This document shows positions 1-64,000 of a stretch of DNA of 64,000 nt, piece by piece. The position numbers were made by a program, and so were the translations under genes. The notes beneath the pieces are model-generated. The model saw nothing but the letters and a program-made list of their open reading frames with translations. It made no database searches and was not told the origin of the DNA. Location of the stretch: IMG/VR virus record IMGVR_UViG_3300012000_002192, positions 1 to 64,000 of that record. One strand, 5' to 3'. The DNA is from a virus. How positions within the stretch are numbered: position 1 is the first letter of the stretch; each line of letters starts with the position of its first letter.

Positions 1-15
1 CTAAATTTAAATAAA

Positions 16-963
16 ATGTGCGCTGTTATTTCTTATTTTGGAGGAAAGAGTTCTTCCGTTTTTATTGACTTCATTAACAAAAAAATACCCAAAATAGGTG
101 TCAAAAATTACCTCGAGCCGTTTTCGGGTTCTTTTGCTACCTACATGGACGATGATACATTAAATTTTGAAAATGTGGTTTATAACGATAAAAATAGACA
201 CCAAGTCAATCTAATGAAGTGTTGCGCTGAACCGGAAAAGTTTTTATATGTTCTGGAAAAATTGAAACAAACAATTCTTAATACAACCGAAACGGATCCC
301 CAAAAAAAATGGGATTTCTATAAATCTATCTATAGAAAGTATGTAGACAATGATTTTTTAGACAACAATGACTTTGAAATGGGTGACTTTAAAAGAGCTG
401 CAATTTACGCATTTCTTATCACTTCAAGTTTTTCCAGTGTCTATCCACGAGGCGGTGGATTTACTGGGTATAAAAAAGATACGGATAAACTTAAATTAGA
501 ATCTTTAATATCTAAATTAAAGAAAAATAAATATACACAGAAACTACAATCTATCACCGAGTTCAACAATATTGATTTTCAAGAACTAATCTTAAAATGG
601 GATAGCCCAGAAACTTACATTTATTTAGACCCTCCTTATGCTAGATTTGACGAATCAAAGGGCGAAGACGATGCTAAGAGGCTTTTCTGGTATGGGTCTG
701 ATGCAGAAGGTGTATTTGGACCTGCCTCACACAGAAGACTTTTAGAATTGATTAAAGGTATTGAAAGTAGATGGTCATTATCATACTATTATTTCCCACT
801 CTTAGAAGAGTTATTACCGAAAGATAAATATCTTTGGTTTGAAAAGGAAGTTAATAGAAGTTCCGCAAACGGTGGGAATAATCATGAGTCAAAAGGCAAA
901 GCCGAAAAAGGAGTCGAACTACTGATTCTAAATTATGATCCAGTAACTGGTGAAAGAATATAA
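16..963 (+). CDS. dam: D12-class N6-adenine DNA methyltransferase (Dam-like)
   Basis: This 315-residue protein would transfer a methyl group from S-adenosylmethionine to adenine in a short DNA site. The motifs of the D12 class are present in order: the SAM-binding FGGK (residues 8-11), EPFSGS (34-39) and the catalytic DPPY (205-208). Length is close to that of Dam-type enzymes. In phages such enzymes usually protect the genome from host restriction or mark phage DNA; which applies here cannot be told. The leader is A-rich with no Shine-Dalgarno sequence. A short gap leads to the cupin gene on the same strand. Confidence 0.92.
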   Translation: MCAVISYFGGKSSSVFIDFINKKIPKIGVKNYLEPFSGSFATYMDDDTLNFENVVYNDKNRHQVNLMKCCAEPEKFLYVLEKLKQTILNTTETDPQKKWDFYKSIYRKYVDNDFLDNNDFEMGDFKRAAIYAFLITSSFSSVYPRGGGFTGYKKDTDKLKLESLISKLKKNKYTQKLQSITEFNNIDFQELILKWDSPETYIYLDPPYARFDESKGEDDAKRLFWYGSDAEGVFGPASHRRLLELIKGIESRWSLSYYYFPLLEELLPKDKYLWFEKEVNRSSANGGNNHESKGKAEKGVELLILNYDPVTGERI

Positions 964-985
964 TATATAAAATAAAAAAATAATT

Positions 986-1318
986 ATGAAAATCAATAGT
1001 GACGTTATTTCAGGAAACGTAATTAGAGACACCGAAGTCTATGTTGTAGAAGACAACAGATTCTTAAATAACCTTTGTGTATCAAAAACAATTTTACACC
1101 CAAATAAAGAAACTTCTGGGCATTCACACCCTGGATTAGAAGAAGTTTATTTCTTTAAAAGTGGTACGGGTATAATGCAGTTAGACGACCAAAGAATAGA
1201 TGTCAAATCTGATGACATTATTTTGATCCCTGACGGGGCCTTTCATAAAGTTTTTAATACCGGAAACTCTGATTTAGTTTTTGTTTGTGTTTTCCAATCT
1301 TACGAAAGGACTAATTAA
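986..1318 (+). CDS. Small single-domain cupin protein
   Basis: This 110-residue protein is almost entirely one cupin barrel. Motif 1 carries the metal-ligand pattern around residues 45-60 (GHSHPG followed by EEVYFFKSG, ligand candidates His46, His48 and Glu52 or Glu53). Motif 2 is IPDGAFHKVFN (81-91, His87). A bound metal ion and a small-molecule or sugar-nucleotide role are plausible, but substrate cannot be read from sequence. A TATATAAAATA stretch about 25 bp upstream may be a promoter. It lies between the methylase and a hypothetical gene on the same strand. Confidence 0.8.
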   Translation: MKINSDVISGNVIRDTEVYVVEDNRFLNNLCVSKTILHPNKETSGHSHPGLEEVYFFKSGTGIMQLDDQRIDVKSDDIILIPDGAFHKVFNTGNSDLVFVCVFQSYERTN

Positions 1319-1320
1319 TT

Positions 1321-1680
1321 ATGCAATTTACTGACCACTTAGATAAAATAAAAGAACTTGGATTCACTATTGAGATAATCTGGAATACCGCTGTAATAAT
1401 TTCCTATGAGAATCCGTCTTGGGGCTCGTCTACATCGAATCAATTTGGTTTCAAAGTTCTTTATTGTAGTTATTTATTTAGAGATGACTTCACATTTGAA
1501 GAATTAATCGAGTGTTGTTGCGATTTCTTTTATAGTTGGTACAATAAAAATTTAGCCACACTCAATCAATACGAAACACTTCAAGTTGATGATATTTACG
1601 AAAAGTTGATAGATTCAATTTTAGGAGATATTACTAAACAGGTTTACAGAGACAATTCAATAGATCTAATATTTGAATAA
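1321..1680 (+). CDS. Hypothetical protein, 119 aa
   Basis: I do not recognise a family. The protein is acidic and mixed alpha/beta, rich in Phe, Tyr and Trp, with a Cys-Cys-Cys run near residues 61-63. It starts two bases after the stop of the cupin gene and is likely co-transcribed with it. It ends two bases before the convergent downstream gene, and this tight packing supports it being real. Confidence 0.65.
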   Translation: MQFTDHLDKIKELGFTIEIIWNTAVIISYENPSWGSSTSNQFGFKVLYCSYLFRDDFTFEELIECCCDFFYSWYNKNLATLNQYETLQVDDIYEKLIDSILGDITKQVYRDNSIDLIFE

Positions 1681-1682
1681 GA

Positions 1683-2390
1683 CTAGCCCCACTTTTCAAT
1701 ACTCTTTCTAAACCTTTCGATATGGGAGCTTAAAGTATCAAACTTTTGCATAAAATCTTTGTCAAAGTTGTAAAGGTCCTCGGTAGTCAATTTCATCATC
1801 TCATCATCTCTTTGATCGGAATTTTTTGCTTTTGTTTTCCAAATTTCGATTAACTTCTTTGGATCATATTTGTTTTTTGGGTGAGCCGAGAATAAAAATC
1901 TGGGTAAGTCTTCCATCATTATTCTATGACAGGTCACTATTTGAGCAGCGTTATAGGGTTGGATGCTATATTCCAGTCGTAATTTTTTTAATTCTCTATA
2001 AATAATCTCATGTTTTACTTTTATAAAGTGATTTCCTTTCTTTTTTATATCCTGTTGAAAGTCTAATTCTTTAATATACTTATCAAAAAAAAGTATTCTA
2101 ATCTCAAGTGGTATAAAGTTGAAATTTACACATGTAAAAAGAATATTCGATTCATAAAGTTTCTGTTCGGTTATAAATACAGGTGAGTATCTTATCCAAT
2201 TAGAATCATCTTTGTAATGTAGAAAATAAAATTTTCCCGGTATCATCAGTCTTACGGGAATTGCTTTTATTTGTTCAGTTGATTTGGTGTAAGATTTATA
2301 AAAATCTATTGAGTTTTCTTTGAAATAACTTACCGGGTCGTTAGAACTAACCAATTTATTTAGTTTAAATCTATCATATAATTCACCCAT
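1683..2390 (-). CDS. Conserved phage protein of the PGKFYFLHY type, possibly virion-associated
   Basis: This 235-residue protein has the segment MIPGKFYFLHY (about residues 49-59) followed by SPVFI and later FIPLEIRILFF. This resembles the recurring pattern PGK(M/F)Y-x-F-x-Y ... LPLEIR seen in structural or head-associated proteins of T4-like phages. It stands divergently next to gp4; in T4 the neighbour of gene 4 is gene 2, the DNA end protector. That positional link is only a hint, as I see no decisive gp2 motif. The C-terminal third is charged and helical. It shares a short A+T-rich divergent promoter region with gp4. Confidence 0.7.
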   Translation of the reverse strand: MGELYDRFKLNKLVSSNDPVSYFKENSIDFYKSYTKSTEQIKAIPVRLMIPGKFYFLHYKDDSNWIRYSPVFITEQKLYESNILFTCVNFNFIPLEIRILFFDKYIKELDFQQDIKKKGNHFIKVKHEIIYRELKKLRLEYSIQPYNAAQIVTCHRIMMEDLPRFLFSAHPKNKYDPKKLIEIWKTKAKNSDQRDDEMMKLTTEDLYNFDKDFMQKFDTLSSHIERFRKSIEKWG

Positions 2391-2410
2391 TTACTCAGAG
2401 ATTGTTTTAT

Positions 2411-2420
2411 TTATATATAA
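2411..2420. promoter_or_regulatory. Candidate bidirectional TTATATATAA promoter element
   Basis: The self-complementary element TTATATATAA lies in the 33-bp gap between the divergent 235-aa gene and gp4. It is 3 bp from the gp4 ATG and about 20 bp from the other start. It matches the TATATATA motif found upstream of many genes here and resembles the T4 late promoter TATAAATA. Confidence 0.5.
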
Positions 2421-2423
2421 ATT

Positions 2424-2951
2424 ATGATAAACGCTAAACCCAACAACTCAAACTATAACCAGGGCAATTATATTCCAAAGTTTAAAGAAAAAGTGCTGAA
2501 ATTAAATTCACTTGGAGGCGTATTTTTTCGAAGCAGTTGGGAGAAAAAGATAATGACTTGGTTAGACCACAATGATAAAATATCTATTTGGGGCGCGGAA
2601 TGTTTGAAAATTCCATACCAGATGACACACTTTGATAAAGGTGATACTAAAATAAAAGAACACTCGTACTATCCTGACTTTTATTATGAAATGAAAATTA
2701 ATGAGACTCTAACAAAAAAGGTAGTAGTTGAAGTCAAACCTCAAAAAGAATATAACATGGTGTTAGCCCTAAATGAAGGCAGATTGGAAATTCCTGAAAA
2801 CAGGGGAAAGAAACTCAAAAACTTTGAATACGATCTAAAAATGGCTTATAAAAATAAACAAAAATGGGACACTATGATTTCTTGGTGTCAAAAAAAGGGA
2901 TTTGAGTTTATAATAATTACAGAAGATCACTTAAAAAAATTTAACCTATAA
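2424..2951 (+). CDS. gp4: Head completion protein gp4-like
   Basis: This 175-residue protein matches the T4 gp4 head completion family in layout. A short basic N-terminus contains YIPKFKEKV. Then comes the hallmark FFRSSWEKKIMTWLDHN (about residues 34-50), a region with the PDFYYEMK segment, and VVVEVKPQKEY (about 99-109). These Asp, Glu and Lys positions resemble a PD-(D/E)XK nuclease-type core (D...EVK). In T4, gp4 acts after DNA packaging to prepare the head for tail joining. The gene ends overlapping the convergent membrane-protein gene by 6 bp. Confidence 0.82.
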   Translation: MINAKPNNSNYNQGNYIPKFKEKVLKLNSLGGVFFRSSWEKKIMTWLDHNDKISIWGAECLKIPYQMTHFDKGDTKIKEHSYYPDFYYEMKINETLTKKVVVEVKPQKEYNMVLALNEGRLEIPENRGKKLKNFEYDLKMAYKNKQKWDTMISWCQKKGFEFIIITEDHLKKFNL

Positions 2952-3272
2952 GTTAAACAACAACAAACTAAGTAGAACGATGTTTACCACAGGAACAATA
3001 CGGTGATATCGTGAATACAATGATTTATTTGTATAATATAAAGGAAATCTTAAAATAATCAAAAAAGATAGCACTAAATAGATATTAGAAACTTGTAAAA
3101 ATATACCAATTAAGAGCCAGATTATAAAAAGAGGCTTAAGGCTATAATAAACTAAATCTAATTTTTTATTGAAATCCCTGACTCTAATCGGTTCATCTAG
3201 TCTTTTATAATGGTAGATATAGTAAGAATTAGAGAAAATGAAAATTAGTGAAATAAGATTAAACATTATCAT
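2946..3272 (-). CDS. Small membrane protein, three predicted helices
   Basis: This 108-residue protein is strongly hydrophobic: about residues 2-18, 48-75 and 90-108 could span the inner membrane, with a basic loop between them. I do not recognise a family. It overlaps the upstream 92-aa gene by 14 bp on the same strand, so the two are probably one transcription unit. A holin-like or membrane-modifying role is possible but unsupported. Confidence 0.6.
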   Translation of the reverse strand: MIMFNLISLIFIFSNSYYIYHYKRLDEPIRVRDFNKKLDLVYYSLKPLFIIWLLIGIFLQVSNIYLVLSFLIILRFPLYYTNKSLYSRYHRIVPVVNIVLLSLLLFNL

Positions 3273-3537
3273 AAACTTCGATTCTTTTTAAACTTAATGA
3301 ATTATTAAATTCAACTTCTGAGAGTCTTATATCGGATTTTCTTTTTAATATTTGATAAATTGAATTGTCAACATAAACAATTTCTTGCTTACCGACCGGT
3401 CGCTCTGTGGTATTTCTTTCTAAGTTTTGTAAAAAATTATTTCTAGAACTTAATGAAATATGCAAAGAACAACCATCGGATTGAATAGAATTATCAATTA
3501 GCCAAATTTCCCAAAGTTGAATATAGACTTCTTTCAT
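3259..3537 (-). CDS. Hypothetical protein, 92 aa
   Basis: This is a small soluble-looking protein with no motif I recognise. It is coupled to the downstream membrane-protein gene by a 14-bp overlap, which supports it being translated. Upstream is the divergent glutamine synthetase gene. Confidence 0.55.
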   Translation of the reverse strand: MKEVYIQLWEIWLIDNSIQSDGCSLHISLSSRNNFLQNLERNTTERPVGKQEIVYVDNSIYQILKRKSDIRLSEVEFNNSLSLKRIEVYDNV

Positions 3538-3607
3538 TAAAGTATTTGAAACTTCTATATTATTAATTTAAAACTTTGTTGAATAAAAAAATAAAAAAAA
3601 TAAAAAA

Positions 3608-4690
3608 ATGAAAATTAAACTAGAATATATCTGGCTTGATGGGAATGAACCACAGAATTTAAGAAGTAAGACCAAAATTGTCGAATCAGATGGATTGGAT
3701 AATAATATTGAACTATACCAAATGTGGTCTTTCGACGGAAGCTCCACAAACCAAGCAAAAGCAGGTCGTGGTGAAAATACAGACTGTTTACTTAAACCTG
3801 TTTTTGTAGTAAGAGATCCGCTAAGAAGTGTATATGATAAACTGGTACTTTGTGAAGTTTTGAATCCTGATGGAACTCCACACATTTCAAACAAAAGACA
3901 CATGCTTTCAGAGACACTGCTAGAATTTAATATAAATGACAATGTTGAAAAAAATGATTCTCCTTGGTTTGGCTGGGAACAGGAATACACATTAACTCAT
4001 AAACCAAAAAGTCCATTTTCAGATGGTGTAGGTCTGCCTTTAGGATTTACAACAGATGAGCCATCAGAAATGCCAAGACCACAAGGTGATTACTACTGTG
4101 GAATAGGAGCCGATACAGTTATTGGAAGAGAGATTGTTGAAAATCACATGAATATGTGTCTAGAAATTGGTCTGGAAATTTCTGGAATAAATGCCGAAGT
4201 TCTTCTTGGGCAATGGGAATATCAAATCGGACCAGTTACTCCAATTAACGGTTCTGATCAACTCTGGATATCTCGTTATATCTTACAGAGAGTGGCCGAG
4301 AGATATAATACAAACGTATCATTACACCCTAAGCCTATTAAAGGTGACTGGAACGGCACCGGTTGTCATGTAAATTTCTCTACTCCATCAATGAGAGAAA
4401 ATGGCGGATTTGAAATTATCAAAGAGACTATGTCTAAATTAGAATCAAACCATATCAATCACATAGAAGTCTATGGCCTTTTTAATGAAGAGAGACTAAC
4501 AGGTGAACACGAAACGTCTGGTATACATGAATTTAGTTTTGGATATAGCACACGAGACACATCAATTCGCATACCCGCTCAATCTGTGATTGATGGAAAA
4601 GGATATTTTGAAGACAGAAGACCCGCTTCAAACTGCGACCCATACTTAGTCACTGAGCGTATGATTAGAACTGTTTTTACAGATATTTAA
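3608..4690 (+). CDS. glnA: Glutamine synthetase, type II-like
   Basis: This 360-residue protein has the length and motif order of type II glutamine synthetase, which makes glutamine from glutamate, ammonia and ATP. Visible are WSFDGSSTNQA (40-50) in the beta-grasp domain, the metal and substrate site WFGWEQEYTL (120-129), SGINAEVLLGQWEYQ (192-206), the ATP-site segment WNGTGCHVNFST (248-259, His254), an Arg near 321, and DRRPASNCDPY (336-346). All expected catalytic segments are intact and the gene is full length, so it is probably active. It is an auxiliary metabolic gene; redirecting host nitrogen metabolism is the obvious inference. The leader is an A-rich tract. Its 3' end overlaps the convergent 124-aa gene by 4 bp. 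Confidence 0.93.
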   Translation: MKIKLEYIWLDGNEPQNLRSKTKIVESDGLDNNIELYQMWSFDGSSTNQAKAGRGENTDCLLKPVFVVRDPLRSVYDKLVLCEVLNPDGTPHISNKRHMLSETLLEFNINDNVEKNDSPWFGWEQEYTLTHKPKSPFSDGVGLPLGFTTDEPSEMPRPQGDYYCGIGADTVIGREIVENHMNMCLEIGLEISGINAEVLLGQWEYQIGPVTPINGSDQLWISRYILQRVAERYNTNVSLHPKPIKGDWNGTGCHVNFSTPSMRENGGFEIIKETMSKLESNHINHIEVYGLFNEERLTGEHETSGIHEFSFGYSTRDTSIRIPAQSVIDGKGYFEDRRPASNCDPYLVTERMIRTVFTDI

Positions 4691-5061
4691 ATATTCTTTT
4701 TAGACTTCTCTATATCAATTATTTCTTCAACATCTTTTTCTAAGTGTTGTTGTTGTTTTTCAATTAACTCTGTTAATTCCTCAATTTTTTTGGTCATTTT
4801 GTACATATCGCTCATCATTTTATCTGATTTTTCACCAGATTTTCGAGCTGTGTATCCGAGCACTGGTAGAGCTAAACCTTGAAATACTACTGAGCAAAGA
4901 TAAGATGCCCACGCTACTACTGTTGTTGGTTGAGTGTAAAAAAGTGGAACAGCAACAAGAAAACTAATCACATAAAAAGTTAACATAATTGATAGAACAT
5001 AAGAAAGTCTATCTGCTAGATAATCGTTGAAATTGGATATAATTTTTTTTATTTTTTTCAT
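4687..5061 (-). CDS. Two-helix membrane protein with C-terminal coiled coil
   Basis: This 124-residue protein has two hydrophobic segments (about 22-42 and 48-70) followed by a charged coiled-coil tail (about 75-120). The architecture is loosely like small low-affinity iron permease or DUF-type proteins, but I cannot assign a function. A TATATAAG element lies upstream. It lies downstream of a terminator hairpin that separates it from the gp55-like gene. Confidence 0.6.
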   Translation of the reverse strand: MKKIKKIISNFNDYLADRLSYVLSIMLTFYVISFLVAVPLFYTQPTTVVAWASYLCSVVFQGLALPVLGYTARKSGEKSDKMMSDMYKMTKKIEELTELIEKQQQHLEKDVEEIIDIEKSKKNI

Positions 5062-5091
5062 AGTGGTTTTTTCTTATATATTAAATAAAAA

Positions 5092-5117
5092 AACCTAATC
5101 AATTTTTTGATTAGGTT
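5092..5117 (-). terminator. Rho-independent terminator after the gp55-like gene
   Basis: A perfect 11-bp inverted repeat (AACCTAATCAA / TTGATTAGGTT) with a TTTT loop lies 21 bp past the stop of the gp55-like gene. On the minus strand it is followed by a T-run. Part of the stem (GATTAGGTT) is repeated once just beyond. Confidence 0.75.
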
Positions 5118-5138
5118 CGATTAGGTTGTTTTTTTTTA

Positions 5139-5528
5139 TCAGATTGAGTGTAGACCTTGTCCTTCATTAGATCCTTCAATAGAGAGCAGTTTTATTTGAT
5201 TATCGCTGTCTCCTTTTTTGGAGTATATTTGGTTAAATCCCTTGGCCAAGCCGCGTTTAAATATCTCCGTGAAGTAGGCAAATGCGTTAGTCGATTTTTC
5301 TTCATTGAAATTATACCAGTTTTGAAACATATCTAACAGACCCGATTGATAACAATCTAATTTGTCGTCATTTGACCAGTATCTCATTTTTTTAACAGTT
5401 TTCTTTGCTAAGAGTTCTAGCATTTTTTCTGCGTTTCTTGTTAATTTTCCTTGTGCTTTAGACACGATAATCTCTACGAAGAGATCTTTATTATTTAGAT
5501 AAATGGCTTTAGGATTATTTTTTTGAAT
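5139..5528 (-). CDS. gp55: Late-transcription sigma factor, T4 gp55-like
   Basis: The family directs host RNA polymerase to phage late promoters. The segment with WSNDDKLDCYQSGLLDM, then NWYNF, then STNAFAYFTEIFKRGL aligns with the sigma region 2-like core of T4 gp55 (MIADGIEASIKGL, HNFDE, NPHAYITQACFNAF). The only standard start is GTG at 5465, giving 108 aa. However, the same frame upstream encodes YLNNKDLFVEII, matching T4 gp55 YVNNKELLQAII, so the true protein starts earlier. No ATG, GTG or TTG exists in that stretch. I extended to an ATT at 5528, which gives about as many residues before YLNN as in T4; the alternative is a slip from a short upstream reading frame. The C-terminus is shorter than T4 gp55 and I see no clear sliding-clamp-binding tail. 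Confidence 0.75.
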   Translation of the reverse strand: MQKNNPKAIYLNNKDLFVEIIVSKAQGKLTRNAEKMLELLAKKTVKKMRYWSNDDKLDCYQSGLLDMFQNWYNFNEEKSTNAFAYFTEIFKRGLAKGFNQIYSKKGDSDNQIKLLSIEGSNEGQGLHSI

Positions 5529-5664
5529 AAAAAATCAGAAAAGTATTTTTTATTTAGTTTGGAATTTTGAATTAGTTTTAATTTTCTTACTGTATGAATC
5601 ATATTAAATCTAACTTTTTTTTCATGTTATATACTTATTCATCAAAAAAGTTTATTAAAATAAA

Positions 5665-5687
5665 AAACCCTCTTAAAAAGAGGGTTT
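5665..5687. terminator. Bidirectional terminator hairpin
   Basis: A perfect 10-bp stem (AAACCCTCTT / AAGAGGGTTT) with an AAA loop lies just past the stop of the 427-aa gene. It is flanked by A- and T-rich tracts and would end transcription of that gene on the minus strand. Confidence 0.8.
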
Positions 5688-5706
5688 CAAAATTTATTTC
5701 AAATAA

Positions 5707-6990
5707 TTAAAGTTTAATTCTTTCGTTGTATTGTAATTCTTTTACTCCGTTCAATTCGGATTCAAGAACCGTTTTTCTTTTTTCTAAGTTTTTAAGTGCT
5801 GTTGTTAATACTTCAGACTCTCCGATTAGTTTGATTGAACTTTTGACTTTCTCAATATTGAATTTAACATCTTCTAATTTTAGTGTTACTTCTCTTTCTT
5901 TATCTTCAAGTTTTCTCTTAACAACTAATTCTTTTGAAAGTTTGTCTTCAAAGAAATATGTTAAATCATAATTTAATTCATTCTTTATTTCATTAACAAG
6001 TTCTAATGCAGATTCATATTTAAAGAAGGAGTTTCCGTATCTTTCGTCGCATCTATAAAGATAGACATTATTTTTATAGTTAAAAGCAAAGCATTCCAAA
6101 TAAGGATTTATCAAATTTGTTACTCTTTTAACTACGTCTAATTCAACGAATTTATCTAAGTTTTCAGATACTGTTTGTAACATTGGATAAAAGTTTTTGT
6201 TTACAATCGGCACAATAGGAGAAGAAAATAAAGATTCTAAAGTAGTTTCTTCGTTTAATTCATCATCGTTTACAAAAAGTAAACCTTTCTTTGAAACAGA
6301 CATCCCAAGTGTTAGATATTCGGATATTCTAAAATTAATTCTATCCTCAACAATTGTAGCATAGTTCATAGCTGTTTGTAGAGTTCTTAAAGTAGTCAAT
6401 TCCTCTTCGTTTTTAACATTATTTTCTAAAAGAGTCTTTTCAATTGAATTTTCTGTCAAAAGAAACCAAGAATCTTTGATTAGAGCGATGTGTCCATCTT
6501 CTACTGTTTCAACAATTGTGTAAACGGATTCAGATTTGCCTCCACTCAAAAGATTTGCTCTTTTTTCAGGTGATTTTGTTAAATTGTGAACAAATAATTT
6601 AATTTCCGGAACCCAATCATATACAGAAAGTTCATTTAATATTTTTGAAAGTCTATCTTGGTCAGAATCTAAATTAATTGTTTGTAAAATGACATTAATT
6701 GGCTGTCTGTAAAGCTCACCTTGATTTTTTGAATTAAGTACATTATATAAGTTTTTTAACTCATATAATAGCTCATAATTAGACATATCATCGTTTAGAG
6801 ATTCGAGTAGAGACTTTACTGACTTGTCATAAGTATAAGGCTTTAATCTTTCGTTTAATGACATAACGATGTTTTTTTCTGAATGCGTGTCACATGCATT
6901 CATATGCCCTTCGACAATTTGACAAATTTCTTCTTGGTCTAAGGTTAGACTCCTTTTGAAATTGAACAATTCTAATTTAAGATTCTTCAT
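5707..6990 (-). CDS. Hypothetical protein, 427 aa, coiled-coil C-terminus
   Basis: I do not recognise a family. The protein is acidic and largely helical. The last ~70 residues (about 350-420) are a charged coiled coil (ELVVKRKLEDKEREVTL onward). The middle part (about 140-260) looks like a mixed alpha/beta domain. A TATATAGAG element about 35 bp upstream is a candidate promoter and a terminator hairpin follows, so it is probably a single-gene transcript. It lies between gp55 and gp15, a region of morphogenesis genes, so a structural or assembly role is possible. Confidence 0.65.
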   Translation of the reverse strand: MKNLKLELFNFKRSLTLDQEEICQIVEGHMNACDTHSEKNIVMSLNERLKPYTYDKSVKSLLESLNDDMSNYELLYELKNLYNVLNSKNQGELYRQPINVILQTINLDSDQDRLSKILNELSVYDWVPEIKLFVHNLTKSPEKRANLLSGGKSESVYTIVETVEDGHIALIKDSWFLLTENSIEKTLLENNVKNEEELTTLRTLQTAMNYATIVEDRINFRISEYLTLGMSVSKKGLLFVNDDELNEETTLESLFSSPIVPIVNKNFYPMLQTVSENLDKFVELDVVKRVTNLINPYLECFAFNYKNNVYLYRCDERYGNSFFKYESALELVNEIKNELNYDLTYFFEDKLSKELVVKRKLEDKEREVTLKLEDVKFNIEKVKSSIKLIGESEVLTTALKNLEKRKTVLESELNGVKELQYNERIKL

Positions 6991-7072
6991 ATTTTTTTAA
7001 AATATTTTTTAGTTTAATACTCTATATATTATTAATTAAAAGTCAATTTTTTCTTTTTTCCTGCTGGTAAAC

Positions 7073-8104
7073 TTATGAATTTGGATTTGTTGGTCGGTTC
7101 GAGCCTCCTTTTGGAGGAGATGGATTACTACCAGCATTGATATTATTCAACCTAGCATTTTTTTCTCTGGCTTGTAGAATATTATTGAACCACTTTGTTC
7201 TTTTAGGTGCTATCATGAAATAATCAGGATCATTAAAAAGACTCGGATTTTGTTTCTTTTTTGGAAATTCTTCTGGAAAAACTGGGGGTATGTTAACATT
7301 TGCACCCGTGGCTCCTGTAATTGGTGGAAATGGTGGCTGAACAAACGGGGGCTGAAGTGAACCATCGTTTATTGGATATTGACCAACTGGGAAAAAAGCC
7401 GGTGGCTCACCATTTGTTCCTTCAAACGTAGATCCATCACCATATGTTCTTGTGTAACCCTCTGAGTTGATTCTGTCTTTTCTCATTGCTGGGTAGTAAG
7501 TGTGTACTTCAAAAGAAACTTTAAGTGTTATTGAATTATCCGACGTCAGATTTTTCTCGCGAGATATCTGAATAGTATTTGTATCCGGCATCAGTATCAT
7601 GGCGTCTATATTCATAAAATTGTATTCAAAATACATATATTTATACATCCAAAGTGTGTCCATGATAGCTTGAGAACATTTGAAAGTGTCTACTTCAGAC
7701 GACAATAACACAGTTAAGTCGTAATTTACAGTTATAGGAATACTTCTAACTCTGGCTAAAATTTTTCTAATTTCGATTTCGTTTTCCACTACCATTCTTA
7801 GCCAGACATTCGGATTTGCAAATTCATCTGATCTTATATTAAATCCTGTCATCGTCAAATGGCCTCTTGGAATAATATCAGTGTTTAATTCAACAAAACG
7901 ATTTTCAGATACAATATCATCGCTAAATGAGTCTAGTAAAAACCTCTCATCACCTGTCAAAGAGTAGTAAAAAGGCACGTTCACATTTACATCACCTGAG
8001 CTGAATCGATTCACCCATTTTATTTGACCTTCAAAAGTGTCCAATACACAAACAGTAAGGTCTCTAAAAAAAACATCTTCAAAATTAAACCTTTCACCAA
8101 TCAT
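7073..8104 (-). CDS. gp15: Tail sheath stabiliser and completion protein gp15-like
   Basis: This 343-residue protein follows the T4 gp15 pattern, a ring capping the tail sheath at the head-proximal end. An N-terminal segment with VNVPFYYSL corresponds to FIRVPITYAS. LNTDIIPRGHLTMTGF corresponds to VETILPRINLHLVDF. RSIPITVNYDLTVLLSSEVDTF corresponds to the SPIKMIYELSIFTRYEDDMF region. SITLKVSFEVHTYYPAM corresponds to WSLTFEVNGWMYPP. The last ~110 residues are Pro-, Gly- and Asn-rich and probably disordered, as is the T4 tail end. A TATATATAG element ends 6 bp before the ATG. It is divergent from gp44. Confidence 0.75.
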   Translation of the reverse strand: MIGERFNFEDVFFRDLTVCVLDTFEGQIKWVNRFSSGDVNVNVPFYYSLTGDERFLLDSFSDDIVSENRFVELNTDIIPRGHLTMTGFNIRSDEFANPNVWLRMVVENEIEIRKILARVRSIPITVNYDLTVLLSSEVDTFKCSQAIMDTLWMYKYMYFEYNFMNIDAMILMPDTNTIQISREKNLTSDNSITLKVSFEVHTYYPAMRKDRINSEGYTRTYGDGSTFEGTNGEPPAFFPVGQYPINDGSLQPPFVQPPFPPITGATGANVNIPPVFPEEFPKKKQNPSLFNDPDYFMIAPKRTKWFNNILQAREKNARLNNINAGSNPSPPKGGSNRPTNPNS

Positions 8105-8108
8105 TGAA

Positions 8109-8120
8109 CTATATATAATT
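8109..8120 (-). promoter_or_regulatory. Candidate promoter element for gp15-like gene
   Basis: TATATATAG on the minus strand ends 6 bp before the ATG. If it acts as a late -10 element the transcript would begin about at the start codon. Confidence 0.45.
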
Positions 8121-8157
8121 TCAGAGGTCTTCTAAATTTAACTTTTGTAATTTATTT

Positions 8158-8167
8158 GTATATAAAC
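8158..8167 (+). promoter_or_regulatory. Candidate promoter element for gp44-like gene
   Basis: GTATATAAAC ends 3 bp before the ATG at 8171. It is the same motif and near-leaderless spacing as at several other genes here. Confidence 0.4.
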
Positions 8168-8170
8168 ATT

Positions 8171-9142
8171 ATGAGTTCAGTAAACCAGTTACTTTTATGG
8201 GAAAAATGGCGACCAAAAACGTTAGACGATATGGTTTTGTTGCCAAGAATTCGTGAGTATTTCACAAACGGCGTGCCGAATAATTTTATATTTTATGGCC
8301 ACTATGGTACTGGTAAAACGACTTTAGCTCGAATTCTTATTGGTAAGTATGATAAAAGTAAACCACATCTTGAGTTAAATTCTTCACTATTTACATCAAT
8401 AGATGTTTTAAGAAATAAAATTGACGATTTTTGCAAGTTCTCTTCTATTATGGACGCTGAATCAGATATGAAATATGTTTTTTTAGATGAGTTTGAAAGA
8501 GTATCCGCTCAGTTTCAAGATGCCTTTAAGGCCTTCATCGAGAAATACAATAAAAATGTTCGATTTATAATAACTACTAATCACATTCATAAGATTTCCG
8601 ATGGTATAAAGTCCAGAATTCCTCAGATTAATTTTGATTGTCTCAATGTCGAAGAAGAAAAATATATTCAACAACAAATTTTTTTAAGAATAAGAGATGT
8701 TATACTACTAGATGAAAATAAAACTTTACCAAAACAGGACATTGTCAATATTGTTAAAAAAAACTTCCCAGATTTAAGAAAAACATTAGTTCACTTACAG
8801 GATTTCTTGACAACTGGGCACCAAGATTCTTTGGGCACCAGCGTGTCAAACCGATTAAAAGAAGAGTTATTCTCGGCCATATTCGACAATCAAAACGATT
8901 ACGAAAAAATATACCATTTTGTTAACTCAAAATTTGGACCAGAAAAAATTGACGATATGTTAAATATTTTAGGAAAGCCTTTTATAGACCATGCTATTGA
9001 AAGAGGTGTCAAAATAGATAAACTATTCCAGTGTAATTTTATTGTCTCTGAATATCATCCAAAAATCGAAACTTCATTAGACCCAATAGTTCTGGCGATG
9101 AGTGTAATAGGAAAACTCCGAGAAGCAGTATCTGAGAGTTAG
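8171..9142 (+). CDS. gp44: Clamp loader ATPase subunit gp44-like
   Basis: This AAA+ protein of 323 residues opens and loads the sliding clamp at primer junctions. It has the gp44/RFC order: EKWRPKTLDDM (11-21), Walker A GHYGTGKTT (43-51), Walker B VFLDEFER, sensor 1 FIITTNH, the SR-type arginine segment GIKSRIPQINF and a sensor-2 NFPDLRKT segment matching T4 NFPDFRKT. The C-terminal collar domain follows. I start at the ATG at 8171 rather than an in-frame TTG at 8156, because the TTG would put the promoter-like TATATAAA inside the gene. No gp62 small subunit is visible next to it. Confidence 0.9.
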   Translation: MSSVNQLLLWEKWRPKTLDDMVLLPRIREYFTNGVPNNFIFYGHYGTGKTTLARILIGKYDKSKPHLELNSSLFTSIDVLRNKIDDFCKFSSIMDAESDMKYVFLDEFERVSAQFQDAFKAFIEKYNKNVRFIITTNHIHKISDGIKSRIPQINFDCLNVEEEKYIQQQIFLRIRDVILLDENKTLPKQDIVNIVKKNFPDLRKTLVHLQDFLTTGHQDSLGTSVSNRLKEELFSAIFDNQNDYEKIYHFVNSKFGPEKIDDMLNILGKPFIDHAIERGVKIDKLFQCNFIVSEYHPKIETSLDPIVLAMSVIGKLREAVSES

Positions 9143-9146
9143 TATA

Positions 9147-9157
9147 TTTATATATAA
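9147..9157 (+). promoter_or_regulatory. Candidate promoter element for gp25
   Basis: TTTATATATAA lies 4 bp before the gp25 ATG. It is the clearest form of the recurring phage promoter-like motif. Confidence 0.5.
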
Positions 9158-9161
9158 CTTA

Positions 9162-9536
9162 ATGGAATCAAGTTTTATAGATTTTTATATTAGATACAAA
9201 GGTCATCCTAAATTTCGAAACACTGAAATAATCGAAGATGATGTGGTGAGAGTTATCATACAGAAATGGGAAATGATTATATTCACTAATAAAGGTGACG
9301 TATTGGCTAATCCTGAATTAGGTTCCGATTTAGTAGAGTTGCTACATGAGACCAGATTATCCGCCGATGCAATACAATCAGATTTAATTCAGCAGATACG
9401 CAAGTTCATACCAGAAATAAATGATATAGAATATTCGGTAGTAGTTGACTTTTTTGAACATCCAGAAAAACATGAAGAATATATGACAATAGACTTTACA
9501 ATCGCTGGATACGAGGTCAGTGCGGTGATAACATAA
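9162..9536 (+). CDS. gp25: Baseplate wedge protein gp25 (GPW/gp25 family)
   Basis: This 124-residue protein is a full-length member of the gp25 family, which links the baseplate inner ring to sheath initiation. The typical segment is present: IIFTNKGDVLANPELGSDL (about residues 39-57, matching IITTRKGSRPFDPEFGCDL in T4), then a helix with ADAIQSDLIQQIRKFIPEI and the strand EYSVVVDF. Start choice is supported by the TATATATA element just upstream. It is followed by about 100 bp of A+T-rich sequence without a gene. Confidence 0.88.
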   Translation: MESSFIDFYIRYKGHPKFRNTEIIEDDVVRVIIQKWEMIIFTNKGDVLANPELGSDLVELLHETRLSADAIQSDLIQQIRKFIPEINDIEYSVVVDFFEHPEKHEEYMTIDFTIAGYEVSAVIT

Positions 9537-9620
9537 TTTTTAATTAAAAGGGTTAGCAAAATAAACAAAAACTAATTTACAACCTCTTTGTAGTAAGATA
9601 AAAAGAGATATTAAAATTGA

Positions 9621-9632
9621 TTTTATATATAG
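9621..9632 (+). promoter_or_regulatory. Candidate promoter element for the tagged hydrolase
   Basis: TTTTATATATAG ends 3 bp before the ATG at 9636, the same spacing as upstream of gp25 and the homing endonuclease. Confidence 0.45.
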
Positions 9633-9635
9633 TTA

Positions 9636-10247
9636 ATGGTTTGTATTAAAAAATTCGAAAAGTTTCAAAATGAATCTATATTAGTAATTGTAGATGTTCA
9701 AAAGTCATTTAAGAAGTTCTTTAGTGAAATGTATTTAAATGAGTTGAAAAAGTATTGTAATAACTTTACTGATGTTTATCAAATATTTGATAATCATGTC
9801 CATGGTAAGAATCCGGATAAAGATTATCTATATGACCATAATCCAGATGTCCCAGATCATAATGATATTTATAATTTCCCAAATCAAAAGGATATTATTG
9901 AAAAAAGATATAACTATGATGTTGATGTTGAATTTTATAAAAAGATTCTAAGTAAAGAAGTTTATCAACAGATTAAGTCTCAAGAAAAGACTCTAAGTAA
10001 AGGTCAGTATTTTCCAACAGAAGAAGGTACTATTATAGTATTCATTGGAAACAATCATCAGTGGTTTCAATGTCCCGTTAAATTGTATAACTTACTTCAA
10101 AAGTTAAAAGGTAAAGAAGTTACTATCGTAGGTGGTGCTGACTCCGAGTGCCTAGAAGATATTATTACAACAGCTGAATCTTTGGGTGTTAATATTAAAA
10201 GGGATTGGAAATATATCTACTCAGCTAGTCATTGCCCTATTAGCTAA
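9636..10247 (+). CDS. Isochorismatase-like cysteine hydrolase with N-terminal capsid-targeting-like tag
   Basis: The body of this 203-residue protein follows the isochorismatase/nicotinamidase fold. ILVIVDVQKSF (about 15-25) carries the nucleophile-activating Asp, and VTIVGGADSECLEDIITTAESLG (about 165-187) carries the expected catalytic Cys region, followed by a strand ending in YSASH. Between these lies an unusual Asp-, His- and Tyr-rich insert (about 47-85). The family hydrolyses isochorismate, nicotinamide or related amides; substrate unknown. Before the fold is MVCIKKFEKFQNE, resembling the T4 internal-protein tag MKTYQEFIAE and the starts of eight other proteins here. It may therefore be packaged in the head. 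Confidence 0.75.
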   Translation: MVCIKKFEKFQNESILVIVDVQKSFKKFFSEMYLNELKKYCNNFTDVYQIFDNHVHGKNPDKDYLYDHNPDVPDHNDIYNFPNQKDIIEKRYNYDVDVEFYKKILSKEVYQQIKSQEKTLSKGQYFPTEEGTIIVFIGNNHQWFQCPVKLYNLLQKLKGKEVTIVGGADSECLEDIITTAESLGVNIKRDWKYIYSASHCPIS

Positions 10248-10330
10248 ACTTACCTATTTGTGCATAAACATCATAGTCAGCATCAACCACTAAAAGCGTT
10301 TTTTCTTTGTGATTTTCGTCTTTGCCAACT

Positions 10331-10711
10331 TCATATCTTTTGTTCTAATTTGTTGAACATAGACAAATGCTCTTCTGATCTGTCTATGTTTATCAATTCT
10401 AGTGGAAACGACTTAATTTTTTTACCCACTGATGAATCTATAATAACTCGGCCAAATAAATTAGAACCCGAAATGTATATTGAATCAAGTATACACATTT
10501 TGCCATCAAAATCTTGACTTATTGCCACTGGAATTAGAGGTTTTCTAATACCGACTTTTGTGAAATCTAGAAGATTTATTTCTCTACTGTTAAAACTAAA
10601 TCTACCACCTAGTTTGGTCCAGATTTGGTATAAATTACATTCACCTCTGCGTCCGTCGTTAACAAATTCTAAGGCGTCGACAAAGGCCTCAAATAACTTA
10701 AGTCTTTTCAT
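10331..10711 (-). CDS. Hypothetical tagged protein, probably frameshifted at its 3' end
   Basis: I place the start at the ATG at 10711 (126 aa), giving MKRLKLFEAFVDALE, one of the recurring capsid-targeting-like tags; a TATATA element lies about 9 bp upstream. The body is beta-rich with no recognised family. The reading frame ends at TGA (10331-10333). In the +1 frame, 30 further sensible codons run to a TAA at 10240, exactly filling the gap to the convergent hydrolase gene (encoding EVGKDENHKEK then TLLVVDADYDVYAQIGKFS). This suggests a sequencing indel in a short A run, a decayed gene, or a +1 programmed shift at the stop. Confidence 0.6.
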   Translation of the reverse strand: MKRLKLFEAFVDALEFVNDGRRGECNLYQIWTKLGGRFSFNSREINLLDFTKVGIRKPLIPVAISQDFDGKMCILDSIYISGSNLFGRVIIDSSVGKKIKSFPLELINIDRSEEHLSMFNKLEQKI

Positions 10712-10745
10712 ACTTAAGTATATATTATTCTTATATTTAAATAAT

Positions 10746-11399
10746 TTAGTTATTATATAAAATATCAATCACTTCTCTATCAATAGGTGCATATTCTGTG
10801 TTACTATTTGAATTTTGATAGAAAATGCTTTCTGGATATTTTTCTGAATCATTAAAAAATCCTAATGATTGTGTAAGTTCTTCTCGTAAAATACTTTTTT
10901 GTGAAATTGTATCATCACCGGACCCAACCATTTCAACATACATTACAGATCCAGACGAAGGATAAACTTCAAAATATCCCCAATTTCCTCTTAGATTTTC
11001 TTCTTGAATTTGTGGATATAAAGTTTTGAACCCTTCTTTTGAGCCTAAGAAAATAAATGTGTTTGCTTCACTACGATTTTTTACAATCTTGATTTCAATC
11101 GTATTAATAATTTCATTGAGGTCTTTCACAATTTTATCTAATTCATCCATCATGTATTGAGGACAAGATCCATGAACATAGATTTTAACGTCTCTTTTCC
11201 ATTTGAACGCTTTATTTACACCACCGTATTCATCACGAAGACATATTTCTTTATAGTAATCCAATGCTTCTTGTGAATGATGGCTGTCTATTGACACTAA
11301 ATCTGTTGACGTTGATTCGGTTTCTGATGGTCTTTTAGAAAAGTAGAAAGCGATTAATATGATTGATGTCAAAGCCAACCAGTTGATTATTTTTTTCAT
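10746..11399 (-). CDS. Exported DUF2927-like protein
   Basis: This 217-residue protein begins with a signal-anchor or signal peptide (about residues 3-21) and is otherwise periplasmic or secreted. The C-terminal part has the DUF2927 signature: ILREELTQSLGFFNDSEKYPESIFY (about 167-191) followed by EYAPIDREVIDILY. That family resembles metallopeptidases, but the position of an HExxH motif is occupied by EELTQ, so catalysis is doubtful. A TATAAATA sequence identical to the T4 late promoter lies about 20 bp upstream. A role in the cell envelope during infection or lysis is inference. Confidence 0.7.
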   Translation of the reverse strand: MKKIINWLALTSIILIAFYFSKRPSETESTSTDLVSIDSHHSQEALDYYKEICLRDEYGGVNKAFKWKRDVKIYVHGSCPQYMMDELDKIVKDLNEIINTIEIKIVKNRSEANTFIFLGSKEGFKTLYPQIQEENLRGNWGYFEVYPSSGSVMYVEMVGSGDDTISQKSILREELTQSLGFFNDSEKYPESIFYQNSNSNTEYAPIDREVIDILYNN

Positions 11400-11475
11400 A
11401 TCTTTTTATTATTTATAATGATATTATTAAAAATCAACTAGTTTATATTAAACTTTAACTCGTTGGGTTCAAATA

Positions 11476-12117
11476 TTACTCAGCTGGAAGTTCTTCGGTT
11501 CCTTCTTCTTTAGACTGACCTTCTTCTTCTTTAGACTGACCTTCTTCTTTAGACTGACCTTCTTCTTTAGACTGACCTTCTTCTTCTTTAGACTGACCTT
11601 CTTCGGCATTTGGCTCTTCGAATTCTTTGTCTTCTGGCTTCACCTGTGATTGAGATTGGCTTTGAGCTTGACCTTGAGCTGGCTCTTCAGTCTTTTCAGG
11701 AGCCTCTTCAGTTTCAGGAGCCTCTTCAGTCTTTTCAGTAGCCTCTTCAGTTTCAGGAGCCTCTTCAGTCTTTTCAGTAGCCTCTTCAGTTTCAGGAGCC
11801 TCTTCAGTTGATTGAATTTGAACTTGGTCTTGCGACCCTCCCATTAAAATGTTCGATGGTATTTTTTCAATATCCAGATTGTTTAAGTTAATATACTTAA
11901 TGATTTCTTCTGCGATATCGACATCTCCGAAAAATTGTCTCAGGTTTTTTCCGGTTGTATCTTTTACCTTTTTAACATAAGCGTTAATCAAAGACTGTGG
12001 TATATCAACCATAGTCTTAACTTTGTAAATATCGTTAACTTGAAGAACGGATTCTTTAATAATCTCCTCTCTGTTTTTTTTGATACGATAACTTTCAAAT
12101 GTTCTAATGTGTTTCAT
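11476..12117 (-). CDS. Acidic repeat protein with capsid-targeting-like N-terminus
   Basis: This 213-residue protein starts MKHIRTFESY, a tag of the recurring type. Residues 25-90 form a helical domain. The C-terminal ~115 residues are highly acidic low-complexity sequence made of two arrays: about three copies of a 13-residue Glu/Thr/Pro/Ala unit and five copies of a GQSKEE or GQSKEEE unit. Such a polyanionic tail recalls scaffold or internal core proteins of T4-like heads, but no family is recognised. A TATATAAAA element lies about 36 bp upstream. Confidence 0.65.
   Translation of the reverse strand: MKHIRTFESYRIKKNREEIIKESVLQVNDIYKVKTMVDIPQSLINAYVKKVKDTTGKNLRQFFGDVDIAEEIIKYINLNNLDIEKIPSNILMGGSQDQVQIQSTEEAPETEEATEKTEEAPETEEATEKTEEAPETEEAPEKTEEPAQGQAQSQSQSQVKPEDKEFEEPNAEEGQSKEEEGQSKEEGQSKEEGQSKEEEGQSKEEGTEELPAE
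11501..11599 (-). repeat. Tandem 18-21 bp coding repeat (GQSKEE)
   Basis: Five head-to-tail copies of a unit encoding GQSKEE, some with an extra Glu codon. Copy number is likely to vary by slippage. Confidence 0.85.
11681..11808 (-). repeat. 39-bp tandem coding repeat (TEEAPETEEATEK)
   Basis: About three near-identical 39-bp units encode a 13-residue acidic motif in the same gene. Differences are mostly Thr/Pro alternatives in the last unit. Confidence 0.85.
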
Positions 12118-12170
12118 TTTCTATTTGTAATTTTTTTTTATGTTTTATATATTAAATAAAAAAACCAATT

Positions 12171-12668
12171 TTATTTCAATGCAAAAAACAGAAAAGTAGT
12201 AGCTAAAACTCCAAGTATACCAGCCCCATAGGCTATATTTCTTTTCCTTTTAACGGTTTTTAGTTCATCTTTAAGTGTCAAGATTTGATCCTCTTTTAGT
12301 TTTATTTGAGAATCACAGTCGGCATTATTTGTTTCGCAATTGGAAATCTGTTGTTTTAAATTTTCAATTTGAGAATTTTTATCCACTATTTGACTCTTTA
12401 ACAGATCGGAACCTGAGTTAAGTAGTTTATTTTGGTTTTCAAGTTCATTAATGACTTTGATATATTTTAGGTTCAAACTATCACATTCTGTTCCTGCTTT
12501 TTCTAATAATTTGATAATTTCTAGGTTATTGTCTATTTTCTGAGCCTGTTCATAAGAAAAAATAACAATTTTTTTCCCAGTGGAGTCGGTCGATAATTTT
12601 GGGTAACCGTTTTGGCTAAAAGAGACAAAACTAATAAGTATTAAAACTATTGTAAATATCTTTCTCAT
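12171..12668 (-). CDS. Exported coiled-coil protein with C-terminal membrane helix, spanin candidate
   Basis: This 165-residue protein has a signal peptide of Bacteroidota style (about residues 1-19, ending FVSFSQ), a periplasmic coiled coil (about 40-140), and a C-terminal hydrophobic segment (about 146-164). It follows the 140-aa membrane coiled-coil gene by a single base, so the two are probably translationally linked. A pair of envelope-spanning coiled-coil proteins is the layout of two-component spanins, which fuse inner and outer membranes at lysis. No endolysin or holin is identified nearby, so this is inference. Confidence 0.6.
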   Translation of the reverse strand: MRKIFTIVLILISFVSFSQNGYPKLSTDSTGKKIVIFSYEQAQKIDNNLEIIKLLEKAGTECDSLNLKYIKVINELENQNKLLNSGSDLLKSQIVDKNSQIENLKQQISNCETNNADCDSQIKLKEDQILTLKDELKTVKRKRNIAYGAGILGVLATTFLFFALK

Positions 12669-12669
12669 A

Positions 12670-13092
12670 TTATTTTAATTTTTCTTTTAATGATTCAATT
12701 AGATTATCCCCTTCCCTATTAATTGGATTTTTCTTTAAGTCTTCAACTCTTTTTCTAGTCTTTGTTAATTCAGTTTTCATATCACTGAGATCTTTTTTAG
12801 ATTGAGACAAATCGATTTTAGCTTGAGATAGTTGATATTCTATTGATTGTATTTTTGAATCCCTTTGGTCAATTTTATTTTGATAATCATTGAAATTATC
12901 TTTTAACATGATATTTACTTGATCCAATGAATCTCTACTTTTTTGGAGATTTTTATATTCCGTTTTGAGCCTTTTAAGTTCTCTTTTAGAAGCCGAATCA
13001 CTACCTTTGAGATACCACATTGAAAAGAAAACAATGCAAAACAGAAGTAATAATAAAATTAAACCGGTCTTTAAATCAATTTTTACAGACAT
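12670..13092 (-). CDS. N-terminally anchored periplasmic coiled-coil protein, inner-membrane spanin candidate
   Basis: Residues about 9-28 form a single membrane helix, and almost all of residues 32-135 are a charged coiled coil rich in Lys, Asp, Gln and Ser. This matches the topology of Rz-like i-spanins (short cytoplasmic N-terminus, one helix, long periplasmic coiled coil) and the length of that class. Its stop is one base from the next gene. A TATATAATA element lies about 25 bp upstream of its ATG. Confidence 0.6.
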   Translation of the reverse strand: MSVKIDLKTGLILLLLLFCIVFFSMWYLKGSDSASKRELKRLKTEYKNLQKSRDSLDQVNIMLKDNFNDYQNKIDQRDSKIQSIEYQLSQAKIDLSQSKKDLSDMKTELTKTRKRVEDLKKNPINREGDNLIESLKEKLK

Positions 13093-13151
13093 AAAACTTT
13101 CTTTTTTTATTATATATAGAAAAAAGATTCTCTTTTTAAATAAAAATTTAT

Positions 13152-13694
13152 ATGAACTATAGACGACTGGTTTCTTTTGATTTCGATGATACTCTTTGCC
13201 TTACTCCAACGGAAGAAAGTGGGCGAAGAATATGGAGAGAAAAAATGATTACTCGATACCCGAATAATCCAGAAAAGTGGAACTGGCCATACACCGGTTG
13301 GTGGTCTAAGCCTGAAAGCCTGGATTTATCGGTGTTTGATATACCGGTAAATGAATGGGTTTATCAGAAATATCTAGAGGAAGTTTCAAAAGATTCTACT
13401 TATCTAATTATGGCGACTGGTAGAATTGAACCCTTAAGAAAACAAGTTCAGTTAATTTTAGACAGTCATAATTTGTCTTTTGATGAAATTTATCTTAACT
13501 TTGGGACAGATACGTTTTTATTTAAAACACGCCTTTTTGAAAACCTAATAGAAAGGATTAAACCCGAAATATTTGTGATGTATGACGATAGAGAGGCACA
13601 TTTGCCCAGGTTTGAAGAGTGGGCTTTATCTCAAAATTGCCAAGTTACTATTGTTGACGTGGTCTCTAAAATAACTAAAACTTTTAATAACTAA
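13152..13694 (+). CDS. HAD-superfamily phosphatase-like protein
   Basis: This 180-residue protein has the HAD motif I FDFDDTL (residues 9-15; nucleophile Asp10, acid/base Asp12), motif II in YLIMATGR, and a motif III/IV region with FVMYDDREAHLPRFEEW. The spacing and the DDRE-H segment resemble the HAD domain found in RNA-repair (Swiss Army Knife type) and T4 Pnk-like 3'-phosphatases. A nucleic-acid end-repair or nucleotide phosphatase role is therefore plausible but substrate is unproven. It is immediately followed by clpS. Confidence 0.8.
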   Translation: MNYRRLVSFDFDDTLCLTPTEESGRRIWREKMITRYPNNPEKWNWPYTGWWSKPESLDLSVFDIPVNEWVYQKYLEEVSKDSTYLIMATGRIEPLRKQVQLILDSHNLSFDEIYLNFGTDTFLFKTRLFENLIERIKPEIFVMYDDREAHLPRFEEWALSQNCQVTIVDVVSKITKTFNN

Positions 13695-13711
13695 AATATA
13701 TAAAAAAAAAC

Positions 13712-13996
13712 ATGGAAACGATCACAAAAAAGAAATCACAGAGTAAAGTAGACGAGATACTCTCTAAGCCTTATCGATTGGTTTTACACAATGATGACTA
13801 CAATACCTTTGACCATGTTATTAATTGTCTGGTAAAACACTGTGGACACGAATATGAACAGGCTAATCAATGTGCTCATATTGTACATTTTAAAGGTAAG
13901 TGCGACGTAAAATATGGAGACTTTGATACAATTTCAGAAATGAAGTCTAAATTAAGAAATAGTGGTCTTTCTGCGACTATGGAAGCTAATTCTTAA
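13712..13996 (+). CDS. clpS: ATP-dependent Clp protease adaptor ClpS
   Basis: This 94-residue protein is a complete ClpS core. The substrate-binding loop LVLHNDDYNTFDHV (about residues 23-36) and the ClpA/ClpC-binding helix with CAHIVHFKGKC (about 53-63) are intact, followed by the typical end of the fold, SGLSATME. ClpS delivers proteins with destabilising N-terminal residues to the ClpAP or ClpCP protease and can block other substrates. A phage copy could redirect host proteolysis. A TATATAAAA element lies about 14 bp upstream. The stop overlaps the terminase C-terminal gene by 4 bp (convergent). Confidence 0.9.
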   Translation: METITKKKSQSKVDEILSKPYRLVLHNDDYNTFDHVINCLVKHCGHEYEQANQCAHIVHFKGKCDVKYGDFDTISEMKSKLRNSGLSATMEANS

Positions 13997-16209
13997 TCCC
14001 TTTTAAACCAGTTATTTATATTTGGGTTACTCATAGATTTTTTTAATCTAATTGCATTTTTAGTCTCTATAAATGTTGAATAATCAACGCCTTCTACAAA
14101 GTCAATTTTTTTTAGAATTTCATTAATGTGGTCTAATTTTTCTCTATCTAAATTTTTTGATGCCCATTCATCCACGATTTCTCTAAACTCTGGTTTTTTG
14201 AACACCGAAGTTGAGTTGACTATCGTCATAACACAATCATCATGACCGTGATCTGCTGCATATCTTGTATTTCCAGCAGTGGTTGTGTGCTTGACAAAAG
14301 TTGTTATTTCTCTAATAGTGTCTTCGTTGTTTATATAAAATGATTTTGACAACATAAGGTCCTGATAGTCTTTGACTAAAATATTTTTATTCTCACCGAC
14401 TTTGAGACCTACTTTTTCTTCATTTGAATCAATTCTGTGTTTATATCTCATAAAAATTGAGGAACCGTAATCATTATTTCCTTCAAAGACGTGGGGCATT
14501 TCTGCAAGCAGCGTATTGCCATAGTTGTTTAACTCTAAAACAATTTTGACATTTTCTGGATTAAAAAATTCGAAGGCTAGTAGATAAAGAAGTTCTGCTA
14601 CTTGTTTTATTGAAATAATATTGCTTCGATAAATTCCAATTTGTTCTAATCTAAAAAAATCAACAATCGATTCGTATTTAGCCTTTTGAAGTTCTATTAA
14701 ATCCGTTGGTTTTACGCCAACTTTGAAAATGTTAATTACGGAGTAATCTTGACCTAGACCTTCGGCTAAGTCAACAGATATTACAATTTTGTAATCCTTT
14801 CTTTTTATTGGTAAATAAATTTCTTCATCATCTATCCATTTTAAGTCTGAATAATCAAACTTAATCCTCTCAAATTCAGCAATCTCCTCAAAAATATAAT
14901 TTTTCTTACTCCTCAATAGCTCATCGATAATGGATTCATTTAATAAGGATTTAGATTCGTTTATAAACCTTAGACCATATTCCTGATTAAAGGCGTCTTC
15001 GCCTCCAATATCCTTGATAGCTTCTTCTTTCCAGGTAGTGACTTCTGAAATTAACCTAATTGAAATTTCTCTGTTCTCGGTCTTTATCATAGTTGATTTT
15101 ACTTCGTCATCAGAGCAGTGCTCATTATTATAAACACAAATGATGTCTTTTTGTAAATCAGAATTCCAAATCATTTCTACTTTTGTTCGCATTTCAAATT
15201 TTTCCCTACATTGTTCTAACACATCTTCTTTCGTTAACTTGTTATCCCATAGTTTATGTGAATTTAATCTAATGTAGGTAACGAATCTTCCAGGAACTTG
15301 GTACCAATAAACCCGCATTGGTTTATAGTTGTTTTTTTGCGGATCACCTTCTGGTCTTTCAGCATCTGTAAGTAGCCTGTGAAATAGATTCATTCCATTT
15401 GGAGTTGATGTTATAATTATTTTTGAGTTCTGAACCGCCGCTGTAGTTGGAAAAGCCGCCGTGTAGTATGGTTCAATGATATTTGATGGAATATGGGCAA
15501 ACTCATCTAAATAGAGCACATCAATAGTAAAACCAATCGCTGGTGTTTTTGTTCTAGCTGAAGTTTTGATACGACAACCGTTTTCAAAAGTTAAAGATTT
15601 TTGATTCCAAGTTTTGACACCGGGTTTTAGAAAAAATGGCAGTAGTGAATAAATTGATTTTACTTTATCAACAATCTCGACAGCTGTGTCACCTTTGTTT
15701 GCAACTATCATAATGTTTTTGTCATTATCAAATAGTATTTTATGTAACATGAAAATTGCCGATGAGATTGTATTGTGTGAAAGTATGCCATTTGTGTAAA
15801 ATCTGTGGTTTTGATGATTAACGGTTGCGTCAAACATAGATGATTTAAAGTTATCCTGCTTTAAAGATATTACTCTTTGTAATCCTGACTCTGTTTGTAT
15901 TATGTCATTCACCACCAAATCTTTTACAAATACTTCATTATAGTCCTTATCAAAGACTATATGATTATCAGCACATGATAATTCATAACCATCTGTTTTA
16001 AGAACATAGTGCCTATATGGTTGGGTTATATGCAAATCTGTTAATTTTTCATATCCTGCATCAGTTCTAACTTTAAACCCGAAAACATTAATAGAATTTA
16101 GTATTTTTTTATTGATGTCATTTTCGTCTAGTGACGAATTTCTCAGTTCTACTCTTTCAATAAAAGTTATTAAAAACTTTATTATCCTTATTAAAACAGA
16201 TTTAATCAT
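13993..16209 (-). CDS. gp17: Terminase large subunit gp17, C-terminal part, preceded by the C-terminal half of a split intein
   Basis: Residues 1-146 are the C-terminal part of an intein, ending FYTNGILSHN. Residues 147-738 are the bulk of the packaging motor: ATPase domain starting TISSAIFMLHK, Walker B region VLYLDEFAHIP, coupling motif IIITSTPNG, and a nuclease domain with SVDLAEGLGQDYSV and HGHDDCVM carrying the acidic metal ligands. The Walker A Lys is missing here; it is encoded by the separate gene at 18022-18546. After trans-splicing the joined protein would be about 711 aa, in the range of T4 gp17 (610 aa). The N-terminal hydrophobic run should not be read as a signal peptide. A TATATATA element lies in the 16-bp gap to the divergent endonuclease gene. 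Confidence 0.92.
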   Translation of the reverse strand: MIKSVLIRIIKFLITFIERVELRNSSLDENDINKKILNSINVFGFKVRTDAGYEKLTDLHITQPYRHYVLKTDGYELSCADNHIVFDKDYNEVFVKDLVVNDIIQTESGLQRVISLKQDNFKSSMFDATVNHQNHRFYTNGILSHNTISSAIFMLHKILFDNDKNIMIVANKGDTAVEIVDKVKSIYSLLPFFLKPGVKTWNQKSLTFENGCRIKTSARTKTPAIGFTIDVLYLDEFAHIPSNIIEPYYTAAFPTTAAVQNSKIIITSTPNGMNLFHRLLTDAERPEGDPQKNNYKPMRVYWYQVPGRFVTYIRLNSHKLWDNKLTKEDVLEQCREKFEMRTKVEMIWNSDLQKDIICVYNNEHCSDDEVKSTMIKTENREISIRLISEVTTWKEEAIKDIGGEDAFNQEYGLRFINESKSLLNESIIDELLRSKKNYIFEEIAEFERIKFDYSDLKWIDDEEIYLPIKRKDYKIVISVDLAEGLGQDYSVINIFKVGVKPTDLIELQKAKYESIVDFFRLEQIGIYRSNIISIKQVAELLYLLAFEFFNPENVKIVLELNNYGNTLLAEMPHVFEGNNDYGSSIFMRYKHRIDSNEEKVGLKVGENKNILVKDYQDLMLSKSFYINNEDTIREITTFVKHTTTAGNTRYAADHGHDDCVMTIVNSTSVFKKPEFREIVDEWASKNLDREKLDHINEILKKIDFVEGVDYSTFIETKNAIRLKKSMSNPNINNWFKRD
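15772..16209 (-). other. C-terminal half of split intein (146 residues)
   Basis: It ends in block F/G sequence RFYTNGILSHN followed by extein Thr, the +1 nucleophile. It also contains the region with GYELSCADNH (block B-like, about 74-83), so the intein is split before block B. This is earlier than the usual split site near the endonuclease position. The first ~40 residues are an extra amphipathic or hydrophobic stretch. Confidence 0.88.
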
Positions 16210-16210
16210 A

Positions 16211-16222
16211 TTTTATATATAG
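16211..16222. promoter_or_regulatory. Candidate shared promoter element between intein half and homing endonuclease
   Basis: TTTTATATATAG occupies the 16-bp gap between the divergent starts at 16209 and 16226. The motif is near-palindromic and within 5 bp of both ATG codons. Confidence 0.4.
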
Positions 16223-16225
16223 ATT

Positions 16226-17950
16226 ATGCTATCTTCTGAATACGCAACTATATATGTAAATAACTACAATCAAAAGAAAATAATAAACCAATTCGGTGAT
16301 AAATTGAGTGTCAAATCGAATCAAGAATTAAAAATACCTGTTAATATGCTACCAAATGGATCAGGATATAAAGTAAAACCTATATGTGATTTCTGTAAAA
16401 GTGTGTATGATACTGAATGGAGAAAATATTTAAAGATAGAAAATGATGGACAAAAACACTGTTGTAATTCAATAGATTGTATTAATTTAAAAAGAAAAGA
16501 AACTAATATTGAAAAGTGGGGAGTTGATAATCCAATGAAGTCTAAAAAGGTTAAAAAGATATTAGAAAATAAAATTTTAGAAAAGTGGGGAGTTGAGCAC
16601 TATTCCAAAACTGATGAGTTTAAGGAAAAAATTAAACAAACTACATTAGAAAAGTGGGGAGTCGATCATTATTCAAAAACCGGAGAATTTAAAACCAAGT
16701 TTAAAGAAAAAAGTTTAAGTAAATGGGGAGTAGATAATCCGTCAAAATCTGATGTTATTAAAGAAAAGATTAAAGAAGTCTCATTATATAAGTGGGGAGT
16801 TGATAATTATTCTAAAACTGAAGAATTCAAAGATAAAATTAAACAAACATCAATATATAAATGGGGAGTAGATAGCTATTCTAAAACTGAAGAATGTAAA
16901 GAAAGGGTAAGTTTAGATAATATAAAAAAGTGGGGAGTTGATAATTATAATAAATCAAACTTGAGTAAATTTGGTAAAAAAATATTTTCTGAGAATTTCA
17001 TAACTTATTTAAAAAATAAAACATCATTATACAAATGTGAAAAAGGCCATCAATTCGAAATATCATCTGATAATTATTTGAAAAGAAAGGAAATTAATCT
17101 ACCACTTTGTACTGTTTGTAATCCAATAAGCGATTCTCAATCAATTAAGGAAAATGGACTTTATGAGTATATAAAATCAATCTATAAGGGGGAAATTATA
17201 CAATCATACAGGGATGGTTTGGAAATAGATATTTATTTACCCCATTTGAATTTAGGATTTGAATTCAATGGTTTATATTGGCATTCAGATAAGTACAGAG
17301 ATAAGAGTTACCATTTAGATAAAACTAAATATTTTAGTGAAAGAGGAATCAGGATTATACATATCTGGGAAGACGATTGGGTGTTTAAAAACAAAATAAT
17401 AAAATCACAAATAAAAAATTGGATAGGATTAACTGATAAAAGAATACTTGCCAGAAAATGCTGCGTTAGAGAAATTGGAGATACAGTAGCAGTTACTAAA
17501 TTCTTAGAAGAAAACCACATACAAGGAAAGGCTGCTTCGTGTTTGAAATTAGGTCTTTATTATAATGATGAACTTGTGAGTTTAATGACTTTCGATCATT
17601 ACGAGGGGAGAAAAAAGATAAGCGGTTGGAACATAAATAGATTTTGCAATAGAATAGACCATAATATTATAGGAGGGGCAAGTAAATTATTTAAATATTT
17701 TTTAAATAATTATAATGTCGATCGGGTTATTAGTTATGCAGACCGTGACTGGTCCGAAGGCAATCTATATAAAAAATTAGGATTCAAAAAAGTTAGTTCA
17801 AGTGTTCCAGACTATAAATATATTTTTGAGGGTATTAGAGTTCATAAATCAAGATTTAGAAAATCAAAAACCGGTATAAGTGAAAATAAGTTAAATATTA
17901 AAAAAATATGGGATTGTGGTAAAATTAAATGGGAATTTATAGTTCAATAA
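16226..17950 (+). CDS. Vsr-like (EDxHD type) homing endonuclease between the terminase halves
   Basis: This 574-residue protein has four parts. The N-terminal Zn-ribbon-like region carries CDFC ... CC ... C (about 52-88). Next are seven repeats of about 23 residues with the core KWGVDNYSKTEEFK (about 93-250). A Vsr-like nuclease core (about 326-392) has IDIYLPHLNLGFEFNGLYWH and later YH, G and EDDW. The C-terminal GNAT-like domain (about 405-540) is common in phage homing endonucleases. Free-standing enzymes of this Vsr-like family are known between the halves of split-intein genes. It would cut intein-free terminase alleles so that repair copies the whole interruption. It is transcribed opposite to both terminase pieces. 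Confidence 0.85.
   Translation: MLSSEYATIYVNNYNQKKIINQFGDKLSVKSNQELKIPVNMLPNGSGYKVKPICDFCKSVYDTEWRKYLKIENDGQKHCCNSIDCINLKRKETNIEKWGVDNPMKSKKVKKILENKILEKWGVEHYSKTDEFKEKIKQTTLEKWGVDHYSKTGEFKTKFKEKSLSKWGVDNPSKSDVIKEKIKEVSLYKWGVDNYSKTEEFKDKIKQTSIYKWGVDSYSKTEECKERVSLDNIKKWGVDNYNKSNLSKFGKKIFSENFITYLKNKTSLYKCEKGHQFEISSDNYLKRKEINLPLCTVCNPISDSQSIKENGLYEYIKSIYKGEIIQSYRDGLEIDIYLPHLNLGFEFNGLYWHSDKYRDKSYHLDKTKYFSERGIRIIHIWEDDWVFKNKIIKSQIKNWIGLTDKRILARKCCVREIGDTVAVTKFLEENHIQGKAASCLKLGLYYNDELVSLMTFDHYEGRKKISGWNINRFCNRIDHNIIGGASKLFKYFLNNYNVDRVISYADRDWSEGNLYKKLGFKKVSSSVPDYKYIFEGIRVHKSRFRKSKTGISENKLNIKKIWDCGKIKWEFIVQ
16500..16990 (+). repeat. Seven degenerate 69-bp coding repeats in the homing endonuclease
   Basis: Each unit encodes about 23 residues built around KWGV[DE]-x-[YP]-x-K[ST]. 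Nucleotide copies share the core AAGTGGGGAGT. These are protein DNA-binding repeats, not a CRISPR array. Confidence 0.85.
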
Positions 17951-18016
17951 ACTTATTACATCTCAATTCAGATACCCGTTTGTTTATTCGCAATATTATC
18001 ACCGATAGTAATAAGT
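17951..18016. repeat. Inverted repeat in the gap next to the N-terminal intein half
   Basis: ACTTATTAC at 17951-17959 and its exact complement GTAATAAGT at 18008-18016 bracket most of the 71-bp gap between the endonuclease stop and the terminase N-terminal gene stop. It could be a weak terminator stem or an end mark of the inserted segment. Confidence 0.4.
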
Positions 18017-18021
18017 ATTGT

Positions 18022-18546
18022 TTAGAGATTTTCTAATCTGTATAGATAGTCATATAACTTAATCTTAATTTTTTCTAAAATTGTAAGCTTTCTTTCTTTG
18101 GAAATCATTGAATAATAGAGCTTTCCTATTCTAACATCATATTGGATATCATTTTTTTCAATCGATATTATTGTGTTAAAAGAAAAGCATTTTCCAACTT
18201 GCCGACTCGCCATTATTATATTAAATCGACTATTTACCAAATTATCAAGTATTTCATTTTGATAATCCCTGAGACTTATGTTACCAATTGAACCATCTTC
18301 TCTTTTCACTTTGCAGTATTTTTCTACAAAGTAGTGTATATCCAAAGCGCAATTTATATACTCCTGTTGTTCATCTTGTGTCATCTTAAATGCCACACCC
18401 GCTCTTCTTACACCCACTTCACTTTTTAGCCATGGATTTTGATATCTTTTAATGACAATACCATCATTAATCTTATCTGTCGATTCATTTACGACATTGG
18501 TGGTAAATATCATTTGCCTTTCTAATTCTTCACCTTGTTTTGCCAT
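18022..18546 (-). CDS. gp17: Terminase large subunit gp17, N-terminal part, fused to the N-terminal half of a split intein
   Basis: Residues 1-119 are the start of gp17, including the adenine-binding region SLRDYQNEILDNL and the beginning of Walker A, MASRQVGK. At residue 120 the sequence becomes an intein N-terminal half: CFSFNTIISIEKND (Cys1, block A) and 41 further residues ending in a basic amphipathic helix. T4 gp17 reads SRQLGKTTVVAIF here, so the break falls exactly between Lys and Thr of GKT. I use the ATG at 18546, not the adjacent in-frame GTG. Together with the gene at 13993-16209 it would give one functional terminase after protein trans-splicing. Confidence 0.9.
   Translation of the reverse strand: MAKQGEELERQMIFTTNVVNESTDKINDGIVIKRYQNPWLKSEVGVRRAGVAFKMTQDEQQEYINCALDIHYFVEKYCKVKREDGSIGNISLRDYQNEILDNLVNSRFNIIMASRQVGKCFSFNTIISIEKNDIQYDVRIGKLYYSMISKERKLTILEKIKIKLYDYLYRLENL
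18025..18189 (-). other. N-terminal half of split intein (55 residues)
   Basis: It starts with Cys1 immediately after extein Lys119. Block A (CFSFNTIISI) is clear and no block B is present. The last ~25 residues are a Lys/Leu/Ile-rich helix that could help pair with the C-terminal half. Confidence 0.88.
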
Positions 18547-18590
18547 CACGGAGACTTTATTTTTAATATATATTGTAAAAAACCGCCTTT

Positions 18591-19217
18591 ATGTCAAAGT
18601 CCGAAAATGAAAGAAATAGATTACAAGATGAATTCGAACAGATTCAGTCTGAGGGGACCGACTTTGATATTTCAAAACACCTTGCAAAACCGGAAGACCT
18701 TCCTAATTTAGGAGAAATCGAAATCTATGACTACGATTCTGACTTAACTACTTCTTCTCAACAATCAATGGGTGTTTTAGAGTCGTTAGTAGATCTTTAT
18801 CTAAGCGATATACCACAATTGAAAGACCATCCCTACATTAAAAACAAAATGAAAGAAGATGCTATGGTTTATGCCGAGGCAATATTTTTAACTAAAATGA
18901 CTAGAAAAAACTTCTTATCACAGCTTAGGCAAATAGACAACGGTGATAATTCAGCTAGAATGCACGAGGTAGTCAATCAAACTATTGGTCAAATACGAGA
19001 AAATGCTAAATTCCTTTCGGGTCAAAGAACTGATTTGGAAAAGTTTTATAAAACGCTAAGAAAGGATATGGGATATAACGAAATTGAAAATCCTGATATA
19101 AAAACAGATGATGTTGATGGTCAGTCGGTTAAAGATGGTGTGATAACAAGTAACAGGGATCTAAATGAGTTGATAAAAAAGGCTATGTTAAATAAAGACA
19201 GTGATAAACGGGGTTAG
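18591..19217 (+). CDS. gp16: Terminase small subunit gp16-like candidate
   Basis: This 208-residue protein lies divergently next to the terminase N-terminal gene, where the small subunit is expected. It has an acidic N-terminus and a central helical region (about 60-165) with MKEDAMVYAEAIFLTKMTRKNFLSQLRQI and QTIGQIRENAKFL. This recalls the helical oligomerisation core of T4 gp16 (QQQMLMDAAKIFLETAK ... MGQMTTTNREILKLHKDM). The C-terminal tail is charged. Similarity is by pattern and position, not strong motif identity. Small subunits recognise DNA and stimulate the gp17 ATPase. Confidence 0.62.
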   Translation: MSKSENERNRLQDEFEQIQSEGTDFDISKHLAKPEDLPNLGEIEIYDYDSDLTTSSQQSMGVLESLVDLYLSDIPQLKDHPYIKNKMKEDAMVYAEAIFLTKMTRKNFLSQLRQIDNGDNSARMHEVVNQTIGQIRENAKFLSGQRTDLEKFYKTLRKDMGYNEIENPDIKTDDVDGQSVKDGVITSNRDLNELIKKAMLNKDSDKRG

Positions 19218-20062
19218 TCTCTCCACTTAAAACTCTCAAAAGATTTTACTAAATTATATAGGCTAATTTTTGTCTCAAACTTTACAAAGGGGTTACTTAA
19301 ATTGTAGGTTACAAAGTTTGAAAGTAATTTTATTTCTGAGTTATCAACTTTGGTCTTAATTTCATCTTTAATCGAATCAGTTGAATTATCATAAAGAATT
19401 TTTAGTAGATTATTTATACTTTTTGAAAAATCAATTGATTTGGAGTCGCTGTCATAATAGGTGATGTTTTTATACTGCTGAATTTGATTGTCTGTAAATT
19501 TATCATCATCGGTTTTGTATCCAACTAAGTGTTGTATCAAAAGTTTGTTCTTAGATTGCACTATTTTATCTTCATCTCTATTGAAAAAAGTTTCCGATAA
19601 GGCATAGTGTCCAAATAACTCTACACCAATTGATTCTAAGTAACTTTTCACCTTTTGTATAATTTTTTCGTAGTTTCTAAGTGTATTTTTTGAACAAAGT
19701 AGATAAATATGACCGGTGTAATTTTTACAATCGATTAGGTGCTCTTTGAAGATATGATATTCTAAACTATCAATTATTTCTGGGTCATTAAATTCTTTCA
19801 TTGAAAAAGCAAGTGCAGTTATATCAACCGAGTTTTTTTTACAAGCTGATTTTATTAGATTATAAGTCTCTTCGCTAATCCATTGATTCTTGCCTGATAT
19901 GTTAAGCTCTACACCTTTGGTTTTGAAAATTCCAGTTTGTATCAAATTAAATTCAGATTCGCTAAGTTTGATTAAAGGTCTATTGGGATATTTTTTTGAA
20001 ACAACCCAAACCTTGCTTTCTACTTTTATTATAGAATCAATATCAAAAAAAAGAGCATTCAT
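19214..20062 (-). CDS. Hypothetical protein, 282 aa, HAD-like N-terminus
   Basis: The start MNALFFDIDSIIKV resembles a HAD motif I (DxDS-x), but I cannot find a convincing complete HAD core; later segments such as NTLRNYEKIIQKVKSYLESIGVELFG and ITYYDSDSKSI could correspond to motifs III and IV. The C-terminal third is helical. It overlaps its upstream neighbour by 4 bp (ATG/TGA type), so the two genes are coupled. Confidence 0.6.
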   Translation of the reverse strand: MNALFFDIDSIIKVESKVWVVSKKYPNRPLIKLSESEFNLIQTGIFKTKGVELNISGKNQWISEETYNLIKSACKKNSVDITALAFSMKEFNDPEIIDSLEYHIFKEHLIDCKNYTGHIYLLCSKNTLRNYEKIIQKVKSYLESIGVELFGHYALSETFFNRDEDKIVQSKNKLLIQHLVGYKTDDDKFTDNQIQQYKNITYYDSDSKSIDFSKSINNLLKILYDNSTDSIKDEIKTKVDNSEIKLLSNFVTYNLSNPFVKFETKISLYNLVKSFESFKWRD

Positions 20063-20298
20063 TGTCTATAGTTTGTAACTTTGTATTTAATTTGGTGATA
20101 TCTCATGTTTGGGTAATCTTTTGGGTATTCTCTATCAATCCATTCAACGCCACCACTCAATTCTGAGTTGAAACTATTACATTTTTTACACACCTGTGGC
20201 GGGACTTTTGATTCTCCTTCGTCGATCATGTCATTTTCTGTATAGAAAAACGTAGCTTTACACCAAGGATTTCTACAAACTGTTGATAAATTCTCCAT
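20059..20298 (-). CDS. Small zinc-ribbon protein, 79 aa
   Basis: Two Cys pairs, C8-x4-C13 (CRNPWC) and C36-x2-C39 (CKKC), are separated by about 22 residues, as in a zinc ribbon. The remainder is acidic and Tyr-rich. Function unknown; such proteins often bind nucleic acid or partner proteins. A TATATATT element lies about 9 bp upstream and its stop overlaps the next gene start. Confidence 0.65.
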   Translation of the reverse strand: MENLSTVCRNPWCKATFFYTENDMIDEGESKVPPQVCKKCNSFNSELSGGVEWIDREYPKDYPNMRYHQIKYKVTNYRQ

Positions 20299-20331
20299 AA
20301 TTTAATATATATTAATTAAATTTCTAGAGTA

Positions 20332-20781
20332 TTAGTAAATAATTTCTTTACTTAATGCCCAATCATATAGAATTGGTAAATTAGTATATTGAGTAAATCC
20401 TTCTTTGATATCGGATAGTTTTTTAGAATTTCTGATAATTTTTAATATTAAAAGACCAAACTCCTGTTGAAAATCCAAATGGCACTCGCACCACGGAATT
20501 TTATAATTGTTCATAGTTTTCCACTCTGTTGGACCACCGGTGAGCCAGTATAGCGTCTTAGCTGGTATGATATCACTGTTTCGGTTTTGTATCTCTAAAT
20601 CCCAGATTTTTTGGTCTGATTCTCCATAAAACATTAAAATCGCAACGCCTTCACCTAAGTCATTTGTTATTTCTGAACCAATTTCAAAGACATAACCATC
20701 TGTTGTTTGGTTAATAGTGGTTTTTGTATTTTGATAGAGAATCGTGTGACATTCATCGGTCAATAATTTTTTTCGTTTCAT
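20332..20781 (-). CDS. Hypothetical protein, 149 aa
   Basis: I recognise no family. It looks like a compact beta-rich domain (several alternating hydrophobic segments, WECH and WCECH-like Trp/Cys positions near residue 103). It sits in a run of minus-strand small genes between the terminase region and the internal-protein gene. Confidence 0.55.
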   Translation of the reverse strand: MKRKKLLTDECHTILYQNTKTTINQTTDGYVFEIGSEITNDLGEGVAILMFYGESDQKIWDLEIQNRNSDIIPAKTLYWLTGGPTEWKTMNNYKIPWCECHLDFQQEFGLLILKIIRNSKKLSDIKEGFTQYTNLPILYDWALSKEIIY

Positions 20782-20821
20782 AGTGAATAAATTATTTTTT
20801 GGACCGTTGATTGGGTTATGT

Positions 20822-21136
20822 TTATTTTCTTTTTAACGTAAATACGTTTTTTGATATTTCAATTTTCTGATAAATATCATCATCGAATAAACCATCACCC
20901 CAGATACCATTTATCCAGTTACCCCTAAAGTCACCGTTTAAGAAAATACCGAAGTTCCAATCGCCGGTTAAGTATAGTCCAGAATGCCAGATAACTGTAT
21001 TCTTTTCAATCTCAATACATGCTCCTTCACATTCTGAATCAATAAGCCAATAAAGTTCTAGTTTTCTGAGTACGTCTAAAATATCTTTTTTTGATTTTAG
21101 TGCCTTTTTATTAAAGACCAGTTCTGAAATACCCAT
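20822..21136 (-). CDS. Hypothetical protein with W/G/N-rich short repeats, 104 aa
   Basis: The second half is made of short repeats of the form G-x-[WF]-x-x-G-x-[FW] (GLYLTGDWNFGIFLNGDF then RGNWINGIWGDGLF, about 54-83). They resemble MORN-like or pentapeptide-like solenoids often seen in phage and Bacteroidota proteins. The first 40 residues are helical. No function can be assigned. A TATATATA element lies about 30 bp upstream. Confidence 0.6.
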   Translation of the reverse strand: MGISELVFNKKALKSKKDILDVLRKLELYWLIDSECEGACIEIEKNTVIWHSGLYLTGDWNFGIFLNGDFRGNWINGIWGDGLFDDDIYQKIEISKNVFTLKRK

Positions 21137-21300
21137 TACATAGTAATAATTTTATACGATATATATACAAAAAAAATTCATTAAAAAAAACAAACTTTGG
21201 ATTTTTCTTAAATTTTTTAGAAATTGGTATTAATTTTTTTTTATTTAAAATTCAACTATATTTTTTTTAATATATAAAAAAAATTTTATAATATTTTACC

Positions 21301-24012
21301 ATGAAATACCTTAAAAAAAGAGATGACTATCTACAAAATTTACACGAAAGAAGACAATTTGAATCTTATAAAAAAACGCAACATTTAAACGAGGCATTTA
21401 AAAATGAAATTACTTGGGGTGATTCACTTTTGGGTAAATTAGTTAATTGGGTAGTTAGAAAGATTGGCATTGGGGCAAAAATGACAAAAATGACTTTTGT
21501 TATAAATTCACTTAAAGAACAATTTGATAATTTGATAGGTGAAGGATCGTATTATGATTTGCCTGAAAAACAGAAAACTCAGATTAGTGACATTCAAATT
21601 TCCGAGGTTTTAAAAAGTTTAGCAAATGCGGTTGAAGACGGTGAAAAAGTCGATGTATTAAAACAGATGACCGCCGACACTACCTCTCAGATAGAGAGTC
21701 TGAGCGTGGAAAAAGAGTCAGAGGAAAAAAAGAAAGAGATAATCGAAAAACTAAAGAAGTTTTTAGAATTTCTTAATCAATTCAAAGATTCAGATGGTGA
21801 AAAAGGTGATTCAAAAGAAGGTGATTCAGAAAAATCACTTAGTTCATATTATCCGCTTATGATAAAGAATTTAAGCTCACTTTCTCTAGTCTTATTGAAC
21901 TACAAAAAAGTCAAAATTTCTAATGTACCAAGTCAATTGTCTTCTCAACAAGCAATCGCGCATGAATTAAAGGGTGGTGAGACAATAGAAAAACTTCAAT
22001 TGGATAAGCAGGTAAATAAATTTGGTCTTACATTGGATGAGATTATAAAATCAAACCAACAAGCACTACAACCCTTTATTACTAAGGCTGCGCAGACAAA
22101 AATTCCGATATCAAAGATGACCTTACCTAAGGGTCTTAAACTTAATTTTGGGAAACCAAAAAAAGAAAGTTTTATTTTTGAATCAGAGAGAAATCAGACA
22201 AGTTCCGGTGAATCCCATGCGAATCAGGCTTTTGCTAAGCTAAGAACATCAATTCAAATTCTTGAAAATCCAAAAGAAAAAGGAATAGCGGTGACCAATA
22301 CCTTCTTAAATGAAATTTTGTCTAAAAAAAATGATGACGAATCAAAAAAAGTGATAAAGAGTCTTTACAAAGAAATTCTAAGATATTTAGTTGGTGATAA
22401 AAAGGCAACACTAAACGCGCCAACAGATCCCTTATATAAAGAAAGTATCGAAATCATATCAGACAAAAATAAGAAGATTGTAGTTGCTGAAAAAATAGCA
22501 AGATTTTGTAGAAGAGCTCTGCAATTTGATGGTAAAGGTCTTTATGGTAGCTATGGAGACTTGTCTACACCTCTTAAAGATTTTGTTGAAAGTCTTAAAA
22601 TGCTAATGAAAGTTGAACCATCACAACTTAATCCGGAAAAGAAACAGGAATCAATTTTATTTAAATACGACAGATTTGTAAAACTAATAAAAGAGGCAGA
22701 TGGGAATGAAGAGGGTGGAGAATCTGTTTCTGAAAAAATAAAAACATATTTCAAAGAAAATTTAGAGATAGATGACTATTTAGTCGCAGAGGAAGAAGCA
22801 AAGAAAATCGAGACGCAAGTCCAGGAAAATGTTAAAGACCCTAAATTCTTAGTTATTAGAGGAATGAATCCAATAATTGAAATAGTTAGAATATTCAACC
22901 GAGCTTATAAATTACACACAACATCAATTATACCAGTGGGGACCACTAAGGGGGAAGTAAAAGCATCAACTTGGTCAGAGTATACCGCATTTGGTTACAG
23001 CTCAGGGGAGCCTTCAGCAACCGAAGATGGTCCCTACCGACATAACAAAACTTTTAATATGTGGGAAGACGCGGTGATGGATGTTTTATCAAATACTAAA
23101 TATGCTCCGATATTTGCTGCTAAAACAAAGATAGAAGATGGTAGTGGAAATATAAAAGAAGGAGCCGGGGTGGCTCTTCGACAAATGATGCTTGACTTCC
23201 TTGACGGTGATGAACTTTATAAATCAGGTGGTAGTATGAGAGGTGAAGAAGGCGGTGTTCAAAAAAGAACCTTAAATAAATACTTTGGTGTCGTTGCCGA
23301 AGCTTTCTTTTCTGGAAATCAAGACGACACACCGTTATCATATACAGGCGCCGATGGTAAAACTGATTTAGAAGAAATTGGGCCAGTGGCTGATAAGATA
23401 GAAACATCAAAATTAAAATTCCAATCCGCAAAAAATTTAGCAGATTCCTTCAAAGAAAAGAAGTTTAGAGGAACCATCTTTGCGGTAACTGGAAAAAACA
23501 ATGAGGGAAGGATTGAAATATTATACTTTTTTATACCAAGTGGACAGGCTTCAAACTACTTCCTTTATGTCTCAAAATCAATGTTTAACTTTCAGCGAAT
23601 ATTAAGACAATATGAACCTTCTGTGAAATTAGACAAAGGAGACTTGACATCAATGAATTTACTAGAAAAAACCGGCTCAGGTCCTTATCCAATTTTACAG
23701 ACTGTGATTTCTGCTGATAATTTAGTGAAGCTTACGGGAGGTCGGTTGAACAAAATAGAAATAAATTCAGTGTATCTACAAGAGGGCAAACCGCAAACAA
23801 ATATTATTTCATTAAAAGATATTAAAATACCAAGCTATTTAGTTAAAGAGGGTGAAAAGGCGGGTGAAATGTATCTTTTCAAAGCACTCGATAGTGATAA
23901 AAACACCCAGTCGGTGAAGGGTATAAAATCAATTTTGCCAAATATAACAACTTTAACAACAACTAAATTTGGCGAAAAACAAGACTTCATTCCTGTAATT
24001 AAATTATCATGA
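21301..24012 (+). CDS. Large putative internal head protein (903 aa), paralogue of the 546-aa protein at 62100
   Basis: The N-terminus has the tag-like segment RRQFESYKKTQHLNE followed by AFKNE, with LNE and KNE as possible prohead-protease sites. Residues about 178-440 are related to residues about 318-535 of the protein at 62100-63740. Shared blocks include YPLMIKNLSSL/YPEMIKNLQSL, KEKGIAVTNTF/KDKGIGVTEQF, VIKSLYKEI/VIKSLYNDI and PLYKESIEIISDKNKK/PLYKESIDIISDKNKR. The rest (about 470-900) is unrelated and contains YTAFGYSSGEPS-type segments. I know no enzymatic motif in it. It may be a core or ejected protein. A long A+T-rich leader precedes it; its stop overlaps the next ATG. Confidence 0.75.
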   Translation: MKYLKKRDDYLQNLHERRQFESYKKTQHLNEAFKNEITWGDSLLGKLVNWVVRKIGIGAKMTKMTFVINSLKEQFDNLIGEGSYYDLPEKQKTQISDIQISEVLKSLANAVEDGEKVDVLKQMTADTTSQIESLSVEKESEEKKKEIIEKLKKFLEFLNQFKDSDGEKGDSKEGDSEKSLSSYYPLMIKNLSSLSLVLLNYKKVKISNVPSQLSSQQAIAHELKGGETIEKLQLDKQVNKFGLTLDEIIKSNQQALQPFITKAAQTKIPISKMTLPKGLKLNFGKPKKESFIFESERNQTSSGESHANQAFAKLRTSIQILENPKEKGIAVTNTFLNEILSKKNDDESKKVIKSLYKEILRYLVGDKKATLNAPTDPLYKESIEIISDKNKKIVVAEKIARFCRRALQFDGKGLYGSYGDLSTPLKDFVESLKMLMKVEPSQLNPEKKQESILFKYDRFVKLIKEADGNEEGGESVSEKIKTYFKENLEIDDYLVAEEEAKKIETQVQENVKDPKFLVIRGMNPIIEIVRIFNRAYKLHTTSIIPVGTTKGEVKASTWSEYTAFGYSSGEPSATEDGPYRHNKTFNMWEDAVMDVLSNTKYAPIFAAKTKIEDGSGNIKEGAGVALRQMMLDFLDGDELYKSGGSMRGEEGGVQKRTLNKYFGVVAEAFFSGNQDDTPLSYTGADGKTDLEEIGPVADKIETSKLKFQSAKNLADSFKEKKFRGTIFAVTGKNNEGRIEILYFFIPSGQASNYFLYVSKSMFNFQRILRQYEPSVKLDKGDLTSMNLLEKTGSGPYPILQTVISADNLVKLTGGRLNKIEINSVYLQEGKPQTNIISLKDIKIPSYLVKEGEKAGEMYLFKALDSDKNTQSVKGIKSILPNITTLTTTKFGEKQDFIPVIKLS

Positions 24013-24557
24013 TAATTAAAAAGTTCAAACATTTTATTAAACAACTGCAATTGAACGAAGAGTTAGAACCAGAAACGACTGACCAAAAGATTGAAAAGGA
24101 AGAGAGTAGAGACGAACTAAAGGATTTAGAAAAACAATTATCAGACTACAATTCACTCAAATCTAAAATTGAACAGCTTTATAGTTCAACAAAAAACGAT
24201 GCAGAAATTTCACAAGAAATAGAAAAATTGATGCCTGAAAAAGAAGGTAGGAATAAATTTGCAGTTGATTGGATGAAAATTTGCCGATTAGAAAATGAAA
24301 TTAAAGAATTAATTAAAACGCGAGAAGATAAAAAGAACAAAAAATCTGAATTGTTGGATAGAAAAGAGCTTAATAAGAACGAACCAGTTTCATTAAAAAA
24401 TATTGAAACGCAATTGAAACAGAACTCTGATGACCAATCTACTATTACTGTAACACTTGCTGAAAAAGAAAAACAAATAAAACAAGTTTTAAAGGAACAT
24501 GATGAACTCATGAAAAAGGCCAAAGATGAATTAACTGAACTAAAAAAGAAAGTTTAG
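24009..24557 (+). CDS. Coiled-coil protein with capsid-targeting-like N-terminus, 182 aa
   Basis: It starts MIIKKFKHFIKQLQLNEE, where LNE resembles the LxE/IxE cleavage motif of T4 prohead protease. The rest is nearly all charged coiled coil (Glu/Lys/Leu-rich, about 25-180). The start overlaps the stop of the 903-aa gene, so the two are translationally coupled. It probably encodes a small partner or core protein of the head; no known family. Confidence 0.65.
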   Translation: MIIKKFKHFIKQLQLNEELEPETTDQKIEKEESRDELKDLEKQLSDYNSLKSKIEQLYSSTKNDAEISQEIEKLMPEKEGRNKFAVDWMKICRLENEIKELIKTREDKKNKKSELLDRKELNKNEPVSLKNIETQLKQNSDDQSTITVTLAEKEKQIKQVLKEHDELMKKAKDELTELKKKV

Positions 24558-24591
24558 CCGACGTAAAATAGAAAAAAATTCATTTTTTGAC

Positions 24592-24603
24592 TTTTATATA
24601 TAC
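24592..24603 (+). promoter_or_regulatory. Candidate late promoter for tail sheath gene
   Basis: TTTTATATATAC lies 23 bp before the sheath ATG. The spacing leaves room for a normal leader. A similar element with a shared AAAGTAC downstream sequence precedes the tail tube gene. Confidence 0.5.
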
Positions 24604-24626
24604 TTAAAAATAAAGTACAAATCATT

Positions 24627-27600
24627 ATGGCAATTCAAATTGGAAAATACAAAAGACCGGGAATCTTTATCGAAGAATTCGACAAGTCGGTTATCACAAG
24701 TCCAACTGTTCAGGGAATAACAAATTTAGTAATTGGTGTTTCCAAAAAGGGACCTGTCAATACTCCCATACGAATAACAAACTCAAACGAGCTTGAATCA
24801 ATATTCGGTCAACTAGATAGAGGCTTAGAAAGAAAAAAATCATTCTTTCACAGAACCATTAGCAAAATGCTGGAAACTTCCCCGGTTTTTGCAATGAACT
24901 TGTTATTAACAGATGATAATTTAGATAAGTTAGAATATCAATCACTTTCTTCATCTCCTGCGTATTCAAACGACATCGAAAGAGAAGGACCGTATAGAAG
25001 ATTTTTTGATACGACTGGTTTCTGGAAAAGAGACACAGAATCTTTCATTAACCTAACAAAAAATAATACAGGATACTCAGAAAGAGCATTTAGTATTACA
25101 AACTTGTCTGATAGATACGTATCTGTGTTTGTTTTCAAATCTACTGTTACTGGATTTGATAGAACATTGCTTGAATGGTATGGTTCAATCGAAAAACTAC
25201 CAACATATGTTAATGGGTTGGATTTTGCTTCTGATTATCTTGTTGATGTTTTGATTGTTGCTGGTGACTGGTCAAATTACCAAGAATTAGCAGTTGATCC
25301 AAGATGGGTGAACTGCTTTAGTGCTTCTGGTTTGAGAAAGGATCAAGTTAGAAATTTTGCAAATGATAGAAATGTTACATCACTCGCTTTTTATGAGGGA
25401 TTATCTTTGATACCTTATTTTAGAGACTTAAATGGTAGAAACATTTTTATTGAAACTACAATCAATAGAGATACCGATAAGACAGGCGTGTTCTGTGCAT
25501 TTAATAATGAATTAATTGAAAAAGATTATCCTAACGGTTTAATCGACCTAATCGGAAACACAATATCAGATGGTGGTAAAAATGAAATCAACTTCCTTTC
25601 CTATAGAGAAACAATCACCGAAGACGTTCTAATTGAGTCTACACCATTAGATTTACCAGGAAATGTCACAGCGATGCTTGGAACTTACTCATTTAATAAC
25701 CAAACGGATCATGCATATAACTGGTCTGGTTCCTTGAGTGACAAACCACTAACTTCTGGTGTGGTAGAGAACACAGAAAGAACAGCATGGTTTGCTGAGA
25801 GTTCAGTTTATAATGTTTCTTTACATTCAGCCACTCCTAGTATCGTAACCGCTACGACTTCAATCAGTATTACTTATGACGTTAATCCTAATGGAGCTTA
25901 TGTGATTGTTGGAAATCAATACGTTCCAATCTCAGCGACAGCTACATTGACACTTAATTCAACTGACTATCCTTTCAATACTTCAATTGCAACTTATTCT
26001 GTGGCTTTTGTTGTTGATACAACCGGAGAAATCAAAACCGTCGCTACATACGCACCTGATGTTAATCCATCAGTGAATGCATCAGATACAGTGTTAGGTT
26101 ATTTAGACCTTGGCATAGCTTCTCAATCGTTTGTTGCGCCACAAAACTTTACAGTAGAAAACATTAGCGTTGACACAAACGGATTCAAAGATTATAGTTT
26201 TGGAACTAACTCAACAGATGATTATTACATCTATGAGGTGCTACCTGGATATGGAGATGAAATAGTTATTGAATTCCCTGGAACCAACGCAGTTGCTGAC
26301 ACCTCAAACTATGAGCAATATAGAAAAATAAAATTGTTCAATAGATTGGTTAATTTAATTGATAATTCAAATAAAAACCAAATGTCATTGGTTCTTAACC
26401 CTAATACTTATGAAAAGTATAGCTTTGAAAATATTACTATTTCAAATATTGTTCAAAGTTCACTTTTCAACAAATCTTTTAGACTCAAAACAGGATTAAC
26501 ATCGGCTCAGTTAAGTGATATTTTAGCTGGTTTCTTCTGTGTTTACACATCAGATAACGAAATCATCTTAGGAACTGATGGTGTTGAATCAAAATCAACT
26601 ATAGCTGATTTTAATTCAGTGGGTGTTTCTGGTAAGTATTCAACTCTACATCAAAAATTTGAAGATGGACTTGTAAACACTGGGGATTATTTCTTTAGTA
26701 ATAGAATGTTCTTACCATACTCTGGGGCTACTTACAGCGCGACTAACCTGTTAAACAACGGCGTAGACGTTTATTTTGTAGATGGAGAGGAAGCACCAAA
26801 TGGTGGATTAACACAAGCATATGCTGGTTACAACTATATAGTTTTCCGTTCTGATGTTGCAAACTGGGACAATGAAATTGACCTACAAACTTTTGAACAA
26901 CTTCAGTTTCCTGGATCTACTTTGAACAAAGGACCGTTCACTCTAATTGTAAATCCGGTAAACGATTTCAATGGTTATACGCCTCATCAGATCGCTACAT
27001 CGCTTGGATACGGAACCGGGTCTTATGCTTATACAGTTTCAGAAGAAGTGGTTTATGAAGAACTTAATGACCAGATGAGAATTAACGATTATTTGGTGAG
27101 ACACTATTTGAAAATGTATTTAGATGGTTCTAACAACCTATATACGGATTTTGTAGAGTCGGATCTAGAAACACCAAGCTATGTTGCACATAAAGCAAAT
27201 AATGATTTTTACATTAAATCAGAAAAATCTAATTATAAACAAACTATAGAATGTGAGCTACCTGCTGGTTATGTACAGGTTCCAAATAAAATTTTAGTCA
27301 ATAGTGCTAGATACACCGAAATTAAAGTTGGTGATTTCTTGGAAGCATATTACGACCCAACAACTTTAGCAGTTGGTCAGTATCCAAGAAAATTGACAAG
27401 AATTTTATCAAAAAGAAGATACTCAGGGGATCTTAGTTTAACTGAGATTACTTGTGACTCAAGAATTCTTACCAGATTTACAGGAGATGCTCTTCAGACA
27501 AATAGATTTGTAACAGTTGATCAATATGCTACAACACTTAAAACTATAGCCCTTAAAGGATTTAGAATAAGAACAGCCTCTATGCCGGATGGGACAGAAG

Positions 27601-28583
27601 AAAGGCAAACCGCTATTTTGAATACAATCTCTAAAGGAACTCCGCTATTTAAGGCTATAACAAATAAAGAAGCAATTGACTTCAGATACCTGATAGACTG
27701 CTTTGGTCTTGGTTTAACTGAATTTAGTAAACAACCACTAGTTGATATCTGTGGAACAAGACTTGATTGTTTTGGATTTATCAATATGCCTTCGGCTAGA
27801 GATTTTAGAAATTCTTCTTCACCAGCTTTCACTAATACTGAAGGTGTGTTGCAAATGGAATACGTTGCAAAAGGTGGTGACCCAGAAAGTAGTCCTGCAT
27901 TTTTCTACTCCTTTGCGAAGGGACCAGGGGTTACTTCTGTTGGATATTTCTTCCCTTATGTGTTAATTAATGATAACGGTAGACCACTGGAACACCCATC
28001 GGCTCCATTTGTTGCTACAACATATATGGCAAAACACATTTCAAATATAGGAAATGTTACACCTTGGACAATAGCTGCTGGTGTTACTAACGGTAGAATT
28101 ACCGGAATTAACTCACTTGAGTTAGATTTCACACTAGAAGATATTGAGTTCTTAAATCAAGCACAAATAAATCCTTTAGTGTTCAAAAGAAATAGAGGAT
28201 TTGTAATTGAGACTGAAAACACTGGTCAAACACTTGTAAAATCAGCATTATCTTACATCCACGTAAGAGAAGTGTTAATCGAGCTAGAAAGAGAATTATC
28301 AAGAATGTTGTTAGATTTCCAATGGAGATTCAACACACCTGATATCAGAGCAGAGATTAAGTTGAGAGCTGATACAATTTGTGAAACTTATGTTTCTAGA
28401 AATGGTCTTTACAACTACTTCAATAAAATGGATGAAGAGAATAACACCGCAGAGTTGATAGATAATCAAATCGGAGTTCTGGATACTTATGTCGAACCGA
28501 TTAAAGGTATGGGTATTATCGTAAATAACATAACAATCCTTAGAACAGGAGCTATCGAAGCAGGTGGATTCATCAACGGATAA
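24627..28583 (+). CDS. gp18: Tail sheath protein gp18-like, unusually long
   Basis: The contractile sheath subunit. The N-terminus (KYKRPGIFIEEFDKSVI, then GITNLVIGVSKKGPVNTPIRITN) and the C-terminus (WRFNTPDIRAEIKLRADT, YVEPIKGMGIIVNNITILRTG) are typical of myovirus sheath proteins. At 1318 aa it is about twice the T4 protein (659 aa). The extra length lies in the middle, including a beta-rich stretch about 395-510 that looks like an inserted surface domain. A strong promoter-like element precedes it and a terminator hairpin follows, so it is probably a highly expressed single-gene unit. Confidence 0.9.
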   Translation: MAIQIGKYKRPGIFIEEFDKSVITSPTVQGITNLVIGVSKKGPVNTPIRITNSNELESIFGQLDRGLERKKSFFHRTISKMLETSPVFAMNLLLTDDNLDKLEYQSLSSSPAYSNDIEREGPYRRFFDTTGFWKRDTESFINLTKNNTGYSERAFSITNLSDRYVSVFVFKSTVTGFDRTLLEWYGSIEKLPTYVNGLDFASDYLVDVLIVAGDWSNYQELAVDPRWVNCFSASGLRKDQVRNFANDRNVTSLAFYEGLSLIPYFRDLNGRNIFIETTINRDTDKTGVFCAFNNELIEKDYPNGLIDLIGNTISDGGKNEINFLSYRETITEDVLIESTPLDLPGNVTAMLGTYSFNNQTDHAYNWSGSLSDKPLTSGVVENTERTAWFAESSVYNVSLHSATPSIVTATTSISITYDVNPNGAYVIVGNQYVPISATATLTLNSTDYPFNTSIATYSVAFVVDTTGEIKTVATYAPDVNPSVNASDTVLGYLDLGIASQSFVAPQNFTVENISVDTNGFKDYSFGTNSTDDYYIYEVLPGYGDEIVIEFPGTNAVADTSNYEQYRKIKLFNRLVNLIDNSNKNQMSLVLNPNTYEKYSFENITISNIVQSSLFNKSFRLKTGLTSAQLSDILAGFFCVYTSDNEIILGTDGVESKSTIADFNSVGVSGKYSTLHQKFEDGLVNTGDYFFSNRMFLPYSGATYSATNLLNNGVDVYFVDGEEAPNGGLTQAYAGYNYIVFRSDVANWDNEIDLQTFEQLQFPGSTLNKGPFTLIVNPVNDFNGYTPHQIATSLGYGTGSYAYTVSEEVVYEELNDQMRINDYLVRHYLKMYLDGSNNLYTDFVESDLETPSYVAHKANNDFYIKSEKSNYKQTIECELPAGYVQVPNKILVNSARYTEIKVGDFLEAYYDPTTLAVGQYPRKLTRILSKRRYSGDLSLTEITCDSRILTRFTGDALQTNRFVTVDQYATTLKTIALKGFRIRTASMPDGTEERQTAILNTISKGTPLFKAITNKEAIDFRYLIDCFGLGLTEFSKQPLVDICGTRLDCFGFINMPSARDFRNSSSPAFTNTEGVLQMEYVAKGGDPESSPAFFYSFAKGPGVTSVGYFFPYVLINDNGRPLEHPSAPFVATTYMAKHISNIGNVTPWTIAAGVTNGRITGINSLELDFTLEDIEFLNQAQINPLVFKRNRGFVIETENTGQTLVKSALSYIHVREVLIELERELSRMLLDFQWRFNTPDIRAEIKLRADTICETYVSRNGLYNYFNKMDEENNTAELIDNQIGVLDTYVEPIKGMGIIVNNITILRTGAIEAGGFING

Positions 28584-28601
28584 ATACTTAGTTAAAATAT
28601 T

Positions 28602-28624
28602 AAAACCCTCAATTTGAGGGTTTT
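28602..28624 (+). terminator. Rho-independent terminator after tail sheath
   Basis: The inverted repeat AAAACCCTCAA / TTGAGGGTTTT is followed by a T-run and lies 19 bp after the sheath stop codon. Confidence 0.88.
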
Positions 28625-28779
28625 TTTATGCAAGAATAATTAGCTGTGTCACCAGACCGTGATATGTGTGTGGTAAAAAAATTGATTTTTAATACACCTA
28701 ATCATCAAAAATAAAAAAACAATCAGATTTTGACTAAACTAACAATAATAAAATTATATAATAGAGAAGATAATATATC

Positions 28780-28791
28780 TTATATATAAAA
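28780..28791 (+). promoter_or_regulatory. Candidate promoter for gp26-type gene
   Basis: TTATATATAAAA lies about 20 bp before the ATG at 28811. The rest of the 227-bp gap after the sheath gene holds only the terminator; I see no gene in it. Confidence 0.45.
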
Positions 28792-28810
28792 AAATTAATT
28801 TATCAAAAAT

Positions 28811-29758
28811 ATGTCAAATAAAAAAAACGAAATGACCGAAGAAGAGTATCTAAAAAGACATCTTCAGGACTTAGACCACGCTAATAATGTGAAAAATGGA
28901 ATAGAAACAGATGATCTACCTTTTGTGGAACAAAACACGACTTCGAGAACTTCTGATTTACAATTTTTCAACATGGACATTAGAGAATTACCCTGTGGTA
29001 AATACTATCCAACCGGAACTTTATTTATGGTTAGACCGGCTCAAGTTAGAGAGATCCAAGCCTATTCAATGGTTGACGACACAAACTTTTACGACATCGT
29101 TGAAAAAATGAATGATATGTTACAAGCATGTGTCCGAGTAAAATATCCAGATGGAAAAATTGCTTCCTATCTCGAAATTAAAGATCAAGATAGATTATTT
29201 TTAATATTTCTTATCAGAGAGTTAACTTTTCAACAGGGAAATGCTCTAGCAGTTACTACTAAATGCTCTTGTGGTTCTGAAGTCAAAATCGAACTAACCC
29301 GAAAGAACTTTGTTTTTCACGAACAAGATGCTAAGTTAGAAAAATACTTCAGCCTATCATCTAGAACTTTTAATTTTAGCACTGTAAATGGAAAATATTT
29401 TGAATTGACACCACCTAATATTGGTCTTCAAAAAGCATTTACTGATTATATCGTTAAAGAAAATCAGGAGAAACGAACACCAAATCTTTCTTTTTTGAAA
29501 ATAATTCCTTTTATGTTAGCTGGTAGATCATCAATAACCTATGACGGAATTAAAGCTAAATTGCGGGAATTTGAAGAAATGGATGACATTTCTTTTCAAT
29601 TTTTGAACGCAGCGGTAAATAAAATGACAATCGGTATTTCACAAATAAAATCACTTTGCGAGTGTGGTCAGGAGGTCCGCACTGACATGCAATTTCCCGA
29701 CGGAGCCTCAGGTGTTTTCGTTATTTCAGATGCCTTTGACTCATTTATTAAAGAATAA
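28811..29758 (+). CDS. gp26: T4 baseplate hub-type protein (gp26/T4_baseplate family)
   Basis: This 315-residue protein matches the phage T4 baseplate family. A disordered acidic N-terminus (about 1-45) is followed by RELPCGKYYPTGTLFMVRPAQVREIQAYSMVDDTN-type sequence (about 58-93) and a region with IKDQDRLFLIFLIRELTF. Two Cys pairs, CSCG (about 155-158) and CECG (about 287-290), could jointly bind zinc. The T4 relative acts in baseplate hub assembly. The next small gene starts 4 bp after its stop. Confidence 0.78.
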   Translation: MSNKKNEMTEEEYLKRHLQDLDHANNVKNGIETDDLPFVEQNTTSRTSDLQFFNMDIRELPCGKYYPTGTLFMVRPAQVREIQAYSMVDDTNFYDIVEKMNDMLQACVRVKYPDGKIASYLEIKDQDRLFLIFLIRELTFQQGNALAVTTKCSCGSEVKIELTRKNFVFHEQDAKLEKYFSLSSRTFNFSTVNGKYFELTPPNIGLQKAFTDYIVKENQEKRTPNLSFLKIIPFMLAGRSSITYDGIKAKLREFEEMDDISFQFLNAAVNKMTIGISQIKSLCECGQEVRTDMQFPDGASGVFVISDAFDSFIKE

Positions 29759-29762
29759 ATTA

Positions 29763-29969
29763 ATGTTGCAAAAACATTGGAGACTTCAAGAATGGTCAAT
29801 TGATTTATGGCCATTCTGGTTGTTTGAAGAAAATATAAAATTAGTAAATGAGCTAATTGAAGAAGAAGAGAAAGATAGAAAAAAACAGGAAGGAAATCAA
29901 AAATTACCCGATTACAATTCAGTGGCCAACAACTTCAAAATGCCAAACTTTAACATGCCATCACTCTAA
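29763..29969 (+). CDS. Small Trp-rich protein, 69 aa, downstream of hub gene
   Basis: I choose the ATG at 29763, just after the hub-gene stop. A Trp-rich start (WRLQEWSIDLWPFWLFEENI) is followed by a charged helix and an Asn/Met/Pro-rich tail. It may be a hub-assembly cofactor because of its position, but no family is recognised. A terminator follows directly. Confidence 0.65.
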   Translation: MLQKHWRLQEWSIDLWPFWLFEENIKLVNELIEEEEKDRKKQEGNQKLPDYNSVANNFKMPNFNMPSL

Positions 29970-29974
29970 AAAAC

Positions 29975-30001
29975 AAAAGCCCATCTAAAAGATGGGCTTT
30001 T
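29975..30001. terminator. Bidirectional terminator between hub and tail tube genes
   Basis: A perfect 12-bp stem (AAAAGCCCATCT / AGATGGGCTTTT) with an AAA loop lies between convergent genes. A- and T-runs on either side let it act in both directions. Confidence 0.88.
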
Positions 30002-30026
30002 TTGTAAATTGAAATTTTCAAAATTA

Positions 30027-30644
30027 TTAATATCCAGAGATAATACCCGGATTGATAGCATATCCATTATCGATATATTCGTCGATAAAGTAGTCGTAAA
30101 CAAAATCGGCAGTTGCGTTTTCTATGATGCTATTTTGTGACCAATCTAAAGAATATCCACCGATTTTAGTTATCTGAACATTTTGAAAAGTCACTCTTCT
30201 TAGAACAACACCTTTTTTATCGTGTTGGTTTACAATAATAGTTCCAATGATATCGGACTTGTAAAAAGTAGAACCGTTTTGAGAGTTAAATACTAAATCA
30301 TACCAAGCTTTAAGAGTGTTCCAAGTTTCCATCGAACCAGACTGATTAACATTTACTTGAAATGGAATACTTAAAGTTCCATCTGTCTTTGTTGGAGGTG
30401 TCATAAACATTCTAGTAGAATATTTAAATCTTTGTGGTTTAGCTGTTACGTCAAACTCTGTTAGATTTAAGTCAATTTTAGTTGCATTTTGAAGAAGCAA
30501 AATAGCATTTCTGTTAGCTTGTAAAGCAACTGGTAAAATGAACGTAATTTCAAAAAGGTTCAAATACACAATTTCGTCTGGTGAGGTACCTGGTCCCCCT
30601 GGTGCTCCGGCGTTTATAACGTTTGCAAAATGTGGTAGTGGCAT
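30027..30644 (-). CDS. gp19: Tail tube protein gp19-like
   Basis: This 205-residue protein fits the T4 gp19 tail tube family. It has an N-terminal MPLPHFANVINAG-type start, YLNLFEITFILP (strand pair forming the tube interior), an ISIPFQVN-like segment and WNTLKAWYDLVFN. The later part YKSDIIGTIIVNQHDKKGVVLRRVTFQNVQITKIGGYSLDWS matches the pattern of tube proteins (segment around residues 128-170). Its transcript is bounded by a strong terminator and a TATATAAAG promoter-like element. Confidence 0.85.
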   Translation of the reverse strand: MPLPHFANVINAGAPGGPGTSPDEIVYLNLFEITFILPVALQANRNAILLLQNATKIDLNLTEFDVTAKPQRFKYSTRMFMTPPTKTDGTLSIPFQVNVNQSGSMETWNTLKAWYDLVFNSQNGSTFYKSDIIGTIIVNQHDKKGVVLRRVTFQNVQITKIGGYSLDWSQNSIIENATADFVYDYFIDEYIDNGYAINPGIISGY

Positions 30645-30666
30645 AGTAGTAATTATTTTTTTTGTA

Positions 30667-30680
30667 CTTTATATATTACT
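30667..30680 (-). promoter_or_regulatory. Candidate late promoter for tail tube gene
   Basis: AGTAATATATAAAG on the minus strand lies about 23 bp before the gp19 start. Like the sheath promoter it is followed by GTACAAA. Confidence 0.5.
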
Positions 30681-30756
30681 CACATAATTCTCTTTATATG
30701 GCAATTTTTAAATTATGTTGTAAAAAATGCCATTTCCACTTTTAATAAATAATACT

Positions 30757-31098
30757 ATGAACTGCCATTATAGATATTGTGGAAAAAAGATAAATTGGGG
30801 AAGACCGGATAGAAAATACTGCAATAAAAGTTGTAAGTCAAAAGAAGTCTCAATATCTAAAGAATTGAAATCATTAAATAGAAAGAGTAAAAAAAGCAGA
30901 GACTTTATCTATAGGTCTAACATTATTCATAATTTCAAATATAATTATGAATTAGTAATTTATCAAAATTGTAGAACTAAAGTCATAATAATGTGTCCTC
31001 ACCACGGTGAATTTAGCCAGACTCCTAATGCTCACCTTTATGCCGGGAGTGGATGTGAAAAGTGTGCTAGAGAAGCAAAGAGAAAACAAAATGAATAG
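30757..31098 (+). CDS. Zn-binding homing-endonuclease-type fragment, 113 aa
   Basis: The N-terminus is an MYM-like zinc finger (CHYRYCGKKINWG ... KYCNKSCKSKE). The C-terminus has CPHHGEFSQTPNAHLYAGSGCEKC, the C-x2-H...C-x2-C module frequent in phage homing endonucleases. No nuclease domain follows, so this may be a remnant or a stand-alone DNA-binding protein. I prefer the ATG at 30757, since the first Cys follows directly; an ATG at 30727 would add 10 residues. It sits just before the GIY-YIG gene. Confidence 0.6.
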   Translation: MNCHYRYCGKKINWGRPDRKYCNKSCKSKEVSISKELKSLNRKSKKSRDFIYRSNIIHNFKYNYELVIYQNCRTKVIIMCPHHGEFSQTPNAHLYAGSGCEKCAREAKRKQNE

Positions 31099-31127
31099 GT
31101 AATCACGACCTTTTTTATATAAAAATC

Positions 31128-31859
31128 ATGCTTACTAATAATTTTTATGTATATATCTTTTTAAGAGGAGATAAACCGGGAATATTTGATTATGCTGATG
31201 GGTTATATTTTAACTATCAACCTTTTTATGTTGGTAGGGGAATTAATGATAGAATTAAATCATCTTTAAAAGATATAAAAAACAATACTATTAAAAACAA
31301 TATAATAAATAAAATCCACCAAAACAATATGGAAATTAAATCTTTAAAAATTAAAGAGAATTTATCAGAGAGTGAGGCATTTGAATATGAAAAGTATGTG
31401 ATTTCTAAAATTGGTAGGGTAACAGAGGGTAATGGACCATTATCAAATGTGGTTGAAGGTGGTCAAGGATACTCTGATGTACCTGTTTTGCAATATGGAT
31501 TGGACGGTGTTTTCATTAAAGAATTTTCTTCAGTTGGAGAAGCTGTTGCTAACACTGGTGTTATAAATGTAGGCCCTTGTTGTCGAGGTGTTAGAAAAAC
31601 CGCTGGTAAGTTTATATGGAGATATAAAAAAGATGGTTATCTGGAAAAAATACCAATTGATTTTATAGAAAAAATGATGCACTTTGGTAACTATGAACGA
31701 GAGATAATACAAATGGATATTGATGGTAACTTTATTGCTGAATTTAAATCAATAAAAGAGGCCGCAGAATTAACAAAAACTCATAATGGTAAAATTGTTC
31801 AAGTTTGTAAAGGTCAAAGAAAATCATCAAATGGTTTTAGATGGAAATATAAAAATTAA
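31128..31859 (+). CDS. GIY-YIG homing endonuclease with NUMOD-type repeats
   Basis: This 243-residue protein starts with the GIY-YIG nuclease: YVYIFLRGD (about 7-15), PFYVGRGINDRI (about 31-42), a catalytic-Glu region in ESEAFEYEKYVISKIG, and an NVVEGGQG end. Two NUMOD1-like DNA-binding modules follow (VLQYGLDGVFIKEFSSVGEA and IIQMDIDGNFIAEFKSIKEAA, each ending in a WRYKK/WKYKN box). It starts 29 bp after the zinc-finger gene and ends 8 bp before gp47. It is likely a mobile intergenic insertion next to gp47. Confidence 0.88.
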   Translation: MLTNNFYVYIFLRGDKPGIFDYADGLYFNYQPFYVGRGINDRIKSSLKDIKNNTIKNNIINKIHQNNMEIKSLKIKENLSESEAFEYEKYVISKIGRVTEGNGPLSNVVEGGQGYSDVPVLQYGLDGVFIKEFSSVGEAVANTGVINVGPCCRGVRKTAGKFIWRYKKDGYLEKIPIDFIEKMMHFGNYEREIIQMDIDGNFIAEFKSIKEAAELTKTHNGKIVQVCKGQRKSSNGFRWKYKN

Positions 31860-31867
31860 TATTTAAA

Positions 31868-32986
31868 ATGAAAGTATATATGATAACAGATACCCACTTC
31901 GGTATCTATTTAAATAATTTGGATAGATGGTTGAAAATGATGGAATCAACTATGTATAACTTTTTAATACCAGAGTTGAAAAAAAATGTAAAAGAAGGTG
32001 ATATACTAATACACCTTGGTGATCTATTTGATAATAGAACATCGATTCCTATAAACGTTTTGAATAAAGTAGAGAAGATATTAAAAGATATATCAGAAGT
32101 TATACCAATGTATATAATGGTTGGTAATCATGACTTGTTTAATAAAGGAAGTAATGAGGTAAATTCCGTTAGAATTTATAGTTACTTAAATGATAGAATA
32201 AGTGTTTTTGAAAAAACAACTAAGATAACAATAAATGATAAAGATTTAATATTAATGCCTTGGGTAGAGAAAAGACTTGATATGATTAAAGAGATACAGT
32301 CAAATACTGGTGATTATTTATTTTGTCACTCTGACTTAAACGGGTGTAGAATGCACTTGAATTCAGTAGCTCACAGAAATCCTGATAAAATAGATGTGGA
32401 TGAATTTAGTAGATTTAAACGTGTTTTCTCAGGTCATGTGCATATTAGGCAAATTAATTCAAACTTCGAGTTTATCGGTTCACTTTATCAAATGGATAGA
32501 AATGATATGGGTGACCAAAAGGGAATTACTGTATTGGATCTAAATACGGATGAAATTGATTTTATACCAAATACATACTCCCCTATATTTAGAAAATTCA
32601 GAGTCATTAATGAAGAAGATATAGATAAGTTAGATGATTTAAAAACATCAAAAGACTACATTGATATTTCAATTTCGAATAATCTGTTAATATCAAATAG
32701 AAAGTTGAGAAGAAAGTTAGAGATAATTCTTGAAAAGAGTAATTTTGCTTCGGTTGAGTACATCGATGATATTACAAAAGAATTAGTTGATGGGGAAGAC
32801 CCATCTGCCGCGGAAAAGCAAGTAGAGCCTAATGAAATATCAATTGCCTTAGATTATGAAGATTATGTTAAAGAATATATTCTAAAACAAAACTATGACA
32901 ATGAAAAATTCAAATCCGGGGTAGTTTTAGAGTATGAAGAGATAATTAAGATATACAAAGAAAATTATAACACACAAAACGATTAA
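31868..32986 (+). CDS. gp47: Recombination endonuclease subunit gp47 (SbcD/Mre11-like)
   Basis: This 372-residue calcineurin-like phosphoesterase has all metal-binding motifs in order: DTHFG (7-11), GDLFDNR (about 51-57), GNHD (about 88-91), CHSD and GHVH (about 195-198). With gp46 it forms the Mre11/Rad50-type complex that processes DNA ends for recombination-dependent replication. No gp46 gene is in this window; in T4, gp46 and gp47 are near neighbours. The C-terminal part contains an acidic linker typical of subunit-interaction regions. Two homing-endonuclease-type genes lie directly upstream. Confidence 0.9.
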   Translation: MKVYMITDTHFGIYLNNLDRWLKMMESTMYNFLIPELKKNVKEGDILIHLGDLFDNRTSIPINVLNKVEKILKDISEVIPMYIMVGNHDLFNKGSNEVNSVRIYSYLNDRISVFEKTTKITINDKDLILMPWVEKRLDMIKEIQSNTGDYLFCHSDLNGCRMHLNSVAHRNPDKIDVDEFSRFKRVFSGHVHIRQINSNFEFIGSLYQMDRNDMGDQKGITVLDLNTDEIDFIPNTYSPIFRKFRVINEEDIDKLDDLKTSKDYIDISISNNLLISNRKLRRKLEIILEKSNFASVEYIDDITKELVDGEDPSAAEKQVEPNEISIALDYEDYVKEYILKQNYDNEKFKSGVVLEYEEIIKIYKENYNTQND

Positions 32987-32987
32987 A

Positions 32988-33176
32988 ATGAATGCAATTG
33001 AGGTATTTGAAAGGTGCATGGGTGATAAACCATATTCAAAAGAACTTAAAATCTATACAGAAAAATATCTAAGAAAAGTCGTTAAAGAACTTGAAATGTT
33101 GGAGGAGTTCGAAAAGTGTATTGAGCTAAATAAGTTTATCAAACTTAGATTCGGTCATTCTTCTTTTCCAGTTTAA
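32988..33176 (+). CDS. Small helical protein with UVR-like motif, 62 aa
   Basis: Starting one base after the gp47 stop, it ends in a helical hairpin (VVKELEMLEEFEKCIELNKFI, split here at its ends) resembling the UVR motif of UvrB/UvrC and protein-arginine kinase activators. A related hairpin ends the 118-aa protein at 34371. Its 3' end overlaps the convergent gene by 32 bp. Function unknown. Confidence 0.55.
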   Translation: MNAIEVFERCMGDKPYSKELKIYTEKYLRKVVKELEMLEEFEKCIELNKFIKLRFGHSSFPV

Positions 33177-33420
33177 TCTGTAAATCACCAGTCCCCTTTA
33201 TTAATCTGTGATAAATTCCGACTGGGATGAATATTTTACCTTCAATCTTTTTCGGAAGTTCATTGTCTAACTGTATTAACCAATCTGTTTCACCAATAGG
33301 TTCTATTATACGAGATTCGCGGTCTCTGTGCCAAACAAATTCACCAGAGTCAGTGTCATGACTGAACTCTCTTATAAATATATTATTCTCTAGTTTAGTT
33401 TCTTGAAAAGGCAATGACAT
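33145..33420 (-). CDS. Small cupin-like phage protein, 91 aa
   Basis: The core has WHRDRESR (about 30-37), DWLIQLDNELP (about 46-56) and IFIPVGIYHRLIKG (about 63-76). This is a pattern I associate with a short double-stranded beta-helix family in T4-like phages, where His-x-Asp and a later His would be metal ligands. Substrate is unknown. It overlaps the convergent 62-aa gene. Confidence 0.6.
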   Translation of the reverse strand: MSLPFQETKLENNIFIREFSHDTDSGEFVWHRDRESRIIEPIGETDWLIQLDNELPKKIEGKIFIPVGIYHRLIKGTGDLQIKLEKKNDRI

Positions 33421-33443
33421 ATTTTACTTACTGAATTTTTGGA

Positions 33444-34355
33444 TTACCAGAATCCGGGATAAGTGCGTCCGCCAAAAAGATGACCAAATTTATTGAGTCT
33501 ACAGCTCCAGTACCCAGCTTTAGTTTTATCTTTCTTCAAATGACACTGGTGTCTAGCCGCAAATGATTTTCTTGCTTTTGGATCACTTACCTTGGCCGTC
33601 AGTCCTCCTTTAACATCACCAAAGTTTATTTTTATTACTTTTCCAGACTTAGAGTCCTTAACATATACAAAGTATTTTTTCCCATCACCGGAGTTTCTCA
33701 TTGGGTGATTTAATTTAACTTCTTTACCTTTGTATTCAGCTTCATTTAATTCTACTATATTTTCCATCGGTAAATCTAATGGAACTAATTCACCATTGAA
33801 GTAAGCAAATTTACCCATATCGGTTGTTTCAAAAAGTTCTTTGTCTATTTTAGACAACTCAATTAATCCCCGTTCAAATAGTTTTCTAGCCTGTTTAATA
33901 GTGGAATAAAACTTTTTAGATCCAGGTCTAAACACACTCTCTGTTACCGGAATAGAATTTATGATGTGATACATTAGGTCTTCTGTTGGACTTAAATCAG
34001 AATCATCTTCTAACTCATCACACTTGCAATCATCACATCCACAGTCACAATCTGATAGTCCCGTGCAGACGCTACAACAACCACAGCCTGAAGCTTCTGC
34101 TTCTTCTTCATAATCAGCATCAAATTCATTAGATTGGTCATTTTTATAACCAATTTTTAGGTTTTCTATGTTATCAATGTGAATGTCAATAAAGGCTTCG
34201 AATTTATGAATTTTATTTCGTTTTTGGTTTTTCTTTTCTTTTTTATTTAACTCATCTGTAGATGTCTTGATAGAAGGTTTAGATTTATCTATATTCATAG
34301 AAGTTGCAGAAAATCCCATTTGTTGTTCTAAATCTTGAACTTTTTTAACTTTCAT
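33444..34355 (-). CDS. Cys-cluster protein with C-terminal RHQC...KAGYWSC domain, 303 aa
   Basis: It has three parts. First is a Lys-rich N-terminal half that includes an internal tag-like segment (NKIHKFEAFIDIHI, about 46-59). Second is an acidic region with a cluster of about eleven Cys in ~22 residues (about 90-112), a likely metal site. Third is a C-terminal domain (about 205-303) with KKYFVYVKD, VIKINFGD, ARKSFAARHQCHLKKDKTKAG and YWSCRL, a domain recurrent in phage virion or head-associated proteins. Enzymatic role unknown. It is adjacent to a capsid-tagged gene on the same strand. Confidence 0.7.
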   Translation of the reverse strand: MKVKKVQDLEQQMGFSATSMNIDKSKPSIKTSTDELNKKEKKNQKRNKIHKFEAFIDIHIDNIENLKIGYKNDQSNEFDADYEEEAEASGCGCCSVCTGLSDCDCGCDDCKCDELEDDSDLSPTEDLMYHIINSIPVTESVFRPGSKKFYSTIKQARKLFERGLIELSKIDKELFETTDMGKFAYFNGELVPLDLPMENIVELNEAEYKGKEVKLNHPMRNSGDGKKYFVYVKDSKSGKVIKINFGDVKGGLTAKVSDPKARKSFAARHQCHLKKDKTKAGYWSCRLNKFGHLFGGRTYPGFW

Positions 34356-34370
34356 AGTTTATTTATTAAT

Positions 34371-34727
34371 TTATGAACTCAATTTTTTTACAATAAGAGC
34401 GCATTTTTCGTAATCTTCCATTTCTTCTAACTCCTTTAGATATTCCCGTAATTGATTTGTATTAGATAATTCAACTCTTAATTTGAATCTGACTTCTTGT
34501 AATTCTTTCATGTTTTTTGTAGAATTGTCTATAATTTTATCAATTAGATATCTATCGATTTTATTGGAGGATATGAAATCATCCCAACTGTAAATATCAT
34601 ATTCAGCCAAAGTGTCTAAAATTTTTTTAACAGTTTGGTCTAACTCAACTGAAACTTTCTTTTTGGAGTTCAATTTTCTATAAAATCCTTCATTAATAAA
34701 ACCCTGGTAGTTTCTTATTTTGGCCAT
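34371..34727 (-). CDS. Small protein with strong capsid-targeting-like tag, 118 aa
   Basis: It starts MAKIRNYQGFINE|GF, the closest match in the window to the T4 IPII/IPIII tag MKTYQEFIAE|A; INE fits the IxE prohead-protease site. The body is helical and ends with a UVR-like hairpin (LREYLKELEEMEDYEKCALI). It stands just upstream of the 303-aa gene on the same strand and is divergent from the giant baseplate gene. Confidence 0.65.
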   Translation of the reverse strand: MAKIRNYQGFINEGFYRKLNSKKKVSVELDQTVKKILDTLAEYDIYSWDDFISSNKIDRYLIDKIIDNSTKNMKELQEVRFKLRVELSNTNQLREYLKELEEMEDYEKCALIVKKLSS

Positions 34728-34767
34728 GATGTATATATTATTTTTTTGATATTAAGAAGCACTCAAA

Positions 34768-34779
34768 TTAATATATAAC
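34768..34779 (+). promoter_or_regulatory. Candidate promoter for the giant baseplate gene
   Basis: TTAATATATAAC lies 17 bp before the ATG at 34797. A separate TATATA element near 34735 serves the divergent 118-aa gene. Confidence 0.45.
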
Positions 34780-34796
34780 TGAAATTAGTCGTTTTA

Positions 34797-37700
34797 ATGT
34801 CAAACCACTTAAATTTAAGATTTTTTAATAAAGAAGGTGATCACCTAAACATAGAATACAATCAATCAACTGATCGTTTTGAAGGTGACATCTTATTCCA
34901 TGAAAGTTCCACTGATACTTATAAGACAGCCGCGTTGTATACTTTAGAGAATATCCCAAGTTTTGAATTTGAATCGGTGGGTGAATTGACGACAAAAAAA
35001 TGGCAACTTTTTAACGAGAGAGGATTTCACTTCTGGGGTTCAAAATACGTAGATGCTGAATCTATTATAAGAATAGAACCAACAAATAATGATCCAAAAT
35101 TCTATTCAAAGTGGATATATGGAAAAGACATTGGTAGAAAATTTCCTAAAGGTAGTCTCATAAAATTCAACAATACAATCTTAGAATTTATTAACATTAA
35201 CCAAGTCTACACAGTTCTGGCCAGTTCAAGTGATAGAATTATGATACTTTCTTTAGTTGATAACGCAACCTTTGAAGCGCAATATTATTCAATTTATTCA
35301 GATCCGGACAATTTTTCCACCACAACTATTTCTGGAATAAATGCTTTTGGTGTCTATGATTATATACAGCCAAACTATTTCCCAAAACTTTCAAATTGGA
35401 ATGAGCCTGAATTTTTCGATAAGTATTATGTAAATCGAAAATTAAATGTTGTTGGTAGTAAAAATGATGATAAAATACTGACAGTTGATAATCCTAACTA
35501 CGGTGATCTTAGTCATTTTGAATATTCTGTTGATAAGTCTCAACTTCCTATAAACTCCACGTTGATTATGGAGATATTAACTCGAACAGAAGTTCCACTT
35601 CTCTATCAAGGTCCACTAACTTTAACACAATCTAAGATATTGATTGGTGATATTTATAAATTTCCGGTAAATTTAAGACCTGGAACCGAAATTAAAATAA
35701 TTGGACCTCAGATTTCCGCAAATCAAAACTTTTTTACAGTTGATGATATTTTCGACTTTAGAACTATCTCACAGACAACCTATTTTGCCACACAGTCACA
35801 GGCTATTTGGAATGGAAAAATATACGAATGTATACAGGCATATACACAAAGTATTTCCAACTTAGCTACATCTTTTATCACTCCAGAAAACGGACAATAC
35901 TGGAGTAAACCAACTTATATAAAGATTACCGATTCATTTACTTATGAAAATTTATTATCTGCTCAAATCTATCTAACCACTGATAAGTTTTACTACACAC
36001 TTGGTTGGACTTATTCAGCTGAGACAACTTTAGCCCAATTTGCTCAATTATACAGCTCTGGTGCTAAGATTTTTGATATAGATCTTTTTTATCAAAACAA
36101 CCAACTCAGAGCTGATTTGATTTGGCCATCAAAATATGCTGAGGTTAATTTTTACTTTGACCAACTCTCACCAACACATTCGATTGGTCAATCTCTGCAG
36201 ACCAAAGAAAGAATAGTAGGTGTCAAAGAAGAAGTTACCGCTGAGTTAAATTACGACTATTCTGAAAATAAAAAAATTAATATTGTCTTTACTGACTTAG
36301 ATAACTATGGATTTAAGATTGTTATAGGTGGTCAAGTTTATGAAGAGCAAACGGTTTTAATTTATACAGGGGCTTATCTTGATATGGAAAGAACCATCGA
36401 CAGAACTTTAAGAAATTGGTTATCCAGGTGGACTATTGACCTTTTAAAACTAGGTATAATTGCCGAATTGAAATATACTGGCACATTTAATTCAGTATTT
36501 TTTAACACTATTGTGATTAAGTCTGAATATCCAAATGTAGAAGTAGATGTAACATCAATAAAAGTCGGAACAAGCGCCGCTTATTATATCGAACATTCTA
36601 AGGTTACCTTTTTTAACATGGGTACTTATTTCAATATTAACATAGATGGAGACGACTATGGCGTTCAATCCGTTATTGGTACAAATTCGCTACCAAATGT
36701 TCCGTTAACTTTAGCAAATTGGGAATCTCAACACAGCCAAACTGTGCTTGAAAACCATTTAGTGCAAATTACAAATTTTAATTCTATTCTGACGTTTGAT
36801 ATATTAAATCCTATTCAAAACCTAGACTATGTGATAACTACTGGTAAAGTTAATTTACCTGGAATCGAAGATTACAAAATTAAAAAGTTACTCACCGGAA
36901 ATCCCGGAGTTGTAGTGGCATCGAATGAAGTGATATTGCCCCAGTCATCGACATATAGTTTTTTAACAGAAGGTTTTGCAACCGGAATGGCGTTTACAAT
37001 TAACAACACCTTCTATACCTGGATGAACCAAGATTATGTGATTCAATATTTAAATCCAAAGACATTAAATTTAAGCTATCAGGGACCTTTTTGGGGACTG
37101 ACTGGAAACCCTTGTAATACATCTGCGTTTCAAACACTGGCGTTTGATACTGGTTTTGGACAAACTGCTTGCGTGGTTCCAATTTCTATTACAAGTAGTG
37201 GTGCCGGTCCGTATAACCCGCAAATGTTTAGTTCGGCTTTCAAATCATTTACCACTTATTATATTACTACTAATAATGTCTATACACAAAATGACTATAC
37301 TGCTATACCTGGACTTGTTGACCTGGATTATATTGAATTAAGTAACTCTATTTATGGATTTGGTGATTACCTTGTGGCAGTTGATGCATTTTATGGTAAC
37401 ATCATAGCAACTGTTTCACTCCCGGGTAATACCCAAAGCATTGAAATGAGATTCAACACTAAAAACAGCTACCTGTATTGCTTATCAAAGCAAAACTTAT
37501 ATGTAGTTGATCCAACATCAAATACTCTAGTATCTAGTATTACATTTAGTAATCCAAGCTGGAATGCCTTTGATATGGAACTAAATCCAATCAACGGTGA
37601 TATGTATATTAGTTATGATAATGCGGCCAGAGTTGATGTTTGGGATGTTTCTAATTTCACTTCTCAGCAAACGTATACGATAAATTCAACTGACCCTCTT

Positions 37701-40601
37701 TTCCCAATTGGTGTCACAAGAACCGGGGCAATGGTGTTTAATGACTTTGAAGGTGACATGTATATCACAACTGATGCTAATAACGTTTTAAGAGTCAATG
37801 GTGGTGTAACTGATAATTTCCCAACGAATCCGACAGATAGGTCAATTCAAACCGTCTATAACATACCAGGGCTAACGAATTCTATTTTTTATGATCCGGT
37901 TTATGAGGCGATCTACACCTGGGGTTCTGCTAGTATTTATAAAATTGACAACTCCCAAGTTACGCAAATATCCGGTATCACCACTCAAAACTTTGTGGAT
38001 GTAATTTATAATAATTTGACTAATCAGATTGATATATCAGACTCTTCTGGTAAATTTACCATGTTAGACGTCGGTTTTGATACCTTCAAACAATCATATG
38101 TCACACAATGGGGCTACCAAGTTATTAATCAATATGACGGCGATGTTTATATATCATCACAATCATTGAATACTATATTTGTAGTTACTCCAAATTTTGG
38201 TCAAATTAAGCATGTAGAAAGTTTTGGCTCGCAAACGGGAAGAATAATCTTTAACCCAGAAAGAAATTCTGTTTGGAGTATACAGCCACAACTGAATAAA
38301 TTTGTGGAAATCGATGTTGAAATAAATTTGAACTTAATTCCAACTGGAAACACCTTTTCAGCAATTGGTGACAACCAATATGGAACATTACATCCAGACT
38401 ATGTTCCAAGAAAGAGCATTTGGTTGAAAACTAGAGAATATTATAGAAGACCTCGAGAAAACTTCGAAGGAGACGTAGCAGTGCAATATTATTGGAGATG
38501 GTTAACAGATCAAGTTCCTGAGTTTTTTCTTTACGACTTTTCGGGAAATCAACTGGCTAAAACTGGACCATATGCTTATACCGGTGAAAAGCCACTTCAA
38601 AACATTGTTTTAAATAAATTACCAAACACAGATAAGAGCAGAGTTTCATTTTCGGCTTATCAACAGACGGTATTTGAAGAAATAAATTTTGACTTGAGTT
38701 ACTTAGATGATTTAAACGACTTCGAAGTTGAGTCTGAATCACTTGAATTGTTTATTGGATATAAATCAGAAACCGCCGGAGCCCTAAGATCGGTATTACA
38801 ATTGTTCAAAAGAGAAGACATCGATTTTTATATTATGTCAGATAGCCTGACCACGATTTCGATTGAAACTATTACATCACCGACCACGAGAACTGGTAGA
38901 ATATCAATTAGTGAGACATCTTCAGAAAATTTCACCGGTCGCGGATTGAAAATTGGCCAGAGAATTGTTATCTATATCAACGATACAACAAATGTGAGAG
39001 GTCAATATACCTCTGAAAATAACGGAACAATTGTAGTAATTAAAAATGTTTTTACAAAAGTGCTGATTGTTGATTTTTTAGACCAATCTTTTGACTATTT
39101 TTATCCAGAATCGACCAAGTTGATTAATTTTCCAAAATATGGTTCTACCACTTATTTAAGGCTCAGGATACAAGTTGTTGATAGAGAAATAGGTAGGTTT
39201 ATTACTTATGGTCAATCTGAAGAAGAAGATGAGAGATTTAAGATAGAACTTAATAATGTTGGTAAACTAATTGATCCTAATCATGTTTTTATATTCAAAG
39301 ATTATGATATAAATGAAGGAGGCATTGACTGGACTTTTTTGAACAAAAAAAGAAAAGAAATGTTGATGGTTAAAAATGATATTTTTCCTTATGTCGGAGC
39401 TTATAAATCGATAATAAATGCTATCAATTACTTTGGATATAATGACCTACAATTAAACGAGTATTATAAATATAATGATAGCACTGATCCAAACTTTGGG
39501 AAACTTTTCAAAGTTGAAATTCCTGATATTTTCGACAATACCGTAAAAGGTTGGGAAAGAAGAGACTTTATTGAAAAGATGTTACCAAGTGAAAAGTATA
39601 AAGGAACTAATAACTTTAATCTTACGTATAAAATTACAGACAAAGAAGGTAATTACATTTTAAATTATGACTTAGATGAAATCATCATTAAACTACAAGG
39701 TCTAAAATATTGGTTAAAAAGAAACATAATACCACTAACTCATAACATAACTGATATTACTGGAGACTCTTGGACCTCTGGTGATAATCAAATTAGCCAC
39801 GAGGTTTATGATTGTCAAATCTTTAGTATTAGAGAGCAAATGACTCCGATAACTTTCAAATTAAACGAGCTTTATCTACAACCGGTAAATTCTGGATCTA
39901 CTGTTTACAATTGTGTATTAGATTTTTATTCAATAATTGCCGGCACTGGCTCAAACGTCAATCCAAATAATATTAGAGATATTGCTGGTGAATTGATAAA
40001 AAAAGCTCTTCCAAATAACGACTTTGTCGATAGATTAACACACCCTGATATTTTTGATATCAAAATTCGAACTTATAAAGTCTATAAAGAATGGGCGCCT
40101 TATGTTACCTATCAAACTGGTGATAAAGTATTTTATTATGATAAGATATACGAATCACAGAAAGATAATAATAGAATCAATAACCCAAGAAAATATGAAA
40201 GCGCTCTTTTATGGAAATCTGGGGTAAGTTATCAACCGGCCACGGTTGTAAAATATCAACAGGATTATTATGTTTCAAGTGGACTTGGTTCGACACAGTC
40301 AGCGACCCCGGCATCCGATCCCAACAATTGGCTAAAGATAACAGAGTGGAAACAAATAAACTACGAGCCAGTTCAGTATATAGAAGAACAAAGGTTAGGT
40401 AATATGCTTCAACCTTTCAATTTTTCAATCGACTCAAATCTTGATCCTTATCTGACTATTGAGGTCGTATCACATAGCGGTAGAGGGGCTATCTGGAGAG
40501 ATAAGAAAAACTATTTCATTAGAGGACTTAAAGACTTAGTTGAGCCTTATAGACTGATAGACAACGTTGGTCCCTTTGTTCCGATAACACCAGTTGTTTA
40601 A
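34797..40601 (+). CDS. Giant baseplate/tail protein with beta-propeller and carbohydrate-binding-like modules
   Basis: This 1934-residue virion protein is probably part of the baseplate periphery. Residues about 331-378 (WNGKIYECIQAYT ... YWSKP) and two tandem units at about 1762-1848 (WAPYVTYQTGDKVFYYDKIY ... WK; YQPATVVKYQQDYYVSSG ... NNWLKI) look like CBM5/12-type chitin-binding modules. Residues about 820-1180 contain repeated VDPTSNTLV-, LNPINGDMYISYD- and FNDFEGDMYITTD-type blades of a YncE-like beta-propeller. Residues about 1485-1650 carry KKRKEML, GAYKSIINAINYFGYNDL and FKVEIPDIFDN, a segment recurrent in baseplate proteins of large Bacteroidota phages. It may combine a wedge role (like gp7) with receptor contact. 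Confidence 0.78.
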   Translation: MSNHLNLRFFNKEGDHLNIEYNQSTDRFEGDILFHESSTDTYKTAALYTLENIPSFEFESVGELTTKKWQLFNERGFHFWGSKYVDAESIIRIEPTNNDPKFYSKWIYGKDIGRKFPKGSLIKFNNTILEFININQVYTVLASSSDRIMILSLVDNATFEAQYYSIYSDPDNFSTTTISGINAFGVYDYIQPNYFPKLSNWNEPEFFDKYYVNRKLNVVGSKNDDKILTVDNPNYGDLSHFEYSVDKSQLPINSTLIMEILTRTEVPLLYQGPLTLTQSKILIGDIYKFPVNLRPGTEIKIIGPQISANQNFFTVDDIFDFRTISQTTYFATQSQAIWNGKIYECIQAYTQSISNLATSFITPENGQYWSKPTYIKITDSFTYENLLSAQIYLTTDKFYYTLGWTYSAETTLAQFAQLYSSGAKIFDIDLFYQNNQLRADLIWPSKYAEVNFYFDQLSPTHSIGQSLQTKERIVGVKEEVTAELNYDYSENKKINIVFTDLDNYGFKIVIGGQVYEEQTVLIYTGAYLDMERTIDRTLRNWLSRWTIDLLKLGIIAELKYTGTFNSVFFNTIVIKSEYPNVEVDVTSIKVGTSAAYYIEHSKVTFFNMGTYFNINIDGDDYGVQSVIGTNSLPNVPLTLANWESQHSQTVLENHLVQITNFNSILTFDILNPIQNLDYVITTGKVNLPGIEDYKIKKLLTGNPGVVVASNEVILPQSSTYSFLTEGFATGMAFTINNTFYTWMNQDYVIQYLNPKTLNLSYQGPFWGLTGNPCNTSAFQTLAFDTGFGQTACVVPISITSSGAGPYNPQMFSSAFKSFTTYYITTNNVYTQNDYTAIPGLVDLDYIELSNSIYGFGDYLVAVDAFYGNIIATVSLPGNTQSIEMRFNTKNSYLYCLSKQNLYVVDPTSNTLVSSITFSNPSWNAFDMELNPINGDMYISYDNAARVDVWDVSNFTSQQTYTINSTDPLFPIGVTRTGAMVFNDFEGDMYITTDANNVLRVNGGVTDNFPTNPTDRSIQTVYNIPGLTNSIFYDPVYEAIYTWGSASIYKIDNSQVTQISGITTQNFVDVIYNNLTNQIDISDSSGKFTMLDVGFDTFKQSYVTQWGYQVINQYDGDVYISSQSLNTIFVVTPNFGQIKHVESFGSQTGRIIFNPERNSVWSIQPQLNKFVEIDVEINLNLIPTGNTFSAIGDNQYGTLHPDYVPRKSIWLKTREYYRRPRENFEGDVAVQYYWRWLTDQVPEFFLYDFSGNQLAKTGPYAYTGEKPLQNIVLNKLPNTDKSRVSFSAYQQTVFEEINFDLSYLDDLNDFEVESESLELFIGYKSETAGALRSVLQLFKREDIDFYIMSDSLTTISIETITSPTTRTGRISISETSSENFTGRGLKIGQRIVIYINDTTNVRGQYTSENNGTIVVIKNVFTKVLIVDFLDQSFDYFYPESTKLINFPKYGSTTYLRLRIQVVDREIGRFITYGQSEEEDERFKIELNNVGKLIDPNHVFIFKDYDINEGGIDWTFLNKKRKEMLMVKNDIFPYVGAYKSIINAINYFGYNDLQLNEYYKYNDSTDPNFGKLFKVEIPDIFDNTVKGWERRDFIEKMLPSEKYKGTNNFNLTYKITDKEGNYILNYDLDEIIIKLQGLKYWLKRNIIPLTHNITDITGDSWTSGDNQISHEVYDCQIFSIREQMTPITFKLNELYLQPVNSGSTVYNCVLDFYSIIAGTGSNVNPNNIRDIAGELIKKALPNNDFVDRLTHPDIFDIKIRTYKVYKEWAPYVTYQTGDKVFYYDKIYESQKDNNRINNPRKYESALLWKSGVSYQPATVVKYQQDYYVSSGLGSTQSATPASDPNNWLKITEWKQINYEPVQYIEEQRLGNMLQPFNFSIDSNLDPYLTIEVVSHSGRGAIWRDKKNYFIRGLKDLVEPYRLIDNVGPFVPITPVV

Positions 40602-40702
40602 TAAAAAAAAACAGAATTTGATAGAAAATACCCGCTACTTTTAAGTCATCAAAAGTTATTATCCTTGCTTTTTGGGGTTTAGTAAAAGATATTTAGATAT
40701 TA

Positions 40703-41347
40703 TTATCCCTGTGGTTCTACTACTTGTGCTTTGATAGAGTTGTCAAAATTAACGCTATCATCAAAAGTCAAAACCCAATCTTGTATATCTGTTGCTAAGT
40801 TTTTACCAGTTGTGTCGTAATAGTTAAAAATTTTACTAACACTTCCAATCATAAGTAAAATTTGAGAAAAGTTTATGGAATCTTTGCCCAATCCCTTAAC
40901 TTTATGTTGTGATATTAGATGATAGATATAAGTTACATCTGTTGCTGACATCGGAAAAGAAGAAATATCCGTTTTAGAGTTTCTAATAGAATCAATCAGT
41001 GATTTAATTTCGATTGCAAAAAATACTGAATTGACATCATATTCTAGTTTATTTTGGATTAGGTCTTGTAGATACTTAGCTTGTTCTTTATCTAAAAAGA
41101 AATTATATCTGACTGACTCAAGTGTGTCGATAAAAGATTTCCAAATTTTTTGAGCTGATAAATACATCTCATCTTTTTCGCTATTTGTTTTACCTTTTCC
41201 GGAGTTATTAGACATATAGTCTTTAATTTCCTGAATAATTGAGTCTAGTTTATTTTCTTGTTCTGTTGCAATTAGTTGCATCTCGGTTTCAGCTCTAGTT
41301 ATTGTAGTTTCTGGTTTTACTACTGCTGTTTCTAATTTTTTACCCAT
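40703..41347 (-). CDS. Hypothetical protein, 214 aa
   Basis: A helical protein with a low-complexity Thr/Glu-rich start and a Gly/Lys/Ser linker near residue 50. I recognise no family. It is first downstream in a run of four small minus-strand genes below the tape-measure candidate, which suggests a tail-assembly role by position only. Confidence 0.6.
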   Translation of the reverse strand: MGKKLETAVVKPETTITRAETEMQLIATEQENKLDSIIQEIKDYMSNNSGKGKTNSEKDEMYLSAQKIWKSFIDTLESVRYNFFLDKEQAKYLQDLIQNKLEYDVNSVFFAIEIKSLIDSIRNSKTDISSFPMSATDVTYIYHLISQHKVKGLGKDSINFSQILLMIGSVSKIFNYYDTTGKNLATDIQDWVLTFDDSVNFDNSIKAQVVEPQG

Positions 41348-41363
41348 TTTTTTATTTATTTTT

Positions 41364-41618
41364 TTATCCGTTAATTTGGTCAGTCTTTTTAGGATATAGT
41401 TCTAAAAGACATTCTAATTTATCTTTGGCGGCTGCATAAACCTCAAGCCATTTGTCGTGTTCTTCCAATAAGTCGGAATGCTCGCCTATTGAAGCTAGAT
41501 TAGTGTTGGAAAAATATAAAGCCAGATTAGCCATCGCTTCTTCCATTTGAGCCTCATACTTTTTTGTCAGCGCCCTTAAATAATTCTCTCCTAAGTTGTT
41601 AAATGATAAATTCTTCAT
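41364..41618 (-). CDS. Hypothetical helical protein, 84 aa
   Basis: Nearly all alpha-helical (about 12-75) with no recognised motif. It overlaps the upstream 142-aa gene by 20 bp, indicating translational coupling. Confidence 0.6.
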   Translation of the reverse strand: MKNLSFNNLGENYLRALTKKYEAQMEEAMANLALYFSNTNLASIGEHSDLLEEHDKWLEVYAAAKDKLECLLELYPKKTDQING

Positions 41619-42027
41619 CTCTGCTATCTTGTTTTTGTTGGTTATAAAGTTCTTCTACTTTGTTTGCTCTGGCTACTTTTTCAACTCCCCACTTATTTAC
41701 AAGTGATGAAAAAGTATTCAAATCGGTTTTTACTAATTTAATTTTTCCTGATTCAATATTCATATTAATTTTGTCAATCTCCTGTTCAAAAAGGATAGTA
41801 ATAGACTCATCATCGTAATGATTTAGTAGATCTTCGTTGATTGATACTTTTAGTTCTTTTTGTAAGATAAAGGCATAGTCATCTGCTATTTTAGAAATCT
41901 TGACTAAGTTTTTTTGTTTTGTGTCCCCGATAAATTCAATTTTAATTGAAACAGGGAAAGATTTTTTATTGAATACTGAGAAAAAAGAATCAATAGTATC
42001 TTGTGATAAATCGTAAAATCTGTCCAT
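41599..42027 (-). CDS. Conserved phage protein, 142 aa
   Basis: The pattern resembles a conserved family in large T4-like phages: MDRFYDLSQDTIDSFF, FIGDTKQKNLVKI, DESITILFEQEIDKINMN, and LVKTDLNTFSSLVNKWGVEKVARA. I recall no firm function. It contains no HExxH, so a peptidase role is not supported. It couples by overlap to the 84-aa gene. Confidence 0.65.
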   Translation of the reverse strand: MDRFYDLSQDTIDSFFSVFNKKSFPVSIKIEFIGDTKQKNLVKISKIADDYAFILQKELKVSINEDLLNHYDDESITILFEQEIDKINMNIESGKIKLVKTDLNTFSSLVNKWGVEKVARANKVEELYNQQKQDSRDEEFII

Positions 42028-42077
42028 TTATTTTTTTTTATTATTTATAAGTTAAAAGAGTAAAAAAGTTTAGATTA

Positions 42078-42485
42078 TTAAATTAGTAATAGTGCTAAAG
42101 ATAATATTACTACTAATGGTATAAATACATAGTATAATCTATTGTAGAATTTATTAGTTTCAAACTGAGAAAAACCTATTACTATAAGCCAAGAATATTT
42201 TTCCACTTTTCTTATTTCATATACCTTATAAAGTTCTGTAAGGCCATTTTCATTTAGCCACTTACTTACATCTTTTGTATAGGTTTCGACATAATTTTTT
42301 GTAATAATATCTACATCACTTTTTCTCAAACTGTATGAATCACCAACTAATTCCTCTGGAACATTTATTACCGTATAGAGTCTACAGGCATAATCTTTTC
42401 TTAAGTTAAACCTATTTTGAATAATCGTTTTATTGTTATTAATTATTTTTCGCCAGTAAAAGAAGGTTCTCAACTTTTTTAACAT
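42078..42485 (-). CDS. Tail-anchored membrane protein, 135 aa
   Basis: A basic soluble N-terminal part is followed by a hydrophobic C-terminal segment (about 116-135, VFIPLVVILSLALLLI), so it is likely anchored with its N-terminus in the cytoplasm. No family recognised. About 130 bp of A+T-rich sequence separates it from the tape-measure stop; I see no gene there. Confidence 0.6.
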   Translation of the reverse strand: MLKKLRTFFYWRKIINNNKTIIQNRFNLRKDYACRLYTVINVPEELVGDSYSLRKSDVDIITKNYVETYTKDVSKWLNENGLTELYKVYEIRKVEKYSWLIVIGFSQFETNKFYNRLYYVFIPLVVILSLALLLI

Positions 42486-42614
42486 ATTAGGTTTTATATA
42501 TTTTTTTTAAATTTTGTTTACCCACCTATGAACATCTACCTTTATTTGTTAATTTACATTCATCAAAAAAAATAAACCGCTATTTAAATAAAAAAAATGC
42601 AGGCCATAGAAACT

Positions 42615-45600
42615 TTATAGATGAAAAAAATCGAAAAGCGAAGCCGGCGCTGCTGGTGGTGTTTTTTTAGGGGGATCCTGACCAACGACTACTGGTTTAC
42701 TTGGTTCACTATCAGCGTCTGATAAATATTTATTTATACTTGATGAATCTCCTTTTATTGACTTTAGAACCGATACAGCTGTTTTAATTTCTTTGATAAG
42801 TTCTTCAAACTTAGGATTATAATTTCTTGCACCTGAATTAGACTCAACTTTGACCTTTTTAGCTGAAAAGAGGTCTTTGGTTACAACAGGAGAAATCCTC
42901 CTTTCTGGGTTGTAAGTGCCTGATGAAACCTCTGATGTGATTTTTGCGAGTTCCTTGAGGTCTTTAAGTTTAAGTATCTTTATAGCCCTACCCAGTTTGA
43001 GTAGAGCATTGGCCATTGCGTCATAACCCTTAGCTAACTTTATCATTTTTTTCGAATAAGAGGATATTGGGTCATTTCCTGTCAAGTCTCTAAGGAAATT
43101 TCCCCCAGAGTTACTTCTCTCAATTTCTGCAATCTTTTTCACCACATATGCAAAGTCTATCAAGTTCTTCCCTACTTTTGCCATGAAGTTTGGATCTATC
43201 TTCATGTCAAATGCCTTTCTACCTGAATACATTATCCAAGCAACTTTAACTAATTTTTTAGCCGCTTTGGCCACAGTATCATCCGAACGAGATTCCATTA
43301 AAGCGGACGCTCCGGCAAATCCAAGACCCAGTAATGGATTCACTGCGGTAAGACCAATCATTAGAGCAGATTTTAATTTGCTTTCACCTGATAATGACTC
43401 TAGTTGTTTTTGTAAGAAAAAATATCTCAGTAAATTTTTGGACAAATTTGTTACCCATTCTGAAGGCAGACTATACGAAAAGAATTTTTTATTGTGCCAT
43501 AGAATTTGAGCCACATTTGCCATTTGAATCGCTATGTCCTTTGGTAAGCTAAGGTCTTTTCTTACTTTAACTGTTTTACTTAAACTAACTTTTGCTAGAC
43601 CAAAACCCACACTGGCCTCTGTGGTAACAGTCTTTTCAGACACAAGCATTTTATCTAATTGAAGAGCAAGTTTTGCAAACTCGAGTATGTTAATCTTAAC
43701 TCCTTTTATCCAGTTTAGAGAAATAGTGAATCCAAATGACTTCCTGTTTTTATAAAATGCATTAGCTACCACGGCCATCGATACTGCAGCAGATGCTACA
43801 CCTTTAGACAAATAAGCAAAATAATCCGTTGATAGACCTTTTTTGTCTAACATCTCAAAGATACCAACAAAAGACTCTATTGCTTGTTTTATTCCTGTTC
43901 CCCACTTTTTGGATGGATAATTGGTGAACTGAATTTTGCTATTAGAAAGTATACTACCTGATCCTACAATTGCCCTAGTTACAGCTAAGATACCCCAAAT
44001 CATGTCTTCAACGGCGTCTTTCCCTGACGAAAACCACCCACCCCCTTCACTTAGTGTTTTAAATACTGGAGCAAATGCTCCAATCGCTAATCCAACACCT
44101 TCTGCCCATTTTTTAGGGGGACCGTCTTTAAAAACTGCTTTATTTTTAGCAAAAAACGCAGCCGCTGCTACTATACCTTGTGAAGTAATCTTGATGGCTT
44201 TTACAAAATCTTTTGGAGATACTCCGCTAGCACCAAAAGCTTTGAAGACGGCTGCTTTCACTAACATAGCGTAAACTGGACCAAAGGCACCTATGGCTAA
44301 AGATACACCCTCGGCCCATTTTTTCGAAGGACCGCCTTTATATGTTCCTTTTGCTAATATTTTATCAACAGCTATAATAGAGTTAGCCACCGATACCAAC
44401 ATTTTTTGACCTTCTTTAAAAGGATCTGGTCCACCAAAGAAGCCAGAGATTTTACCGGCGATTGCCACAGCACCTAAAATTAGTATGATTGGAGTAAAAG
44501 TTGCGTAGAGTAAGACAACTCCTGCGGCCCATTGACCAAAGTTCGCATTATATTTGCCCTTTGATAGGATATTTGACACATCGACTATACTATTTGCTAC
44601 TTTTTTAAGAAGCGGGAAGCCAGCATAAAAGAAAGGATTAAGAACGTTTAGACCTAGCACAATAATACCTGCCGTAAAGGCACCTAAAGTTAGTGCTACG
44701 GATGCGGACCAACCAATACTTGGATATTTGTTGTATTTTCCGGCAGATAAAATGGCGTCAGCGCCAACAATTGCAACTGCTACCAACATAATTGCTGCAA
44801 GACCGGCTAAGAAAACTAAAGCCTGTGGGCCAAATACGGCTGAACCTAATGCCAAAGCACCTACTCCGAATGCTGTAAGTGCTAATGCTACGCCAAGACC
44901 CCATTTTACCGAGGGATATTTATTGTATTTGCCTATGTTTAGAATAAGTGAAGTAAGTGCTATTACACCGGCTAAAATCACAATCACTAAGCCTCCTTTG
45001 AGAGCATCTAATGGGTTGATTAGAATATTTATGATTTTTACAGCAATTGCCATAGCAATAGCAACTATGGCAATTGCGATTCCAAAGAAAATTATTCTAA
45101 ATATTGTTGAAAAGGTTAATTTGTCAAATGATTTGGAAAATTTTGCAAAAATCCAACTAGATACCGCAACTGCCAGTGATATTAAAGTGAAAAGAATTGG
45201 TAGTAAGATTACTTTCTTAAAACTTATATCACCCAATATTTTAAGAGCAAAAGCAGCTACGATTGTGATGATACCAATAGCAATACCTACGAGTGCAATT
45301 TTTACAATTGTCATAAAAGTTATTTTTCCTAAACTGAGGATCACTTTGTCTTGGCCAAAGATATAAGCAGAAGCAGCAACGGCAAGTGATATTAACGTCA
45401 ATAAAAGCGGTAGTAGAATCACTGTTTTAAGATCAAGATTTTTCAGATTCTTTATCGCGTATGACATCACAAAGGTTATTGCTCCAATTGCTACTCCGAG
45501 TAATAAAATTTTGAACATAGTTGCCCAACTTAGTTTATCAAATGATGACTTGAAAACGGCGAAAATTTTAGCAGCCATTGCGATACCAAGTGCAATTGCT

Positions 45601-46814
45601 ACCATAGCAAATGGCAGTGCTAATATAGCCACAAGAGCAAACGGACCTAATGAGTTTATCAGCTTACCTATACCCATTGATACAACAGCAAACATACCGG
45701 CAATCAATATCGCGGTCACTGCTTGTCTGAAGCCAATTGGTTGTATCATTTGTAGCACTTTTGAGGATAACGCAATTCCTGCAGATATGGCAACCATTAT
45801 AATTGGTAATATTAGAGCCATGGCTGCAACTTTTCCAATACCAATGCTCTGAGTTTTAAATCCAAATCCACTCCCTGATGCCTCAGTTGTGGTGGTAAAT
45901 GCGGTAATAAGACCAGCGATGCCTTTTGCGACAACAGCAAACATCACGGCTATAAGGGTTATTGTAATTAGTTGAGTTATTTTAAGAGGCACTACTAGTG
46001 ATAAAATTTTTGAAGATATCATAATACCTATTGAACTGGTAATCATCAACAGCGGAACCATAACTAAGGCACCCATAAAGGCGGTCATATCTAATTTTTG
46101 AGTTTTTATCGTAATGCCCTCGAATCCAACCTCCTGTGACGTCATTAGAGATGATATCAGTTTACCAATTGCTGGTGCTACTAAAACAAATAGTAAAGCT
46201 ATTACGGCGGCTGTCAGGGCTTGTTTAATGGAAATTGGTGTTATTTTTGACAATAATTTTGATGAGATCATCGTTGCTAGTGACATTGTGACCATGATAA
46301 GAGAAGTCGTAAGAGCCTCTTTTATCGTTAGTGGGCCACCAGATGCGCCTTTTATTTTTGCAACCCTCTCAAAAGCAAAGGCCACCAATACGATACCTAT
46401 TCCTAATGCGATAACTGACATAATATTAACTTTGCCAACTAATTTAAAGGCCATTCCTATGGCTAATACCGCCACAGCAATTAATAGAATAGTAGCCAGT
46501 CCCTTTTTTAGAGCCCCTGTTTTTTTTGGATCACCTGCATCGGTCATTGGGTCTTTAGGGTCTCCGGTCTTTTTTTCTGTCTCTTTTTTCTTTGCTAAGG
46601 CAATTAGCGTTTTTTGGTTTTTTAGGATTTCTTGAGTATCAGTCTTAATTGATTGGATTTCAACCGAAATTTGTTCCAGTGATTTGCCAAAATCACCTGA
46701 TTGAACTGCTTCTCCAACATTAGATTTTGCTTCGCCACTTTTTTGTAGTGCCTCTACAAGTGCCTCCAGACCTACTCCGATATTGTCTAATGCTTTTAAT
46801 AATTGTTTATCCAT
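42615..46814 (-). CDS. gp29: Tape-measure candidate: 1399-aa repetitive hydrophobic tail protein
   Basis: The N-terminus (1-75) is a coiled coil and a Lys/Asp/Pro linker follows. Residues about 105-600 hold many hydrophobic helices in ~80-residue repeats (pattern ...ISAGIALSSKVL...PIGFRQAVTAILIAGMFAVV...). Residues about 600-1000 hold about six repeats with GKYNKYPS-x-x-W-x-x-GVALAL. The C-terminus is helical with a Pro-rich linker and ends SLFDFFHL. Size, hydrophobic repeats and a position among tail genes fit a tape-measure protein, which sets tail length and is ejected ahead of DNA. It could instead be another ejected membrane protein. A TATATATA element lies about 20 bp upstream. Confidence 0.65.
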   Translation of the reverse strand: MDKQLLKALDNIGVGLEALVEALQKSGEAKSNVGEAVQSGDFGKSLEQISVEIQSIKTDTQEILKNQKTLIALAKKKETEKKTGDPKDPMTDAGDPKKTGALKKGLATILLIAVAVLAIGMAFKLVGKVNIMSVIALGIGIVLVAFAFERVAKIKGASGGPLTIKEALTTSLIMVTMSLATMISSKLLSKITPISIKQALTAAVIALLFVLVAPAIGKLISSLMTSQEVGFEGITIKTQKLDMTAFMGALVMVPLLMITSSIGIMISSKILSLVVPLKITQLITITLIAVMFAVVAKGIAGLITAFTTTTEASGSGFGFKTQSIGIGKVAAMALILPIIMVAISAGIALSSKVLQMIQPIGFRQAVTAILIAGMFAVVSMGIGKLINSLGPFALVAILALPFAMVAIALGIAMAAKIFAVFKSSFDKLSWATMFKILLLGVAIGAITFVMSYAIKNLKNLDLKTVILLPLLLTLISLAVAASAYIFGQDKVILSLGKITFMTIVKIALVGIAIGIITIVAAFALKILGDISFKKVILLPILFTLISLAVAVSSWIFAKFSKSFDKLTFSTIFRIIFFGIAIAIVAIAMAIAVKIINILINPLDALKGGLVIVILAGVIALTSLILNIGKYNKYPSVKWGLGVALALTAFGVGALALGSAVFGPQALVFLAGLAAIMLVAVAIVGADAILSAGKYNKYPSIGWSASVALTLGAFTAGIIVLGLNVLNPFFYAGFPLLKKVANSIVDVSNILSKGKYNANFGQWAAGVVLLYATFTPIILILGAVAIAGKISGFFGGPDPFKEGQKMLVSVANSIIAVDKILAKGTYKGGPSKKWAEGVSLAIGAFGPVYAMLVKAAVFKAFGASGVSPKDFVKAIKITSQGIVAAAAFFAKNKAVFKDGPPKKWAEGVGLAIGAFAPVFKTLSEGGGWFSSGKDAVEDMIWGILAVTRAIVGSGSILSNSKIQFTNYPSKKWGTGIKQAIESFVGIFEMLDKKGLSTDYFAYLSKGVASAAVSMAVVANAFYKNRKSFGFTISLNWIKGVKINILEFAKLALQLDKMLVSEKTVTTEASVGFGLAKVSLSKTVKVRKDLSLPKDIAIQMANVAQILWHNKKFFSYSLPSEWVTNLSKNLLRYFFLQKQLESLSGESKLKSALMIGLTAVNPLLGLGFAGASALMESRSDDTVAKAAKKLVKVAWIMYSGRKAFDMKIDPNFMAKVGKNLIDFAYVVKKIAEIERSNSGGNFLRDLTGNDPISSYSKKMIKLAKGYDAMANALLKLGRAIKILKLKDLKELAKITSEVSSGTYNPERRISPVVTKDLFSAKKVKVESNSGARNYNPKFEELIKEIKTAVSVLKSIKGDSSSINKYLSDADSEPSKPVVVGQDPPKKTPPAAPASLFDFFHL

Positions 46815-46832
46815 AAAAAACAGAAATTTTCA

Positions 46833-46847
46833 AAGTATATATAAAAA
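46833..46847 (-). promoter_or_regulatory. Candidate promoter for the tape-measure candidate
   Basis: On the minus strand TTTTTATATATACTT lies about 20 bp before the ATG at 46814. A second TATATA element at 46863-46874 serves the divergent gene. Confidence 0.45.
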
Positions 46848-46892
46848 CCACAATATCTCTGATTAATATATACAATAAAAGAAGATTTAATT

Positions 46893-47324
46893 ATGAAAAT
46901 TAGAAAAATCTTCAGGAAGTATCTTCTACCTGATTTAGATACTAGTGAGACTCAAAAACCAATCGAAAAATTGAGCTCAGAGACAGTTGCTGTTAGTCGA
47001 GTCATCACACCTTTTCCTGTTCATAACAAAGATTTTATGCTACTTTCGAAGTGCTCGGTGAGTCAAAAAATAAACGAACTTATCGAATCGAAAATTGTTA
47101 TTATTTGTAATTTACACGATAGAGATGGTAAGTTTGGACTTAGAATCGTAAATTTAGAGGTTGACTACGGAACCGAATCAGTTTTAGTTATTATGACCGG
47201 TGGAGTTGTCCATCCGCTAGAGGATAAATTTTTATATAATTTAATATATAATCTGCAAAAAAATCAGTATTCACTTGAAGAACATGATGAATATTTTGAA
47301 AAAATAGAAGTAGATGAAAATTAA
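46893..47324 (+). CDS. Hypothetical protein, 143 aa
   Basis: A basic N-terminus is followed by a compact alpha/beta domain (about 30-125) with no recognised motif. It overlaps the next, capsid-tagged gene by 11 bp and is preceded by TTAATATATACA, so the two form a small operon. Confidence 0.6.
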   Translation: MKIRKIFRKYLLPDLDTSETQKPIEKLSSETVAVSRVITPFPVHNKDFMLLSKCSVSQKINELIESKIVIICNLHDRDGKFGLRIVNLEVDYGTESVLVIMTGGVVHPLEDKFLYNLIYNLQKNQYSLEEHDEYFEKIEVDEN

Positions 47325-47637
47325 AAAATATACTCAATTTATTAATGAGATATCAGGAACGGAGATTCCTCAAAAGGCTCAAGGTAGTTATTTCGGACCG
47401 GCTTATGGTGATACGGTTAGTCCAAATACAATTAATAAATCACACACTGGGCTTAAACAGGTGCATAATTTTCAAAATCCTGATTCAAAGAATGATTTAA
47501 CAAGTGACCTCTTTTTTGGAGATGATTATAACAGCATACTTACAGAATATCTTAAAGCCGGTGGTAGTCGGGCCGATTTAAGTGGCGAGGAGTCAGAAGA
47601 TATCTCAATAATGTTAAATTTTTTAAAAGAAAAGTAG
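47314..47637 (+). CDS. Small capsid-tagged protein, 107 aa
   Basis: It starts MKIKKYTQFINE|IS, almost superimposable on the T4 internal-protein tag MKTYQEFIAE|A and on the 118-aa protein's MAKIRNYQGFINE|GF. After the presumed cleavage site the protein is hydrophilic, rich in Gly, Ser, Asn and Asp, and probably partly disordered. It is a candidate internal head protein of unknown activity. Confidence 0.68.
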   Translation: MKIKKYTQFINEISGTEIPQKAQGSYFGPAYGDTVSPNTINKSHTGLKQVHNFQNPDSKNDLTSDLFFGDDYNSILTEYLKAGGSRADLSGEESEDISIMLNFLKEK

Positions 47638-47640
47638 TTT

Positions 47641-47651
47641 TTTATATATAC
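47641..47651 (+). promoter_or_regulatory. Candidate promoter for the 438-aa gene
   Basis: TTTATATATAC lies 24 bp before the ATG at 47676. Confidence 0.45.
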
Positions 47652-47675
47652 GATTGATAAAAACAGAAATCAATT

Positions 47676-48992
47676 ATGAGTAGATTATTAACCTTAAATT
47701 CCGTCGAAGACGATAATATAATTAATGACATCCTAAACGATGAACTAATTATAATTGAAGATATACAGGGTTCAAAAATCTGGGTTAACTGGGATGGTCA
47801 TAATTTTCAAATCAGAACAAAATCAGTCAATGGTGAGAAAATCAATCTTGTCGACTTGGCAATGCAGAATTATTATAATCCTGTTTTTGATTATCTAAAT
47901 AGTTTAGAACAGAGAGTTAAAAGTTTGCTTAATAGAAAGTGGTGGTTTTGCTTTGAATATTTCCCTGATGAGCAACCGGCTAACATCCAGTATAGTAGAG
48001 TTCCCCAAAATGGACTTGTACTTACTTCTATTTATAAACAGGGTAAATATGGTTTTCAAATCGATGAAATCGGTGAGTATGCTAGACTTTTCCAAGTTGA
48101 TTCAATTCCTGTTATCTATCAAGGTAGATTAACCGAAACTATGAAAGAGGCAATACTTTATTTCTTAAATACATCAGAACATGATTTAGAATTTGTTTTT
48201 GGAGAGAAGTCATTCTCTTTCTTCTTTTACAAGATTCTAAACCCAAGTATTCAAAATTCCTTTTTAATGGAAAACGAATTTCAAAATAATTTACAAAAAT
48301 TAATAATTAAAAGTAAGACTAAAGATATCTCTTTTGAACTATTAAATCCACTTTATAGAAGAGCCGATGATTCAAACTCAACAGAATTTGTTGAAATCTA
48401 TACACTAATATTGGTAAATTTTCTTAATTTTTGCCAGTCTATTAATTTAGAAGATATCAAAATCAAAGGTGAAAATTTTGAAGAGATGTATATTTTTTTG
48501 ATGTCAAAGTTGTTTAATCTCTACATTAATCAAGTTAAAGATGATATTGAAAATTTTGATTTTGTGGTTCCTAAGTTTTTCGATAAAGATAAATTTAAAA
48601 TAAACACACAATTAATAAAAAATAAACTTACAATTGAATACCTGTCATACTCTGATAAATTTGAATACATATTCAAAGTGATTCTTGGAAGCTTTAGTAA
48701 AAAAAGAAAAAAACCAATCGGAATTTTTTCAGACAACACAGTTATCTTATTCAATAAATTTGTAGACCAAATCAGGTCTTATATAGATAAATATTTACAA
48801 AGAGTTCAAGAAATCGAACTTGGAAAAGTTGGACTTTTAGATTTTAGCGACTTCTTTGATATAAAATATGATGTAGATTCAACTGATCAAGTTTATCCAG
48901 ATGTTTATAGTGAATTTGAAAAAACTCCTGAATCAGACAAAAAGGGTGTTAAGTCTAAAAAGAGTAAACTATCTACAGGTGGTAAAAAATAA
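47676..48992 (+). CDS. Hypothetical protein, 438 aa, with a faint ligase-like nucleotidyltransferase pattern
   Basis: Residues 25-120 loosely follow the RNA/DNA-ligase nucleotidyltransferase order. IIEDIQGSKIWVNWDG sits where E-K-x-D-G motif I is expected, followed by FQIRTKS, and WWFCFEYF (about 90-97) resembles motif III. But the motif I lysine is replaced (EDIQG), so an active enzyme is doubtful. The rest is helical with a Lys-rich tail. This is a weak structural guess; otherwise unknown. Confidence 0.6.
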   Translation: MSRLLTLNSVEDDNIINDILNDELIIIEDIQGSKIWVNWDGHNFQIRTKSVNGEKINLVDLAMQNYYNPVFDYLNSLEQRVKSLLNRKWWFCFEYFPDEQPANIQYSRVPQNGLVLTSIYKQGKYGFQIDEIGEYARLFQVDSIPVIYQGRLTETMKEAILYFLNTSEHDLEFVFGEKSFSFFFYKILNPSIQNSFLMENEFQNNLQKLIIKSKTKDISFELLNPLYRRADDSNSTEFVEIYTLILVNFLNFCQSINLEDIKIKGENFEEMYIFLMSKLFNLYINQVKDDIENFDFVVPKFFDKDKFKINTQLIKNKLTIEYLSYSDKFEYIFKVILGSFSKKRKKPIGIFSDNTVILFNKFVDQIRSYIDKYLQRVQEIELGKVGLLDFSDFFDIKYDVDSTDQVYPDVYSEFEKTPESDKKGVKSKKSKLSTGGKK

Positions 48993-49024
48993 AAACTTAG
49001 GCTAAAAAACAAGATATAAATCCT

Positions 49025-50245
49025 ATGCTGATGGATTTATCTTACCACAAAACAAATCTTATCGATAACCTTAAAAATAAAAAGACCCTACTACAATTTT
49101 TACCACATTGTTTATTCGAAATCTCTAAAAAAAAAATTATTCAATTTCGAGATTCTAAAATAAAGTCTAGTTATCTAATAGACCTGGTACACACTCTTAT
49201 GTTGAAATATTATTTTAAGCAAGAAAATAAATTTGTTATCAATGCACAGGTGTTAAAAGAAAAATACGGTTATCAATATAAACTTTACATTGATTGGCTT
49301 ATTGAAAATCAAATCATCATTCTTAAAAAAAACTATAAAGCCGGGGTTTCATCACGGATATATGGTCTAAATCCTCTGGTATTTAAGGGGCAAATCAAAA
49401 GATTCAATAATTCTGATAAATTCTTATTAAAGAAATTTAAAAGAAGAATCTTTGATACCACAGATCCAACTGATGATGTAAAATCCTCTATCGATGTCCA
49501 AGTTAGGCAAAAATTAATTTCTGACCTTTTTTCTGTGACTATTGATGTCGAGAGAAGCGTTTTTTATTTAGACCTACTTAAAAACGAAGACCGTGATAAT
49601 TATAATAGAAATATTTATTCTATTGAGTCAATAAATTCTAAGCATTTATTCTATCATTTTGATAATTATGGTCGATTACATACCAACTTTACCATATTAA
49701 AATCTTTTATTAGAAAAAATTGTTTAGAAATCGACGGCGAATCAACCGGGGAAATTGATATAAAAAATAGCCAACCACTTTTTCTTTGGAAATTAATCCA
49801 TCAACACGACCTCCTGTGGGTTGATAAAGAAGAAGTTAATTTCTTTAAAAATCTAACCTTATCTGGAAATTTCTATGAATATTGGGGAAAAATATTAGAA
49901 GAGAAAAATCGAAAATTAGTAAAGCAAATGACTTATAAAGTACTTTTTGGACTTAATCGACACAATTCAAAAGCTGATATTAGCTTTAGTCAAATTTTTC
50001 CAACAATACATAAATTCATTAAATTTTATAAAAAAGAATGCGGTGGTTATAAGGTCTTAGCACATGATTTACAGAAAGCCGAATCTAATCTAATCTTTAA
50101 TAACATCATTAAAAAAATTAACTTAATTTATCCAGATATAAAATTAATCACCATTCACGATAGCATCATATATCAAAAAAAGTGGCATAACGAAGTAAAA
50201 CAAATTTTTGATGCAGAAATTAATAGGGAGTTTCACCTAATTTAA
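49025..50245 (+). CDS. Polymerase-like protein with family A-type motifs
   Basis: This 406-residue protein has an N-terminal region with a likely winged helix (about 40-120). It then has GRLHTNFTILKSFIRKNCL (about 216-234), GEIDIKNSQPLFLWKLI (about 243-259), KQMTYKVLFGLNRHN (about 302-316) and a C-terminal ITIHDSIIY (about 382-390). The order Asp-containing strand, Lys/Tyr helix, then His-Asp-Ser resembles motifs A, B and C of family A DNA polymerases and single-subunit RNA polymerases. Proteins with this HTN ... DI-x-NSQP ... HDS pattern occur in phages and mobile elements without a settled function. Activity is inference. Confidence 0.65.
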   Translation: MLMDLSYHKTNLIDNLKNKKTLLQFLPHCLFEISKKKIIQFRDSKIKSSYLIDLVHTLMLKYYFKQENKFVINAQVLKEKYGYQYKLYIDWLIENQIIILKKNYKAGVSSRIYGLNPLVFKGQIKRFNNSDKFLLKKFKRRIFDTTDPTDDVKSSIDVQVRQKLISDLFSVTIDVERSVFYLDLLKNEDRDNYNRNIYSIESINSKHLFYHFDNYGRLHTNFTILKSFIRKNCLEIDGESTGEIDIKNSQPLFLWKLIHQHDLLWVDKEEVNFFKNLTLSGNFYEYWGKILEEKNRKLVKQMTYKVLFGLNRHNSKADISFSQIFPTIHKFIKFYKKECGGYKVLAHDLQKAESNLIFNNIIKKINLIYPDIKLITIHDSIIYQKKWHNEVKQIFDAEINREFHLI

Positions 50246-50253
50246 CTGGTATA

Positions 50254-50269
50254 TTTTAATATATACTGA
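50254..50269 (+). promoter_or_regulatory. Candidate promoter element deciding a GTG start
   Basis: TTTTAATATATACTGA ends directly before the GTG at 50270. The next gene has no nearby in-frame ATG, and this element supports the GTG start. Confidence 0.4.
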
Positions 50270-50812
50270 GTGATTGATTTAAACAACCCAGACTTATCTT
50301 TTATATTATTGTCTTCTAAAAAAATAGATGATTTAATTTCCGTTCTTTATACTAAAGAATTTCAGGTCACTCCAATTAAGGGGTACTATAGAGGAAACTA
50401 TGAAGATTCTGTGATTGCTTGGGGAAATTTCGACAATGACCAGTTAAGAAACGAAATTATTTTTCTACTTGATATCTTTAATCAAGACTCTGGATTTATT
50501 AAATACTTTGCACACACCGAAGTTATGAAGATATTTAGAGATGGTCAAGAAAGACCTATGTCTCAGACTATGTATAACACAGATGATGATAATATGTCTT
50601 ATTTAGTTAATGGACTTAGCTTTTCGTTTGTTGAAAAAAGGAGGTATTGGAGTCCAAAAAGTGTGGATGAGTTAAAAACAGGAATGATAGTGGAGTATTT
50701 TAACAACAATCGATGGAATCAGAAAGTGGTAAAAAATCCAAAACAAGAATGGTCTGATATGTGGTCGCTTTTAAGTAAGTATGATAAACTTAGAGTTGCC
50801 TCAAAAAATTAA
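50270..50812 (+). CDS. Hypothetical protein, 180 aa (GTG start)
   Basis: The N-terminal part (about 10-95) has an alpha/beta pattern with LSSKKIDDLISVLYTKEFQV and YYRGNYEDSVIAWG. The C-terminal 60 residues include a short SH3-like segment (LKTGMIVEYFNNNRWNQKVV). No family recognised. The GTG start is chosen because it is the first codon after the promoter-like element. It ends at the start of the convergent 69-aa gene. Confidence 0.6.
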   Translation: MIDLNNPDLSFILLSSKKIDDLISVLYTKEFQVTPIKGYYRGNYEDSVIAWGNFDNDQLRNEIIFLLDIFNQDSGFIKYFAHTEVMKIFRDGQERPMSQTMYNTDDDNMSYLVNGLSFSFVEKRRYWSPKSVDELKTGMIVEYFNNNRWNQKVVKNPKQEWSDMWSLLSKYDKLRVASKN

Positions 50813-51022
50813 TCATCTTTGAAAATTATCTAAAAAGTTCTTTTCACTATTTGAAAGGGAATCAATTCCGTTTTTTGATATTTTGTCCAATATAGAGTCT
50901 AATTTTTTTTGTCTTTTAGACTTAAATTCAATAAACTCTTCGTCAGTCAAAGACCTCTTTTTAGAAGATGAAGTTTTAGTAAAAGATGTCCTAATCCAAT
51001 CCCAAAATCTAGAAAACATCAT
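50813..51022 (-). CDS. Small basic protein with rhomboid-tail-like motif, 69 aa
   Basis: The last 30 residues (KKLDSILDKISKNGIDSLS then NSEKNFLD) match the short helical motif found at the C-terminus of Bacteroidota rhomboid-type membrane proteins, and a similar motif ends the 143-aa protein at 60006. The gene overlaps the upstream glycosyltransferase by 14 bp. Function unknown. Confidence 0.6.
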   Translation of the reverse strand: MMFSRFWDWIRTSFTKTSSSKKRSLTDEEFIEFKSKRQKKLDSILDKISKNGIDSLSNSEKNFLDNFQR

Positions 51023-51770
51023 ATTTATTTTTCATACCATTTTTTGGAACATCTTGATATAAGATTTTTCTCATTTCTTCTTTACTCATATTCTTATAAG
51101 TATTGTGTAGTGTAAGATTTTTTTGATAATCCTGCATATTAGGAGCCGGTCTGTTGTGATGCAGGTGAAAACACCTAAAATCTTGTTGTTTCCATTTTAG
51201 AAAATGTTCTACTTTAATCGAAACAAAATCATCTTCTGCGCCCCATCCTACAAACCTTTCATTCCAACCACCAATTTTGTTAATGGCTTCTTTTCTAAAA
51301 ATACAGATACCTCCACAAATTGGAACTTTTTGATGGTCAGTTTCTCCTCGGCCTGGTCGAGTAATAGCAAATAAGTTTTCTAATGGTAGAGATGATTCGT
51401 CGGGTTGTAGGTCAATTACCGACTTATATGGATTTACCATTTCATATTGTTCTAACATTTTTAGACTTTCAATAAATTCTTGTGGATTCATTATTAAGTC
51501 AGAGTCTGCAAAAACCACAATATTAGATTTTGCCATTTTAGTAGCATAGTTAAATGACCAAGATTTATTATACGGTTGATTTGTTCTAAGAAATAGATGC
51601 CTACATTTTAGATTTAAGTGTGAAATTTTAGAATGTTTATCCTGTTCAACAACGATAATATCAACATTTTGAAAACCATTAATCCAATCAAGAACTCTCC
51701 TTAGATTTTGTAGTCTATCGGGTTGATGGCGATAACCTATGATGTAAGTAAATGAATAGGGACTTGACAT
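51009..51770 (-). CDS. Glycosyltransferase, GT2/GT7-C-like
   Basis: This 253-residue GT-A-fold enzyme starts with YIIGYRHQPDRL and has the metal-binding FADSDLIM (DxD-type, about 93-100). Its second half contains ICGGICIFRKEAINKIGGWNERFVGWGAEDDF (about 148-180), the acceptor-site box of chondroitin-polymerase and galactosyltransferase type C-terminal domains. It would transfer a sugar from a nucleotide sugar to a glycan. With the sulfotransferase and four-domain glycosyltransferase upstream it forms a glycan cassette on the minus strand. Confidence 0.85.
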   Translation of the reverse strand: MSSPYSFTYIIGYRHQPDRLQNLRRVLDWINGFQNVDIIVVEQDKHSKISHLNLKCRHLFLRTNQPYNKSWSFNYATKMAKSNIVVFADSDLIMNPQEFIESLKMLEQYEMVNPYKSVIDLQPDESSLPLENLFAITRPGRGETDHQKVPICGGICIFRKEAINKIGGWNERFVGWGAEDDFVSIKVEHFLKWKQQDFRCFHLHHNRPAPNMQDYQKNLTLHNTYKNMSKEEMRKILYQDVPKNGMKNKYDVF

Positions 51771-51812
51771 AGAATTTTTTTTATTATTATAGGTAGTGAC
51801 TATAATTTTGTT

Positions 51813-52487
51813 TTAGTTATTATACCTATTTGATAAAACCATCTTTATTTTCTCATGATTTATGTATTCTCCTAGAAAATGAAAAACTTTTTCAATCTCT
51901 TCAATACTAGAGTAGTTTTCATATCTAAATAGCAAACAATTTGAGTTATTCTTTGATATTTCAGTCAAATTTTCTTGAGATTTTATGATATCCAATCTGA
52001 CATTGGCATCTTGTGATATTGATTCTGGCCACCAACCCGACTTTGATAGAGTTTCGATATCTCTGACGGTGAAAATAAAAAAAATATCCGGGAATAATTC
52101 TTTGAGGAAGTTTATATAATTTTGTAAACTGGTGTAATCAGATGGAAATCGAATTTCTTTAAATCCAAAAACCCTACTTTTGTGTGACAAGTACATGTTA
52201 TCAAATAAATTTCTGTAATCTTGTAGAAGTTTTTCTTTGTTATAAAAATTCCACCAACACGGTTTATAATTATCTTCTTTTGTATACTCGCCTTCTTTAG
52301 ACAATTCGGTTCTCACAAACCCTGGTAAGTCACTCCCTGTGCCATACATTGCATAGTACATGAAGAACCAAAAACCACCATTTTCTCCACAAAAAAAACC
52401 ATCGTCTATTGCGCAGTGTAAAATCCTCTGCATCAAAGTAGTTCCACTTCGACCTTTTCCTAAAATAATAACTCTTTTTTTCGACAT
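51813..52487 (-). CDS. Sulfotransferase family protein
   Basis: The protein starts MSKKRVIILGKGRSGTTLMQRIL, which is the 5'-phosphosulfate-binding loop (GRSGTTL) of PAPS-dependent sulfotransferases directly at the N-terminus. A later region has the 3'-phosphate-type segment with IFFIFTVRDIETLSKSGWW. At 224 aa it is a small complete domain. I use the ATG at 52487, five bases after the upstream stop; an earlier ATG at 52523 would add 12 unrelated residues and a 32-bp overlap. It probably sulfates a sugar made by the neighbouring glycosyltransferases. Confidence 0.82.
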   Translation of the reverse strand: MSKKRVIILGKGRSGTTLMQRILHCAIDDGFFCGENGGFWFFMYYAMYGTGSDLPGFVRTELSKEGEYTKEDNYKPCWWNFYNKEKLLQDYRNLFDNMYLSHKSRVFGFKEIRFPSDYTSLQNYINFLKELFPDIFFIFTVRDIETLSKSGWWPESISQDANVRLDIIKSQENLTEISKNNSNCLLFRYENYSSIEEIEKVFHFLGEYINHEKIKMVLSNRYNN

Positions 52488-52491
52488 ACCA

Positions 52492-55400
52492 CTAGATATT
52501 ATTTTTAGATTTCCATTGGTCATAAGAAAGTTTTACAACATCTGACCATTTTTCTTTCTTTTCTGTCCAAGAACCTTCAAAAAGATGAACGGCGTAATTG
52601 ATTCTACCACTCGACCTGTCATCTATGACAAATACATCCGGAGTCTCAATCAAGAACTTTTTATCATCGATTGTAAATTCTTTTGTAAATCCACCATTTC
52701 TTATATTTGATGTTTTTAAAATCTCATTTGTCAATATTATTGGACCGGTTCCTATTTCTTTGACAAAAGAAAAGTGGTCATTTAATACTTCATATTTTGG
52801 ATCTATATCAGTATAGAAGTTTAGTATATTTTTAATTTGTTCAAGTCTTGGGCTACACCCTATTAATCCAATATTTATGAAATTTTCATTTTCCCAACTT
52901 GAAAAAAAGTCATATTGAAGAAATGGTGATATATCATCGTTAATAACACAATCTGTGTCTAACCAAACACCTCCCCATTCATATAAAACTTTAGCTCTTA
53001 TATAATCGACGCATATACCATACTTTTTTAATTGATATGATTTTTGTAAAAATTTTGAAGAAGACATATCAAAATTCTCTTCGTTCCAAAACATATAGGT
53101 CCATTCACTTTCTGGTAAGTATTTTTTCCAATTATTAAGAATTTCTGATGAAAATTTCTTATCTCCTATCCAAACATAGTGTATAATTTTAGGAGTCCTT
53201 TTATAAAAGACATCGGTCATAATTATGTCTTTAAGTTCTTTTTTGTTTTCTTCGCTTGACGTTGCTCGAACAAGAAGTGAACTCTGAGTTTCGTGCTTTC
53301 TGTAATTTAAATGCGTGTTAAAACATTTTTTAAAGTCAAATTTTTTTTCAAACATTTTAATCCAAAGAGCCATGTCTTCAAATGCCCAAAGTTTTTCATT
53401 GTACAGACCAGATTCAATAAATGACTGCCTTTTTATAAGAGCTGTGCATACTAATGAATTTCTTCTAAAAGTTGTTAGCTTTGTCCAATCTATTTCTTCG
53501 TTTATCGGATCAGGCCAAGTTCCGTTTTTTGAACCAAAATATTTTGAACCAACATATACAACATCAGCATTTATTTTTGATACTTCTTCTAAAAAGTTTT
53601 CTGGTAAAGTATCATCAGCATCAAGTGGTATAAAATAATCAGAAGTCACTAAACTTACTAATTTATTTCTTGCTTCTGATAGAAACATCTTTTCAGATTC
53701 TATACACTTTATGATAGTTGACTTTTTTTGTAAGATGTTTGATAAATCAATCGACTTTTCATCCATTAGTAATACTACTATCTCACTTGGAACAATTGTT
53801 TGGTTCAAACAGGAATCTACACATTCGATTAGAAATTTAGATTGATTATAACATGGAACTATTATTGAAATTGACTTTTTAGGATTATTACCATTTTCTT
53901 CTAAATTGAAGTTTTCTAAATTCCATTTGCAAATTCTAGCATAATCATCAAATTTTTTGGGATCTCTGATTTCTGAATTTGTGACATTTGATATTACTAT
54001 GTGTGGGAAAAAACTAAAGCAATATTGATTATTGTTTTCTTGTAAATTCGATAAATAATGGTCTATTGGTTTTTCTTCTAACTTAGTTGCTTCTAAAATT
54101 ATGTCATACATGCTTCTGTCAATTGCATAGGCAAAGGTTCCTAAAGTCTTTTTGCAGTTATAAAATCCATCTTTAATTTTTATACCTTTCCAATCAAATT
54201 GAGATGCGCCTAAATAAAGTAATTTCCAAAAAATTTTTTTTATTTGTTTTAATTTTTTTTCAAAATCTTTATCAAAAATTACATCATCTTCAAATATTAA
54301 AATTTTATCATAATTTTTATCTTTAGCATCTAATATTATATTTCTATGACTTCTAAGACAACATAGAGAGTATTTATTTTCTATTTCAGTGGGAATGTAA
54401 ATTTCTTCGTCTGGTAGGTTTTCTCCGTCTATGGCCGAAAACCTCTCTACCGACATATTCCAACTTTGAAATTTTTTAGACATTTCAATCCATCTATCTG
54501 TTCTTCTGTCCAAGTTAAGACAGTATATGTTATCAAAGTAAGAATTTATGCCTGACATAGAAATTTTTTGAAATAATTTACTAAATTCCTCTACTTCAAT
54601 AAACTCGGATGTCAATCTTCCACTCCAGTTTTTGTAAGGGCTTCCTAAGTGAACACACCGGCCTAAGTTGACTCTTTTCTGAAATTTATCTCTAAACTTT
54701 AGGTCGGTCCAAGAGGCATCCCCTGAATCTGTTGGATAAGGAGAATTTCTATCTATGCATTTTGAATCAATATGAAATAACTGAAAAAACCCAAGGCCTC
54801 TTTCATCTGGGTTTATCTGACTGTTTTCAAATTCCACTCCGTTTTTCTGATAACTAAGCCACGTCTGATAATCTTCTAATATCACTCTATCTTTTGTATA
54901 GAGTACATCACATTCTAATTTTGAGACATCTATCGGATTTTTTATTATAATGTCACAGTCTAAAAGTAAGATAAATTCAGGATTATCAAGAGATTTTATT
55001 GCAAATTCCATTGCAGCACCCTTATTAAATTTTGAACCTCCGCGATACATGGCGTCTGTTGTTAAAAATTTGACTCCAAGTTTGTTACAAATTTGTTGAC
55101 AAACTAAATCCTCTTTTGTTGTTATGACCGTGATGTTTTCAAAAAATTGTATGTTTTTAGCAAGAGTTAGTATAAGAAAGTCATTGTAGTCAACAGAAAG
55201 AATAACCACGTCTAATTTGTTGTCTGAAATAGTTGCTGTTCCAAATTGAGAGGTGGTTTTTTCTGGCTCAGTTATTTGGGGCTTAATTTTTTTTGACACA
55301 ATTTTTTTTCTAACCGTGTAGATATTCGCCGGTTTGGACTTATCTCTATTTTTTGAAATCAAATCTGATTTTGTAAATCTAGAAAATATCTCAAATCCAT

Positions 55401-55707
55401 CACCTACTAAAATAAAACTTTTTAATTCTAAGTCTGAAATTTTTTTTAAATCATGATGAAACTTAACAAATGGGTCACTTTTAATTATTGAATTTGCATT
55501 TGAAAAATTATATAACTCCCTGTCAGAAATTTGAGATTTAGTGATAAATGATACCTTTTGAATATTATGGATGTTTTTTATTTCGGTATCTGAGAAAACT
55601 ATAATTTTTGTGATATTTGTATTTAGAGAGTTATGTCTTAAACAATCCCAGAATTCTCCACTATAATTGCTTAAAATATCTTTTTTTATATTTGTTAATA
55701 ATATCAT
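52492..55707 (-). CDS. Four-domain glycosyltransferase fusion (GT-A, GT25, GT2, GT32 types)
   Basis: This 1071-residue protein joins four distinct GT-A-fold domains after a ~160-residue N-terminal region. Residues about 165-375 form a nucleotide-sugar transferase-like domain with DCD at 250-252. Residues 388-590 are a GT25 (LPS glycosyltransferase-like) domain with YCLNLDRRTDRW and EDD at 473-475. Residues 611-810 are a GT2 domain with IIVPCYNQ and DADD at 696-699. Residues 836-1060 are a GT32 (Och1/capsule type) domain with PKIIHYVWIG and DTD at 917-919. All acidic metal sites are intact. Such a protein could build a short oligosaccharide on virion proteins, DNA or host surface. The gene reads through without disruption. 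Confidence 0.88.
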   Translation of the reverse strand: MILLTNIKKDILSNYSGEFWDCLRHNSLNTNITKIIVFSDTEIKNIHNIQKVSFITKSQISDRELYNFSNANSIIKSDPFVKFHHDLKKISDLELKSFILVGDGFEIFSRFTKSDLISKNRDKSKPANIYTVRKKIVSKKIKPQITEPEKTTSQFGTATISDNKLDVVILSVDYNDFLILTLAKNIQFFENITVITTKEDLVCQQICNKLGVKFLTTDAMYRGGSKFNKGAAMEFAIKSLDNPEFILLLDCDIIIKNPIDVSKLECDVLYTKDRVILEDYQTWLSYQKNGVEFENSQINPDERGLGFFQLFHIDSKCIDRNSPYPTDSGDASWTDLKFRDKFQKRVNLGRCVHLGSPYKNWSGRLTSEFIEVEEFSKLFQKISMSGINSYFDNIYCLNLDRRTDRWIEMSKKFQSWNMSVERFSAIDGENLPDEEIYIPTEIENKYSLCCLRSHRNIILDAKDKNYDKILIFEDDVIFDKDFEKKLKQIKKIFWKLLYLGASQFDWKGIKIKDGFYNCKKTLGTFAYAIDRSMYDIILEATKLEEKPIDHYLSNLQENNNQYCFSFFPHIVISNVTNSEIRDPKKFDDYARICKWNLENFNLEENGNNPKKSISIIVPCYNQSKFLIECVDSCLNQTIVPSEIVVLLMDEKSIDLSNILQKKSTIIKCIESEKMFLSEARNKLVSLVTSDYFIPLDADDTLPENFLEEVSKINADVVYVGSKYFGSKNGTWPDPINEEIDWTKLTTFRRNSLVCTALIKRQSFIESGLYNEKLWAFEDMALWIKMFEKKFDFKKCFNTHLNYRKHETQSSLLVRATSSEENKKELKDIIMTDVFYKRTPKIIHYVWIGDKKFSSEILNNWKKYLPESEWTYMFWNEENFDMSSSKFLQKSYQLKKYGICVDYIRAKVLYEWGGVWLDTDCVINDDISPFLQYDFFSSWENENFINIGLIGCSPRLEQIKNILNFYTDIDPKYEVLNDHFSFVKEIGTGPIILTNEILKTSNIRNGGFTKEFTIDDKKFLIETPDVFVIDDRSSGRINYAVHLFEGSWTEKKEKWSDVVKLSYDQWKSKNNI

Positions 55708-55742
55708 AAACTATATATAACTAGATATAACACTTATATAAA

Positions 55743-56273
55743 ATGATTAACTTAAAGAAATATAATTACTTTACCGGAGACATTAATTGTGTCGCTCGTG
55801 GTGTTTCTGATATTGTCAATTTCTTTGAATTAGCCGGTCATAATTATTTGGTGCTTACTCCTCCTAGGGTCGATACAGTGAATAAGACTGTGGAACTTTG
55901 CCTCTATCACTATCTAAGTAATAAATTGGAATTTAATAACTTTGATGACTTCAGAGAAAAAATATCAGAGAAATCAAATCTTTTTAGAGTTGATTTGCTA
56001 GTTTTTGATTTTTGGTCACTTAATAGAACTGAACTTTTTCTTTATATTTCAGAAATACAGAAGTTAAATGTCGATTTTATCATTGTGGCCAAAGAATACC
56101 ACTACAAAACTGGAGATGACGTTAATGATTTTCTAATCAGAACAGAGTATAAAGACTTTAATAGAAGCGATATTTGGTTACATGATAAGATAAATGGCAT
56201 ACAATCTACTATCGACTCACTTAGATTGGCCTATATAAGAGATAAAAAAATCGAACACCTTTTTACAAAATAA
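55743..56273 (+). CDS. Hypothetical protein, 176 aa
   Basis: It has an alpha/beta pattern: YLVLTPPRV, LLVFDFWSLNRTELFLYI and FIIVAKEYHY look like strands and helices of a P-loop- or Rossmann-type fold without a P-loop. No family recognised. It is divergent from the glycosyltransferase fusion and 10 bp upstream of the peptidase on the same strand. Confidence 0.6.
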   Translation: MINLKKYNYFTGDINCVARGVSDIVNFFELAGHNYLVLTPPRVDTVNKTVELCLYHYLSNKLEFNNFDDFREKISEKSNLFRVDLLVFDFWSLNRTELFLYISEIQKLNVDFIIVAKEYHYKTGDDVNDFLIRTEYKDFNRSDIWLHDKINGIQSTIDSLRLAYIRDKKIEHLFTK

Positions 56274-56283
56274 AAATCAGAAA

Positions 56284-57039
56284 ATGAATATAAAAGAAAA
56301 ATTTTTACAATTGACTACCAAAACCTATCCCCATGGAACCGAGAGTGAACTTATTTGTCATCTACCAGAGGGTTATTTAGGAGATGGATTTGGAAATTTT
56401 TACATCAAAGTAGGTGAAAACCCCACCACTATGTTTACTTGTCACTTAGATACCGCCTCTGCATTTAACCAACCAGTTAACCATGTTTTTGTGGATAATT
56501 TTATTAAAACTGATGGGTCTTCTATCTTAGGAGCCGATGATAAAGCTGGCATGGTGGTTTTGCTAAATATGATTGAATCTGGTGTTTCTGGTCTTTATTT
56601 CTTTTTTGTTGGTGAAGAACGGGGTTGTATCGGGTCTTCTAAGTTGGCTGAAAATTGGGAAATATTTGATCCAAAAAAAACAATCACAAAATGTGTTTCT
56701 TTTGATAGAAGGGGAACCAGTTCTGTCATCACTGAGCAAATATATGGTCCTTGTTGTTCAATTGAATTTGCAACGGCGCTTAGTCGGATGTTAAATGAAA
56801 AAAATGATAATTTTAATTATAGACCTGATCCAACTGGAATTTATACCGACTCTGCACAATTTACACAATTGATTTTGGAATGCACAAACATATCTGTTGG
56901 ATATTACAACGAGCATTCAGTTTCAGAAAAACAGGATATCAAACACTTAGAACAACTTTGTGATGTAGTTTGCAAAATCGATTGGGAAAGTCTACCGGTG
57001 GTTAGAGTCCAGGTTGCTGGATCTGGCGATTATTATTAA
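56284..57039 (+). CDS. M20/M28-type zinc aminopeptidase-like protein
   Basis: This 251-residue single-domain metallopeptidase has metal ligands and catalytic residues in family order: HLDT (His54, Asp56), GADDKAG (bridging Asp85), EERG (catalytic and binding Glu, 111-112), SFDRRG (Asp about 148), TDSAQF, and NEHS with a late His (about 220). The family cleaves N-terminal amino acids or dipeptides; phage homologues exist but substrates are unknown. The small convergent gene at 57002 overlaps its 3' end. Confidence 0.82.
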   Translation: MNIKEKFLQLTTKTYPHGTESELICHLPEGYLGDGFGNFYIKVGENPTTMFTCHLDTASAFNQPVNHVFVDNFIKTDGSSILGADDKAGMVVLLNMIESGVSGLYFFFVGEERGCIGSSKLAENWEIFDPKKTITKCVSFDRRGTSSVITEQIYGPCCSIEFATALSRMLNEKNDNFNYRPDPTGIYTDSAQFTQLILECTNISVGYYNEHSVSEKQDIKHLEQLCDVVCKIDWESLPVVRVQVAGSGDYY

Positions 57040-57178
57040 ACTCTGGTAAACTGTAAATAAACAGGATTTGAGATGTTGTTAACTTATCTATATTCCATCC
57101 CCTTTCTTTACAGATTTTTTTCAAAGATTTTTCTGTTTGCAGAATTTTAAGATTTTTTTTTGTTTTATCTGTTTGCAT
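57002..57178 (-). CDS. Small hypothetical protein, 58 aa
   Basis: This frame fills a 214-bp gap. It starts at an ATG (57176-57178) and ends at TAA (57002-57004), overlapping the peptidase stop. The protein is a Lys-rich amphipathic helix followed by SQILFIYSLPEF. It is supported by a TATATA element 5 bp upstream of the ATG, the same near-leaderless spacing seen for gp25. No family recognised; it could be spurious. Confidence 0.45.
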   Translation of the reverse strand: MQTDKTKKNLKILQTEKSLKKICKERGWNIDKLTTSQILFIYSLPEFNNNRQIQQPGL

Positions 57179-57180
57179 AT

Positions 57181-57191
57181 AGTATATATCT
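57181..57191 (-). promoter_or_regulatory. Candidate promoter for the 58-aa gene
   Basis: AGATATATACT on the minus strand ends 2 bp before the ATG at 57178, supporting that small frame as a gene. Confidence 0.35.
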
Positions 57192-57253
57192 AATAGCTGG
57201 GTTCTTATAAGTTTATAAACCCAACAAACTTTACTTTTTTCTATATAACGGGT

Positions 57254-57595
57254 ATGCTAGACTATAATAAATTAAAAGCTGAAGAGACCATAACCACACA
57301 GAATTTCTCACAGAAAAAATTCAATCATTATGTATTACAGCACAAGATAATGTTACGTTGTTGTTCCTCTTATTTTATGTGGGTACTCACTATGGCTATA
57401 TTCTTAGCTTATCCCTTTATCTTATGCAACTCGGCGTCGATGTATGCATTTTTTATATTCTGTCACTTTATTTTTTGGAAATTTTGGGGAGAAAAGGCTC
57501 ATAAAAAAGATTTTAGTGACTTAGTTTTAGAAGTCGAGATGGTTTTGGAAATTTTAGAGGAGCTAAAAAAAGAAAAATTTCCAAATAGTAAGTAA
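57254..57595 (+). CDS. Small membrane protein, 113 aa
   Basis: The middle (about 37-78) is two closely spaced hydrophobic helices rich in Phe, Tyr and Cys, flanked by a polar N-terminus and a Glu/Lys-rich C-terminal helix. Such a hairpin could be a holin- or membrane-remodelling protein, but nothing specific supports that. It stands alone between the peptidase and the Nei-like gene. Confidence 0.6.
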   Translation: MLDYNKLKAEETITTQNFSQKKFNHYVLQHKIMLRCCSSYFMWVLTMAIFLAYPFILCNSASMYAFFIFCHFIFWKFWGEKAHKKDFSDLVLEVEMVLEILEELKKEKFPNSK

Positions 57596-57644
57596 TTTTT
57601 TTGAACATTGTAAACAAAATTAAACCAACCTAATAAAATCCGTA

Positions 57645-58463
57645 ATGCCTGAAATTGCCGAATTAAAAATAATGTCTGACTATATTAATCAAAATTGTAT
57701 AGGTAGAACTTTTAATAAATCATTTCATGTCTTAAGGGGAAATAATGCTGAACAATTTACGATATTTTCAGAATTTACAATTATTGCCGAATCATTTGGT
57801 AAAGAGCTAAAAATTAAGTTATGTGGCAAAGAAGGCAGTCAATCAATTTCAGTTTTTATGGGAATGTCTGGGAATTGGTTATTTACACCAACTGTAAATT
57901 GGTCTGAAAGAAAGTTTACTAGATTAAGATTCGATACTACTGATGGGCATTCGCTTCTTTTATATGGTTTGTACATGGGTCCAAAATATAAAATTGGCGG
58001 ATTTACCGGTGTTAAGCGGGGACCTGATCCAACAAAAGAATTTGAACATTTCAAAAATAACATTTTAGAAAATCTAAATAAGACCCTCTTTAATTTACCG
58101 ATTTGTGAGGCGCTACTAAATCAACAATACTTTAACGGAATTGGCAACTATCTAAGATCAACCATAATCTACTATTTAGACTGTAACCCATTCGAAGAAG
58201 CAAGAACTGTTATAAAATCAACTCCGAAAATATTAGATATGTGTAAAGACATACCAATGAAGGCCTATTCTTTAAATGGCGGTCAGTTATCTGATTGGAC
58301 TAATCCATTTGACACTGATTATCATGAGTTTCAAAAATGGGTTTATTATCAAAAGGGAATTTCCTGTAAAGATAAATCCGGAAGGACTTTCTGGTTCAAT
58401 CCAAAATGGCAGCACAGTTGTCCTTATGTCATTAAAAATAAAGTAATGGAATATGAAAAATAA
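57645..58463 (+). CDS. nei: Fpg/Nei-family DNA glycosylase with zincless-finger-like C-terminus
   Basis: This 272-residue enzyme would remove oxidised bases and cleave the DNA backbone. The N-terminus MPEIAELK carries the catalytic Pro2 and Glu3. The helix-two-turn-helix segment LLNQQYFNGIGNYLRS (about 162-177) matches the GxGNYLR/xE box. The C-terminal KDKSGRTFWFNPKWQHSC (about 245-262) has the Arg-bearing hairpin but lacks the usual four Cys ligands, so it resembles the zincless finger of NEIL1-type enzymes. It overlaps thyA by 11 bp. Confidence 0.86.
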   Translation: MPEIAELKIMSDYINQNCIGRTFNKSFHVLRGNNAEQFTIFSEFTIIAESFGKELKIKLCGKEGSQSISVFMGMSGNWLFTPTVNWSERKFTRLRFDTTDGHSLLLYGLYMGPKYKIGGFTGVKRGPDPTKEFEHFKNNILENLNKTLFNLPICEALLNQQYFNGIGNYLRSTIIYYLDCNPFEEARTVIKSTPKILDMCKDIPMKAYSLNGGQLSDWTNPFDTDYHEFQKWVYYQKGISCKDKSGRTFWFNPKWQHSCPYVIKNKVMEYEK

Positions 58464-59499
58464 TGTCGATAGTCAATATTTTAGACTAATTAAACACATA
58501 CTTGAAAATGGGGTGTTAAAGTCTGATAGAACAGGAACAGGAACATTATCTGTATTTGATTGGACTATGAGATTTGATATGTCTGATGGATTTCCGCTTT
58601 TAACATCAAAAAAAATGTTTATTAAAGGAATCATTCATGAACTAATTTGGTTTTTACGTGGAGACACCAACATTAAATATTTAGTTGACAACGGAGTCAA
58701 TATTTGGACCGGTGATGCCTACAAAAGATATAAAAATTCTTTTGATGCAAATTCTGTCTCTCTTAGTAAAGAAGAGTTTTCTGATAAGATTAAAAATGAC
58801 GATGATTTTTCAAACCAGTGGGGAGACTTGGGGCCCGTTTATGGTAGGCAATGGAGAAAAGTAAAAACTGATAAATTTACTAGTTTTTATAACAAGTGGG
58901 GATATGAAGATGAAAAACCGGTTTATATCGATCAGATTTCTGATTTGATATGGCAATTAAAAAACACGCCGGATTCCAGAAGACTGATGGTTTCTGCTTG
59001 GAACGTGGGTGAATTATCAGATATGTTGCTTCCACCGTGTCATTTTGGATTTCAATGTTATACATCTGAACTAACTCTAGAACAAAGAATTAAATGGTGG
59101 TGTGATTCACTAGGTAAACATATATCATATGGAGATGATTTAAATTTGGAGAAATTGGATGAACTGGGAGTTCCAAAAAGAAAGCTGGACTTAAAATGGT
59201 TCCAGCGTTCGGTGGATACATTTTTAGGTCTACCATTTAATATATCTTCATATGGTTTACTTTTACACCTTTTAGCAAAAGAGGTTAATATGATTGCCGG
59301 GGATTTAATTTTTAATGGCGGAGATTGCCATATCTACCTAAATCACATTGAACAGTGTAAGACTCAGATGAAACAGAAAACTTTCCAACTACCAAAATTG
59401 GAGTTAAGGGGTGCATCAATTTTTGAGTTAACTTACGAAGACATTAAAATTTCCAATTATCAATCATCTGATTCGATAAAGGCTGAATTGTCAAATTAA
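58453..59499 (+). CDS. thyA: Thymidylate synthase ThyA
   Basis: It makes dTMP from dUMP using methylene-tetrahydrofolate. Family blocks are clear: SDRTGTGTLSVFDW with the phosphate-binding Arg (about 21-34), HELIWFLRGDTN, LGPVYGRQWR, the catalytic loop LLPPCHFGFQ (Cys about 198), the dUMP-binding Asn in PFNISSYGLLLHLL, and GDCHIYLNHIEQC near the end. The Asn in FNISS is retained, as in thymidylate synthase; dCMP hydroxymethylases have Asp there, so this is not a hydroxymethylase. At 348 aa it is longer than the usual 264. One insert (about 208-255) follows the active-site loop. Confidence 0.95.
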   Translation: MKNNVDSQYFRLIKHILENGVLKSDRTGTGTLSVFDWTMRFDMSDGFPLLTSKKMFIKGIIHELIWFLRGDTNIKYLVDNGVNIWTGDAYKRYKNSFDANSVSLSKEEFSDKIKNDDDFSNQWGDLGPVYGRQWRKVKTDKFTSFYNKWGYEDEKPVYIDQISDLIWQLKNTPDSRRLMVSAWNVGELSDMLLPPCHFGFQCYTSELTLEQRIKWWCDSLGKHISYGDDLNLEKLDELGVPKRKLDLKWFQRSVDTFLGLPFNISSYGLLLHLLAKEVNMIAGDLIFNGGDCHIYLNHIEQCKTQMKQKTFQLPKLELRGASIFELTYEDIKISNYQSSDSIKAELSN

Positions 59500-59515
59500 A
59501 AATAAAAATAAAATT

Positions 59516-60004
59516 ATGAATTTAGTAAAATCAGATTACAGACAACAACTGGTAGATATTATCAGAAAAATTGACACAAACGATATTTCAGACGATGTCG
59601 AAGTTATTGCAACATCCAAAGTAGTTGATGAACAAAAGGTCTATATTTGGATTCGGTTACACCTCAATCAAGAAAACAATAATACCCTACCTGGAGACGA
59701 TGTTGAGATTAAATGGACTCCTTCTGGTGAGACATTGACCACTAAATTTGTTTGTTTTGGAAAGAGTGGTTTAGAAAGAGACCATTTGGGTCAAGTGACT
59801 AATTATAACCCTGATGATGATAGAAGAATTCTTTGCCTTATGGTAGATGAAAACGAGATTAATTTCTCTAACGACATTCCTTTTATAAGAACTCTATTTA
59901 AAACAGGAAGACATTACGACTATCAGTTGGTTAAGAGGGCAGAACTTCTTTTTGTTAATAAAAAAAATCAGCAAGTCTTAGATTATTTTGATTGTGATTT
60001 TTGA
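59516..60004 (+). CDS. Hypothetical protein, 162 aa
   Basis: A beta-rich protein with segments VEVIATSKVV, KVYIWIRLHL and ERDHLGQVTNYNPDDDRRILCLMVD. No family recognised. It follows thyA by 16 bp and is likely in the same transcript; its stop abuts the convergent 143-aa gene. Confidence 0.6.
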   Translation: MNLVKSDYRQQLVDIIRKIDTNDISDDVEVIATSKVVDEQKVYIWIRLHLNQENNNTLPGDDVEIKWTPSGETLTTKFVCFGKSGLERDHLGQVTNYNPDDDRRILCLMVDENEINFSNDIPFIRTLFKTGRHYDYQLVKRAELLFVNKKNQQVLDYFDCDF

Positions 60005-60005
60005 T

Positions 60006-60437
60006 TTACTTTAAGAATTGCTTGTCAAACTCTGTCAGTGAATCCATTCCTTTCTCTAATATTTTATCTAAAATAACATCACAGTTGCACATTTGTAATT
60101 TGAAATTAGTCATTAAATCCTGAATTTTCTGACTAACTGACTGACCAGATTGGTCAAAAAAATCCAAACAAATAGCATTATCGAAAAGAACATCCTGTGA
60201 GTGGTCAACCACTTTTAAAATTTTACAACCAATAGTGTCGACGAGGCTTTCAAAGATTTCGTATTCTAAGTCGCTTACAATCATCATAATTGACTGTTTT
60301 TCGTTGAAGACAAATTCAACAGAATCAACTTTTGAAATAGATACTAATTTCCATCTATCAAAATTTTTAATTTTATTGTTGATTTTGATATCAACCACTT
60401 CTGGTGAATTGTTTAAGAGGACTTCTAAAAATTTCAT
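60006..60437 (-). CDS. Hypothetical protein with rhomboid-tail-like C-terminal motif, 143 aa
   Basis: The body is a beta-rich domain of unknown family. The C-terminus VILDKILEKGMDSLTEFDKQFLK-type motif (last ~23 residues) matches that of the 69-aa protein at 50813 and the short helical tail of many Bacteroidota proteins. It is divergent from the DNA polymerase gene. Confidence 0.6.
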   Translation of the reverse strand: MKFLEVLLNNSPEVVDIKINNKIKNFDRWKLVSISKVDSVEFVFNEKQSIMMIVSDLEYEIFESLVDTIGCKILKVVDHSQDVLFDNAICLDFFDQSGQSVSQKIQDLMTNFKLQMCNCDVILDKILEKGMDSLTEFDKQFLK

Positions 60438-60518
60438 ATCACAAATATAATCATTTTTTTTATTAAAACAATAACAATCGTCTAATTTATTTATATAAAA
60501 AATAAAAAATTAATAAAC

Positions 60519-62045
60519 GTGCTAGTTGAGACGCAATATTTACCAAATAGTAAAAAGTTAGTAGTCAGTTTTGTTGACAAAAGCGGGGATATTAAGTTAA
60601 AGTATTTCAATTGGGACAATCCTATGAAGTACGTCTCATGCGAGGATACTGATCCACAAAAACACCCCCAATTTAGATCCTGGGATGGAAAATCGGTAAA
60701 GCAGATAGAAGTCTCACAGCCTGATAGATATGCTGTCTATGAATTTTTAGATTCGCTACCAGAAGAAGAAACATCTGAAATTTTTGAATTCAACTTGCCA
60801 AAAATTTATTTTATTGATATTGAAACTGAGATTATAGATGGATTTCCTGAAGCGGCTGACGTTAAAGACGCAGCGGGAAATGTGGTTAAAGAGGGGGCTA
60901 TTACTCAAGTATTGTCAATATCCATAGTTTATGAAGATAAAATTATTTTGCTTGGTCTAAAAGATATGCCTGATGATATGCAAAATAGAATTATCACCAA
61001 CACTAACAAATATTTTGAAAAGTTTGGAACAGAATATAAATTCAAGTATGTAAAATATGAAGATGAGTTCGAGATGTTGCATGCCTTTTTTTACAAAATG
61101 GTTCCAAAAATGCCGCTTCTAACTGGTTGGAACTTTATAAATTATGACTGGGTCTACCTTGTTAATAGGGCCAGAAAAATATCTAAATGGGTCAATGGTA
61201 GAGAATATACTATAAATCCGGCCGTTTCTTCATTTACTAAAAGAATTACTAAAATGTGGGGTAACGAATGTGAGGTTCCTGCGCATAGAATGATATTCGA
61301 TTACATGCAACTTTATGAAATTTGCGACACATCAATTAAAGTTAAAGAATCATCGTCATTGGATTTCGTGTCACATAAATTAGTGGGAGTTGAAAAAATT
61401 AAATATACTGGTTCGCTTCAAAAACTATATGAAGATGATTTCGAGACGTTTATGTATTATAACGCAGTTGACTCGGTGTTGGTTCAAAAAATCCACGAGT
61501 CTAGAAATTATATTTCCATAATCTATGCGATTTCTTCGCTGGCTAAAATTCGAATAGTTGATGTTGTTTCTCAAATGAACAACGCACTTGGTTCTTTAGC
61601 CATCACAGAAGGAGTTTTAAGAAATAAGTTTAGAAAAATGGATAATATTGTTCTTTTCCGTGATGAAAAGGGTGATGCTGAATCAACAATTGCCGGTGGG
61701 TGGGTTAAAGACCCTGTTGTTGGTATGAACCAGTGGGTTGTTACTTATGACTTTGCATCACTTTATCCTACAACGCAAAGACAGTTTTTTATTGCTCCTG
61801 AGACTTTTGTTGGTCTCCAAGATGAAAAAGATAAAACTAAATGCACAAATGGTAGACCTATCGATAGTGAAAAACATGTGCTTTGTGTGAACGGTGTTGT
61901 ATTTGAAAAAAGAAAATCCCCAACTCTAAGAATGCTTGAAGATGTTTATGCTGATAGAAAAAAGAATAAAAAAATTATGATGCAAAAAAAAGAAGAGTTG
62001 AAAGAAGTTCAGGATCAGATAAAAAAATTAGAATCCGAAATTTAA
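60519..62045 (+). CDS. gp43: DNA polymerase family B gp43, N-terminal part only (split gene)
   Basis: The protein contains the 3'-5' exonuclease (exo I FIDIETE, Asp100; exo II NFINYDW; exo III YNAVDSV) and palm motif A, DFASLYP (411-417; T4 motif A Asp is 408). It ends at residue 508 inside the fingers helices (ADRKKNKKIMMQKKEELKEV). Motif B (K-x3-N-x-x-YG), motif C (DTD) and the thumb are absent, and the next gene is unrelated. The C-terminal half must be encoded elsewhere, outside this window. There is no intein-like Cys at the end, so a two-subunit polymerase is more likely than trans-splicing. Start is GTG; a TTTATATAAAA element lies about 19 bp upstream. Confidence 0.9.
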   Translation: MLVETQYLPNSKKLVVSFVDKSGDIKLKYFNWDNPMKYVSCEDTDPQKHPQFRSWDGKSVKQIEVSQPDRYAVYEFLDSLPEEETSEIFEFNLPKIYFIDIETEIIDGFPEAADVKDAAGNVVKEGAITQVLSISIVYEDKIILLGLKDMPDDMQNRIITNTNKYFEKFGTEYKFKYVKYEDEFEMLHAFFYKMVPKMPLLTGWNFINYDWVYLVNRARKISKWVNGREYTINPAVSSFTKRITKMWGNECEVPAHRMIFDYMQLYEICDTSIKVKESSSLDFVSHKLVGVEKIKYTGSLQKLYEDDFETFMYYNAVDSVLVQKIHESRNYISIIYAISSLAKIRIVDVVSQMNNALGSLAITEGVLRNKFRKMDNIVLFRDEKGDAESTIAGGWVKDPVVGMNQWVVTYDFASLYPTTQRQFFIAPETFVGLQDEKDKTKCTNGRPIDSEKHVLCVNGVVFEKRKSPTLRMLEDVYADRKKNKKIMMQKKEELKEVQDQIKKLESEI

Positions 62046-62099
62046 TAAAAAAAGAATTAGGAGTTAATATATAGATTGTATAAAAATACAATTTATTTT

Positions 62100-63740
62100 A
62101 TGAAAGTTAAAAATTATTCCAACTACTCTAAATTATATGAGTCTAAATTAATAGAAAGTAGATTCTTATCTGAGGAAAATATTTCTGTTGAAGATATAAT
62201 CAAACCTATCGAGGGATTAATTACCGAAGAGCTTATTGGTAAGTGGTTAAAGGACAAATACCAAAAAGGAAAAGCCGCTGTAAAATCAGTTATTAGGGGT
62301 GTCGGAGATGTTATTTCAAGAGTATTTAATGGAGTTGTTAATTTCTTCAAAAACTTTTCAATTAAAAAGTTAATTTCAGCCGTTTCTCAAAAAATCAAAG
62401 AAATAGGATCTGGCATGTTTCAAAAGGTAAAAGACCTCCTAAGTGGATTTAGCGATTTTATTGTAAGAAATGGACTTTGTGATGAAAATAACCGACCTAA
62501 TTTCAAAAATATCTGGGCATACCTTTGTAGGAGTGCAAAAAATTTAGTGGATTGGTCTAAAGAAGGATTTAGTGAAGATAAACTTCAACAAGTGGGGAAT
62601 AATGTTAGGATTTCAGAATCTGCTAACGACATAGGTGATGATGAAATACACCATTATGGCATGTTTGAAAAACTGGCTTATGCATTAGGAATCAAAAATG
62701 CTAGATTTAACGGAGTGGTTTCACAGATTGTAAAAAAAGGAACCATTGGTTTAATCATTATGGGCATCCTAAAATTAGCCGGTATTTCATTAGCTGGTGT
62801 GTTGGCCGGGATGAGTCCAATTTTGATGGCAGCAATTGGTGGTATGTTACTTATGGCCGGCTTAATTATATTGGCTATTTGGATATGTAAGCCTTATCCA
62901 ACGGTTGAGGATTGTCTGGCGTATCTGGGTAACTATTTTTCCAATAAATCTAAAGAAGAATACATATCATCTGATGACATTGAAGAAATTTCTAATGATT
63001 TTGAAGAGGTTATTGACGAAAAACCAAAAGTTGATTCTCAATCATTGAAGTCTATTTATCCAGAAATGATTAAAAATCTACAATCTCTTAAAAGTATGAT
63101 TATTTCTTTTGGTGGCGTTGGATTAGAAAATGACGAATTATCTAAATCACAGGGTATTAAATCAAAGTCTAATAAAGTTACAGCAAAAAATATGTCTGTA
63201 GTTGGGGAGTCCATTAAAAGTTTTGCAATTTTTGAAAAAGAATTTTCAAAACAACCAAGAAAGGTAACAATTACTGCTGCTGAAGACTATCTTGTTCAAG
63301 CTTACAAGAATATCCAAAAATCTATGAATAATATAGTTGACCAAAAAGATAAAGGAATTGGAGTAACAGAACAGTTTATAGATGATATACTTCAGAAAAA
63401 ATTAGATAGTCCTTCTAAGGATGTTATCAAATCACTATATAATGATATCTACGAACACCTTTATGGTAAATACTCTAAAACACTGCCTGATTTTGGTCCT
63501 TTATATAAAGAAAGTATTGACATCATATCTGATAAAAATAAGAGAAAGGTAGTGGCTGAAAAAATGGCTCGACTGGCAAAAAGAACTCTACAATTCGAAG
63601 GTGAAAACATGTATTCAGCACTTGGAGAATTTGGAGCCGATATGAAAGACTTCAATACCTCACTTAAAAAAATAATGGAGTATTACAAAAGTCAAGATTC
63701 GGTGAGTGAAATGTTTTCATTTAAAAAATTTACAAAATAA
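62100..63740 (+). CDS. Putative internal head protein (546 aa), paralogue of the 903-aa protein
   Basis: I start at the ATG at 62100, giving MKVKNYSNYSKLYESKLIES, a capsid-targeting-like tag with LYE and LIE as possible prohead-protease sites; an in-frame TTG at 62076 would hide the tag. Residues about 60-115 have amphipathic helices. Residues about 222-262 are two hydrophobic segments that could insert in a membrane. Residues about 318-535 match residues about 178-440 of the 903-aa protein. A protein combining a head tag, membrane segments and a paralogous core would fit an ejection or pilot protein. No enzymatic motif seen. Confidence 0.75.
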   Translation: MKVKNYSNYSKLYESKLIESRFLSEENISVEDIIKPIEGLITEELIGKWLKDKYQKGKAAVKSVIRGVGDVISRVFNGVVNFFKNFSIKKLISAVSQKIKEIGSGMFQKVKDLLSGFSDFIVRNGLCDENNRPNFKNIWAYLCRSAKNLVDWSKEGFSEDKLQQVGNNVRISESANDIGDDEIHHYGMFEKLAYALGIKNARFNGVVSQIVKKGTIGLIIMGILKLAGISLAGVLAGMSPILMAAIGGMLLMAGLIILAIWICKPYPTVEDCLAYLGNYFSNKSKEEYISSDDIEEISNDFEEVIDEKPKVDSQSLKSIYPEMIKNLQSLKSMIISFGGVGLENDELSKSQGIKSKSNKVTAKNMSVVGESIKSFAIFEKEFSKQPRKVTITAAEDYLVQAYKNIQKSMNNIVDQKDKGIGVTEQFIDDILQKKLDSPSKDVIKSLYNDIYEHLYGKYSKTLPDFGPLYKESIDIISDKNKRKVVAEKMARLAKRTLQFEGENMYSALGEFGADMKDFNTSLKKIMEYYKSQDSVSEMFSFKKFTK

Positions 63741-63741
63741 T

Positions 63742-64000
63742 ATGAACAGAATAATCAAGTTTGATGAATTTACCACTGAGGGATTGGCTTCTTTTGGAGC
63801 AAAGATGAGAAGAACAGTTACTGGTCAATCTGCTGGTGATGAATTAGATAAACTTCCTCAGAGTGATTTGACTAAATTGAGAAATCTTTATATTCAAGAT
63901 CCTACTGAAGCTGCAAAATATCTAAGAAGTATAATTATTAGAGAAAAAAATAACCAATTTGGTATTGGATTGGCACTAACGGTTGCCGGGGCGGCTTTAA
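63742..64000 (+). CDS. Capsid-tagged membrane protein, truncated by window end
   Basis: It starts one base after the stop of the 546-aa gene with MNRIIKFDEFTTE|GL, another tag of the recurring type. The 86 visible residues go through a helical region to the start of a hydrophobic segment (GIGLALTVAGAAL). It probably forms an operon with the previous tagged protein. The C-terminus lies beyond the window. Confidence 0.65.
   Translation, partial: MNRIIKFDEFTTEGLASFGAKMRRTVTGQSAGDELDKLPQSDLTKLRNLYIQDPTEAAKYLRSIIIREKNNQFGIGLALTVAGAAL

What the first reader, a model, noticed from the sequence alone, without database searches (positions are those of the whole stretch)
13993..18546. Fractured terminase large subunit joined by a split intein with a Vsr-like homing endonuclease between the halves
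Two minus-strand genes encode gp17 residues up to MASRQVGK plus an intein N-half, and an intein C-half ending LSHN followed by TISSAIF and the rest of gp17. Between them, on the plus strand, sits a Vsr-like homing endonuclease. This is the fractured-gene arrangement described for some phage split inteins, here in the DNA packaging motor of a Bacteroidota phage. Virion production would require trans-splicing of two separately made proteins.
Basis: partly seen in the sequence, partly recalled or inferred. Interest (0 to 1): 0.92.

Follow-up and report, generated by a model that had tools for sequence, protein, structure and literature searches.

The report
Terminase rebuilt from two separate genes
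A huge bacterial virus makes its DNA-packaging motor as two separate proteins, each carrying half of a self-splicing element that should join them; sequence comparison strongly supports this known arrangement, and in some relatives the two genes have moved far apart.

Summary
Two minus-strand genes (18022-18546, 13993-16209) encode a T4 gp17-type terminase broken inside Walker A (SRQVGK|T). They carry a 55-aa N-intein and a 146-aa C-intein; a plus-strand nuclease gene (16226-17950) lies between them.

The C-intein's closest solved relatives are the inteins VidaL and CatC (3e-11, 1.5e-8). Of 80 related loci, 64 have one uninterrupted terminase at exactly this junction. Precise flanks with and without the cassette, and one near-identical cassette sitting in terminases only about 55-85% alike, show that the unit moves. 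Splicing itself is inferred, not tested.

The arrangement is a known kind (fractured genes; AceL- and GOS-TerL). Beyond it, and not found in my paper searches:
- the nuclease between the halves is exchanged, flipped or deleted while the fracture stays;
- a contiguous-intein allele exists beside a fractured one with near-identical flanks;
- terminase halves can be unlinked: 12.4 kb apart in the 735-kb phage genome, about 67 kb apart in another record, on opposite strands in a third;
- the same phage has three more fractured replication genes.

The fracture falls in the turn of a conserved helix hairpin, perhaps a pairing device.

The parts
18190..18546 (-). N-extein: TerL (gp17-type) residues 1-119, ending in the Walker A motif SRQVGK
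   Evidence: (T4 gp17 2o0h 1.7e-13)
18025..18189 (-). N-intein, 55 aa (Cys1, block A strands, then a basic helix KLTILEKIKIKLYDYLYRLE); stop codon 18022-18024
16226..17950 (+). Homing-type endonuclease, 574 aa: zinc-ribbon-like N-terminus (by sequence), seven 23-aa KWGV repeats (DUF7487), EDxHD/Vsr-like nuclease domain (~307-400), GNAT-like C-terminal domain (~410-574)
16210..16225 (.). 16-base divergent intergenic stretch with TATATATA between the starts of the nuclease and of the C-half gene
15772..16209 (-). C-intein, 146 aa (helical head, block B CADNH, block F/G ending SHN)
13996..15771 (-). C-extein: TerL from +1 Thr of Walker A through Walker B and the RNase H-like nuclease domain, 592 aa; stop codon 13993-13995

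Best explanation
A mobile split-intein cassette sits in the ATPase P-loop of the phage's only detected terminase gene. The two gene products are made separately. They pair, probably helped by the helix at the end of the N-intein and the helix at the start of the C-intein, and form a HINT fold. By Cys1, Thr+1 and the C-terminal Asn they splice in trans, joining ..RQVGK to TISSAIF.. and rebuilding Walker A, so an active motor exists only after splicing. The nuclease gene is the spreading part: it should cut terminase genes (or inteins) that lack it, and repair copies the whole N-intein/nuclease/C-intein unit in. Shown here: anatomy, homology, exact empty sites, horizontal movement of cassettes, purifying selection, exchange and loss of the nuclease, fold of a contiguous relative (predicted). 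Inferred: the splicing chemistry, cutting by the nuclease, the role of the helices.
For: Empty sites exact at K|T in 64 of the 80 loci. Intein homology to VidaL/CatC/gp41-1 and HINT fold of a contiguous relative, mean pLDDT 92.1, top PDB match VidaL. Insertion confirmed by flanks: L102/L078 and L124/L070 differ by exactly the cassette. Horizontal movement: L104/L108 cassette 90-100% per 60-base window (21 of 27 windows 100%) in terminase flanks of 55-85%; synonymous differences 0.00-0.09 in the intein halves and 0.01 in the nuclease against 0.73-0.86 in the exteins; L097/L102 dS 0.43-0.61 in the cassette against 1.33-1.37 in the exteins. Purifying selection on the nucleases, dN/dS 0.11-0.20 in four comparisons. 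Fracture without nuclease: L091 keeps both halves after losing all but the first 28 bases of the nuclease. Unlinked halves in LR756501, G005 and G009. One Terminase_6N match over the cut-off, the split C half, in 7 of 7 further split-TerL records of 131-276 kb. No intron or ribozyme family in 12500-20000.
Against: No splicing, cutting or expression data. G000 and G002 are fragments. In LR756501 the penultimate His is Leu and block B reads CADIH, and the genome has a second, truncated terL-like ORF without the P-loop Lys, so that copy may be altered or decaying. dN/dS of the C-intein after nuclease loss (L092 vs window) is 0.36, against 0.07 for the C-extein: relaxed. Pfam's intein model barely sees the C half. 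Only 13 of 1,830 locus pairs passed my transfer screen, several of them near saturation.
Confidence: 0.92

Rival explanations
1. The two halves work as a non-covalent two-subunit terminase (a gene in pieces) and the intein remnants are dead.
For: Genes in pieces that keep function without splicing are known in phages (RNR split by a nuclease gene, mentioned in PMC10448857 passages). C-intein dN/dS is raised in one nuclease-less pair (0.36).
Against: The break lies inside Walker A, between Lys and Thr. The intein keeps CADNH and a C-terminal (S/N)HN in 60 of 60 distinct C halves and contiguous forms of the table (CADNH was one of the two search patterns, so partly by construction; LR756501 was not in that set and lacks both). 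Thr, or once Ser, follows in 78 of 78 terminase loci.
Confidence: 0.04
2. The interruption is removed at RNA level (trans-splicing intron).
For: ICP1's terL is spliced at RNA level (PMC10448857 passages).
Against: The interruption is protein-coding with intein motifs under selection; no Rfam match at E <= 1; in three records the halves are unlinked.
Confidence: 0.01
3. The nuclease is not the agent of spread; cassettes move by ordinary phage recombination and nuclease genes merely settle in a safe site.
For: Near-identical phages differ sharply at the nuclease (L094/L104, 99.2% over 2,753 bases and then different nucleases; L094 is a 5,081-base contig, a chimera is possible). The fracture survives nuclease loss.
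Against: Nuclease genes are under purifying selection, and 54 of 63 split terminase loci hold a nuclease match above 70 bits in this very gap.
Confidence: 0.2

Closest known systems
Atypically split TerL inteins (AceL-TerL, GOS-TerL, engineered Cat; VidaL)
   Same: Terminase large subunit; split ahead of block B so that the small piece is the N half; the closest solved relatives are VidaL and CatC
   Different: N half 55 aa, C half 146 aa, against 25/104 (AceL) or 37 (GOS N half) in the review passages; extra conserved helices on both sides of the break; nuclease in between; some halves unlinked. That VidaL comes from a TerL is recalled. Identity of the insertion site with AceL was not tested
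Fractured genes with split inteins and a nuclease in between (Dassa et al. 2009; recalled, paper not held)
   Same: Two genes, split intein halves, free-standing Vsr-related nuclease gene between
   Different: Different host gene and phage group; several unrelated nuclease types in either orientation at one site; nuclease-less and contiguous alleles; dispersed halves
Split PolB intein with an HNH nuclease in phage MIJ3 (PMC6892783, passages)
   Same: Fractured replication gene with a nuclease between the halves
   Different: Canonical split site, other gene and other nuclease
Cyanobacterial DnaE split inteins (recalled)
   Same: Halves at distant loci of one genome
   Different: Bacterial polymerase, canonical split; here a phage packaging motor and an atypical split
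I-Bth0305I (PDB 3r3p)
   Same: Nuclease domain, TM 0.75 by target over 92 columns, profile E 0.004
   Different: Window nuclease adds seven 23-aa repeats and a GNAT-like domain whose first Foldseek match is phage Mu Mom

Membership tests
Intein (HINT splicing domain) | Precise insertion: host protein uninterrupted in relatives | tested here: met
   64 of the 80 loci; L102/L078 and L124/L070 flanks
Intein (HINT splicing domain) | Cys/Ser at position 1, block B His, C-terminal Asn, Cys/Ser/Thr at +1 | tested here: met
   Window: Cys1, CADNH, SHN, Thr+1. Block B Thr is replaced, as in the aligned relatives
Intein (HINT splicing domain) | HINT fold | tested here: met
   Predicted for the contiguous relative L151, pLDDT 92.1; inteins lead the PDB list. 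The window's own halves were not folded together
Intein (HINT splicing domain) | Splicing activity | not testable with these tools
   -
Atypically split TerL intein | Natural split between blocks A and B in TerL, nearest to AceL/GOS/VidaL | tested here: met
   Block B lies in the C half; VidaL 3.2e-11, CatC 1.5e-8, gp41-1 3.3e-6
Fractured gene (Dassa 2009, definition recalled) | Two ORFs with intein halves flanking a free-standing nuclease gene | tested here: met
EDxHD / Vsr-related homing endonuclease (I-Bth0305I) | Vsr-like nuclease domain | tested here: met
   3r3p: E 0.0041, E 1.1e-3 and TM 0.75 by target; modest scores; whole model pTM 0.50
EDxHD / Vsr-related homing endonuclease (I-Bth0305I) | Site-specific cleavage of an intein-less allele | not testable with these tools
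   -
T4 gp17-type TerL | Homology of both halves; ATPase and nuclease domains | tested here: met
   gp17 1.7e-13; Terminase_6N 1.3e-14; Terminase_6C E 9e-4, below its cut-off; phrog_2 2.3e-26
Mahaphage clade (PMC7162821) | Placement in the published clade by tree | not tested
   67.6% TerL identity to the 634,780-base record LR745206, which has no intein; the published tree was not rebuilt

The most novel reading that the evidence does not exclude
In this huge-phage lineage the split terminase intein has stopped depending on its nuclease and become a stable, assembly-gating part: halves scatter to unlinked loci, and packaging waits for trans-splicing. The conserved helix pair at the break acts as an address tag that keeps the TerL halves from cross-splicing with the related atypical DnaB split intein, and with the other split inteins, of the same phage.
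Probability: 0.3. Interest if true: 0.82.

Novelty: new variant of a known kind. Interest (0 to 1): 0.6.

Why it matters
It gives a natural series for one site: no intein, contiguous intein, fractured with any of several nucleases, fractured with the nuclease lost, and halves unlinked. That makes the question how split inteins arise and why they persist directly testable. It also predicts that virion formation in a group of very large phages depends on protein trans-splicing, and that one phage runs at least four split inteins at once without mixing them, which is of practical use for orthogonal split-intein tools.

Tried and rejected
Chance or misread frames: rejected by homology on both sides. 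RNA-level intron: no Rfam match. Intact second terL: one match each in G000, G002 and G005; LR756501 has a second terL-like ORF of 394 aa lacking the P-loop Lys and the nuclease domain. In 7 of 7 further records the only match above the cut-off is the split C half; two have an extra match below it.

Bacterial host by genome contigs: 1 relative among 563 pattern matches, 38% identical, in a Clostridia MAG; it says nothing about this phage's host. Vsr itself was not among the 50 listed Foldseek or VIA rows; a family not listed is not excluded.

Weak points of my own analysis. Both viral scans were capped at the best 80 (of 107 and of 179), and contigs were not dereplicated in the table. Cys1 was used to locate the N halves, and CADNH was a search pattern, so their conservation is partly by construction. 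The tree is a quick search with long-branch warnings, and 9 short rows were dropped before it. Nuclease calls used a 100-bit limit and 70 bits. The printed label says 0.6 where the script used 0.7. The window's N-half row in alignment A3 was off by one codon. One search repeated to no purpose. mostly hit the surname Vidal. The 636- and 642-kb records were fetched but not analysed further.

Paper searches without a report of unlinked phage terminase halves or of four fractured genes in one phage: (open-licence library; listings seen, and passages of five papers).
Full report
WHAT IS THERE. The window is part of a 78,435-base virus record, G000. On the minus strand, 18022-18546 encodes terminase residues 1-119 ending in MASRQVGK, then a 55-residue N-intein and a stop; 13993-16209 encodes a 146-residue C-intein ending LSHN, then TISSAIF and the rest of the terminase (592 residues); between them 16226-17950 on the plus strand encodes a 574-residue nuclease. 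The N part matches T4 gp17 (2o0h, E 1.7e-13) and the junction falls inside Walker A, between Lys and Thr. The C part matches Terminase_6N (1.3e-14) and, weakly and below its cut-off, Terminase_6C, and phrog_2 terminase large subunit (2.3e-26).

THE INTEIN. A profile of ten C-inteins finds VidaL (6vgv, 3.2e-11), CatC (6dsl, 1.5e-8) and gp41-1 (6qaz, 3.3e-6) first among solved structures. The review PMC11766414 (passages) describes AceL-TerL and GOS-TerL as natural atypical split inteins with N halves of 25 and 37 residues, and Cat as their consensus. Here block A is in the N half and block B in the C half, so the split is of the atypical type, with longer pieces. Pfam's general intein model scores the C half only 12.1 bits. 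A contiguous relative (L151, 192 aa) is predicted as a HINT fold with mean pLDDT 92.1 and pTM 0.84; its best PDB match is VidaL. It has two helices, 32-43 and 47-64, joined by a short turn. By alignment with its fractured near-twin L146 the break lies in that turn. Among 35 non-redundant N halves the end helix is more conserved (mean column identity 0.47) than the strand part (0.28); in the C halves head and core are alike (0.52 and 0.51).

EMPTY SITES AND MOVEMENT. Of the 80 loci, 64 have an uninterrupted terminase with K directly followed by T, 14 carry the intein and 2 are cut at the contig's start. L102 and L078 (91-93% identical flanks) and L124 and L070 (88-92%) differ by exactly the cassette. 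L104 and L108, from different metagenomes, share the whole cassette at 90-100% per 60-base window (21 of 27 windows at 100%), while the terminase on either side is 55-85%; the share of synonymous sites that differ is 0.00 (N-intein), 0.09 (C-intein) and 0.01 (nuclease) against 0.73 and 0.86 in the exteins. L097 and L102 show the same more mildly: dS 0.43-0.61 in the cassette, 1.33-1.37 in the exteins. In all, 13 of 1,830 pairs passed that screen, several of them near saturation. On a quick tree of 82 C-exteins (long-branch warnings; 9 short rows dropped) intein absence needs at least 9 changes, 6 of them forced by starred branches, against 23.6 for shuffled labels. So the cassette is mobile, but not randomly placed.

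NUCLEASE TURNOVER. Among the 80 best C-intein loci plus LR756501, 78 are terminases and 3 are other P-loop proteins. Of the 78, 12 had no N half found on the stretch held, 3 are contiguous and 63 are split. Of the 63, 54 have a nuclease match above 70 bits between the halves: 45 of a sense type (ROS/MUCR-like zinc finger plus a DUF559/Vsr-like or related end), 2 of that type antisense, 5 of the window's type antisense and 2 of the window's type sense. Nine have no full nuclease match: L091 (47-base gap), L092 (284, remnant), L122 (190, remnant), L131 (reading frames overlap by 35), L132 (100, remnant), L148 (54), L157 (353, partial), L140 (1,157 bases of unknown content) and LR756501. L091 differs from the window by a 1,762-base deletion that leaves the first 28 bases of the nuclease and both intein halves. 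L095 and L109 share the N-intein (98-100% per window) but have different nucleases; L094 and L104 are 99.2% identical over 2,753 bases up to the end of the N half and then have different nucleases (L094 is a short contig, so a chimera is possible). L151 (contiguous) and L146 (fractured, with nuclease) are 110/110 identical on the N side and 416/439 on the C side, where the differences crowd into the helix at the break. Nucleases have dN/dS of 0.11-0.20 in four comparisons. After nuclease loss the C-intein of L092 shows dN/dS 0.36 against 0.07 for its C-extein, a sign of relaxation.

UNLINKED HALVES. In LR756501 (735,411 bases; by its length the genome that PMC7162821 calls complete and manually curated; passages) the N-half gene lies at 623868-624362(-) and the C-half gene at 609346-611496(-), 12.4 kb apart, with genes on both strands between. 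In G005 (270,756 bases) the C half starts at 115275(+) and the N half at 184880(+), about 67 kb of DNA between the genes. In G009 (29,439 bases) they are on opposite strands, C from 14221(+) and N at 19617-20105(-). G005 and G009 each have a single Terminase_6N match, the split C half. These are metagenome contigs, so misassembly is possible; the 735-kb genome is the firm case. There, however, the penultimate His is Leu and block B reads CADIH, and a second terL-like ORF without the P-loop Lys exists, so decay in that copy is possible.

OTHER FRACTURED GENES IN THE SAME PHAGE. Outside the window, G000 has a DinG/XPD-like helicase in two genes (68381-69217 and 70054-71325) with a canonical split intein at DE|C..N|C and a 300-aa nuclease gene between, and a DnaB-like helicase in two genes (73792-74523 and 74632-75801) with an atypical split intein at GK|C..N|S and no nuclease. 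The DnaB C-intein resembles the TerL one (E 1.7e-12) and CatC (2.1e-4). G002 (131,438 bases) is the same phage by 99.98-100% identity over the two stretches compared and has a family-B DNA polymerase fractured at YADTDS|C..N|S with a 366-aa nuclease between (Pfam's polymerase score is just below its cut-off, PHROGs 3.1e-34).

THE NUCLEASE. Seven 23-residue KWGV repeats (DUF7487), a domain like I-Bth0305I and a GNAT-like C-terminal domain (VIA Z 13.8, 132 residues, 2.6 A; first Foldseek match phage Mu Mom). The model has mean pLDDT 86.3 and pTM 0.50, so the domain arrangement is unsure. PHROGs names the family homing endonuclease (2e-106).

EXPRESSION. TATATA stands within 40 bases upstream of 34 of 62 crude gene calls, against 3.5% of random 40-mers and 12% of shuffled upstream stretches. 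N gene, C gene and nuclease all have it; the last two start 16 bases apart, back to back, and share one copy. This suggests separate expression of the halves but proves nothing.

HOW IT MOST LIKELY WORKS. Two proteins are made; the halves associate and splice in trans, rebuilding Walker A; the nuclease spreads the unit into terminases that lack it. Splicing, cutting and the role of the helices are inferred.

WHAT IS KNOWN. Fractured genes (Dassa 2009, recalled; paper not held), atypical TerL split inteins, a split PolB with an HNH nuclease (PMC6892783 passages), and nuclease genes at recombination boundaries (title and passages of PMC10448857). The word intein does not occur in the held main text of PMC7162821. 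I found no report of unlinked phage terminase halves or of four fractured genes in one phage; that library lacks most subscription papers.

Noticed in passing
G000:68381-71325 (L254:4381-7325), outside the window: Second fractured gene: DinG/XPD-like helicase with canonical split intein and a 300-aa TnsA-like nuclease gene overlapping both halves.
   Followed up: partly
G000:73792-75801 (L254:9792-11801), outside the window: Third fractured gene: DnaB-like helicase with an atypical split intein at Walker A, 108 bases between the halves, no nuclease.
   Followed up: partly
L255:2143-4981 (record G002): Fourth fractured gene: family-B DNA polymerase at YADTDS, nuclease between. The polymerase's first part is a separate gene in the window (60519-62045, +) ending without an intein.
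   Followed up: partly
window 16226-17950: The nuclease ends in a GNAT-like domain whose first Foldseek match is phage Mu Mom; a nuclease joined to a possible DNA-modifying fold.
   Followed up: partly
L117-L123, L135, L144 and L145 (terL C-half ORFs): A second insertion late in the terminase C-extein; in L117 it has weak intein and LAGLIDADG matches.
   Followed up: partly
L160, L162, L166: Related C-inteins in SMC-like, RecA-like and DnaB-like P-loop proteins (SMC and RecA matches below cut-off).
   Followed up: partly
LR756501:700298-701023: A second terL-like ORF (394 aa) with SRQMGI in place of the P-loop Lys and no C-terminal nuclease domain.
   Followed up: no
window 11476-12117: Repetitive acidic low-complexity protein (TEEAPE/KEEGQS repeats).
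   Followed up: no
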